Shown here: in pieces, positions 1-38,459 of the stretch
How the letters are laid out: every line of letters starts with the position of its first letter
Numbering within the stretch: the first letter of the stretch is position 1
Source: an uncultured Lachnospiraceae bacterium
GTDB lineage: Bacteria > Bacillota > Clostridia > Lachnospirales > Lachnospiraceae
Reading direction: 5' to 3'
Assembly: GCA_947630005.1 (NCBI GenBank)
Contig: CANRGB010000017.1
Span: 1 to 38,459 of the forward strand
Length of the DNA stretch: 38,459 bases
Made by a program: the position numbers and the translations under genes
Notes under the pieces: generated by a model
The model's input: only the letters and a program-made list of their open reading frames with translations
What the model was told of the DNA's origin: nothing
Database searches by the model: none

Positions 1-1118
1 TCCTCTGACAGAAAATAATTATAAATCTGACTCTCAAAAATCCGATTGGCCACCGTTACCATACCGTCTCTTTCCGTGACAAAGCCAAACATTCTGCCTA
101 TACTTACAGCCTTATCATACTCCTGATATGGATACTTCTGACCTTCAAACAAAATATTATTCAGCATTTCCCGCAGATCCTGGTGATCCGAGATATGTTT
201 GATCATATCATCATAAAGCGTATTGGGACCTTTAACCAGCAGCTTAACCGCTTCCAGGATACCTTCCCGCGACCATGCGGCGGTGTAATCTGGAAAACCT
301 CTGCTGCCGGCAATTTCCTCATCCACTTTTTTGCAGATATAGGATACCAGAAACGGATAACCGCGGGTGTATTCATAAATCATATCAGCCGCCGCGTCCA
401 TATCCGCCCCGGTATGATGATCCATGTCATAATCTGTCAGCATACTGTGTATACCATCTCTGGAAAGACTCATATCGACATTAAATTCAGCCGCAATATT
501 CCAGGGACTATTATAACTCTGTTCCTGACCGGGATGCAGTTTCATCTTCAGGTTGCGGATATCATGCACACCCGCCAGCACAACACTCTGAAATGTGTCT
601 CCGCGGCCCGCCGCCCGGCGGAGATACCGTTCCCGCAAAAGTCCCAGAAAATTTAAAAATATCTGATTATCAGCCGCCCTGTCCACTTCATCGACCAAAA
701 GTACAACCTTTCTGTCCGCCAGACGGCAGAAATCAGAAATCTTATTACTAAGACTGTCCAGAGGCCATTCGCGGGAAACCGGCTGATCCCATAGTTTTAT
801 CAGATCTTCTGAAACTCCCTGCGTCTCCCGCAAAGCTCTGGATGCTTTATTGACAAATCCCTGCGCCATCGCATACATGGAAACAAAGCAGTCGTCGGCC
901 GCCTCAAAGCTCATATCTATCACGATATACTGATCTTTCAGTTTTCGGTAAAGAAGTTCCAGTATCGTAGACTTCCCATACTGTCTGGCGCGGTTAATCG
1001 TGAAATATTCACCTTGCCGTATAAATCTGTTTTCAATCTGCTCTATGGCGGCGCTCATGTCCACCATATAATGTTTTGACGGGATACAGATACCTGTGAT
1101 ATTGAATTTACGCGGCAT
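1..1118 (-). CDS. AAA ATPase (AAA_35-like), 3' end outside window
   Basis: The frame is open from the ATG at 1118 to the left edge (372 codons), so the C-terminus is missing. The protein begins MPRKFNITGICIPSKHYMVD. It carries a modified Walker A, RARQYGKST (about residues 43-51), and a Walker B, KVVLLVDEVD, near residue 125-135. This layout is typical of the AAA-ATPase-like group (Pfam AAA_35), often found as stand-alone genes in Clostridia and of uncertain role; some are discussed as defence or signalling ATPases. AGGAAG lies 8-9 bases before the ATG, and a good promoter lies further upstream, so it is probably its own transcription unit. The family call is from motifs only; the biological role is not visible. 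Confidence 0.75.
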   Translation of the reverse strand, partial: MPRKFNITGICIPSKHYMVDMSAAIEQIENRFIRQGEYFTINRARQYGKSTILELLYRKLKDQYIVIDMSFEAADDCFVSMYAMAQGFVNKASRALRETQGVSEDLIKLWDQPVSREWPLDSLSNKISDFCRLADRKVVLLVDEVDRAADNQIFLNFLGLLRERYLRRAAGRGDTFQSVVLAGVHDIRNLKMKLHPGQEQSYNSPWNIAAEFNVDMSLSRDGIHSMLTDYDMDHHTGADMDAAADMIYEYTRGYPFLVSYICKKVDEEIAGSRGFPDYTAAWSREGILEAVKLLVKGPNTLYDDMIKHISDHQDLREMLNNILFEGQKYPYQEYDKAVSIGRMFGFVTERDGMVTVANRIFESQIYNYFLSE

Positions 1119-1153
1119 ACGCAGGACTTCCTTTCTGCCTGTTCTGTACATTG

Positions 1154-1182
1154 ATTGTACCATGAAAAGAAATCATTTACAA
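1154..1182 (-). promoter_or_regulatory. sigma-A type promoter for the AAA ATPase gene
   Basis: On the minus strand TTGTAA (1177-1182) is followed by a 17-base spacer and TACAAT (1154-1159). The start codon at 1118 is about 35 bases downstream. Confidence 0.7.
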
Positions 1183-1203
1183 CGAAATATCGCAAACGAT
1201 GAA

Positions 1204-1278
1204 TGACCCCCCTCGGACATGGTTACTGTTCACTCCCCAATGTCATGATGCTGGGGTCAAAACATGGAGTAATCCATG
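1204..1278. other. structured, gene-poor intergenic stretch (1119-1600)
   Basis: No convincing gene lies between 1119 and 1600. The stretch holds an inverted repeat TGACCCC (1204-1210) / GGGGTCA (1253-1259) and a small perfect hairpin CATGGA-gtaa-TCCATG (1263-1278). A 63-codon open frame on the minus strand (1257-1448, GTG start) has no proper ribosome binding site and is not called. The rest is unremarkable apart from the terminator listed separately. Confidence 0.4.
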
Positions 1279-1516
1279 CCTGACTTCCCCACCGGACCTT
1301 GAAAATTTAATGCTTTACAGTAATCTCTGACTTTTCCATGAATTTGATGGACGGATACAGTTGGACAGGCGGGGTTGGGGGATGCTTTTTTCCCGCTTTT
1401 CATGCCAGGACCACAAAGTCCGTTTTCATCCTGCATGCCTTCTCCCACAAACTGGTTGCGGTGGAGATTTACTCCTTTCCATAAGGCGTTTCTCTCTTTG
1501 CCGCGAACGCGTCACG

Positions 1517-1549
1517 CAAAATATCCGGCCGCCCGCAGACAGCCGGATA
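1517..1549 (-). terminator. probable intrinsic terminator after the ATP-grasp gene
   Basis: ATCCGGC (minus, 1548-1542) pairs with GCCGGAT (1529-1523), loop 12 bases, followed by ATTTT. It lies about 50 bases past the stop codon of the ATP-grasp gene. The U-tract is short, so efficiency is uncertain. Confidence 0.55.
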
Positions 1550-1600
1550 ATAATGCTTTTATTAGTAAAAAATTTTGAAACTGAATGCGGCCTTTCCCGA

Positions 1601-2794
1601 TCACTTACAGTTCAGAATATCTCCGTAGAACTCATCCAGCTGCTCTCTTGTATCGAACACCGCCACATACATCTGGTTGCCCATCGCACCGGAGAGAACG
1701 TCCGGGATCCGCTCCATCATCTTCATGCGGCTGCCGTATTTCTCCACGATCTCCGCGTGGCTCATGGTGAAGTCCTTGCCGTCGCGCCGTCCGGCAAACG
1801 CGCAGTACGCGTGCTCGCCGACCGGCATCGTCGAGCGGTCGAACGCGATCATATCCGCCCAGATCTTATACACATCCGTGCTGTGCGCGAAGTCGATCAT
1901 ATCCGGCGTCACACCGCCGCTCGGACGCATGTTTACCTCGAGCGCCACAAGATCGCCCTTCTTTCCGAGTCCCTCCTGATCTTTGAGCAGGCGGAAAAAC
2001 TCAAAGTGCACGAAGCGGCTCCGCACGTCAAAGCTTTTCACCGTCTTTCTTCCGGCTTCTCTCGTGTCATCCGGCAGGTCTTTCAGAATGTAAAACAGGG
2101 AATTGTCGTTGTTGTTCACAATGTCCATGATCGAGGTCGGCGTCACGTTTCCTGTTTCAAACATCGGCTCGCCGTTCGAGTCAATGATCGCGTCATAGGA
2201 ATTGACCTCGCCGTCCACGAATTCTTCCATGATATACTGTGTCTCGGGCCATTTCAGCTTGAAAAACTCTTCCAGATCTTTTTTATCCCCGATTTTAAAT
2301 GTATGGGAAGCGCCGACGCCGTTGTCCGGCTTTGCCACCACGGGATATCCGACCTTCTCCACAAATTCCGTGCAGCCTTCCAGGGTATCCACCATATGGT
2401 AGCGCGCCACCGGAAGTCCTACGCGCTTATAGTACTCTTTCATCTTTGATTTGTACTTGATGCGCGGCATGTCTTTCGTCTGAAAGCCTGTCGTGATATT
2501 GAAATCCGTGCGGAGCTTCGCGTCTCTCTCCAGCCAGTACTCATTGTTGGATTCCAGCCAGTCAATACGTCCGTGCTTGAAAATAAAGAAGGCCACCGCT
2601 CTGTACACCTCATCCTCATTTTCAAGATTGCTTACTTTATAGTATTCATTCAGGCTGTCCTTCAGATTCTGCGTCAGTTCGTCATACGGCTGATCTCCGA
2701 TACCGAGCACGTTCATTCCGTTTTTCTTCAGTTCCCTGCAGAACTGCCAGTAATTTGTCGGGAAATTTGGTGAGATAAAAATAACGTTTTTCAT
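1601..2794 (-). CDS. ATP-grasp domain protein (carboxylate-amine/thiol ligase-like)
   Basis: A 397-residue ATP-grasp protein. The N-terminal domain starts MKNVIFISPNFPTNYWQFC, like the nucleotide-fold preATP domain of carbamoyl-phosphate synthase-like ligases. The ATP-binding lysine region is VVAKPDNGVGASHTF, then IMEEFVDGEVNSYDAI, and the metal-binding motif is EVNMRPSGG near the C-terminal third. Such enzymes activate a carboxylate as acyl phosphate and join it to an amine or similar nucleophile; the substrate cannot be told. AAAGG lies 9 bases before the ATG. It is the last gene of a same-strand run with two esterase-fold proteins and a 4Fe-4S protein, which suggests a small-molecule or peptide modification pathway (inference). 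Confidence 0.8.
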   Translation of the reverse strand: MKNVIFISPNFPTNYWQFCRELKKNGMNVLGIGDQPYDELTQNLKDSLNEYYKVSNLENEDEVYRAVAFFIFKHGRIDWLESNNEYWLERDAKLRTDFNITTGFQTKDMPRIKYKSKMKEYYKRVGLPVARYHMVDTLEGCTEFVEKVGYPVVAKPDNGVGASHTFKIGDKKDLEEFFKLKWPETQYIMEEFVDGEVNSYDAIIDSNGEPMFETGNVTPTSIMDIVNNNDNSLFYILKDLPDDTREAGRKTVKSFDVRSRFVHFEFFRLLKDQEGLGKKGDLVALEVNMRPSGGVTPDMIDFAHSTDVYKIWADMIAFDRSTMPVGEHAYCAFAGRRDGKDFTMSHAEIVEKYGSRMKMMERIPDVLSGAMGNQMYVAVFDTREQLDEFYGDILNCK

Positions 2795-2852
2795 AGCTTA
2801 TACCTTTTTGTTTCCTTTCGCTTTTTAATTTCTTTCATGTTTCTTTGCGTTT

Positions 2853-3617
2853 TCAGCCTTCCTCATCCTCCAGCAGGAACGGCAGAAAATACTCTACCTG
2901 ACGGAACCACCAGTACCAGTCATGCGAACAGTCATATCCCCAGTAATCAACCCAGATATTGATCCCTTTGGATTTGAGCGCCGCGTCCAGCTCCCTCGTG
3001 GAAGACGGCACCTCCCAGGCCCCCTGTCCCACACAGATCACCGCTTTTTTCTGATTGTAAAGCCCGATATACGGATGATCTTCCGGCATATTCGGCACAT
3101 AATGCACCGGAGAATTCAGATAGAGCAGATCATCCATGTAAGAGCCGAACCCGTACTCCGCCGTGTAGATGCCGCTCAGCGCCAGAAGACCGTCAAACAG
3201 ATCCGGTCTGCGCAGATACAGATTCACCGCATGCAGCGCCGCAAGGCTCGCCCCGAATACGAGGATTCCCGGATAGCCGTCCCAGCCGTTCCACTCATTC
3301 GCCACAGACTGCATGAACGGCACCATCTCATTCGTGATATAGCTCATCCACTGCTCATGCCGCTCGCTTCTCCATCTCGGGTCGCCCCACTGGTTTGACC
3401 AGGTTTCCTGATCCATCGTGTCAATCGCGAACACCATCACCTGGCCGGACTCAATCCACGGAGCCCATACATCCGCCATGCCAAAATTTTCAAAGTCATA
3501 AAATCTTCCGTCCTGACACGGAATGAACAGTACCGGTTTCCCCGCATGCCCGTAAATCTTACATTCCATGTCCCGTCCCAGCGAGGGACTGTAATCTTTT
3601 AAGTATGTGGTTTTCAT
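2853..3617 (-). CDS. alpha/beta-hydrolase esterase-fold protein
   Basis: 254 residues, esterase-family (enterochelin esterase/esterase D-like) alpha/beta hydrolase. The nucleophile elbow reads VFGASLAALHAV, with Ser in a G-A-S-L-A setting instead of the usual G-x-S-M-G. A late His sits in DCSHDWYWW, a common place for the catalytic His. No signal peptide is visible, so it is cytoplasmic. AAGGA lies 9 bases before the ATG. It stands 58 bases upstream of the ATP-grasp gene and follows a paralogous esterase after a 191-base gap. Whether the altered elbow still supports hydrolysis, or acts as an acyltransferase, is open. Confidence 0.75.
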   Translation of the reverse strand: MKTTYLKDYSPSLGRDMECKIYGHAGKPVLFIPCQDGRFYDFENFGMADVWAPWIESGQVMVFAIDTMDQETWSNQWGDPRWRSERHEQWMSYITNEMVPFMQSVANEWNGWDGYPGILVFGASLAALHAVNLYLRRPDLFDGLLALSGIYTAEYGFGSYMDDLLYLNSPVHYVPNMPEDHPYIGLYNQKKAVICVGQGAWEVPSSTRELDAALKSKGINIWVDYWGYDCSHDWYWWFRQVEYFLPFLLEDEEG

Positions 3618-3808
3618 GTTGTCTCATCCTTATGCGTTTTGTTTCTTAATCTTGTTTTGATATCTTTTGATATCCTGCTGATGCCGGGCCGAAAAGCCGC
3701 GCGTTCCAAGTTTGGCGGAAGAACACGGCATCAGAGTCCGGAAATATCGGAAAGGCGCCGTTTTCACGGAAAAACGGAAGAATCTGAGGTGTTTCAGACC
3801 CGATCCCG

Positions 3809-4576
3809 TCACTCCCCTTCATCATACAGCAGCGCGTCCATAAAAAACGGAACCTGCCGCTCCCAGCATGCCTCGCAATGTTCGCCGTTCGGCACGATAC
3901 GGCTTTCCACCCAGATATCACGTTCAAGCAGCATGCGCGTCACTTCCCGGAACTGCCTCCGCATATACGGGTGATTGTGAATCTCCCGTGAACCGTAATC
4001 CAGATAAACCAGCGTGTCCGGCGCGAGCTTTGCGCCGCGGATCATCTGTTCGATCCGGTTGTCGTCGACCCAGACTGACGGAGAAAGCGCCGCGGCACGC
4101 GAAAAGTACTGATTATACGCGATCACTGCGTACAGGCTCATCAGCCCTCCCATTGAGCTTCCCGCGATGAATGTCGTCTCCCGGCCCGGAAGCGTACGGA
4201 AATTTTCATCAATCTCCTTCTTGAACGTGTGAACCATCCAGTCCATTGTGATCTTCCCGAGCCCCTTCATCGGACCGTACTCCGGATCATCAAAATCAAA
4301 CGGAGAATACTCTCTGAGTCTGCCGTGATCCGGACTGTGATTGCACTCCACGGCCGCGATGATCATCTGCGTACTCGTATAATCCATATACTCCTTCATA
4401 CCCCAGCTCTTGCCGTATGTCGCGTGCTCATCGAAAAATACGTTGTGTCCGTCAAACATATAAAGAACCGGATAATAATCTTCATAATATCTGTAGGATT
4501 CCGGAAGATAAAGATACGCTTTGCGTGTCTTATCACCTGTCAGCTCCGGGATTGTAATATCCCAGGTTTCTACCAT
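3809..4576 (-). CDS. esterase family protein (enterochelin esterase/IroE-like fold)
   Basis: 255 residues. The protein starts MVETWDITIPELTGDKTRKA and contains the lead-in VLYMFDGHNVFFDE. The canonical nucleophile elbow is IAGSSMGGLMSLYA, a likely catalytic Asp lies in YLDYGSRE, and a late His in PNGEHCEACWE. The fold family covers siderophore esterases, S-formylglutathione hydrolases and mycolyl/acyl transferases; no signal peptide is seen. GGGGGA lies 7 bases before the ATG. The gene is only 12 bases downstream of the 4Fe-4S protein, so the two are very likely co-transcribed. It is a paralogue of the next gene but retains the standard elbow. Confidence 0.8.
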   Translation of the reverse strand: MVETWDITIPELTGDKTRKAYLYLPESYRYYEDYYPVLYMFDGHNVFFDEHATYGKSWGMKEYMDYTSTQMIIAAVECNHSPDHGRLREYSPFDFDDPEYGPMKGLGKITMDWMVHTFKKEIDENFRTLPGRETTFIAGSSMGGLMSLYAVIAYNQYFSRAAALSPSVWVDDNRIEQMIRGAKLAPDTLVYLDYGSREIHNHPYMRRQFREVTRMLLERDIWVESRIVPNGEHCEACWERQVPFFMDALLYDEGE

Positions 4577-4588
4577 ACTCTGTCCCCC

Positions 4589-6031
4589 TTATTCTTTTCT
4601 GGCCGGTTTTTTCTTCTGCATGCTCAGCAGTCTGTCCAGATATACCGACTTAAACTGTTTGCTGGCAAGCGCCTGCTTCATCGGCGGAAGCTTCAGGATT
4701 GTTCCGAACACAGCCGCCATCGCCCTGTGGTTCGCAAACGCCTGGTTATCAAAGATAAGATTCTGCAGCGTGCCTTTTTCGATCGCCTGCAGCACAAAAC
4801 GATGCGTGCTGTTCACCGGTGTAATAACCTGTATCGGACGGCGTTCCAGCTCGATCGCTCCTGTCGGGCAGTTGCGCGCGCATACGCCGCATCCAAGACA
4901 GATCTCACTGTCGACCACGGCATGTTTTTTCTTCCGCGCAGGCTTCGCGGCTCCTGCCTGCGAACCGGCAGACGCCTGATCCCCGGCGCCATCTGTTCCG
5001 GATGCCTGTGCCCTGCTGCCTGCCGCATTCCCGGTTCCCGCATTCCCGGTTCCTGCCGTCGTCTTCTCCCCGTTTTCCGCGCCGGCGTTTTCCTCCACTT
5101 TTATCGCCAGGATCGGACAGACTTTCGCGCACTTTCCGCAGCCGACGCACTTGTCGAGCGACACCTTCGGAATATAATTCGTCGTGGCGACCGGCTGCAT
5201 CGGAGCAAACTTCCGCGCCGCCTGCAGCGCCTCACAGCAGCAGCCGCAGCAGTTGCAGATAAAGGCCGGATTCTCGCGGACATTCTCGCCGATCTGCACA
5301 AGATTGCTCGCGTAGGAGCGCTCCAGCACATCCATCGCCTCTTCCTTCGAGATCAGCCGCGCGTATCCGCCGTGCTCGCTTATAGAACGGGCCACATTGC
5401 CAAATGTCAGGCAGACATCCCACGGCGCGTCGATCTCGCATGGATGACCCGCGTGATACGCCTTATGACGGCAGTAGCAGAGGCCCAGTCCGATATACTC
5501 CGCTTCCTCCACAATGTGCGTCGCCCGCTCGTAATCAAGGATGTGATTCATCTTGTCATTCGTCAGCACAGGCTCCTGCACGTAAACGCGGCCCAGCCTT
5601 GTCTCCGTCGCGAAGAACAGGTCCTTCACAAAGTCTTCCTCGACATTCATATACTGGTAATAGAGCTCCGCCAGATATTTCTGGTCAATGTCTCCCCTTG
5701 TCCGCATCAGCGCGAACTCGATAAATCCCGCCATTGGCGGCGGCATCACAAACTGCCGCTGCCCGTGATACTCCGAGTCCACCAGCAGAGCCTTGTCGCA
5801 GAGATGATCCAGCACCTTCTCTGCCTTCGCTTCCGTCGTCCCCCAGATCCGCGCCGCCTTCTTCAGCGTAAACGGGCGCACCGGGAGAAGCGACACCCAT
5901 TTCGCCTCCCGCTCCGTATACAGCACCTGGAGAATCTTATACAGAGTCTCCGACGGCGGAGCGCCCTGTGTAAACCAGTTGATTCTCTCTTCCAGACTTT
6001 TGTAAGCATCCCTTGTGGTCAAATGTCCCAT
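4589..6031 (-). CDS. 4Fe-4S dicluster protein with long linker between clusters
   Basis: 480 residues. The N-terminal half looks like a winged-helix-like region (PFTLKKAARIWGTTEAKAEK). A Cys cluster CYCRHKAYHAGHPC follows near the middle, then CNCCGCCCEAL. Two ferredoxin-type motifs follow: CVGCGKCAKVCP and CLGCGVCARNCP, each able to ligate a 4Fe-4S cluster. Between the two ferredoxin motifs is a linker of roughly 60 residues rich in Gly/Ala/Thr/Asn ending in a basic ARKKKH; normally these motifs are close together. It probably moves electrons for a partner redox enzyme; the partner is not identifiable here. AAGG lies about 9 bases before the ATG. First gene of the esterase/ATP-grasp cluster. 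Confidence 0.8.
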   Translation of the reverse strand: MGHLTTRDAYKSLEERINWFTQGAPPSETLYKILQVLYTEREAKWVSLLPVRPFTLKKAARIWGTTEAKAEKVLDHLCDKALLVDSEYHGQRQFVMPPPMAGFIEFALMRTRGDIDQKYLAELYYQYMNVEEDFVKDLFFATETRLGRVYVQEPVLTNDKMNHILDYERATHIVEEAEYIGLGLCYCRHKAYHAGHPCEIDAPWDVCLTFGNVARSISEHGGYARLISKEEAMDVLERSYASNLVQIGENVRENPAFICNCCGCCCEALQAARKFAPMQPVATTNYIPKVSLDKCVGCGKCAKVCPILAIKVEENAGAENGEKTTAGTGNAGTGNAAGSRAQASGTDGAGDQASAGSQAGAAKPARKKKHAVVDSEICLGCGVCARNCPTGAIELERRPIQVITPVNSTHRFVLQAIEKGTLQNLIFDNQAFANHRAMAAVFGTILKLPPMKQALASKQFKSVYLDRLLSMQKKKPARKE

Positions 6032-6165
6032 ACAATATCACCCTTTTCAGAAATTTTCGCTGCGGTCCGCGTGTTCATTGTCCCATAAAGAAGTCTCTGC
6101 ACAGAAATCCGGAATCATGACACGCAATCTTTTTTATCATAGCACCAATTCGCGATTTATACCAG

Positions 6166-6201
6166 CAAAAAATGCCTCCGATAAAAACGAAGGCATTTTT
6201 A
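6166..6201 (-). terminator. intrinsic terminator after the diguanylate cyclase
   Basis: Stem AAAAATGCCT (6168-6177) / AGGCATTTTT (6191-6200) with a 13-base loop. On the minus strand it ends in a run of six T, 15-50 bases past the stop at 6216. It would separate the cyclase gene from the 4Fe-4S gene. Confidence 0.8.
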
Positions 6202-6215
6202 ACCCGGAAAGGAGC

Positions 6216-7685
6216 TTAATCCCGCTCTGTTCCGTATACCGTATATCTGTTTCTTCCGTTTTCTTTCGACCGGTACAGCGCCCGGTCCGCCCGTTTATAC
6301 AGCTCCCGGTAGCTTCTCCCGTTCTCAGGCGCACAGGCGATGCCGATGCTCAATGTGATCCTGCAGTCCGGCGCCCCTGAGATCTCCACCTGAGCCGCTG
6401 ATCTGCAGAGGCAGTCCGCGCGCTGTGTCACGATATCCATCTGCGAGACATTCTTCATCAGCACGACAAACTCGTCGCCGCCGACCCGGCCGATGATATC
6501 CACGTCCCTGAATTCCCTGCGCAGCAGCAGTCCGACTTTCCGAAGCGCCTCATCGCCGGCCGCATGGCCGTACTTATCATTGACCTTCTTAAACTCATCG
6601 ATATCCAGCATCAAAAACGCCTGCAGCATATCCGGCGGGGCCGAATCCATCCATTCTCCGATCTCATCCTCCGTCCGCTTTTTGTTGCACGCGCCGGTCA
6701 GGTCATCCGTCCGGGCCGAAGCAAGAAGCTCTCTCTGCCGTTTGAAATTCTCCCACCAGACAAACGCGAACAGAACGGCGATTCCCAGAAACAGCACCAC
6801 GGACAGAATCACCTCATAAAACCGGATGAAGCTGTACGCGCCCTCCGCCTTTTTGACGGGCACGATATAGCAGAATTTCCAGTCGCTCAGCCCCAGCGAC
6901 GCGTAAACCAGATAGCGGACTTTTCCGTCATCCCGCACCTTCACATAGCCGCTCTTTCTGTTCCGGAAGTCCTCGCTTACGTCCGTGATCCTGCCGTCAT
7001 CATAAAGCCACAGCTTCTCGTAGTATTCAAAGAAGTTGTCCTCCGGCACAAGGCCCTTATAGTTTTTGCTGTCCTCCTGATAGACAATGCTCCCGTCTTC
7101 CTTCACGATAACGGAAAAGCCTTCCCCGTCATACGCGGACTGGAAAAGAATCTGCTTCAGCGCGTCCACGCTGAACGCTCCCCCGAGCACGCCTCTGATC
7201 TCTCCATTTGAGCGGATCGGAACCCCAAGCACGATTCTCGTCTCCCCGTCAATCGGGCTGACGACAGGATCGCTCAGGGCGCGCGCGCCGCCGGCCGCTT
7301 TCCGGAAATATTCCTTGTCCGCGCCGGAACCGTGCTCGCCGTTATCATACGTGCCCTGTCCGTCTTTATCGTATACAATGATGTATTCAAGGTTGCATTT
7401 TTTCTTCAGGTCTTCCATAAGGCGGAGCGTGTCCTCTGTGACCAGCTCCTCCTGCTGTCCGATATAATCGGCAAGTCCCTCGAGATAGCCGTACTGCAGA
7501 TTAATGATCAGTTCAAAATGATAGCCCTGCCGTTCCACATTCTTCATAATCTCAAGCGTGACATTTTTCTCCGCTTTTCTCTGCACACAGTAGAAGAAGA
7601 CCAGAATACTGACAATCATGAATATAAGAAATGCCACCAGCGTCCCCACAAATTTACGAAAACTCAGCTGCCGTACTTTCCTCAT
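6216..7685 (-). CDS. membrane diguanylate cyclase with extracytoplasmic sensor
   Basis: 489 residues; makes cyclic di-GMP from two GTP. The order is: short basic N-terminus, membrane helix about 13-35 (LVAFLIFMIVSILVFFYCVQ), an extracytoplasmic dCache-like sensor region about 36-285 (with PVVSPIDGETRIVLGVPI), a second membrane helix about 288-312, then a GGDEF domain. The active-site motif GRVGGDEFVVLM is intact near residue 400. An inhibitory I-site RxxD (RDVD) stands exactly five residues before GGDEF, so product feedback is expected. No EAL domain is present. GGGGG lies 7 bases before the ATG. It has its own terminator and seems monocistronic. The ligand of the sensor is unknown. Confidence 0.92.
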   Translation of the reverse strand: MRKVRQLSFRKFVGTLVAFLIFMIVSILVFFYCVQRKAEKNVTLEIMKNVERQGYHFELIINLQYGYLEGLADYIGQQEELVTEDTLRLMEDLKKKCNLEYIIVYDKDGQGTYDNGEHGSGADKEYFRKAAGGARALSDPVVSPIDGETRIVLGVPIRSNGEIRGVLGGAFSVDALKQILFQSAYDGEGFSVIVKEDGSIVYQEDSKNYKGLVPEDNFFEYYEKLWLYDDGRITDVSEDFRNRKSGYVKVRDDGKVRYLVYASLGLSDWKFCYIVPVKKAEGAYSFIRFYEVILSVVLFLGIAVLFAFVWWENFKRQRELLASARTDDLTGACNKKRTEDEIGEWMDSAPPDMLQAFLMLDIDEFKKVNDKYGHAAGDEALRKVGLLLRREFRDVDIIGRVGGDEFVVLMKNVSQMDIVTQRADCLCRSAAQVEISGAPDCRITLSIGIACAPENGRSYRELYKRADRALYRSKENGRNRYTVYGTERD

Positions 7686-7862
7686 TGTAAACCCCCATGC
7701 CCTACGCAGGACAATTTGCGTATAAATCCGGCGGATCTCTCCGCTCTTTTGTCGAAAATAACTATTTTTCAGTATAGCACAGGTTGTGAAAGAAATCCAG
7801 CTATTATATAAATATTCATGTCCTTATTAATGACACGGGGGTGCCATTCAGTTTATAACATT

Positions 7863-9419
7863 TTATAACATCAGCAGCTGTTTCCCGCAGTTCGGGCAGT
7901 ATTTATAATCCGAAGCGATGCGGCCGCCGCAGTGAGGGCAGACCGGATACAGAGCCCTTTTTATTTTTGCCTGATATTCCCTGATTTTCATGTAAAACGC
8001 TTTCTCATCAAACACCGGAAAATTCTTTTTACTCTTCAACTCTCTCCGGTTTGTTACCACCACCAGCGTCAGATCATCTGTAACCGCTTTCCGGTATTCC
8101 TCTCCGGCCATGTAATTATAATAAAAGTTCGCGGTCTCTTCCACATCTCTGCGCTCCTTCTGTTTCACCTCAAACGCAGGCTGAATAAACGGATAATACA
8201 CTCCGTTTCCTACTTTTTCACCCTGGACAAACTTGTCCAGTACGCCGTCCGTAGCCATGACAAATCCGTTTACATGAGAACTCACTTTGAATACCTGCCA
8301 GCATCCGGAGCCGGCCTGCAGCGGATAAACGCTGCCTGCCTCCTCTCCTTTGATCCTGGATGTGACCAGTTCCAGCTTTCTTTCTTCCGTAAGCGCGACC
8401 ACACCGCCGTCACCTGCGTGTGATATATAAAGATCGGTTCCGTTATAGATTGCGATCGTCAGGGTCGACTGAAAGGAATATTCCAGCTGATCCATCTTTT
8501 CTGCCATCTTCTGTACAGAATCATACGCGCACTGCATTGCCTCTCTTAATAAATTCCCGATCTCTCTGTCCTCGAATTTTTTATCCGGGCAGGCATCCAG
8601 CTTTTTTTTCAGAAATTCGGCTGATGATTTCACGGCGGTTTCCGCTCCGTAATGAGACAGAGCGCAGCTTCCGACGCCATCCGCGATGACCGCGATAATG
8701 ATCGGAGTATCATCTCCAGAAACAAGAACCTGGCAGCAGTCCTGACAGGGCAGTCCGTTATTTTTATGGGACTCCCCTTTTTGGGAGAATCCCCAGTATG
8801 TGATACCCTTTCTCATTCCCACAAAAGGCACGCACTCATTTTCCGGCACTTCCTCCGGAGGAGTTTCTCCTGCTGGCTTTTGCCCGGAAGGAACCTCTTC
8901 TAGCCCTTTCTCCAGAGAGATTTCTACCGTTAATATTTCTTCCGAGACTTCTTCTGAGGGGTTTTCTGACACTCCCCCCGAAGTAGTTTCTCCTGCTGGC
9001 TTTTGCCCGGAAGGAACCTCTTCTAGCCCTTTCTCCGGAGAGATTTCTACCGTTAATGTTTCTTCCGAGACTTCTTCTGAGGGGTTTTCTGACACTCCCC
9101 CCGAAGGAGTTTCTCCTGCTGGCTTTTGCCCGGAAGGAACCTCTTCTAGCCCTTTCTCCGGAGAGATTTCTACCGTTAATGTTTCTTCCGAGACTTCTTC
9201 TGAGGGGTTTTCTGACACTCCCCCCGAAGGAGTTTCTCCTGCTGGCTTTTGCCCGGGGGGAACCGCTTTTGCTTCTTCCTTCACAGAGACTTCTTCTGAG
9301 GGGTTTTCTGACGCTCCCCCCGAAGTAGTTTCTCCTGCTGATGCACTCTTTGAAGAGATTTCTTTATCTGTTTCCTCGTTCTTGTTAGGCTCCGAGTTTT
9401 GCCTTTTTTTCGAAAACAT
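7863..9419 (-). CDS. PP2C-type Ser/Thr phosphatase with tandem repeats and zinc ribbon
   Basis: About 518 residues from the ATG at 9419, chosen because AGGAGG (9428-9433) lies 8 bases upstream; an in-frame ATG at 9452 lacks such a site. Residues about 25-185 are a low-complexity, acidic tandem repeat (41-residue unit). Then comes a PP2C domain with VIADGVGSC, SHAGDGGVVAL, ATDGVLDKF and DDLTLVVV, covering the metal-binding Asp residues. The C-terminus is a zinc ribbon, CPHCGGRIASDYKYCPNCG. The gene forms a triad with the adjacent kinase and VWA (TerY) genes, the arrangement known as the TerY-P triad and seen as yegI/pphC/yegL in E. coli. It should reverse phosphorylation by the neighbouring kinase (inference). 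The repeats may be a flexible tether. Confidence 0.9.
   Translation of the reverse strand: MFSKKRQNSEPNKNEETDKEISSKSASAGETTSGGASENPSEEVSVKEEAKAVPPGQKPAGETPSGGVSENPSEEVSEETLTVEISPEKGLEEVPSGQKPAGETPSGGVSENPSEEVSEETLTVEISPEKGLEEVPSGQKPAGETTSGGVSENPSEEVSEEILTVEISLEKGLEEVPSGQKPAGETPPEEVPENECVPFVGMRKGITYWGFSQKGESHKNNGLPCQDCCQVLVSGDDTPIIIAVIADGVGSCALSHYGAETAVKSSAEFLKKKLDACPDKKFEDREIGNLLREAMQCAYDSVQKMAEKMDQLEYSFQSTLTIAIYNGTDLYISHAGDGGVVALTEERKLELVTSRIKGEEAGSVYPLQAGSGCWQVFKVSSHVNGFVMATDGVLDKFVQGEKVGNGVYYPFIQPAFEVKQKERRDVEETANFYYNYMAGEEYRKAVTDDLTLVVVTNRRELKSKKNFPVFDEKAFYMKIREYQAKIKRALYPVCPHCGGRIASDYKYCPNCGKQLLML
8868..9340 (-). repeat. 123-bp in-frame tandem repeats in the phosphatase gene
   Basis: The same element starts at 8891, 9014, 9137 and 9260, exactly 123 bases apart (41 codons). 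The copies at 9014 and 9137 are almost identical; the outer ones are shorter or diverged. The coded unit contains SEEVSEETLTVEISPEKG and SGQKPAGETPSGGVSENP. Because the period is a multiple of three, copy-number change would keep the frame. Confidence 0.95.
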
Positions 9420-9464
9420 AATTTCTGCCTCCTTTACCTGATTTCCCAACAATAGTCCATCCTT

Positions 9465-10526
9465 CTACGCTTCCTGCTGATTCATGCACCAGGGGCATAT
9501 GCGGTTGTGAGCGGGATAAACATGATTCTTGTTCACCGGACAGCATCTCAGTTTTAAATTCGGCTCAGCCATTCCGTAAGGCTGAAGGGCCACGGCCCAG
9601 TCATATGCTGTCGCCCGCCTGGGGATATTTTTCTTCGCAGTCAGAGCGGTATAGTTGAATGTCTTCTCAAACAGACTGAGTATCTCAGGCGGGAGCATCG
9701 ATGGTTTCTGCGACCAGGACGGTATCTTTTTCCCTGGAACATCCCGCACATACGCGCACTCCCCGTTGCATATTGCCTGATTCGCGGAGATGCTGCTTAT
9801 GGACGCGCCCGTTGTTATCACCCCTCCAAATGGATCCGCGTTATCCATCAGAAGACGGAAAATATGTATAGCCAGCGAAAAATAATCGCTGCTTCTTGTG
9901 AATTTCGCCCTGGACAGATTCCCCACCGCCTGCAGTTCCGGCGCCAGCATCTCCGGCAGCCCCACCGTACAGGGGAAATGTTCTCCGGTAACTGGATCCG
10001 TTATATCAAAGGAATCGCAGTCTATAATTACAATCGTCCCGTTCTGAACATCCACCGCTATATTGCTCTGATTAAAATCTCCAATCACAATATTATAGCT
10101 GTGCAGATAATTCACAAGCCACGCCAGATGATATGCAAACTGCACCGAGTATTTCCACGTATAATCAGGATACAGCTTTTTCCGAACCGCATTCCTGCCT
10201 CCACGGTACATATCATAAATTTTATATTCCGTACAGATCTTCGGCATGACAAATCCCACCATAACTCCGTTTTCATATAAAATATCATGCGGCCAGACAA
10301 AACGATGTATTCCCGAAATAGTATACGGCACATGCATAGCCAGCATAGCCTTTAATTTCCGTTCCATCACAGACCGGGCATTCACATCCGAAAATCTGCT
10401 GTCTCTATAAACCTTGGCCACGAGACCGTCATATCCTGAAAGCGCATACACAGTACCTTCCCCGCCGGAACCAAGTCTCCTGCCGGTCGTATAACAGGCT
10501 CCTGACTGCCCATAATAAGTTGCCAT
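9465..10526 (-). CDS. TerY-associated protein kinase with C-terminal zinc ribbon
   Basis: 353 residues from the ATG at 10526 (GGGGTGG upstream); an in-frame ATG at 10550 would add eight residues and has a weaker site. It is a eukaryote-like Ser/Thr kinase: glycine loop LGSGGEGTVY (18-27), catalytic Lys in VAKVY (K38), catalytic loop IGDFNQSNI (the HRD His-Arg is replaced by Ile-Gly, but Asp and Asn are kept), metal Asp in IDCDSF in place of DFG, then MLAPELQ. The C-terminus CCPVNKNHVYP...CPWC looks like a zinc ribbon. The atypical loops match the YegI-like kinases of TerY-P triads. It lies 45 bases before the phosphatase gene, so the two are likely co-transcribed. Confidence 0.88.
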   Translation of the reverse strand: MATYYGQSGACYTTGRRLGSGGEGTVYALSGYDGLVAKVYRDSRFSDVNARSVMERKLKAMLAMHVPYTISGIHRFVWPHDILYENGVMVGFVMPKICTEYKIYDMYRGGRNAVRKKLYPDYTWKYSVQFAYHLAWLVNYLHSYNIVIGDFNQSNIAVDVQNGTIVIIDCDSFDITDPVTGEHFPCTVGLPEMLAPELQAVGNLSRAKFTRSSDYFSLAIHIFRLLMDNADPFGGVITTGASISSISANQAICNGECAYVRDVPGKKIPSWSQKPSMLPPEILSLFEKTFNYTALTAKKNIPRRATAYDWAVALQPYGMAEPNLKLRCCPVNKNHVYPAHNRICPWCMNQQEA

Positions 10527-10619
10527 TCTAATCACCACCCCATCAGACATAGCAGGCAGGCCTGCAATAACCGATTAGCCCATACACGCCTGCCCCTTCA
10601 GGTTCTGCGCCACGCGATA

Positions 10620-11312
10620 TCAGATCCCCACTGTGATATAATCCGGAGTCGGCGGAAGCTTGACCGTATTCGATACGTTCGGATCTGACTGAGCTACCAC
10701 GCTCAGACTCCGGCTCAGCCATACAAACGCTTGCTTAAAGTGCTCCGTATCCGCCTTCAAAACGGGCTTTTCCGATGACTCCGTCGGATAATAACTCTGC
10801 AGCTCCGCCGTGTTCGCCTGTCCGATCCCCATCGGCATATAAACGACTTGCTTATTCCGGATTGCTTCCTTCAGCCGTTTCTTTACTGTTTTTTCCTTTT
10901 CTGTATCGGTCGGTTCACCATCCGTCAGCAGAAACAGCCAGGGACGATAATAGGATACGCCCTTCTCTCTGTATTCCAGCTTTCTTGCTTCGAGCGCATC
11001 AAGACCAGCCTCGATCGCCCCATTCAGAGACGTAAGTCCGCCAGCTGAAAGAGTCGGCGCCTGATACTCTTCAGCAGGCCGGAAGCCTATCTCCGTCTGC
11101 ACGCTGCTCCCGAATGAAATGATGCAGACCTCGGCCCTTCCAAGCGCAAGCTGATCCTCCTTCAGCGCATTGCCGAATTCGATAAGGCCCTGGTTAAGCT
11201 CCTCGATCGGTGCGCCCGACATGGAACCGGAGCGATCCACAAGAAGCACTGCGGAAATATGGCTCTCTCCAAGGTTTGTAATAGGTAACGGGTCTTTTGT
11301 AAACTGCAGCAT
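10620..11312 (-). CDS. terY: VWA domain protein of the TerY type
   Basis: 230 residues from the ATG at 11312 (AAAGG 9 bases upstream; the ATG three codons earlier abuts the site and is less likely). The VWA MIDAS is complete: DRSGSMSG (D26, S28, S30), a Thr in GGLTSLNG, and an Asp in LLTDGEPTD. The fold binds a divalent metal and serves as a docking platform. TerY proteins go with a kinase and a PP2C phosphatase in phosphorylation triads linked to ter operons, and both partners follow directly downstream. No membrane segment is present, so it is cytoplasmic. A structured leader lies upstream (11381-11461). Confidence 0.88.
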   Translation of the reverse strand: MLQFTKDPLPITNLGESHISAVLLVDRSGSMSGAPIEELNQGLIEFGNALKEDQLALGRAEVCIISFGSSVQTEIGFRPAEEYQAPTLSAGGLTSLNGAIEAGLDALEARKLEYREKGVSYYRPWLFLLTDGEPTDTEKEKTVKKRLKEAIRNKQVVYMPMGIGQANTAELQSYYPTESSEKPVLKADTEHFKQAFVWLSRSLSVVAQSDPNVSNTVKLPPTPDYITVGI

Positions 11313-11380
11313 AGTTTTCATCCTTTCTTAATAATACTTTATTGACAGATACACAGAAATATATGATAATGATACGGATA

Positions 11381-11461
11381 CAGTCAGGAAATATTTTTGT
11401 ATCAGTCTTCAGTAAATTCATTCTGAATTGTACTGATCTGTATTTCGGAACTTCCTGACTG
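11381..11461. other. nested inverted repeats in the 323-base gap upstream of terY
   Basis: CAGTCAGGAA (11381-11390) and TTCCTGACTG (11452-11461) are perfect 10-base arms. Inside lie ATCAGT (11401-11406) / ACTGAT (11432-11437) and TTCAG / CTGAA around 11408-11427. Together they could form one long imperfect hairpin in the terY leader RNA. Elsewhere in the gap (11313-11635) there is a small palindrome GTATA-CGC-TATAC (11565-11577) and AACGCTG (11544-11550) / CAGCGTT (11629-11635), the latter perhaps a poor terminator for the upstream secreted-protein gene. Confidence 0.6.
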
Positions 11462-11635
11462 ATTTCCTTTATAAGTTAACACACTCCCACAGGCTTTTTG
11501 AAAATAATTTCCGCTTATCAAAGCCTTTTCTCTCTTCCTGAAAAACGCTGGCAAATATAAGAAAGTATACGCTATACCTCCCCGGCGGATTTTGCCCTTT
11601 TCCGTCAGAATTTTTGTATTGGCAAATTCAGCGTT

Positions 11636-14005
11636 CTATCGGACCGTAATTCTCATTGTCCTTGAAGCCGAAGAATAATTCGTGTTCCCCGCCGCCGTGA
11701 CCGTAACCCTGTAAATTCCCCGGGGCGTCCCTTTTCTTACCGTTACGGTTCTTCCGGACACCTGTATATACCTCGATCCGCTTCTGGCGGAGACAGTTCC
11801 TTTCGCGTTCACGGTCTGGATCCGGAAGGACTTTCCGCTGTACCTCAGGCTGTTTTTTGTACAGCTGCAGCTGCTCTTTGTCAGACGGAAATTCTGCGCC
11901 GCTTTTCTTATTACAAAAGTTCTGACCGCGGAGCCTGTATAATCCCCCTTCCCGGTGATAATCACAGACGCCGTCCCCGCGTTGACATTGTTCTGGTATC
12001 TTACCGTGTAGTCAACGTCCTTCAAAAGCAGCCTGCCATCGTTTCTGACTGTGACAAAAGGCGTTTTTTCCCTGCCGTTATAGGTGTATGCCGTTGAGGA
12101 AAGTCTTAACGTACAATCCGAAACGGAAACCTTTCGCCCATCGGAGACAGCGGAATCCGGCTCACGCTCCGTGGTGACCTTTATCCTGCCGGAATCAATG
12201 ATCTCCCCGGTTTCGGAGTTCCTGAGATAAATCTCAAGCGTTCCGGTTCCCTCCCCGGTCCCTGTAACGGTCAGATCGTGGCTTTTTCCTCTCCAGCTTC
12301 CTTCCCAGGCCGCCCGAAAGCAGGCGTCGCCGCTTTTTTTAAAGAGAAATCCGATTCTTGGCGGCAGTTCCCCCGAAGCGGATATCGTAATCCTGCTGCT
12401 CTCTCCGGCTTTCACCCGCACCTCTGTCTTTGAAAAGCTGACCTTCGCCGGCTGCGCCCCGGTCACATGAATCGTCACGTTTTTCGATGCGCTGTTATAA
12501 TTGCCGTCTCCTGAAGCCCTGACCGTAATTACCGCGTTTCCTTCCGCTTTCGCTGTGACCAGACCGTCCTCATCTACAGACGCCGCGCTGCTGTTATCAG
12601 AAGAAAACGAGATGGTTCCGATCCCTTCCGTCAGAATCTGCAGGGTGCCGCCCGTTTTCAGCGTATCCGTCCCCACAGAAACTTTCAGATTCTGCTCCGC
12701 TTTTCTGATCACAAAAGATCTGCTCACAGCGCCGCAGTAAGCTCCTTTTCCGGTAATGTTCACTGCTGCAGTGCCGGCATTGACATTATCCCGGTAAGCG
12801 ACCTCATAATCCGTTCCCTGTTTCAGCGCGGACCCATTGCGCCGCACCGTGACATCCGGCCTGCATGCTCTTCCGCTGTACGTATATTCCGTCTCTGACA
12901 GCGTGATCTCGCACTCCTCCATGGTATTCTGAACAGTCGGGACAGCTTCTGTCTTTTTCTCCCCGCATCTCTCACATGTATAGACCCTGACTCCTTCTTC
13001 CGTGGCTGTCGGCTGTTTTGTCACGGTTCCCTGGCCATAACGATGCGAACAGCTGACGACAAACTGTACCTTCACAGAATCTTTGATGACAAGCTGAGAC
13101 GGACTCTGTTTCCAGATCAGCTGGAAGGTCACCGTCTGCATCCCTCTTGCGTAAGCGTATACGGTATAGTAAACTTTATTCCTTTCCGTCCTCGACGGGC
13201 TGACGCTCACGCAGTTCCCGGAGGGAGCGTCGTCTTTTATGTAAACAACGTCGGATAAGTCCACCCCCGTCGTGAGGGTCAGCGTCCTCTCCCCGGCAGC
13301 CATGTCCATATTTACGACTGATGAGGAACTGCTTATTGTGAACTCTCCGGGAATATTCTTATCACCTCCGTTGATACTGATAAGATAGCTCTCGTAATGA
13401 GTAACCATATGCGTATATGTTCTCCCCGCGATCGTATACCTTTTCCAGCAGCGGTACGTGCAGTCGACAACCAGATCCACCGAGGAATATGCCAGCGCCT
13501 TTACCGTACAGCTGGTTCCGCCCATGGTACGGATTTCCAGGTCTGAGCTGTTGCTGTTCCATAAACCGCTGATGAATGTTTCATCGGGCTCAATCGTAAG
13601 ATACAGTGTCTTCTGCTGATTTACATTCAGTGTGACCGGAATACTGGACACAGCGGCCGCACCCACCGGTTCTTCAAGCTCTATCTGCTCCGTTCCCTGC
13701 GCGGCCTGCTCTGCTTCCGCTTCGCACGAATCTGCCGCGGGAACAGTTACATCGGAAATATCCTCAATCACAACCGGAATCTCAGATCCGCTCTGTGCAG
13801 GCGGATTCTCTCTTCCTGCGGCTTCCCCGATCCCGATGATCTCCTCCTCCGTTTCCGGCCCGCCGGCAGCGGCAGGGAGCGCTCCGGTTTCTTCTTCTAT
13901 GATCAGTTCCTCTGCCGAAACCGGCATAGACTGCAGTCCCGAAACGAACATGCATACCGCAAGCAGCATTACCAGCACTTTTTTCTTTGATTTCGCTAAA
14001 TTCAT
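11636..14005 (-). CDS. secreted Ig-like (Big_2) repeat protein
   Basis: 789 residues from the ATG at 14005 (GGAGG 10 bases upstream); a longer frame to 14074 lacks a site and would bury the signal peptide. A signal peptide is clear: MNLAKSKKKVLVMLLAVCMF followed by VSGLQSMPVSAEE. An acidic stretch follows. Further on is a Cys-pair repeat (HRYGQGTVTKQPTATEEG ... YTCERCGEKKT), two copies of a repeat with YTYSGRACRPDVTVRRNG and TDYEVAYRDNVNAGTA (near 390-460 and 670-740), and a Big_2-like domain with DEDGLVTAKAEGNAVITV. These modules are common in secreted proteins of Clostridia. No sortase motif or SLH domain ends the protein, so its anchoring is unknown. It sits between the TerY triad and the kinase-NACHT gene, on the same strand. 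Confidence 0.85.
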   Translation of the reverse strand: MNLAKSKKKVLVMLLAVCMFVSGLQSMPVSAEELIIEEETGALPAAAGGPETEEEIIGIGEAAGRENPPAQSGSEIPVVIEDISDVTVPAADSCEAEAEQAAQGTEQIELEEPVGAAAVSSIPVTLNVNQQKTLYLTIEPDETFISGLWNSNSSDLEIRTMGGTSCTVKALAYSSVDLVVDCTYRCWKRYTIAGRTYTHMVTHYESYLISINGGDKNIPGEFTISSSSSVVNMDMAAGERTLTLTTGVDLSDVVYIKDDAPSGNCVSVSPSRTERNKVYYTVYAYARGMQTVTFQLIWKQSPSQLVIKDSVKVQFVVSCSHRYGQGTVTKQPTATEEGVRVYTCERCGEKKTEAVPTVQNTMEECEITLSETEYTYSGRACRPDVTVRRNGSALKQGTDYEVAYRDNVNAGTAAVNITGKGAYCGAVSRSFVIRKAEQNLKVSVGTDTLKTGGTLQILTEGIGTISFSSDNSSAASVDEDGLVTAKAEGNAVITVRASGDGNYNSASKNVTIHVTGAQPAKVSFSKTEVRVKAGESSRITISASGELPPRIGFLFKKSGDACFRAAWEGSWRGKSHDLTVTGTGEGTGTLEIYLRNSETGEIIDSGRIKVTTEREPDSAVSDGRKVSVSDCTLRLSSTAYTYNGREKTPFVTVRNDGRLLLKDVDYTVRYQNNVNAGTASVIITGKGDYTGSAVRTFVIRKAAQNFRLTKSSCSCTKNSLRYSGKSFRIQTVNAKGTVSARSGSRYIQVSGRTVTVRKGTPRGIYRVTVTAAGNTNYSSASRTMRITVR

Positions 14006-14172
14006 TTGTTCTCCTCCATTCTTTCCATCCAGCACTGCAATTGTTCCCCAGTTTGAATTTAAGGTTACTGTCATCTCCTGCCTGTGATCATTTTTAAAAT
14101 CACGGCTCTAAAATACACCCACCTTAAAAATCGCTTTGAAAACTTTTTCCAGACGGAACAGAAACCATAAAT

Positions 14173-15372
14173 TTACTCGCTTAAAGCGATATACCAGGAC
14201 GGAGCAAATGTGATATCTTCTCTCAGAAACGTGATGGTGACCGTATTATTTTCCCATTCCATGTTCACCGCATAATCCGGCATTTTTATAAGCCATTCGT
14301 TATCCTCTTCCTGACGGACAAGTTCTGCCGCTTCCCCCGCCGTTTCCAGGTAACTGACCAGATCTTCCCGGCTGACATCCTTAACCTGCATGTAAACTCC
14401 ATACGTCTCGTACGGTATCTCATCCAGATTATCACCGGACTGCGGATAGATCATTTCCCCGTCTTCTGTCCTGTAATAGCTGATATAGCCCGAGACATCC
14501 GGCTGGGAATTATACCAGACCGGTACAGGCAGCAGATCCGGCACATTCGTCATTTCATGCAGCTGCGAACGCAGTAAATCCAGATCACCGCTCTGCTCTA
14601 TCTGCTCCTGGTCATATTCCGCCGCATCCAGTATCGCTTCAATTCCATCCATCCGATACGTAAGCGAATCCATCTCAGCAAATACATCTTCAGCAGCCTC
14701 CGACACATCCTCCTCCTCATCGATCCATTCGGAAGCTTCCCCGAATAAAACCGGATAATCTTCTGTCAGGGAATCCCACTGCTCTTTTTCTCCCAGCTGT
14801 AAAAAGAGATAGTTTGTCGTCAGACAGTCATATCTGCTCGTGAGCATAATTTCATCTTTTTTACAGGCCAGTTCCTCTTTCAGCACATCCATATCATTTT
14901 CAAAAAAAACGCCTTCTTCCAAATGCTCCAGCAGAGTTCCCCGTACAAACGTATGCGCCGTTTCAATATCTCCTGTAAGAGACTGGAATTCCTCAGACTG
15001 ATAGGCCGCATCCACTCCCCCCAGCGCCAGCGCGGCATACTCTTCCGCTGTCAGATTATCTTCCGCCATGCAAAGATCCTCCAGATATCTGGCAGACGCG
15101 ATACATGCCGAACGGGCCTTTACCAGATCCTGCCAGTCTCCGCTGTCCAGGTATGCTTCCGCATAACCGGACGCCCACCTCTGGCTGGCATACATGCCTT
15201 CCTTCGTCCGCAGATAATCTTTCCAGACCGTCACAAGATGATCCGCTGCCTTCGAGAATTCATCCGTATCAGCAGCCTCCGTCTCTGCGACCCCTGCACC
15301 CAGAGAACATAAAAAAACTGCCGCTGCCGCTATCCATATTCCACATTTTCCGTTTTTAGAAAATTTTCTCAT
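14173..15372 (-). CDS. secreted acidic protein of unknown family
   Basis: 399 residues, not recognised. The N-terminus MRKFSKNGKCGIWIAAAAVF with LCSLGAGVAETEAAD looks like a cleavable signal peptide. The mature part is acidic and mostly helical in appearance, with no Cys pairs or enzyme motif that I can name. Its ATG (AGGAG upstream) overlaps the 3' end of the kinase-NACHT gene by 17 bases, so the two genes are translationally linked. Since the kinase protein has one membrane segment and a C-terminal outside-type region, this secreted protein may be its extracytoplasmic partner (inference). Confidence 0.75.
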   Translation of the reverse strand: MRKFSKNGKCGIWIAAAAVFLCSLGAGVAETEAADTDEFSKAADHLVTVWKDYLRTKEGMYASQRWASGYAEAYLDSGDWQDLVKARSACIASARYLEDLCMAEDNLTAEEYAALALGGVDAAYQSEEFQSLTGDIETAHTFVRGTLLEHLEEGVFFENDMDVLKEELACKKDEIMLTSRYDCLTTNYLFLQLGEKEQWDSLTEDYPVLFGEASEWIDEEEDVSEAAEDVFAEMDSLTYRMDGIEAILDAAEYDQEQIEQSGDLDLLRSQLHEMTNVPDLLPVPVWYNSQPDVSGYISYYRTEDGEMIYPQSGDNLDEIPYETYGVYMQVKDVSREDLVSYLETAGEAAELVRQEEDNEWLIKMPDYAVNMEWENNTVTITFLREDITFAPSWYIALSE

Positions 15373-18310
15373 TTTCCTGCTCCTTTCCTGTCTTATAATT
15401 CAGACCGTTTTGTAACAGAAGATGTTTCGCATCGTCTCTTTCCGAAATATATTTATTTACATTCTCAACAGCTTCCTCCGTAATCTGATACTGATACTTC
15501 ATGGAATCCATTGTCAGCATTTTTTCATATTCACGCAGTTTCTCCTTGTCTTCCTCAGAGCCGCTTTTTTTCATCGCGTCCAGTTCCGGGGCAATTACCC
15601 TGTTAAAATACCCTCCCAGGACATACGCGTCTTTTTCTGTCAGATCCTCAAGCTGTCCCAGAAATTCTTCTCCGCGCCAGTTCGACAGGCTTTCATCCTG
15701 CCGTCCTTTTTCCGCGGTCTGTATATACTGAAGATATTCGTTCCCCTTTTCTGCCTCGCTGCGGAGCAGATCCACATATGTCTCCGTATCCAGTTCGGCG
15801 CCTGACCAGGGCATTACCTCTCCGGAGGAAAGCAGGTCCTCAAGCATTTGCGCGGCCTGTTCGAACGATTCTGAGTTATCCTGCTCGAAATCTCTCTGAT
15901 TTGTGCCCATCCATATCTGGCATTCAATTTCATTGCCGTCTTTCTGATACCCGATCATCTCCTGCACTTTTCCATACATCTCCCCGACTTTTACGTAGGC
16001 GGAAACCGCTTTATCCAGTACATTTTCAGACAAACTGGCATTATACGCAGGCGGACCGGAGAAAAACGGCATGTACACCCAGCGGTACGTTCCCATCATC
16101 AGCAGGATTCCCATCGCTCCGAGAAACGCAATGCGGCCGTTTCTCCTGCGCCTGAATTTTTTTTCTGACGGCTCTCTGAGCGCAATCAGATATTCCTCAA
16201 TCACCTGGTGAATTATGTGATACCGCTTCTGTTCGTCCCGCACAATCAGTCCAAGCCTGCGCCACAGAATATCATGCACGATATAGCCGTACCATTCCTC
16301 TTCATTCATTTTTCCGCCCCGGATATCCGATAAATGTCCAATCCACTGCGGAAAAATCTTTATCATATCCCTTCCGGCCGCCCTTCGGTAACATTTCCTT
16401 ACCGCCGGAAAAAGCTGTTCATCCAGAACCGCCGTTCCTGCTTTGTGAATATATGCCGCAATCTCCGGAAGAACATAGTACAGAGCCGCTTCAACAGCCC
16501 ACCGATCCGGCGAATTATCCTGCAGACCGCGAATCGCCTTGCCGCATATCGCGTCAAAATAATATTCCAGAAGCTGCTTCTGAGAATCTATAAATACCTG
16601 CTTTTCCCTGGCCTGCGCGGTCTGGATAAAGATCGAAAGCATCATAGGCGTCCGCAAAAGCTGACACAGTTCCGGACTTTCCGGGCACAGCAGCCCATGC
16701 TCCGCCAGTATTTTTGTCATTTCTTCCTGGCGCAAAGGACAGAGTTCTATTTTCTGAAATGTAATCCTTTCGTCTCCGCTGCGGCCCGCCATCAGAAAAC
16801 GGACTCCCTCCAGTTCGGACAATTCATGAATCTCTTTAAAAAGAAGCTCCGTATCACCGGTTATCTCATTTAACCCATCCAGTAATATTACCAGGCGCGG
16901 ACGCTCACCCCGTTTTGTATGAATCGGCATCCCCAGCAGCCTGAGCAGCTCGTGTCTCGCCGTTTCCAGGCTGTCTGTCTCCGGCTTGAAGCGCAGCCCC
17001 ATCAGAATTCTGTCCTTAATATAATTTTTTTCGTCCGGCTTCCATCCATAAAGAGATATATAAGTCAGGGCCGGCTCCAGCGGACTGTAAACAGGACTTT
17101 GAACATACACGGAGCGCAGCAGAGCCGTAGTTTTTCCTACGCCGCCGCCGCCCAGTAAAATGGAGGACGTCCCTTTCGGCGATGTGATGAATTCTGTCAG
17201 ATCTTTTATCTGAAAAGTTTCCCCGTTCTCCGCCGCGGCCGCTATCGGATAAAGACGGCTTTCCTCGCTTATGTAATTCAAGCCGGGGTTCCTTTTTACC
17301 GTATGAATCACATCCGTCCTTCCGGCTTCCCACAGCGCCCAGTGCGTAATCCCTTTTCCGTCGATCCTGTCCTGCAGCTCCTCCAGATCCCGCCTCATTT
17401 CCGCCGCACTCTGGTATCTGCGCCTTGCCAGGGAGACAAGTCCCTTTTTCAGTATCTGCCTCACCATGCTCCACACAGTTTCCGGCATTCCTTCCAGGCA
17501 CTTTGCTCCGGAAAGATCCGGAGTGACCGTGCGGAGCATCTCTTCCTCCGTCAGGCGCCTGCCGGCAACACACTGAAAGAACACAGCTGTCATCGAATAA
17601 AGATCCGATGCAAATCCGATGCTGCCGATCCTTCCGCTTCTGATTTCAGGGGACGTATATCCTTCCTTTGTGCTGTGATAGATAATTGTTCCGCTGTGTA
17701 TTTCTTCCAGCGAATGAACACTGTTATAATCAATCAGCGTCACTCTTTCCTTTTTCCCGTTTCCGATCAGAAGAATATTATCCGGACTGATATCCAGATG
17801 CAGAAATCCGGAATTGTGAAACGTCTCCAGCACATTCAAAGCTCCCTGCAGACGGCGTATGTGAGTCGTCAGCGGTATTTTTTCCACACCTTCCAGCTCA
17901 AATTCTCTGTTCATGCTTCTGCCGCCGGTATACCCAAGCACAGAATATAATGTATTATGCAGTTCAAAGGTATTAATATTCGAATCAATGTCTCCCGGAT
18001 ATTTTTCCAGAATCCGGATATGGACTTCATTTCCTCTCATAAAACTGGTACGATGAAGTTCCGCCTCTTCCTGCGCGCCCGGATCCCACCGAATGTCTCC
18101 GTTCATATCCCGATATATGTTTCCTTCCGGATGATAGGGAAACAGCTCCTTGATCAATACCTGATGCCTTAAATTTTCCGACTGTCTGTCCGGATACGTC
18201 CCAAGATATACAAGCGCGTTTGAACCGCAGCCTGCCAGCGATTCAATTTTACAGTCCATTCCCGGAAAAGACAGTCTGGTTCCTGTCTGTAAAGGCTCTC
18301 GTCTGTCCAT
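15356..18310 (-). CDS. Ser/Thr kinase - NACHT-like NTPase - membrane segment fusion
   Basis: 984 residues. A kinase domain (about 1-320) has a glycine loop AGCGSNALVYLG, Lys in VLIKELFP, catalytic loop HLDISPDNIL near 170, the DFG equivalent IDYNS near 191, and GYTSPEIRSG. A STAND/NACHT-like NTPase follows: Walker A LGGGGVGKTTALL near 388 and Walker B RLVILLDGLNEITG near 478. The Asp-Gly-Leu-Asn-Glu form is typical of NACHT proteins. One membrane helix lies at about 727-750 (IAFLGAMGILLMMGTYRWVY). The last 230 residues are charged, helical and unrecognised. GGAGG precedes the ATG. A kinase joined to a signalling NTPase suggests a stress or invasion sensor; the trigger and targets are unknown. 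Confidence 0.85.
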   Translation of the reverse strand: MDRREPLQTGTRLSFPGMDCKIESLAGCGSNALVYLGTYPDRQSENLRHQVLIKELFPYHPEGNIYRDMNGDIRWDPGAQEEAELHRTSFMRGNEVHIRILEKYPGDIDSNINTFELHNTLYSVLGYTGGRSMNREFELEGVEKIPLTTHIRRLQGALNVLETFHNSGFLHLDISPDNILLIGNGKKERVTLIDYNSVHSLEEIHSGTIIYHSTKEGYTSPEIRSGRIGSIGFASDLYSMTAVFFQCVAGRRLTEEEMLRTVTPDLSGAKCLEGMPETVWSMVRQILKKGLVSLARRRYQSAAEMRRDLEELQDRIDGKGITHWALWEAGRTDVIHTVKRNPGLNYISEESRLYPIAAAAENGETFQIKDLTEFITSPKGTSSILLGGGGVGKTTALLRSVYVQSPVYSPLEPALTYISLYGWKPDEKNYIKDRILMGLRFKPETDSLETARHELLRLLGMPIHTKRGERPRLVILLDGLNEITGDTELLFKEIHELSELEGVRFLMAGRSGDERITFQKIELCPLRQEEMTKILAEHGLLCPESPELCQLLRTPMMLSIFIQTAQAREKQVFIDSQKQLLEYYFDAICGKAIRGLQDNSPDRWAVEAALYYVLPEIAAYIHKAGTAVLDEQLFPAVRKCYRRAAGRDMIKIFPQWIGHLSDIRGGKMNEEEWYGYIVHDILWRRLGLIVRDEQKRYHIIHQVIEEYLIALREPSEKKFRRRRNGRIAFLGAMGILLMMGTYRWVYMPFFSGPPAYNASLSENVLDKAVSAYVKVGEMYGKVQEMIGYQKDGNEIECQIWMGTNQRDFEQDNSESFEQAAQMLEDLLSSGEVMPWSGAELDTETYVDLLRSEAEKGNEYLQYIQTAEKGRQDESLSNWRGEEFLGQLEDLTEKDAYVLGGYFNRVIAPELDAMKKSGSEEDKEKLREYEKMLTMDSMKYQYQITEEAVENVNKYISERDDAKHLLLQNGLNYKTGKEQENEKIF

Positions 18311-18395
18311 ATGATCCTCCTTTCCTGCCAGGCGTTTTCTTTACAGCTATAATTATAACTGTCCCGGAAAAATCTATTTGAAAAGAATTTCCTTC

Positions 18396-19556
18396 TCAGT
18401 CCTCAGGAAGTTCTCCAAACATTTCTTTAAACAAATCCCTCAGTCTGGAGTCCATATCGAACAGATTCTGCGCGCAGATGCCGTACATAATCAGCCAGTC
18501 AAAGGGAGAGCGGGGATCCAGCGTTGAGAAGCCGCAGCTGATCAGCATATCATTGAGACGCTGATACATATCTTCAAAAATATCCTCCGCCGTAAATTCA
18601 TCATCTTCCGGCTCTTCCGCCGTAGCAAGGAAAAGCAGAATCAGCACCTTTCTCGTCACATCAATCCTGCGGTTAGACATTTTGGACAGTCCGGCCTCAT
18701 TCGGCCAGTTTTTCCGCACATATTTGTGCACAATCTTTCTTACATAGTCCTCCTCCGCCTCCTGTTCCTCATTCCTCACATTATTCTGGAACATATATTC
18801 TCTGAGAACATCCTTTAATGACAGATCTTCCCCTTTGAATACAGCAGATGCTTTTACCAGTTCATCCTGAGGATTCTGCAGCCTTTTCAGCCAGACCTTA
18901 AAATAATGATACGCCGTGTTATGAAACTGTCCCAGTTTGTCCGAAGACCGGCGTATATAATCAAGCAGCTCTTCTTCTGTGCGCAGTTTATATATTTCAT
19001 TGCGGATAATTGGTGTGAAGCTGTCCGGAAGCGGATTTTTACTTTCTTTTTCAGGCCTTGGAATCGAAGCTGCTTTTTTCTCCAGTTCCTGCGCCTCCTG
19101 ATAAGTCATTCCGTTTTTTAACGCAAATATGTACGCGATCTCGCTCGGATTCCTCCAGTGAAATCCCTCTTCTGATATCGACAAGACAAGCTGCTCTGCC
19201 TTATCATAAGAAAGTCCAAGAATAAAGCAGAGCTCTATGGCTTTTTCTTTATCGATTGCGACTGACTTATCCGCATTCAGCCATCCCCGCACCAGTCTTT
19301 CCACCGCTTCTTTCTTTCTGCCGGGATCATTTTTTAGCAGACCTTCAATCAGAACCGGCTTCAGGTCTTTTTCAGGGGCAGCTTTCTGCAGTTTTTCACG
19401 AAAAGATCGGATTTTCGCTTCCTTCTCCAGATAACAGACCGCTTCCTCAATATTCATCCCGGATACCGCATGGTCAAACATCCCCTGTGAAACAACTGTC
19501 ATTTTCTGTCTCATATCATAACTTTCCTTTTTTGCGTCGTGATCATCCCATCCCAT
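18396..19556 (-). CDS. conserved-looking protein of unknown function, kinase-linked
   Basis: 386 residues, not recognised. It starts MGWDDHDAKKESYDMRQKM (GAGGAG 8 bases upstream of the ATG). It is soluble, highly charged and appears all-helical, with segments such as MNIEEAVCYLEKEAK, EKAIELCFILGLSYDKAEQL and a C-terminal DPRSPFDWLIMYGICAQN. The latter parts look like a helical repeat or HTH-like bundle, and the phrase FILGLSYDKAEQLVL resembles helices of small helix-turn-helix regulators. It precedes the kinase-NACHT gene by 85 bases and has its own promoter, so it may be a regulator or substrate of that kinase (inference). Confidence 0.7.
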   Translation of the reverse strand: MGWDDHDAKKESYDMRQKMTVVSQGMFDHAVSGMNIEEAVCYLEKEAKIRSFREKLQKAAPEKDLKPVLIEGLLKNDPGRKKEAVERLVRGWLNADKSVAIDKEKAIELCFILGLSYDKAEQLVLSISEEGFHWRNPSEIAYIFALKNGMTYQEAQELEKKAASIPRPEKESKNPLPDSFTPIIRNEIYKLRTEEELLDYIRRSSDKLGQFHNTAYHYFKVWLKRLQNPQDELVKASAVFKGEDLSLKDVLREYMFQNNVRNEEQEAEEDYVRKIVHKYVRKNWPNEAGLSKMSNRRIDVTRKVLILLFLATAEEPEDDEFTAEDIFEDMYQRLNDMLISCGFSTLDPRSPFDWLIMYGICAQNLFDMDSRLRDLFKEMFGELPED

Positions 19557-19627
19557 ATCATAGTCTCCTCATTGATTTGTTTTAATTCTGCCGCTGCGAT
19601 TTTCACTTTTATAAGTTGCTTTTTAAT

Positions 19628-19656
19628 ATACTACAATATTTTTCTTCATAATACAA
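19628..19656 (-). promoter_or_regulatory. probable promoter for the 386-residue protein / kinase-NACHT unit
   Basis: On the minus strand TTGTAT (19651-19656), a 17-base spacer and TAGTAT (19628-19633), in a very AT-rich stretch about 72 bases before the ATG at 19556. It lies after the terminator of the P-type ATPase gene, so this group of genes can be transcribed separately. Confidence 0.5.
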
Positions 19657-19691
19657 TTTATTTTAATTTTTATTGTTTAAAAAATGATCGA

Positions 19692-19772
19692 GCAGGAGGC
19701 GGTTTTTCCTCCTGCCCGCCTGCGCGGCCCGCATGCTGCGCAGCAGCTGATTTCCTTATGCGGGCCTGCGCA
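19692..19772. other. two further strong hairpins next to the ATPase terminator
   Basis: GCAGGAGG (19692-19699) / CCTCCTGC (19708-19715) forms one hairpin. The arms 19721-19734 and 19758-19772 (core GGCCCGCAT / ATGCGGGCC, extended by TGCGC / GCGCA with one bulged T) form another. With the terminator at 19774-19805 this gives three stems in 115 bases. No gene lies here. Confidence 0.7.
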
Positions 19773-19773
19773 T

Positions 19774-19805
19774 CAAAAAAAATGGGACCGCAGGCAGTCC
19801 CATTT
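19774..19805 (-). terminator. intrinsic terminator of the ter operon/P-type ATPase
   Basis: Stem AATGGGAC (19781-19788) / GTCCCATT (19797-19804), 8-base loop, followed on the minus strand by a run of T (complement of 19775-19782). It begins about 30 bases after the ATPase stop codon. Confidence 0.85.
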
Positions 19806-19834
19806 TCCGTATTCGTGTCTTCTTCTGTTTTCGG

Positions 19835-22468
19835 TTACTTCTTCGACACAACAGCCTTTCTGATCAGATCGACCGGTATGATCAGAACAGCCAGCAGCAT
19901 CGATACGAACAGCGCCTTTAAATTCAGCATGGTTGTGCTGAATACTTCGCCGCCGATCTCGATCATAATTGTCTGCAGCACGAAGATTGCTCCCATGACA
20001 AGTATGAACTTCTTGTTCTCCCCGATATGCTCAAACAGGTTGAAGCGCTCGGAGCGCGTATTCAGACTGTTGAATATGATCGAGTAGATAAAGAACGCGA
20101 ACATAAAGGTCTTTTCATAGAGTTCCGGATCCGCGCAGGAGGCAGGTGTGACAAAGTCTGTGATCCCGCCAACGTTTTCAAGGATCAGAATGGAGCCCAG
20201 CGTGATAAAGATCGCGCTTGTGCCGATCGCAGTTTTGATGTAGGTCGTAAGAATATTATCCGTTCTCTTCGCGGGCTTGTCATTCATATACCGGTCCAGA
20301 ATCGGTTCTCCTCCAAACGCCATGGCCGCAAGCGTGTCCATGATCAGGTTGATCCAGAGGATCTGCACGATGGAGAACGGCTCCGTCCATCCGAGGATCG
20401 GCGCGATGATATTCATAAGCAGCGTACTGATGTTGACCGTAAGCTGGAAAATAAGGAATTTTCCGACCGATTTCGCCATAGTCCTGCTGTTCAGCACACA
20501 GTCCTTGATGGAGGTAAGGCTGTTGTTCAGAATAACGACGTCGCCGGCTTCCTGCGCCACCGCGGTTCCGTCTCCCATGGCAAATCCGATATCCGCCTGT
20601 TTCAGAGCGGGCGCATCGTTCACGCCGTCTCCGGTCATACCGCAGACGTTTTCCAGCTGCTGCGATATCGATACCAGTCTTTTCTTATCCAGAGGCTTCG
20701 CTCTGCTGACGACCTTGAGCCTCGGCAGGTTCTTCTTGAGCTCCTCATCCGACATCTGCTCCAGCTGTTCGTGCGTGAGCACGACGTCCGTCTTTTCATC
20801 TTTGAGAACTCCGGCTTCCTTCGCTATGGCCACCGCCGTCTCCTCGGCGTCGCCGGTCACCATCACGACCTGGATCCCCGCGTTGTTCAGGATCTCCACC
20901 GTCTCGACAGCGTCCGTTCTTACATTGTCACGCAGGCACAGCACCGCCATCAGCACGGTCTTTCCGTCGGCGATCTTCACCGTGGACAGCAGCTTCATGG
21001 TCCGCTTCGCCTGCGCGATCATCTGCTCCTGCACGCGCTTTTTGTCGTCCGCCGAAAACGCTCTGACTTCTCCGTCCGGAAGCATATAATGCGTGACAGA
21101 ATCGATGATATTCTCCGTCGCGCCTTTCCAGTATACGGTTCCGTCCTTTAAGGAAACCGTCGCACATTTTTTCTCGGAATCAAAGCCGCTGATCTCAAGC
21201 ACTTTGTCCGAAGCGCCATTCGAAGGGTCGTATCCGTTCGCAAGTGCGTAGGCCAGAAGCGCCCGGTCCATGTTATTGCTGCCGATGGGCTTCCCTTCCG
21301 AAACCTTCGCGAGGTTGTTCAGAGTGATCGCCTCAATAAATTCCCGGCTCTGGATCGAACTGACAAGTTTTCCGTCTCCGGTTATAAACTCCACCAGGGA
21401 AAGATTTCCCTGCGTGATCGTTCCCGTCTTATCGCTGAAAAGGACATTCATGTAGGCGGAATCGGAGAAAGCGGCCTTGTGGCTTACAAGGATATTCTTC
21501 TTGTACATGGATTCCGTGTTCATCGACTGAACCAGGCTGTTCATCATCGGCAGTCCTTCCGGAACCGCCATGATAACGATCGACGCCATAAGCATGACCG
21601 CCTCGGCGACAAGCAGCAGAACAGAGACCGGCGTTATGGCCTGATCCGCCCGCATGACCGTCAGGACGACATGCAGGATACCGGCGACCGCGGCCGCGGA
21701 TACGCCAAGCTTTCCGATTCCGGCCGCAACCACTTCAAGCTTAAGGCTCGAAGTATCTTTCCGCTCTTCTTCCTCATCGTCGGTCAGCGCCTTGTTGATC
21801 TTTCCAAGCTCGGACGCGTCGCCGATCACCGTCGCGGTCATATAGGCTTCTCCGGACGTCACGACAGAACCCATAAACACTTTATGCGCGGACGCGTAAT
21901 CGGTGGACTCCGCCTCTTCCATGGTGTCCGCCGCGGATTTGCTCTCATCCCTGGACTCGCCGTTCAGCGCCGCCTGCGAAACCTTTATGTTTCCTTCAAA
22001 CAAAAGGCCGTCAACCGGAACCTTGTCGCCGGCCTGCACCAGCACGGTATCGCCCTTAACAATTTCACTTGTCAGAATATTGATAAGCTTCCCGTTCCGG
22101 ATCACCTTGGCGAACGTTTTGCTGTACTCTTCCTGCAGCGCCTCGCTCCGCGAGCTGTTTCTGTACTCGGACAGTGTGCTGAATCCGGTGGCCAGCGCGA
22201 TCGCCAGTATGATACTGATGATTTCCACGACGTCGTTCTCGCCGGCAAGGGCGGGCACAAAGGCTCCCAGGACAGCAAGCGCTATCTTTAACACAAGAGC
22301 GGCGCACAGAACCTTGATCCATATATCGTCGAAAGCGCCGATGAACATAGACCAGAGCGACTCCGCTTCCTTCTTCGCGAGTTCGTTGGTCCCATACTGC
22401 TGTTTGCTCTTTTCAGCTTCCGCGTCGGACAGGCCGCGCATCAGCGCTTCTTTGTTTAAATCATTCAT
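19835..22468 (-). CDS. P-type ATPase, PMCA-like calcium-translocating
   Basis: 877 residues. It pumps cations, most likely Ca2+ out of the cell, using ATP. An N-terminal cation ATPase domain (GLSDAEAEKSKQQYGTNEL) leads into the membrane helices, with the actuator loop near VLVQAGDKVPVDGLLFEG. The M4 motif is PEGLPMMNSLVQ near 303, of the calcium pump type. The phosphorylation site is FSDKTGTITQGN (Asp near 345), and the hinge is MTGDGVNDAPALKQADIGF near 611. Helices continue to the C-terminus. GGGAGG lies upstream of the ATG. It is the last gene of the ter operon, 70 bases after a terD gene. Calcium ATPases recur beside ter genes, which fits with TerD proteins binding calcium. Confidence 0.93.
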   Translation of the reverse strand: MNDLNKEALMRGLSDAEAEKSKQQYGTNELAKKEAESLWSMFIGAFDDIWIKVLCAALVLKIALAVLGAFVPALAGENDVVEIISIILAIALATGFSTLSEYRNSSRSEALQEEYSKTFAKVIRNGKLINILTSEIVKGDTVLVQAGDKVPVDGLLFEGNIKVSQAALNGESRDESKSAADTMEEAESTDYASAHKVFMGSVVTSGEAYMTATVIGDASELGKINKALTDDEEEERKDTSSLKLEVVAAGIGKLGVSAAAVAGILHVVLTVMRADQAITPVSVLLLVAEAVMLMASIVIMAVPEGLPMMNSLVQSMNTESMYKKNILVSHKAAFSDSAYMNVLFSDKTGTITQGNLSLVEFITGDGKLVSSIQSREFIEAITLNNLAKVSEGKPIGSNNMDRALLAYALANGYDPSNGASDKVLEISGFDSEKKCATVSLKDGTVYWKGATENIIDSVTHYMLPDGEVRAFSADDKKRVQEQMIAQAKRTMKLLSTVKIADGKTVLMAVLCLRDNVRTDAVETVEILNNAGIQVVMVTGDAEETAVAIAKEAGVLKDEKTDVVLTHEQLEQMSDEELKKNLPRLKVVSRAKPLDKKRLVSISQQLENVCGMTGDGVNDAPALKQADIGFAMGDGTAVAQEAGDVVILNNSLTSIKDCVLNSRTMAKSVGKFLIFQLTVNISTLLMNIIAPILGWTEPFSIVQILWINLIMDTLAAMAFGGEPILDRYMNDKPAKRTDNILTTYIKTAIGTSAIFITLGSILILENVGGITDFVTPASCADPELYEKTFMFAFFIYSIIFNSLNTRSERFNLFEHIGENKKFILVMGAIFVLQTIMIEIGGEVFSTTMLNLKALFVSMLLAVLIIPVDLIRKAVVSKK

Positions 22469-22537
22469 TGAAAAATAACCTCCCTCTCCTCAATCCCCTG
22501 TACAGTCACAACGGGGGATCCGTCCTGAAGATATGCC

Positions 22538-23125
22538 CTACCCGAACCTTTTCACCAGTTCTCTGAGGCCGGGATCTTTCGTTCCCTGACCGATCGCGCT
22601 GAATTTCCATTCGCCGTTGTACCGGTACACTTCCCCGAAGATCATCGCCGTCATCCCGGAGTAATCCTCGGTAAGATTATACTTGCACATTTCCCGATTG
22701 TTCCTGGCGTCCACCAGGCGGATAAACGCGTTACGGATCATTCCGAAGTGCTGCTTCCTCGGCACGGCCTGATAAATGTTGACAACGAGCACGACCTTGT
22801 TATACTCCTGCGGCATCGCGGAGAGATCGATCAGGATCTGTTCGTCGTCGCCTTCCCCGGCTCCTGTAAGATTGTCGCCCATATGCTGCACGGTCCCTGA
22901 TTTGTGTCTCAGGTTCCCGAAATAGACAACATCGGAAATATCCCTCAGCTTATTGTCCTTTAATAAAACGGCCGACGCGTCGCAGTCGATCGCCTGCGGT
23001 TTTGGCTTGAAAAGGCCTCTGGGCTGCTCCACTTCGTCCCAGCCCAGCCCGACCATGATCCTGGACAATCCGGCGTTATCCTTGGACAGACTCACTTTCT
23101 GTCCTTTCTGCAAACTGACTGACAT
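22538..23125 (-). CDS. terD: TerD family protein with insertion in the first calcium loop region
   Basis: 195 residues, TerD (tellurite resistance/stress) family. It starts [20 protein letters not shown] and continues IMVGLGWDE. Where the usual family has [10 protein letters not shown], this copy reads AIDCDASAVLL after an extra LFKPKPQ stretch. The second acidic loop, [15 protein letters not shown], is intact, so calcium binding is likely kept. The end is EVYRYNGEWKFSAIGQG. It is the fourth terD of the operon and the most diverged of the three clustered copies. 70 bases before the calcium ATPase gene; AAGGAGG-like site upstream. Confidence 0.92.
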   Translation of the reverse strand: MSVSLQKGQKVSLSKDNAGLSRIMVGLGWDEVEQPRGLFKPKPQAIDCDASAVLLKDNKLRDISDVVYFGNLRHKSGTVQHMGDNLTGAGEGDDEQILIDLSAMPQEYNKVVLVVNIYQAVPRKQHFGMIRNAFIRLVDARNNREMCKYNLTEDYSGMTAMIFGEVYRYNGEWKFSAIGQGTKDPGLRELVKRFG

Positions 23126-23255
23126 AAATCCAACCTCCTCTTATTCTTTTGGTATTTCGGTATTTTCTGCATCGCGAAGCGCCGCTTCGTTCACGGCAGA
23201 CCGGAGCGCGAACCGCCATTTCCGTTCCGGCTCCGGCCCAGCGGCAAGGCTGCCG

Positions 23256-23837
23256 CTACTCCACATCCACGCCGTAATTGGCGCACAGCGCGGCAAGGCC
23301 GCCCTGGTAGCCGCTTCCGACAGCGTTAAACTTCCATTCGTTGTTGTTCTTATAAAGTTCCCCGAACACGGCGGCCGTCTCGATGGAGAAATCCTCGCCG
23401 AGATCGTAGCGGACCAGTTCTTCCCCGTTCTCTTCGTTATAGATACGGACAAAGGCGTTGCTCACCTGCCCGAAATTCTGCCGTCTGTTCTCCGCCTCGT
23501 AGATCGTGACTGTAAACGCTATTTTTGAAATATTCGCGGGAACTTTGGAAAGATCCACACGGATCTGTTCGTCGTCGCCGTCCCCGGCTCCCGTAAGATT
23601 ATCCCCCATATGCTGGACGCTTCCCGACGGATCCTTCAGATTTCCGAAAAACACGAAATCCCGCTGATCCGGCACTCTGCCCGTGTCCGCAAGAAGAAAC
23701 GCAGACGCGTCGAGGTCAAAATCCCCTCCGGTATCAAACGCGTTGACATCCCATCCAACGCCCACCACCACATTTTTCAGCCCCGGATTTCCTTTTGTAA
23801 GACTGACCTTCTGGCCTTTCTGTAAACTCACCGGCAT
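23256..23837 (-). CDS. terD: TerD family calcium-binding stress protein
   Basis: 193 residues from the ATG at 23837, where AGGAGG lies 8 bases upstream; an in-frame extension to 23891 has no site. Canonical Ter[35 protein letters not shown], first loop [10 protein letters not shown], second loop [15 protein letters not shown], then [18 protein letters not shown] and [17 protein letters not shown]. All acidic calcium-loop positions of the family are present. It is cytoplasmic. The neighbouring copies flank it and are about as similar to each other as recent duplicates. Confidence 0.95.
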
Positions 23838-23860
23838 AAAATCACCTCCTGTTTTTGCCT

Positions 23861-24442
23861 TTATTCCACGTCGATGCCGTAATGCCCGCACAGCGCGGCC
23901 AGACCGCCCTGGAAGCCGCTTCCAATCGCGTTGAACTTCCAGAGACCGTTATTTTTGTACAGCTCACCCATGACAATCGCCGTTTCAATCGAGAAATCCT
24001 CTCCCAGGTCATACCGGACAATCTCAGCCCCGGAGGCTTCATCCACCAGACGGATAAACGCGTTGGACACCTGGCCGAAATTCTGATGCCTGATTTCCGA
24101 ATCATAGATCGTGACCGTAAAAGCGATCTTTTCAATATTCGCGGGAACCTTGGAGAGATCCACCTCGATCTGCTCGTCGTCGCCTTCCCCGTCGCCTGTC
24201 CGGTTATCGCCCATATGCTTTACCGCGCCGCTCGCGTGAGCCAGATTGCCGTAAAAGATAAATTCCTTCTCCGTCGGGCACTTTCCGTTCGCCCCGAGCA
24301 GGAACGCCGACACGTCAAGGTCAAACTCCGAGCCTGAATCATACTCATTGGCGTCCCAGCCAAGACCTACCATAATATTTTTGAGTCCGGGGTTGTCCTT
24401 CGTTAAATCTACCCGCTGTCCCTTTGACAAATTAATTGGCAT
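23861..24442 (-). CDS. terD: TerD family calcium-binding stress protein
   Basis: 193 residues: [35 protein letters not shown], first loop [10 protein letters not shown], second loop [33 protein letters not shown] and [17 protein letters not shown]. It aligns with the next gene over its full length, so the pair looks like a tandem duplication. Only 23 bases separate the two. An AGGAGG-like site precedes the ATG. Family members bind calcium and protect against tellurite, oxidative or envelope stress; the exact role is not fixed. Confidence 0.95.
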
Positions 24443-24477
24443 TTTAAAACCTCCTTTAAAAATTATATACCAAGGCC

Positions 24478-25629
24478 TTATTTTCTGACCGGCGGTACAT
24501 GATACTGCCTTTGAAATTCGGCCTTAATCTCTTCCAGTCTCTTCTTGTCTTCCTCACGCTTTTTCTTCGCGTCTTCCTGGATCCTCTTTGTCTCTTCAAT
24601 GCCGTTGTTGATCGTTCTCCAGGTATTCTCCAGCGTTTCGATCCGAATAGAACTCCCGGCAGTAAGCCGCGCCGCGGCTTTCGAGACCTCGACATTATTC
24701 TTCGCGTTTTTGATCAGCAGCTCATTCGTTTTTTTGTCAAGCTCGCTCATCGCCTCCGCCTGGATCTTCTGCCGTTTAAGCAGCATCGCCTGCGCAAGGG
24801 CCTGTTTGAACACAGGCAGCGTCACAATGAACGCGGAGTTGATCTTTCTCACAAGATTGTAATTGCTGAATTCCATTGTCTTGAGCATCGGAATCGACTG
24901 CATCGCGACGCTTTCCGCGGTCCTCAGATCCTGGGTGCGCTGCTCCATCATCATGAGCGCGTTATTGAGGCTCGCGATTTCAAACTCAATCGACTGGTCT
25001 CCGGTCGTTTCCATATCGCTCTGCCGCTGTGCGATATAAGACTCGATCTCCCTGCACGCCTGTTCGCCGGCCAGAATATATTTGACAAGCTCATGATAGT
25101 AATCCACGTTGGTGTCAAACATCTGGGCAAGTTTTCTGTTAGACTGCCTGATCTCAGATTCATATCCTTTCAGCTGAACATAGATTTTATCGACTTCTTC
25201 TCCCATCGTATGATATTTCGCGAGGATCTTGTCCAGCTGCTTTCTCATCTTTCCAAATATTTTCCCAAACAGCCCGGGATCGTCCCTGATCTCGTCAACG
25301 TCAAACTTCTCCATAATCTTGGAAAGGCTCTTCATCGTTTCGCTCGTATTATCCAGCTGGGACATATTCATACTGTTTAACACGGCGTCCGACGTCTTTG
25401 AAATCTCCTCCGCCGCCTCGGCGCCGAAGGAAACGATCGTATCAAGATTATAGACCTCGATCGTGCTCACGATACGGTCGACCTCCTCGGAATTGACCAG
25501 CTCCGTGTTCATCTTCTGTCTGTCGGCCACGATATCGTATTTCTCCACCACCTCGATCTCGTCCCTGGTATCCGGAACGGGAGCGGGCGCCTGGACATCC
25601 ATCGTCCTTTTGCTAAAATCAAGTCCCAT
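24478..25629 (-). CDS. telA: TelA/YceH toxic anion resistance family protein
   Basis: 383 residues from the ATG at 25629 (AGGGGG 8 bases upstream; a TTG two codons earlier is less likely). It has the usual TelA (COG3853) layout: charged N-terminus, then long helices with [56 protein letters not shown] and a charged C-terminus [19 protein letters not shown]. The length matches the family. It begins 2 bases after the yceG stop, the same pair as yceG-yceH in Bacillus subtilis, so they are translationally coupled. TelA proteins are linked to tolerance of tellurite and envelope-active agents; the mechanism is unsettled. Confidence 0.92.
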
Positions 25630-25631
25630 AC

Positions 25632-27914
25632 TCAATTCCCCCTAAATATTTTTTTTATTTTTTCAAACGGCAGCCGGAACGAACCTCCCGACAGAGCGCC
25701 CTGAAGATCCGGCACCTGAAGATCGTACAGATATTCCCCGATCTGGTGCTCCTCCATCAGACTTCCGTTAAAATATTTCTCTACGCCCCGATAGCCTGTC
25801 GGTATGAAAAACAGGATATCAAAACCGATCAGATTCAGAAAAGCAGTCAGGATAGCGTCTTCCGGAGACATGGGCGTCTCTCCCGTATTGATGTAGATAA
25901 GTTTCGGATTCTTTCTGGTAAAATCGAAACTGTGGATCATTCTTATGATATCCTCCGGAAGATTCAGCACCGTCGCTATGACCGTGTATTCCGTTCCGTT
26001 CTGACCGGTTCCTTTGATCAGCTGCTGATCGATCAGCAGCTGAAGCTTGTCCAGCATGAAATCCTGTACGGCCTCTCTCAGAATCCCGTACGGATAGTTT
26101 TTATGTTCCTTTATCTTTGCCCGCTGAAGCCTTCCCGCCCTGAGAAAACCGGGCGTATACTGATTCATGGGATTGTCGGCCGCCGGTTTGATATAAGGCG
26201 CTTTTTTTATGACGATCGTGTCAGGCGTGATCAGTTTTTCTACGAACGCCCAGTAGGAATCCCTCCTGCCGTCCTTTACCCCTGAAATCTTCGCGAATAT
26301 CACCGGGATATTCACTGTCCCGTCAACGATGCCGAACCCCGGCCGGTACTTCACTTCCTGATCCCACAGCAGTTTTATTTCCTCATACATCGTCTGAAGA
26401 CTGACGGTGTTCGCGTTTTCATACTGCCGGTTTCTGTAAAGCCCTGAGTCCTGGTATATCAGCGTATCCAGTTCCCGTTCCGCGTGATACGCGGCCGTTC
26501 CGATCCGGATATGGGAAGTCTCATCCGGATATTCTGTCATGGAAAGGCTTTCCGTATAATTGATCTCATACAGAAGCCTGTCCTTCAGGCAGCATCTGCT
26601 GCTGAGATTCGGACAGAGGATCAGCACATCCACCGGAAGCCTCGCGAGAAATCTTAAGAACACCGCCTCGTTCCCGTCCCGGCACCCGCCCAGACAGATA
26701 AAACAGCCGACGTCCGTCCTCTTCCAGTTTTCAAAAAGATTCGGCATATACCTTTTAAGCCAGCAGAGCAGATACACCGCCTTTCTGGTAAGCCGGTTCA
26801 GGTTATCGCCGCTTTCTTCGGCCTCCGCAAGGATTATGTCAGCAAACGCCTTTTTCATGATCCGCTGCAGTTCCGGATTCGCCGGATATTTAATGTTAAC
26901 CGCCAGATCCAGGATCATCTGGTCCCGTCCGGTATAATTCGCCCGTTTTATGCCGGATATCTCGTCCGGCGCGGGCGTGGGCAGTCCCCCGTTTACGATC
27001 ACGAATCGGCGCTTCGCGTTCCGCAGTTCCTGCTGCAGCCGCAGCAGTTCGTTCGCGTAGGTCAGTTTATCCTCCACGCCGTTGATCCGCAGGAAACAGT
27101 TATAAAACAGATTGGGATCCGTTCCGCGCAGCACGGCGCTCACTTTTATATTCTCGATCCCTCCCTCTTTTATCCATGCGTTTGTACAGTTTATAAGAGA
27201 AGACTCCGTCCCGTACAGTTTTTCCCTGTTAAAGTCTCTCTGAATGGCCTCCCGCACCTTTTTCAGACTGTATCCGGGCGGAAACGGCTGCATCTTATCG
27301 ATCTGCAGGACGTCGGAAAGCTTTGACTGCGGATCTGTCTTCAGATACTCCTGATCGCCGCCATACTGCAGCAGCACCACATCGCAGCCCGCGTTTGACA
27401 AAATTGACAGAAGCATCAGCTCATAACTGCTTATCTGACCTTCATATAAAATCTTCGGCGCGGCGTTTTCTCCCAGCCTGTTCACAATCCGCTCGAATTT
27501 ATAATACAGCCAGCACATGAACTTGACATAGGCGTTCCTAACCATATTCTCTGTCTTCCCGGCCTTTCGCATCGAGTCCAGAGAGTCATATAAAGAGGCC
27601 GCCACGCCTTCCCTCTGCCGGTCATTCATCCGCGGCAGCCATTTCTTCAAACCCTGCGCGATAAAATTCCGGTTCATCTGAAAATCCATCCCCATTATCT
27701 CTTCATAATAGGATAAATTTTTTTTATCCGGATTCGGTATTTTACCTTCCAGAATAACGCCGTTTTTCCGCGCCGCGTTGTAATACTTTTTTATAAATTC
27801 CCCGATTTCTTCCGAGTAGCCATTAATCCGATAAAAATATACCCCTCTGTTCTGCCTGCCGCTCAATTCGGTAAAGTAGTCCGTAAGGTTCCGGAGCTTT
27901 ATATGCTCTGACAT
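25632..27914 (-). CDS. yceG: YceG family protein of the ter/TelA stress operon
   Basis: 760 residues. It starts MSEHIKLRNLTDYFTELSGR and contains AVYLLCWLKRYMPNLFENW, FICLGGCRDGNEAVFLRFL and LPVDVLILCPNLSSRC, features of the YceG family that always stands next to telA. Two similar halves appear to occur, each with an Asp/Gly-rich core (LLSNAGCDVVLLQYGGDQ in the first, LIGFDILFFIPTGY in the C-terminal one). No membrane segment or known catalytic motif is visible. The gene follows the AIM24 gene after 106 bases and overlaps or abuts telA. Function is unknown beyond the operon association. Confidence 0.85.
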   Translation of the reverse strand: MSEHIKLRNLTDYFTELSGRQNRGVYFYRINGYSEEIGEFIKKYYNAARKNGVILEGKIPNPDKKNLSYYEEIMGMDFQMNRNFIAQGLKKWLPRMNDRQREGVAASLYDSLDSMRKAGKTENMVRNAYVKFMCWLYYKFERIVNRLGENAAPKILYEGQISSYELMLLSILSNAGCDVVLLQYGGDQEYLKTDPQSKLSDVLQIDKMQPFPPGYSLKKVREAIQRDFNREKLYGTESSLINCTNAWIKEGGIENIKVSAVLRGTDPNLFYNCFLRINGVEDKLTYANELLRLQQELRNAKRRFVIVNGGLPTPAPDEISGIKRANYTGRDQMILDLAVNIKYPANPELQRIMKKAFADIILAEAEESGDNLNRLTRKAVYLLCWLKRYMPNLFENWKRTDVGCFICLGGCRDGNEAVFLRFLARLPVDVLILCPNLSSRCCLKDRLLYEINYTESLSMTEYPDETSHIRIGTAAYHAERELDTLIYQDSGLYRNRQYENANTVSLQTMYEEIKLLWDQEVKYRPGFGIVDGTVNIPVIFAKISGVKDGRRDSYWAFVEKLITPDTIVIKKAPYIKPAADNPMNQYTPGFLRAGRLQRAKIKEHKNYPYGILREAVQDFMLDKLQLLIDQQLIKGTGQNGTEYTVIATVLNLPEDIIRMIHSFDFTRKNPKLIYINTGETPMSPEDAILTAFLNLIGFDILFFIPTGYRGVEKYFNGSLMEEHQIGEYLYDLQVPDLQGALSGGSFRLPFEKIKKIFRGN

Positions 27915-28020
27915 AATGCATTCTCTCCAAATCAGTAAAAACTTATCAAAAGAATATCATAGCCGCGGTCCCTTTTCAAGTAAAATCAGCGGCTGTAATC
28001 TTTCACTCACACTGCCGTAA

Positions 28021-28725
28021 TTAATCCATACTTACTCTTATGCCGCCCTCCCGCTCCAAAGGCTGGATGATCACAGTCACACCCGCGCCCCCGTTCCATT
28101 CGAACTGGTAGGATTCCCCGGATGCCTGGCCGATAAACGTCTTCCAGGAGATATCCGCGGTTATCCTCGGATCGCAGTGCCCGTTTCCGATCCAGCATAT
28201 AACCGCGTCGGGATCGACGGATATGGTTTCGTTTGACATCACATTGCTTAAGACGATCGGATTCCCGTTGGACAGCACGGCGACGTACGCGTTTTTCCCC
28301 CGCGCGGTCAAAGTGGAAGTCGCGAGCCCTTTCTGGGAGAGCACGCCGACGCCTATGAATCTCACGCTGTAATCACAGTCCTGCGTAAAAGCCAGGATAT
28401 TTTCGGACTCCACGGAAACGGTTTCTCCCGCTCCCAGATGATAGATCACGACATGCTGCCCGGAACTCGCGTAATACGTAACCGAATCCCCGTTTAAATT
28501 TACCTTCATAAGCGGAATATTCTCACCGGTCACACGCCTGGCGATCGACCCGATCAAAGCTCTTCCCAGACTGCTCTGAGGGCCGAGAAGAACTTTCTCA
28601 AAGCTGTAATTCTTTCCGCCCGGGCTTTCCCCCGCAATGAAAGCACCCGCCTTTACAAACAAAACTTCGTTCCCGGTACAGGTAACCTTCAGGGACAATT
28701 CATTGACCGTTTCAAACCGTAACAT
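28021..28725 (-). CDS. AIM24 family beta-rich protein
   Basis: 234 residues from the ATG at 28725 (GAGGAGG 8 bases upstream); the in-frame extension to 28809 runs into the preceding terD gene and has no site. Family features: EVLFVKAGAFIAGE near the start, IPLMKVNLNGDSVTYYASS, HVVIYHLGAGETVSVES, NILAFTQDCDYSVRF, VAVLSNGNPIVLSN and DPDAVICWIGN, matching the AIM24/TRAP-like beta fold (PF01987). The molecular role is unknown; related proteins occur beside TerD and kinases in other ter loci. It lies 37 bases after terD in the operon. Confidence 0.85.
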   Translation of the reverse strand: MLRFETVNELSLKVTCTGNEVLFVKAGAFIAGESPGGKNYSFEKVLLGPQSSLGRALIGSIARRVTGENIPLMKVNLNGDSVTYYASSGQHVVIYHLGAGETVSVESENILAFTQDCDYSVRFIGVGVLSQKGLATSTLTARGKNAYVAVLSNGNPIVLSNVMSNETISVDPDAVICWIGNGHCDPRITADISWKTFIGQASGESYQFEWNGGAGVTVIIQPLEREGGIRVSMD

Positions 28726-28762
28726 TGCCGAACCTCCTCGCTTCTCTGCCTTTTTCCTGCCT

Positions 28763-29635
28763 CTAAACAACCTGCACGCCGTACAGCTCGCACAGACCGG
28801 CGAGATCACGCGCCACCCCGTTTCCTATGGCGTTAAATTTCCACATGCCGTTATGCTGATACACCTCGCCGATCATCATCGACGTGACATTGGAATAATA
28901 TTCCGTCATCATAAAACTGACAAGCTCCGTACCGTCCGAAGAATCCACAATCTGAATATACGCATCCCGGAGCATACTGAAATTAAGATGCTTTTCCAGC
29001 GCCTCATTGATCGTCAGCACAAATACAATCCTTGAGACGGCGGGGCTCAGCTTTCTGAAATCTATGGTGATACTCTCCCTGACGGCGCCCTGCTCCACAG
29101 AAAACCGCGTGCTTCCATCCGGGCTGACATCCTGTCCGTAAAACACAAACCAGGAATCCCCGATGACCTTCCCTGTATTATTCAGCAGGAACGCGGAGAC
29201 ATCCACATCGCACTCCGGGTTTACCGCAGTCCATCCAAGCCTTGCCTGGACAGAGGATACCCTGCGGGAAGTCTCAAGGGAAACTTTCTGTCCCTTCCGC
29301 GCCGGCCTGAGCAGCTGCGGAACCGCACTGCCAGAAAACCGCGGCACAGAAGAAACCGCAGGCCGAACCATACTGCCGGAAGACCGCGATGCAGAAGAAA
29401 CCGAACCGCCAGAAGGCCGCGGCACAGGCCGAGCTGCACTGCCGGAAGAACGTGGGACATGCGGAATCGAACCGCCGGAAACTCCCGGTGCCGGAGCGGC
29501 TGCGCGGTCGGAAGATAAACAAGACGCAGAAATAAAATCACGCGAGCTTCTGGCTCCCTGAACACATTTCTGATTGATCGAAAGAATTGTTTCCCTGTCA
29601 AAAGGCGGCAAAGTCCGCATCGGTATATTTATCAT
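28763..29635 (-). CDS. terD: TerD family protein with long linker and degenerate second calcium loop
   Basis: 290 residues, first gene of the ter operon. Residues 1-45 are an unrecognised head (MINIPMRTLPPFDRETILSI), about 46-112 a Ser/Pro/Gly/Arg low-complexity linker (for example RSSGSAARPVPRPSGGSV), then a TerD domain from RKGQKVSLETSRRVSSVQ. The first loop is CDVDVSAFLL, but the second loop, elsewhere GDNLTGxGxGDDE, reads FSVEQGAVRES and has lost the acidic residues. Only one calcium site may remain. The end, GEVYQHNGMWKFNAIGNG, is typical. AAAGGA is upstream, and the promoter lies 50-80 bases before the ATG. Confidence 0.9.
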   Translation of the reverse strand: MINIPMRTLPPFDRETILSINQKCVQGARSSRDFISASCLSSDRAAAPAPGVSGGSIPHVPRSSGSAARPVPRPSGGSVSSASRSSGSMVRPAVSSVPRFSGSAVPQLLRPARKGQKVSLETSRRVSSVQARLGWTAVNPECDVDVSAFLLNNTGKVIGDSWFVFYGQDVSPDGSTRFSVEQGAVRESITIDFRKLSPAVSRIVFVLTINEALEKHLNFSMLRDAYIQIVDSSDGTELVSFMMTEYYSNVTSMMIGEVYQHNGMWKFNAIGNGVARDLAGLCELYGVQVV

Positions 29636-29685
29636 AATTGTCAGTCCTTTTTATACGGGAGTAATATACAGTATCTTGATTTTTT

Positions 29686-29714
29686 ATTTTACGATATAGC
29701 ATTGAAAATGTCAA
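29686..29714 (-). promoter_or_regulatory. promoter of the ter operon
   Basis: On the minus strand TTGACA (29709-29714), a spacer of exactly 17 bases and TAAAAT (29686-29691). The ATG of the first terD gene is 50 bases downstream. All genes down to the terminator at 19774 could be read from it. Confidence 0.85.
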
Positions 29715-29854
29715 ATAATACGACAAAAAAACGAAAGAATCTGTCGGCCGCTTCCGCTTCGCGGAAAAACTTCTTGAATAACAAACTTCCTGGTTAAAAA
29801 CCTTAGTAAACGATCATGTCTGCGCTGCGGACAGCATTATGAATATAAGTCCAC

Positions 29855-30001
29855 GGATTGCTCCGTGCGTTCGCACTCCCGCAATCCTACAGGTATTTGG
29901 AATTCGGCCTGTCGGCCTGCTTCCTCATACCTGTTGTCGTCTCAAAAGCAGAGTCTATCCGGTCTGCAAGCAGCCCGTCAGTCTCTGCTATGAGACGGGA
30001 C
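29855..30001. other. three-hairpin non-coding element
   Basis: Hairpin 1: GGATTGC (29855-29861) / GCAATCC (29881-29887) with inner GTGC / GCAC. Hairpin 2: ACAGGTAT (29889-29896) / ATACCTGT (29927-29934) with inner GGAA / TTCC. Hairpin 3: GTCTCA+GCAGAG (29939-29953) / CTCTGC+TGAGAC (29983-29996), extended by GTC / GAC. The stems follow each other directly and contain no real gene. It could be a structured RNA or a dispersed intergenic repeat; nothing here tells which strand is used. Confidence 0.65.
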
Positions 30002-30009
30002 TTATACTG

Positions 30010-30110
30010 TAAAAAGAAGACATTCCCGAACGTCTCCGGGAATGTCTTCTTTCAGAGGAAAAGGATATATCAAATGACAACTTGCAGTCCGTTTAAAAAT
30101 TATTATCTTC
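30010..30110 (-). ncRNA. candidate small RNA, about 100 nt
   Basis: The segment is bounded by a near-consensus promoter (30117-30145) and an intrinsic terminator (30011-30052), both on the minus strand. Between the presumed start (about 30110) and the stem there is no ATG or GTG with a ribosome binding site, so it is not a leader peptide. The 5' part is AT-rich and unstructured. It could also act as an attenuator upstream of the ter operon. Confidence 0.5.
30011..30052 (-). terminator. strong intrinsic terminator/hairpin
   Basis: Perfect 16-bp stem AAAGAAGACATTCCCG (30013-30028) / CGGGAATGTCTTCTTT (30037-30052), 8-base loop. On the minus strand it runs into five T. On the plus strand it is followed by CAGAGG, so it fits the minus strand better. 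Confidence 0.8.
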
Positions 30111-30116
30111 TTTTTT

Positions 30117-30145
30117 ATAATATAATATTTATTAGATTTTGTCAA
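30117..30145 (-). promoter_or_regulatory. promoter of the small RNA candidate
   Basis: TTGACA (30140-30145), 17-base spacer, TATTAT (30117-30122) on the minus strand. No protein gene starts within 480 bases downstream, and the terminator comes first. Confidence 0.7.
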
Positions 30146-30281
30146 TATAAAAATTTATAATTTTTTGAAAATCAGCAAACTTCTTTATCCCAGAATTTTA
30201 AGCGTATCCTCAGCGGAATACGGATCATCCGACAGGGGATTAACCCACTCCCGAGGTCCCTAAATTGTTTTTTTAAAGTAC

Positions 30282-30311
30282 TTGACTTTTTTTATGATCT
30301 GATAGTATAAT
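30282..30311 (+). promoter_or_regulatory. promoter of the tRNA genes
   Basis: TTGACT (30282-30287), 18-base spacer, TATAAT (30306-30311). The first tRNA begins 36 bases downstream, with a small CAGGTT / AACCTG hairpin between. Confidence 0.85.
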
Positions 30312-30346
30312 AGCGGAGCAGGTTCGGAAACCTGTAATAAAGATGA

Positions 30347-30419
30347 GGGATCTTAGCTCAGCTGGGAGAGCATCTGCCTTACAAGCAGAGGGTCACAGGT
30401 TCGAGCCCTGTAGGTCCCA
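30347..30419 (+). tRNA. tRNA-Val (anticodon TAC)
   Basis: 73 nt. Acceptor stem GGGATCT pairs with AGGTCCC; D arm TAGCTCAGCTGGGAGAGC; anticodon arm TCTGC-CTTACAA-GCAGA gives TAC; T arm ACAGG-TTCGAGC-CCTGT. Discriminator A. No CCA is encoded. First of a two-tRNA unit. Confidence 0.97.
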
Positions 30420-30436
30420 TCATATAAAAATTATAT

Positions 30437-30510
30437 GGCGGAATAGCTCAGTTGGCTAGAGCACACGGTTCATACCCGTGGTGTCGAGAGTTCAAATCTC
30501 CCTTCCGCTA
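30437..30510 (+). tRNA. tRNA-Met (anticodon CAT, elongator type)
   Basis: 74 nt. Acceptor GGCGGAA with TTCCGCT (terminal G-T pair, usual for elongator tRNA-Met, unlike the initiator form); anticodon arm CACGG-TTCATAC-CCGTG gives CAT; T arm with GTTCAAAT. No CCA is encoded. 17 bases after tRNA-Val. Confidence 0.95.
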
Positions 30511-30515
30511 CGCTC

Positions 30516-30553
30516 AAAAAGGAGTTGTCGAAATGACAGCTCCTTTTAATTTT
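30516..30553. terminator. bidirectional terminator between tRNA unit and phosphoesterase gene
   Basis: Stem AAAAGGAGTTGTC (30517-30529) / GACAGCTCCTTTT (30535-30547), one mismatch. T-rich ends occur on both strands, serving the tRNAs (plus) and the phosphoesterase gene (minus). Confidence 0.8.
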
Positions 30554-30608
30554 ATCTGCACGGACGCGAACCAGGCAGCGTCCGTCCGAAAGAAACCAGA
30601 AACCGGTT

Positions 30609-31091
30609 TCACAGATACTTGATCTCATACCGGGCTTTCCCTTTCCCGAAGGTCTCCATTATAATATAACTGGGATCGCGTCCCTCCTGGCGCGGGAAAG
30701 AAATACTTCCGGGATTCAGCACTGTAAGTCCGCCATCCTCCTCTCCCAGAAAAGGCATGTGCGTATGCCCGAACATCACCACGTCGCAGTCATTCGTTTT
30801 CGCTTCAGTCACCAGATCACGCAGTCCCGCCGTAACATAGTAATAATGTCCGTGTGTCATCATAATCCTGCATCCGTCGAGTTTCAGAAATTTTACCCGC
30901 GGCATTTTGGAAAAAAAATCGCAGTTTCCCGCCACAATGTCCATCGGGCAGTCGACAAGGCGGGCGATCCGCTCTTCTCCCCGCTCGACATCTCCAAGAT
31001 GAAGGACGTGATCGGGGCGCCCTTCCTTCTTTAAAACCGTCTTCAGATTGTTTTCATTTCCATGTGTATCACTGATAATCAGGATCCTCAT
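30609..31091 (-). CDS. YfcE/MJ0936-type metallophosphoesterase
   Basis: 160 residues from the ATG at 31091 (GAGGA upstream; the in-frame ATG at 31124 lacks spacing). Calcineurin-like phosphoesterase motifs are complete: ISDTHGNENN (DxH), LHLGDVERG (GD), AGNCDFF (GNCD), MTHGHYY (GH) and FGHTHMP (GHTH), then LNPGSISFPR. These residues bind two metals in YfcE-type phosphodiesterases. It is cytoplasmic. It lies 42 bases after rdgB, a common pairing in Clostridia, and is followed by the bidirectional terminator. A second paralogue is at 36333-36875. Confidence 0.92.
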   Translation of the reverse strand: MRILIISDTHGNENNLKTVLKKEGRPDHVLHLGDVERGEERIARLVDCPMDIVAGNCDFFSKMPRVKFLKLDGCRIMMTHGHYYYVTAGLRDLVTEAKTNDCDVVMFGHTHMPFLGEEDGGLTVLNPGSISFPRQEGRDPSYIIMETFGKGKARYEIKYL

Positions 31092-31133
31092 ACATTGTCC
31101 TCTTCCACCGTTTTTATTGTCCATCCCCGCAAA

Positions 31134-31745
31134 TCAGTCCCCGGATGCCAGAGGAATCAAACGCCTCAGCTGTTCTTTCATCTGGCGGAGCGCTTTCCCG
31201 CGATGGCTCAGTTCATTCTTCTTTTCCGGCGAGATTTCCGCCGAGGTACATCCGCATTCCGGGAGATAAAAAATCGGATCATAGCCGAATCCGTTCTCCC
31301 CTTTTATCTCATAGCCAATCATACCCTCCATCACGCCCCGGCTTGTAAGCACGGTTCCGTCCGGAAAGGCGCACGCGATCGCGCATACAAACCGCGCTGT
31401 TCTTTTCTCTTCCGGCACTCCGTCCAGCTTCTGAAGGATCGCGGTATTTTTTACATCATAAGAAGTATCCTCCCCCATATAGCGGGCAGAATAAATACCG
31501 GGCTCCCCGTTCAGATAATCAATCTCCAGCCCGGAATCATCTGCCAGAACAGTTTCCCCGGTAAGTTTCATGACCGCTTTTGCCTTGAGCACAGCGTTCT
31601 CCTCAAAACTCTTTCCGTTCTCATCGATCTCCGCCGCGATCCCCGCTTCTTCCATAGAAACCACCGGCACGCCAAGTCCGTCCAGAATCATTCGGATCTC
31701 CTTCATTTTTCCCTTATTCCGGGTCGCAAATATCACACGCTCCAT
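31134..31745 (-). CDS. rdgB: dITP/XTP pyrophosphatase (RdgB/HAM1)
   Basis: 203 residues from the ATG at 31745, with GGAGGAG 7 bases upstream; the open frame further upstream has no site. It hydrolyses non-canonical purine triphosphates (dITP, XTP) to the monophosphate, keeping them out of DNA and RNA. Family motifs: IFATRNKGKMKEI at the N-terminus, SFEENAVLKAKA, LADDSGLEID, GEPGIYSARY, GENGFGYDPIFY and ELSHRGKAL. Length is normal. It stands between the cysteine protease and the phosphoesterase, on the same strand. Confidence 0.96.
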   Translation of the reverse strand: MERVIFATRNKGKMKEIRMILDGLGVPVVSMEEAGIAAEIDENGKSFEENAVLKAKAVMKLTGETVLADDSGLEIDYLNGEPGIYSARYMGEDTSYDVKNTAILQKLDGVPEEKRTARFVCAIACAFPDGTVLTSRGVMEGMIGYEIKGENGFGYDPIFYLPECGCTSAEISPEKKNELSHRGKALRQMKEQLRRLIPLASGD

Positions 31746-31855
31746 TCCATCTCCTCCTTTCCTTTTCTCAGGATCCGCCGCCTGCCGGACAGGGGCAGTC
31801 TCTGTCTGGCGGACATTATAGCATAGGAAGGGCGGAATTGTAAATAGACCTGTTT

Positions 31856-33610
31856 TCAAGGGCAGAAACGGACATACCCCTTCAGACACACATTGCTTCC
31901 AAATCTCTGCTCCGTATTCTCCCAGTATGTCCCGTCCTGGCTCAGATAGCCTTCTTTTCCCGCGGTCACAACATTCTGCGAACAGGCGTCCGCCCGGTAC
32001 TCGACAGCTGCCGGGTTCTTTCCGCCGGGCGTTGTGATCTTTACAATCATCGCAAACCGTTCCCCCGCATAAAGTTTTTCCGGCTCATCAAGATCCACCG
32101 TATAGTAGCCGGCCTGATCCAGCACGTTTTTCTGAAGAAATTTCATATCGGAAAAGGAATCCGGCCCTTCAAAATCATGCGCCAGATAAAGCTCACATGT
32201 TGTGTCCGGTCCTGTCACGTAGAAGCCGAAAGCGGCCAGTTCCAGATCCTTCCCGGAGACCGTTTCGCTCGGCAGCTGCCGCAGGCTGTCCTCTCCCCGG
32301 TTTTCGTTCTCTCCGGCCGCATCCGGTTCGGCGCCTGTACTGCTGTCCTTTCCGGCTGTATCCAGGCCGCCATCTGTACTGTTGTTTTCTCCAACCGCAT
32401 TCAAGCCGCCGTCTGTACTGCTGTCCTTTCCGGCTGTATCCAGGCCGCCATCTGTACTGTTGTTTTCTCCAACCGCATCCAAGCCGCCGTCTGTACTGCC
32501 ATCCTCTCCGGCCGTATCCGAGCCGCTATTCAGGCCGTTGTTTTCCCCGGCGGTGTATACATTCGCGAACCAGCAGGTCTCACTGGAATAACCCTGCTGA
32601 CCAACCCAGCCGCAGTCATCGGTCTGGTACAGAAAATCATAATTGTCCGGCGCTTCGACTCTGCTGTACGCAAGTCCCGTGCGGGCGATATTGGCGTCGG
32701 CATAGGAAACGTAAAAGATTCCTTCTTCCCCGAATTTTTCCCCCCACGAGTTCTGGCAGATAAACGCGCCGTCCTCCGGTGGGATCTGACTGAAATGAAA
32801 CCGCGAATAACCGTCGTCCCAGCCAAGTATGATCACATCATGGTTCTGTGTCTTTTCCTGGGGATAATACCACGCCGCTCCCGACGGGTTATAATACCCC
32901 CTCTCCGGATCTGTTTCGCCGCGGCTCATATAAAGAGAAGTCTGAACCGCTCCATACCGGAAGACCGCCTCCTTCATTTCCTCCCGCCCACATCCCTCCA
33001 GAAGACGGATCTCCTGCACATGAACCGCCGGCAGAAGACCGTCCGGAGAATGCGCGTCTCCATAAGGATCTTCCTCCTCGGTCACCGGTCCCTGCCATCC
33101 GCTCAGGTATGCCATGACCATAATATAATCTCCGCCGTCTGAAAGCGACGTGACAAACCGGTTGTTCAGCGCCATATGATCCGCGGAAAACTGTATCCGC
33201 ACATCCGGAAGCAGAGCGGCTTCAAGCGCGGAAGACGCCGCTAGCGCCCAGCAGGTTCCATAAGACCCCTGGCTCTTAACAGACGGAACGTGTCCCCGTT
33301 CCCGCGCGTCATAGCGCTGCGGAAGAACAGGCGGAAGTTCCAGAGAGCTGCCGGGCAGACCCGTTCCTCCCGGCTTTTCCGACCCGCCGGACAAACCGGT
33401 TCTTCCCATCCCTTCCGATCCGTCAGTCAAACCGGTTCTTCCCATCCTTTTCAATCCGTCAGTCAAACCGGTTCTTCCCATCCTTTTCAATCCGTCAGTC
33501 AAACCGGTTTTTCCTATCCCTTCCGATCCGCCGGACAATGTCTGACACAGAATCCCGGCACACAGCAAAGCAGGGAGCAGCCGGCAAAATCTTCTGTTTT
33601 CCCCCCCCAC
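31856..33610 (-). CDS. secreted papain-like (C1A) cysteine protease with lectin-like tail
   Basis: About 584 residues from the GTG at 33610, where AGGAGG lies 7 bases upstream; a GTG at 33640 is possible. Signal peptide FCRLLPALLCAGILCQTLSG. Then 12-residue repeats (TGLTDGLKRMGR), and a C1A domain: RYDARERGHVPSVKSQGSY, catalytic Cys in GTCWALAASSALEAAL, His in QNHDVIILGWDDGY, Asn in CQNSWGEKFGEEG. After TCWFANVYTA come 13-residue repeats (GGLDTAGKDSSTD), then LELAAFGFYVTG and the rest of a lectin-like domain. The repeats appear inserted within that domain. Eight G follow the start codon. Confidence 0.9.
   Translation of the reverse strand: MGGENRRFCRLLPALLCAGILCQTLSGGSEGIGKTGLTDGLKRMGRTGLTDGLKRMGRTGLTDGSEGMGRTGLSGGSEKPGGTGLPGSSLELPPVLPQRYDARERGHVPSVKSQGSYGTCWALAASSALEAALLPDVRIQFSADHMALNNRFVTSLSDGGDYIMVMAYLSGWQGPVTEEEDPYGDAHSPDGLLPAVHVQEIRLLEGCGREEMKEAVFRYGAVQTSLYMSRGETDPERGYYNPSGAAWYYPQEKTQNHDVIILGWDDGYSRFHFSQIPPEDGAFICQNSWGEKFGEEGIFYVSYADANIARTGLAYSRVEAPDNYDFLYQTDDCGWVGQQGYSSETCWFANVYTAGENNGLNSGSDTAGEDGSTDGGLDAVGENNSTDGGLDTAGKDSSTDGGLNAVGENNSTDGGLDTAGKDSSTGAEPDAAGENENRGEDSLRQLPSETVSGKDLELAAFGFYVTGPDTTCELYLAHDFEGPDSFSDMKFLQKNVLDQAGYYTVDLDEPEKLYAGERFAMIVKITTPGGKNPAAVEYRADACSQNVVTAGKEGYLSQDGTYWENTEQRFGSNVCLKGYVRFCP
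32327..32545 (-). repeat. 39-bp tandem repeats in the cysteine protease gene
   Basis: The unit GCCGCC...(A/G)TCTGTACTG begins at 32366, 32405, 32444, 32483 and (as GCCGCT) 32522, exactly 39 bases apart (13 codons), with a partial unit before. Alternate copies are near-identical, showing a 78-base higher-order unit. Confidence 0.92.
33348..33540 (-). repeat. 36-bp tandem repeats at the 5' end of the cysteine protease gene
   Basis: Units start at 33384, 33420, 33456, 33492 and 33528 (36 bases, 12 codons), with an older unit before. They code for TGLTDGLKRMGR-like repeats between the signal peptide and protease domain. Confidence 0.92.
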
Positions 33611-33640
33611 CAGCATGCCTCCTTTCCCGCATCCGGTCAC

Positions 33641-34807
33641 TTAACTCCGGCTGTCCTTCTGTTCTGTCCTCTTCGGCGGCCTCGGTCCGAGAAACTGATA
33701 AAAGTATGTCTTTATCATACCATTGTAGATCTTACGGTTCTTATCCGCTTTTCTTCCGATATAGTTCTCCGCCTGATCATACGCCGTGATCACATATTCC
33801 GACCAGGAATCCAGCCTGGAAAACGCCTCTCCGATTTCCCTGTAGAGCGCGGGCAGCTTCTCCTTTTCCTCAATACGTTCGCCGTACGGAGGATTCGTGA
33901 TCAGAAATCCGTATTTTTTCGGATGGCTCAGTTCACTTACCGGACGCCGCTGAAAATGGATCAGATGATCTACGCCGGCAAGCCGCGCGTTTTCGCGGGC
34001 CGCCTTGATCACCTCTCCGTCAATATCATATCCCTGAATGTCCGTCTCCACATCCCGCCCGATCAGATCCTGTGCCTCTTCCACCGCATCCTTCCACAGT
34101 TTTTCAGGGATCAGATTCTTCCAAGTCTGCGCAGTAAAATCCCGGTATATTCCCGGCGCGATATTGGCCGCCATCAGAGCAGCCTCAATCGGAAACGTCC
34201 CGCTCCCGCAGAACGGATCGACAAGGATTCTGTCCTTTTTCCATGGCGTCAGCATGATCAGGGCTGCCGCCAGCGTTTCGGAGATCGGCGCTTTGGCCGT
34301 CATCTTCCGATAGCCGCGCTTATGCAGAGATTCTCCCGACGTGTCAATCCCGATTACAGCTTCATCCTTCATAAAAAACACGCGGATCGGATACTGGGCC
34401 CCCGTCTCCTCGAACCAGGAGATCCCGTACTTTTCCTTCAGCCGTTCCACGATCGCTTTTTTCATGATCGACTGAATATCCGACGGGCTGAACAGCCTGC
34501 TCTTCACAGACGCGGCTTTCGCCACCCAGAATTTTCCGTCCTTCGGAATAAAATCTTCCCAGGGAAGCGCTTTCGTCTTTTCAAACAGTTCATCAAACGT
34601 TTCCGCATGGAACTGCCCTGCCTTGAGCAGGATCCTCTCCGCCGAGCGCAGAAAAACATTCGCGAGACAAACCGCTTCCATATCCCCGGCAAACGTCACT
34701 CTGCCGTCCTCCACGCTGCTGATCTCATAACCCAGATCCGTAATCTCTCTCTTCAGCACTGCCTCCAGTCCAAAATGGCAGGGGGCAATCAGTTCCGTTC
34801 TCTTCAT
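33641..34807 (-). CDS. THUMP-domain RNA methyltransferase (RlmL/COG0116 type)
   Basis: 388 residues from the ATG at 34807 (GGAGG 7 bases upstream; the extension to 34876 lacks a site). N-terminal ferredoxin-like and THUMP region (MKRTELIAPCHFGLEAVLKR; YPIRVFFMKDEAVIGIDTSG), then a Rossmann methyltransferase: motif I DPFCGSGTFPIEAALMAANI, and the catalytic LITNPPYGERI (NPPY). It methylates a guanine N2, in 23S rRNA by analogy with E. coli RlmL. It has no fused RlmK part, as usual in Firmicutes. Follows aroA by 96 bases on the same strand. Confidence 0.92.
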   Translation of the reverse strand: MKRTELIAPCHFGLEAVLKREITDLGYEISSVEDGRVTFAGDMEAVCLANVFLRSAERILLKAGQFHAETFDELFEKTKALPWEDFIPKDGKFWVAKAASVKSRLFSPSDIQSIMKKAIVERLKEKYGISWFEETGAQYPIRVFFMKDEAVIGIDTSGESLHKRGYRKMTAKAPISETLAAALIMLTPWKKDRILVDPFCGSGTFPIEAALMAANIAPGIYRDFTAQTWKNLIPEKLWKDAVEEAQDLIGRDVETDIQGYDIDGEVIKAARENARLAGVDHLIHFQRRPVSELSHPKKYGFLITNPPYGERIEEKEKLPALYREIGEAFSRLDSWSEYVITAYDQAENYIGRKADKNRKIYNGMIKTYFYQFLGPRPPKRTEQKDSRS

Positions 34808-34903
34808 ATATTTCCTCCCAGATATCCGCATCACCTTCACAAAAACAGTTTTCCCCGCCGGGCGGATGCGGACCACTGTCCTGATACCCGCCGCGGCCTT
34901 TGG

Positions 34904-36169
34904 TCAATACAGCGATTCCAGCACCTCAAAATAATTTTCAAATGTCTTGGACACGCACTCCGGATCCGCGATCACAATCCCCTCACGGCGCAGACCGATC
35001 AGGGAAAATGCCATCGCCATCCGATGATCATTGTATGTCTGTACCACCGCCGGTTTCACATCGCCCGGGATGATCCGTATCCCATCTTCCGTCTCATGGC
35101 AGGTGATTCCCAGCCGCGTCAGTTCCGTGAGCACAGCCGCAATGCGGTCCGACTCCTGATTCCGGATATGGCTGATATTCCGGATCGTCGTCGGAGAATC
35201 CGCAAAGACAGCCAGGGCTGCCAGTGTCATAACCTGATCGGAAAAATCATTCATATCAAGATCGATTCCCGGATAGCGTCCGCCTGCGGGGCCGGTCACC
35301 CGGATACCGCCTTCCTCCTCCGCAGCCACAACGCCCAGTTTTTCCGCGACATCCAGAAAACGGATATCGCCCTGCATGGAATCCCGGAAAACACCAGGGA
35401 GAAAAACTTCGCTTCCGGTAAGAACCGCCGCCGCAATAAAATAACAGGCGCCCGAGATATCTGGTTCCACATGGTAAACCCGCGCCTGACAGCAGCCGCC
35501 TCCCGGTATAATATAGCAGTTTCCCTCCTGAGTAACAGTCACCCCGAACTCTCTCATCATGCGCTTCGTCATCTCAATATAAGACCTTGCGGTCTTTTTG
35601 CCCTGCACTTCGAGGATCAGTCCGTCCCGGAACTGGCTGCCGGACATCAAAAGAGCGCTGACAAACTGACTGCTCAGCGTTCCGTCAACCGTGATCCTTC
35701 CGCCGGCACTGCAGCCATGAATGTAAAACGGCAGATACCCCTCCCGCTCCGGATATGAAATTTCCGCTCCGAGACCGCGCAGCGCATCAAGCAGCGGCTT
35801 CATCGGCCTTCTCTTCATCTGCTCTGAGGCGTCGACATAAAATTCAGCGTCCTGCGCGGACAGAAACGCCGCAAGAAACCGCGCGGCAGTGCCAGCGCTG
35901 TTCACATAGATCCGGGAACCGGGAACCGGCTTTCCTCCGGTGATCGTCACCCGGCAGTTCTCTTCATCCGCTTCCATCGGATAACCAAGGTCACGCAGAC
36001 ACTGCAGAAACGCCCTCGTATCATCGCTCAGCAGAATCCCGTCGATTGTTGTCTGTCCCCTGGCCATAGCGCCCAGCAGAAGCGCCCGGTTTGTGATGCT
36101 CTTGGAACCGGGAATTACAGCCGTACCGCCGAATTTATCTGAAACCGTTTTCACATGATACTCTGACAT
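34904..36169 (-). CDS. aroA: 5-enolpyruvylshikimate-3-phosphate synthase
   Basis: 421 residues from the ATG at 36169 (GGAGG 6 bases upstream; a TTG two codons earlier is less likely). It joins shikimate-3-phosphate and phosphoenolpyruvate, the sixth step of the shikimate pathway. Signatures: IPGSKSITNRALLLGAMARG, DDTRAFLQCLRDLG, VNSAGTAARFLAAFL, DASEQMKRRPMKPLLDALR, LSSQFVSALLMSG, DMNDFSDQVMTLA, HIRNQESDRI and YNDHRMAMAFSLIGL. Length and motifs are complete. It is an isolated shikimate gene here. Confidence 0.97.
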   Translation of the reverse strand: MSEYHVKTVSDKFGGTAVIPGSKSITNRALLLGAMARGQTTIDGILLSDDTRAFLQCLRDLGYPMEADEENCRVTITGGKPVPGSRIYVNSAGTAARFLAAFLSAQDAEFYVDASEQMKRRPMKPLLDALRGLGAEISYPEREGYLPFYIHGCSAGGRITVDGTLSSQFVSALLMSGSQFRDGLILEVQGKKTARSYIEMTKRMMREFGVTVTQEGNCYIIPGGGCCQARVYHVEPDISGACYFIAAAVLTGSEVFLPGVFRDSMQGDIRFLDVAEKLGVVAAEEEGGIRVTGPAGGRYPGIDLDMNDFSDQVMTLAALAVFADSPTTIRNISHIRNQESDRIAAVLTELTRLGITCHETEDGIRIIPGDVKPAVVQTYNDHRMAMAFSLIGLRREGIVIADPECVSKTFENYFEVLESLY

Positions 36170-36310
36170 ATGCAACCTCCATGCTTTTTATACATTCTTT
36201 CCTGACGCGTCGTCAAAAAACATTCTGTTCCAATGATACCTCCGACTGCTTTGCATTCTCTTCAGTCTTTTACGTGATATTTTTGATAACAAAGCGCAGA
36301 ATCCTTCCAT

Positions 36311-36356
36311 TACAGTTTTATTTCCCGCACCACTACAGTTTTATTTCCCGCACCAC
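36311..36356. repeat. perfect 23-bp tandem duplication at a gene 3' end
   Basis: The same 23 bases occur at 36311-36333 and 36334-36356. The right copy codes for the last residues of the phosphoesterase gene (VVREIKL); the left copy starts at the last base of its stop codon and lies in the 3' flank. Confidence 0.95.
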
Positions 36357-36875
36357 ATTTCCTTCAAAATCCCGGATTGAGAATGTCCCGTTTTCCAGCA
36401 CTGCATAAGTCGGCGGATTTCCCTCTTTGGGAATGGCCACAGACCCGGGATTTAAAATCAGAATCCCGTTCTTTCTCTCCGCCCGCAGCACATGCGTATG
36501 TCCATGCAGAAGCACATCTCCCGGCTTCATCGGCGGCAGATGATCCTCATTCCAGATATGTCCGTGCGTCGCATAAATGACCTTATCTTCCTCGAACAAC
36601 AACATATAATCCGCCAGCACCGGGAAATTCAGCACCATCTGGTCGACCTCCGCCTCGCAGTTGCCGCGGACCGCGTAAATCTCATGACTGAATCCGTTCA
36701 GCATACGGATAACTTCCTTCGGAGCGTACTCTTTCGGGAGATCGTTTCTCGGACCATGATACAGCACATCTCCAAGAAGAATCATACGCCGCGCCTCTTC
36801 CCTTTCGTATGCCTCAAGCAGTTTCCCGCAGTAGTACGCGGAACCGTGGATATCAGACGCAATCAAAAGCTTCAT
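36333..36875 (-). CDS. yfcE: YfcE-type phosphodiesterase
   Basis: 180 residues: MKLLIASDIHGSAYYCGKLL (DIH), MILLGDVLYHGPRND (GD), VRGNCEAEVD (GNCE), YATHGHIWN (GH) and LLHGHTHVL (GHTH), then LNPGSVAIPK. The metal-binding set of the calcineurin-like YfcE family is complete. The first step of its reaction is phosphodiester cleavage; physiological substrate unknown. A longer paralogue of the gene at 30609-31091. The stop codon overlaps a 23-base duplication. AGGAGG lies 7 bases upstream of the ATG. Confidence 0.93.
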   Translation of the reverse strand: MKLLIASDIHGSAYYCGKLLEAYEREEARRMILLGDVLYHGPRNDLPKEYAPKEVIRMLNGFSHEIYAVRGNCEAEVDQMVLNFPVLADYMLLFEEDKVIYATHGHIWNEDHLPPMKPGDVLLHGHTHVLRAERKNGILILNPGSVAIPKEGNPPTYAVLENGTFSIRDFEGNVVREIKL

Positions 36876-37018
36876 AATTTACCTCCTAGCTGCCGCCAAA
36901 CCGACACCGTCTGTATTTTCCTTTGCCGGAATCCGCTATCGTTCCGCAGCCTAAATTCTTAAATTCATACCCCCGGGAAGGGGCGAGATACCGTGATCTT
37001 CGGAATTACATACTTGTA

Positions 37019-37313
37019 ATTTCAATCCACACTCCCGCATAGGGAGTGACGTCGGACCACAATCCCTTAACGCTGTCTACAAGGATTTCAATCCACACTC
37101 CCGCATGGGGAGTGACTAACAATTTACATCGGTTTTCAGTATGCGAAAGAATTTCAATCCACACTCCCACATAGGGAATGACCTTTATCATACACTTGAT
37201 ATAAGTGTATGTCAAATTTCAATCCACACTCCCACACGGGGAGTGACTTTCCCGTTTTTTTCTTTTTCAAAATGATATTTTATTTCAATCCACACTCCCA
37301 CACGGGGAGTGAC
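37019..37313 (-). CRISPR. type I-C CRISPR array, 5 repeats, 4 spacers
   Basis: 32-base repeats at 37019-37050, 37085-37116, 37151-37182, 37216-37247 and 37282-37313; spacers of 34, 34, 33 and 34. Read on the minus strand the repeat begins GTCACTCCCC and ends GGATTGAAAT, the type I-C form, so the array is transcribed leftwards from the leader at 37314 on. The two repeats next to the leader are identical. The three distal ones each carry changes (for example CGCAT or CACATAGGGAATG in place of CACACGGGGAGTG), as expected for old, decaying ends. No further good repeat is found. Confidence 0.97.
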
Positions 37314-37571
37314 AGCAAACATAGGCAATTATTGCATTCTAATAGGCTGCTATGTTATGCAAATTAAATAAAACAATTTCTTTTTTTCAGGTACTTTAAA
37401 TACAATTCTCCTGCTTTTTCAGCAATATCATTTCTTTTCCGAGTGCGAGCCTGCCAGCCAATTTATGTCAGCTTGCGGTTCGCACTGTCATGTTTTAGTC
37501 CAAGATTCCGCGCAAAAGATACTTCTGTCTTTGACTCTCACAATTTGCCGCTGACAGAAAACCTTTTTATG
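37314..37571 (-). promoter_or_regulatory. CRISPR leader with conserved-looking hairpin
   Basis: The 258 bases between the cas2 remnant and the first repeat are AT-rich near the array. A stem AGTGCGAGCC (37442-37451) / GGTTCGCACT (37477-37486, one G-T pair) resembles the stem often seen between cas2 and type I-C arrays. No gene is present. Confidence 0.6.
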
Positions 37572-37790
37572 TTACAGCATCAGAATCCCCTCCTGTTCAA
37601 AAGTTTCTTTTGTTCCATAATGTTCCACTTTATTTTTGTAATTGTTTCCCAGATAATAGAATCTCAGGCTGTCCTTTTCTTGATCTATAATCTTCAATAA
37701 TTCTGCTTTCAACAGTTTGCATTGTCCCGCATCCAGGATACACTCAAATACAGAATTCTGGACACGCTGTCCGTGATTCACACCATGCTG
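37572..37790 (-). pseudogene. cas2: cas2 remnant, 5' end missing
   Basis: The frame reads LQHGVNHGQRVQNSVFEC then ILDAGQCKLLKAELL, IDQEKDSLRFYYLGN and ends after YGTKETFEQEGILML. This is the last two thirds of Cas2; the GQRVQNSVFE motif is typical. The N-terminal part with the first strand and its catalytic Asp (as in VTYDV) is absent: upstream in this frame is a stop within about 12 codons. The remnant abuts the truncated cas4, so the product is almost surely non-functional. No Cas1 is present between them. Confidence 0.85.
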
Positions 37791-37963
37791 TAAGAAATTT
37801 CTATTCTGCTGCCATTATGTGCTATAGTATGAAACAATTGTCCGTCAACAGTTCTCTCATTCTCCGCCCACTGCTGTTCAATATGAATCAGAGCCCACTG
37901 CCTGCGGCAGTATGCAAAATGCTGCAGGCCTGAGAGCATCAGATAATCATCTTCCTCATACAT
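37778..37963 (-). pseudogene. cas4: cas4 remnant, 3' end missing
   Basis: Starts MYEEDDYLMLSGLQHFAYCR then RQWALIHIEQQWAENERTV and DGQLFH, the N-terminus of type I-C Cas4. After DGQLFH the protein should continue with ERVHD-like sequence and the nuclease core; here it runs TIAHNGSRIEISYSMV and stops at 37778. Only 61 residues of about 220 remain; the RecB-like Asp/Glu/Lys motif and the three C-terminal cluster cysteines are gone. The ATG starts 5 bases after the cas7 stop, the normal cas7-cas4 linkage. Confidence 0.88.
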
Positions 37964-37967
37964 AAAC

Positions 37968-38459
37968 TCACATCCCGGCAATGATTTCCGGCTCAAGCCC
38001 CGGCAGATTTTCAAGTGTAATCACATAATCATCAACGGAAGCCGGAATCTGCACGTCGTCTTTTAAAGTAATTTTCAATGAATCATGTACCTTCGCTGCC
38101 GAATACTGTCCGATCTTATTGGAATGACGCCACCAGTAAACAGAAACCACTTCCATACTGCCGTCCGGTCTCGCTGCGGATGCGTCATTGATAAACAGAG
38201 TGCGAAGCGCCTCTTTCAGTTTTTCTGCGTCTTCCTCAGAAAATCCGGTCTTTTCCGCCAGCTGAACATTTATGGAACCTTTGATTTTATACAAGCCAAA
38301 TTCCACAAAGTGTTTCATTCCCATTGTATCGGAACTTTTCTTTTCCGCCGGCTCACTGTTTACGCTTTTTGTGATCTGCATGCTGTTGATATCCACCGGA
38401 GAACAGCTGACCGCCTGATGGATTGACACAGGTCCTCTTACTCCCACAGACACACCGTC
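37968..38459 (-). CDS. cas7: Cas7 (Csd2, type I-C), 5' end outside window
   Basis: The frame is open to the right edge, giving the last 163 residues or so of Cas7, the backbone subunit of the type I-C Cascade that lines crRNA. Family features: VRGPVSIHQAVSCSPVDI, MQITKSVNSEP, DTMGMKHFVEFGLYKIKGSI, INDASAARPDGSMEVVSVYW, WRHSNKIGQYSAAKVHDSL and a C-terminal DYVITLENLPGLEPEI. No internal stop or frameshift is visible. The upstream genes (cas3, cas5, cas8c expected) lie beyond the window, so whether interference is intact cannot be judged. Confidence 0.93.
   Translation of the reverse strand, partial: DGVSVGVRGPVSIHQAVSCSPVDINSMQITKSVNSEPAEKKSSDTMGMKHFVEFGLYKIKGSINVQLAEKTGFSEEDAEKLKEALRTLFINDASAARPDGSMEVVSVYWWRHSNKIGQYSAAKVHDSLKITLKDDVQIPASVDDYVITLENLPGLEPEIIAGM

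Follow-up and report, generated by a model that had tools for sequence, protein, structure and literature searches.

What might be the role of a single bacterial protein that joins a Ser/Thr kinase to a NACHT-type NTPase and a membrane helix, and does it belong with the ter genes near which it is encoded? This question is raised by gene B, which lies in the window (the whole 38,459-nucleotide stretch of DNA that we analysed, contig CANRGB010000017.1 from an uncultured Lachnospiraceae bacterium). A preliminary description of this DNA had delimited the reading frame of gene B, which we recovered with exactly the same ends (Table 1), and had proposed that its product carries a kinase, a NACHT-type switch, a membrane helix and a tail lying outside the cell. 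That layout is upheld by Pfam matches, by NACHT matches within the family, by the fold of an orthologue and by hydropathy. Judged from sequence and modelling, B is almost certainly a transmembrane receptor Ser/Thr kinase with a complete NLR-type NACHT module next to the membrane.

Table 1. Coordinates of the features discussed, numbered along the window.
Feature	Position	Strand	Basis
Gene C, signal-peptide protein	14173..15372	(-)	helical part and C-terminal beta part in fused orthologue model
Gene B, kinase-NACHT-membrane helix-ectodomain, 984 aa, ATG start	15356..18310	(-)	ORF call, Pfam, orthologue fold
Helical ectodomain of B, residues 750-984	15359..16063	(-)	orthologue model and alignment
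Membrane helix of B, residues 727-745, positive side in	16076..16132	(-)	hydropathy; long helix 386-436 in orthologue model
NLR-type NACHT module of B, residues about 370-725	16136..17203	(-)	family profile matches, alignment, orthologue fold
Winged-helix H701 of B	16208..16210	(-)	aligned with His of NLRC4 YKFFHKSFQEY; conservation
Walker B LLDGLNE, residues 476-482	16865..16885	(-)	alignment
P-loop GGGGVGKTT, residues 387-395	17126..17152	(-)	alignment
Kinase domain of B, residues 1 to about 315	17366..18310	(-)	Pfam match at 112-255; conservation over 81 proteins
Gene A, 386 aa, all-helical, no Pfam family	18396..19556	(-)	conserved directly upstream of B
Terminator-like hairpin, 11 pairs and T run	19689..19718	(-)	between ter-operon P-type ATPase gene and A

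An A-B-C operon in Clostridia

The ATG of gene B is directly preceded by a strong Shine-Dalgarno sequence, AAAGGAGG. Because gene B has a paralogue in its own genome (E 3e-118) and 98 relatives across the genome contigs searched, it stands far above chance. Many of the Clostridia that carry relatives are of animal-gut origin according to their records, and a tree of the family places the outgroup on a very long branch. The loci of the best 80 of the 98 relatives were compared, and all locus counts are raw, with the relatedness of loci ignored.

Gene A lies directly upstream of gene B in 65 of the 74 loci that could be tested among these 80 (the rest hold too little sequence); it is found elsewhere in the locus in four and is absent altogether from five. 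Gene B is the middle gene of an operon, A-B-C, that is conserved in Clostridia. Pfam and domain searches of protein A gave no recognisable domain, and any output role assigned to A is thus one of guilt by association. An alignment of 41 members of the A family shows Thr181 to be invariant.

A probable outside sensor with a secreted partner

The membrane helix of the window protein is weak by hydropathy, with a best 19-residue mean of 1.48 directly after the basic stretch RRRRNGR. Among the NACHT-bearing proteins that reach this segment, the window protein included, the peak is at least 1.4 in 63/63 and at least 1.7 in 54/63. Beyond the helix, the family carries helical, beta-propeller or Ig-like ectodomains, and the ectodomains of the two B subfamilies have no mutual homology detectable by hhalign. 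The fold-search list for the orthologue model was occupied by its NACHT part.

The overlap of gene B with a gene for a secreted protein, as previously described, is confirmed at 17 nt (15356-15372), and that gene, C, proves to be a conserved partner that encodes a secreted protein or lipoprotein across loci. Among the best 80 of 98 loci, C accompanies 55 of the 56 helical ectodomains vs 1 of the 17 others, two of which (L051 and L094) have short or split frames and are of unsure class; the 73 loci entered are those with enough sequence. Fisher's test gives p 5e-14 with relatedness ignored. The two exceptions are L089, a helical ectodomain without C, and L093, another ectodomain with C. The window's C alone recovers C in 20/80 loci and the remainder needs the subfamily profile A9; this profile and A7, A10, A3 and A8 contain some of the proteins that they later classify. 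The subfamilies of C are linked to each other by hhalign, and in four loci C is fused to the outside end of B. We also considered that C and the ectodomain of B might be duplicates of one another and rejected this, as hhalign finds no relation between them. We believe that the ectodomain of B and C probably sense together, from the outside in.

A possible anti-phage role for B

One alternative is that B is an anti-phage protein of the bNACHT or Avs type, in which phage attack on the envelope would set the kinase free as a toxic effector. Bacterial NACHT proteins with an N-terminal effector, a central NACHT and a C-terminal sensor protect against phage, as described in the available part of PMC12169576, and this layout speaks for such a role. 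So do the matches of the kinase to PADLOC models of PD-T4-6 (7.5e-19), MkoA and mad6, a short match to Avs4, and a patchy occurrence, in which 11 of 397 genomes of the family give a match at E<=1e-60 (a count that takes in the genome of the window itself and matches to the kinase alone).

However, the PADLOC matches listed (25 of 31) all fall on the kinase domain, and the NCBIfam scores are far below their cut-offs, at 52 bits vs 460 for MAD6 and 18.7 vs 1500 for Avs4 (a short stretch, E 0.0002). Among the PADLOC matches listed and in NCBIfam, nothing reaches past the kinase domain except a weak match of one stretch to Avs4, which supports the earlier statement that B could not be matched to a named system. 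Viral contigs gave no relative in a search that reaches close relatives only, and 53 plasmid records and one phage record gave partial matches only, none covering at least 80% of the query. Carriage of gene B by phage, plasmid or virus was dropped as an explanation, since those searches found no full-length relative. Furthermore, the recurrent neighbours, judged from sequence reading, are ABC transporter, XRE regulator, Sel1-like and dynamin-like genes, and the sensor lies outside and is conserved together with a secreted partner. We consider an anti-phage role fairly unlikely.

The NACHT module as a switch or a spacer

The P-loop of B satisfies GxxxxGK[ST] and its Walker B segment, VILLDGLNE, satisfies hhhhDGhxE; the P-loop Lys (K393 in B) and the Walker B Asp are each present in 65/65 NACHT-bearing proteins. 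The winged-helix His of NLRs contacts ADP, and the corresponding H701 is conserved in all 63 proteins that reach its position, although its match to NLRC4 comes from domain 3 of the alignment, which is itself below significance. The NACHT region of the window protein on its own has no Pfam match at E<=0.001. At E<=1 its best matches are nSTAND_NTPase5 (0.003), DUF4833 (0.08) and AAA_22 (0.099), and PF05729 (NACHT) is absent even at that threshold. PF05729 is matched by 24 of 29 chosen family members at E<=0.001 and by 28 at E<=1, with a best value of 1.3e-10.

The preliminary description had named the lack of an NTPase fold at residues 370-600 as grounds for giving up its reading; the NTPase fold was found there, and the module as a whole has nucleotide-binding, helical and winged-helix domains, with a strong fold match. 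The model covers the non-kinase part of an orthologue of roughly 50% identity to B, and we infer the fold of the window protein from it. Domain placement in this model is unsure because of its pTM of 0.51.

Could the NACHT module be only a rigid spacer or scaffold within a PknB/PrkC-like receptor kinase for nutrients or the envelope? Some relatives that lack NACHT keep the kinase, the membrane helix and the same ectodomain, and four of these (L095, L096, L098 and L106) retain A and C, an assignment repeated for L095 and L096 with profiles that exclude their own sequences. The existence of such forms means that the receptor can do without NACHT. In the NACHT-bearing members, however, every tested position that handles nucleotide, the winged-helix His among them, is invariant, which is more than a mere spacer would need, and we regard the spacer explanation as unlikely.

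Is the kinase active?

The kinase domain matches PF00069 with E 4.2e-10 and passes the curated cut-off. The Lys, Asp, Asn and Asp positions reported as intact were indeed found (K54, D173 within H171-x-D173, N178 and D194). Canonical Ser/Thr kinases have a Lys in the catalytic loop. The loop of B reads HLDISPDN and has no such Lys, so this kinase must be regarded as divergent.

This loop could be taken to mean that B is a pseudokinase with NACHT as the working output, as could the Arg that replaces the VAIK Lys in 7 of 81 family members, six of which form part of the beta-propeller clade. Against this, K54 is kept in the window protein and in 73/81 proteins aligned, D173 and D194 are invariant over all 81, and four of the six propeller-clade Arg members have upstream sequence that holds no A. 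The other two are L058, which has A downstream only, and L051, which has too little sequence. The absence of A alongside Arg kinases fits a need of A for an active kinase, and a pseudokinase seems to us quite improbable. This pattern comes from a single clade and perhaps one event, and L040 has the Lys yet no A.

The ter and TerY neighbourhood

B had been described as part of a Ter island and as next to a TerY kinase/phosphatase triad. The triad is present in the window by Pfam (TerY-type vWA, 10620-11321; kinase, 9465-10550; PP2C, 7863-9452), and B does sit between it and the ter operon. It is not directly adjacent, as C and a gene for an Ig-like protein intervene, and such TerY, kinase and PP2C genes accompany 4 of the 80 relatives (L035, L062, L074 and L076; a raw count).

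The neighbourhoods of relatives contradict membership of the Ter island. TerD, TelA, YceG, AIM24 and P-type ATPase genes occur near B relatives in 0/80 loci (best 80 of 98; 35/80 have flanks of 8 kb or more to either side). YceG_bac is found in 3 of 47 genomes of the genus, of which only the window's own has a full-length relative of B, and in the same genus the ter clusters of genomes G007 and G037 are free of A, B and C over the stretches examined (on short contigs for G037). In the window, the hairpin of Table 1 separates the ter operon from A; it has the longest stem of six consensus sites, a chance-level number given 4.6 +/- 2.1 in shuffles. It is thus very improbable that B is a layer of a Ter/TerY phospho-signalling island, and we reject B as a Ter member; the ter and TerY genes around A-B-C most likely lie there by coincidence.

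Proposed mechanism and its implications

Domain architecture, conservation, the A-B-C operon, the covariation of C with the ectodomain and the fusions, all by sequence and model, lead us to favour a reading in which B is a receptor kinase that spans the membrane and is gated by an ATP/ADP switch of the NLR type, with C and the ectodomain sensing outside. Secreted or lipid-anchored C would dock on the extracytoplasmic ectodomain or form part of it, and the two would jointly sense something beyond the membrane. A ligand or a change in the envelope, relayed by the membrane helix, might then free an ADP-locked NACHT; the ATP-bound form would cluster receptors, bringing kinase domains together for trans-phosphorylation, and the signal would exit through A, the most constant partner. 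The complete ATP/ADP-gated relay from kinase to A is put forward tentatively.

NLRs are known as intracellular sensors. One printed exception, in the available part of PMC10907252, is a predicted periplasmic NACHT-lectin copy. B might, as a possibility that falls somewhat short of an even case, be the founding membrane NLR, in which an inflammasome-type NACHT driven from outside fires a Ser/Thr kinase, with C as dedicated co-sensor and A as cytoplasmic output. The NACHT cassette would be optional and dropped more than once from receptor kinases that otherwise stayed whole, and the ectodomains (helical, beta-propeller and Ig-like) would be swapped as NLR sensor repeats are. In B the NLR-type switch is joined to a kinase that spans the membrane and carries its sensor outside, which would give bacterial Ser/Thr signalling a new receptor class and, in A, a new partner protein. 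Given natural relatives with and without NACHT, how a receptor that already works can gain or lose such a switch becomes testable.

Comparison with known systems

The ternary and STAND conflict systems of Kaur, Aravind and colleagues likewise bring STAND NTPases together with S/T/Y kinases in a single network; most kinases of the ternary systems are catalytically disrupted, and they come from actinobacteria and rarely chloroflexi (available parts of PMC7159879 and PMC8195603). In those parts we did not find a protein that combines kinase, NACHT, membrane helix and ectodomain and is accompanied by A and C, and we could not find an earlier description of a receptor of this sort. The defence kinases PD-T4-6, MkoA and MAD6 have a related kinase domain, and the rest of the layout of B lies outside the match.

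PASTA receptor kinases (PknB/PrkC/Stk1) combine a cytoplasmic Ser/Thr kinase, one membrane helix and an extracytoplasmic sensor, a layout that the NACHT-less relatives of B share. B scores 40.3 bits against NCBIfam PknB_PASTA, vs a cut-off of 450, and has no Pfam match to PASTA repeats at E<=0.01. Unlike these kinases, B has NACHT between kinase and membrane and a divergent catalytic loop. In NLRs such as NLRC4, NLRP3 and NOD2, and in bNACHT proteins, the sensor consists of cytoplasmic repeats, whereas B has a membrane helix, an extracytoplasmic domain and a secreted partner, and its effector is a Ser/Thr kinase with an operon partner, A.

Conservation of the three-gene operon

The window protein B, together with the upstream gene A and the downstream signal-peptide gene C, belongs to an operon whose conservation was surveyed at 80 loci (the best 80 of 98 relatives in genome_contigs), labelled in record titles and tree labels as Bacillota, mainly Lachnospiraceae, with Oscillospiraceae and others also represented. 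A homologue of A lies immediately upstream of B in 65 of the 74 loci with enough sequence and elsewhere nearby in four more, and was not found in five. Downstream of B, a homologue of C is present at 52 of 72 loci, and at three of the 72 it is fused to B; a locus with shorter downstream sequence brings the fusions to four (L031, L037, L039, L047). Because the mature C sequence directly follows the B ectodomain in these fused proteins, and no second strongly hydrophobic segment was found in them, the C-terminus of B and protein C should share a compartment. C accompanies 55 of 56 helical ectodomains but only one of 17 others, two of which are short or split frames. The other ectodomains scanned are beta-propeller-like in L040, L048 and L050 and carry Big_2 in L103, and that of L090 gave no Pfam match.

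The window's own genome holds a second A-B-C set on a different contig. It also holds a divergent third set (L111), which suggests that operons joining A, a kinase and a secreted partner form a wider class.

Coordinates of the operon and of other features in the window and its genome
Feature	Location	Strand	Description
A	window 18396-19556	-	386 aa
B	window 15356-18310	-	984 aa; kinase, NACHT, membrane helix, ectodomain
C	window 14173-15372	-	signal-peptide gene
Ig-domain protein	window 11636-14074		812 aa, secreted-looking; Big_2 and MBG-like Ig domains; immediately downstream of C
CRISPR-type array	window 37001-37313		five repeats of ~32 nt (ATTTCAATCCACACTCCC...GGGAGTGAC or close), spacing 65-66 nt
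Cas4-like fragment	window 37778-38014		near the array; Pfam Cas_Cas4 E 0.0002, just below cut-off
L111 set	contig C10, 671-6917		A-like 432-aa protein, 1110-aa kinase, 470-aa gene with lipoprotein-like start
L113	contig C177, 1036-4130		phosphoesterase-like gene, then a separate NACHT-like NTPase (669 aa, continuing past contig end), a STAND-like protein distinct from B

Genomic context

In the window, four TerD genes, TelA, YceG_bac, AIM24 and a P-type ATPase (identified by reading its sequence) lie upstream of the operon, and a vWA-kinase-PP2C triad, which we take to be a TerY triad, lies downstream. The preliminary description placed B within a Ter island, a proposal that the relatives do not bear out. 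No TerD, TelA, YceG, AIM24 or P-type ATPase gene was found at the 80 loci, where the neighbourhood reaches at least 8 kb upstream in 51, downstream in 54 and on both sides in 35, and triad genes occur at four. Across the genus, YceG_bac is present in three of 47 genomes, of which only the window's own also carries full-length B. A hairpin with a T-run separates the ter operon from A, in a stretch whose number of such hairpins is at chance level.

Other neighbours were named by reading sequences rather than by profile search. Dynamin-like GTPase genes, often paired, lie no more than roughly 10 kb from the kinase gene at eight of the 80 loci (L029, L030, L053, L074, L076, L084, L096, L105), Sel1-like proteins at nine and a small XRE regulator at 13. 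The Ig-domain protein falls outside the conserved operon, and matching proteins occur near L058, L065, L094 and L103.

Domain conservation and a probably optional NACHT module

The same description recognized a kinase, a NACHT-type NTPase and a membrane helix in one protein, an observation that is correct and more interesting than first stated. When B is aligned with its 80 relatives, all 81 sequences share the kinase HxD Asp and the DFG-type Asp, and 73 of them have the VAIK Lys; the catalytic loop of B reads HLDISPDN. The Walker B region is covered by 74 rows, nine of which (L091, L097, L099-L105) are aligned only by force, their printed motifs showing that NACHT is absent. All 65 NACHT-bearing rows have the P-loop Lys, Walker B Asp and sensor Arg, and each of the 63 proteins long enough to include the winged-helix His has it. 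An unused domain would be expected to lose these residues. Among 29 members picked for their NACHT region, 24 match NACHT at E≤0.001 and 28 at E≤1. The membrane-helix hydrophobic peak is at least 1.4 in all 63 NACHT-bearing proteins reaching the segment and at least 1.7 in 54 (1.48 in B).

Four proteins (L095, L096, L098, L106) lack NACHT and keep the kinase, membrane helix, helical ectodomain (E 1e-47 to 3e-55) and C. A tree of 82 kinase-domain rows nests these forms among NACHT-bearing ones. NACHT is most simply read as an optional unit, placed between kinase and membrane, that was lost more than once; the root is unsure because of a long outgroup branch, and NACHT may instead have been gained.

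Protein A as a candidate kinase output

A is the most constant partner of B, being kept by all 13 NACHT-less forms (the truncated locus L070 excluded). Its predicted structure is all-helical (pLDDT 89.3); fold comparison gave no clear match, Pfam nothing better than E 0.045 for the window's A, and PDB sequences no relative (best E 0.32). A was not found near five loci of the beta-propeller clade (L040, L048, L049, L050, L056); in four of these, Arg replaces the VAIK Lys. This pattern, which comes from a single clade, and the retention of A by NACHT-less forms fit a role for A as a substrate or output of the B kinase.

Six members of that clade carry the Arg (L048, L049, L050, L051, L056, L058) and are possibly pseudokinase offshoots; A is missing upstream in four and lies downstream in L058, and L051 is not assessable.

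Comparison with known systems

Open-access literature, including passages of PMC7159879, PMC8195603 and PMC12169576, yielded no description of a protein that joins kinase, NACHT, membrane segment and ectodomain and is partnered by A and C; given that scope, its novelty is provisional. PMC10907252 describes a locus with two copies, in one of which NACHT and lectin-type domains are predicted to be periplasmic, so membrane-linked NACHT proteins are not entirely without precedent.

B would hold its kinase inside the cell and NACHT at the membrane; its sensor would lie outside, paired with a secreted protein dedicated to it. In the NLR family, NACHT keeps the protein ADP-locked, and exchange for ATP leads to clustering. 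By analogy, NACHT might keep the B receptor ADP-locked until ADP is swapped for ATP, whereupon it would cluster receptors and allow their kinase domains to be activated in trans. B is best read as a membrane receptor kinase carrying an NLR-type switch, a new form within the NLR/STAND kind.
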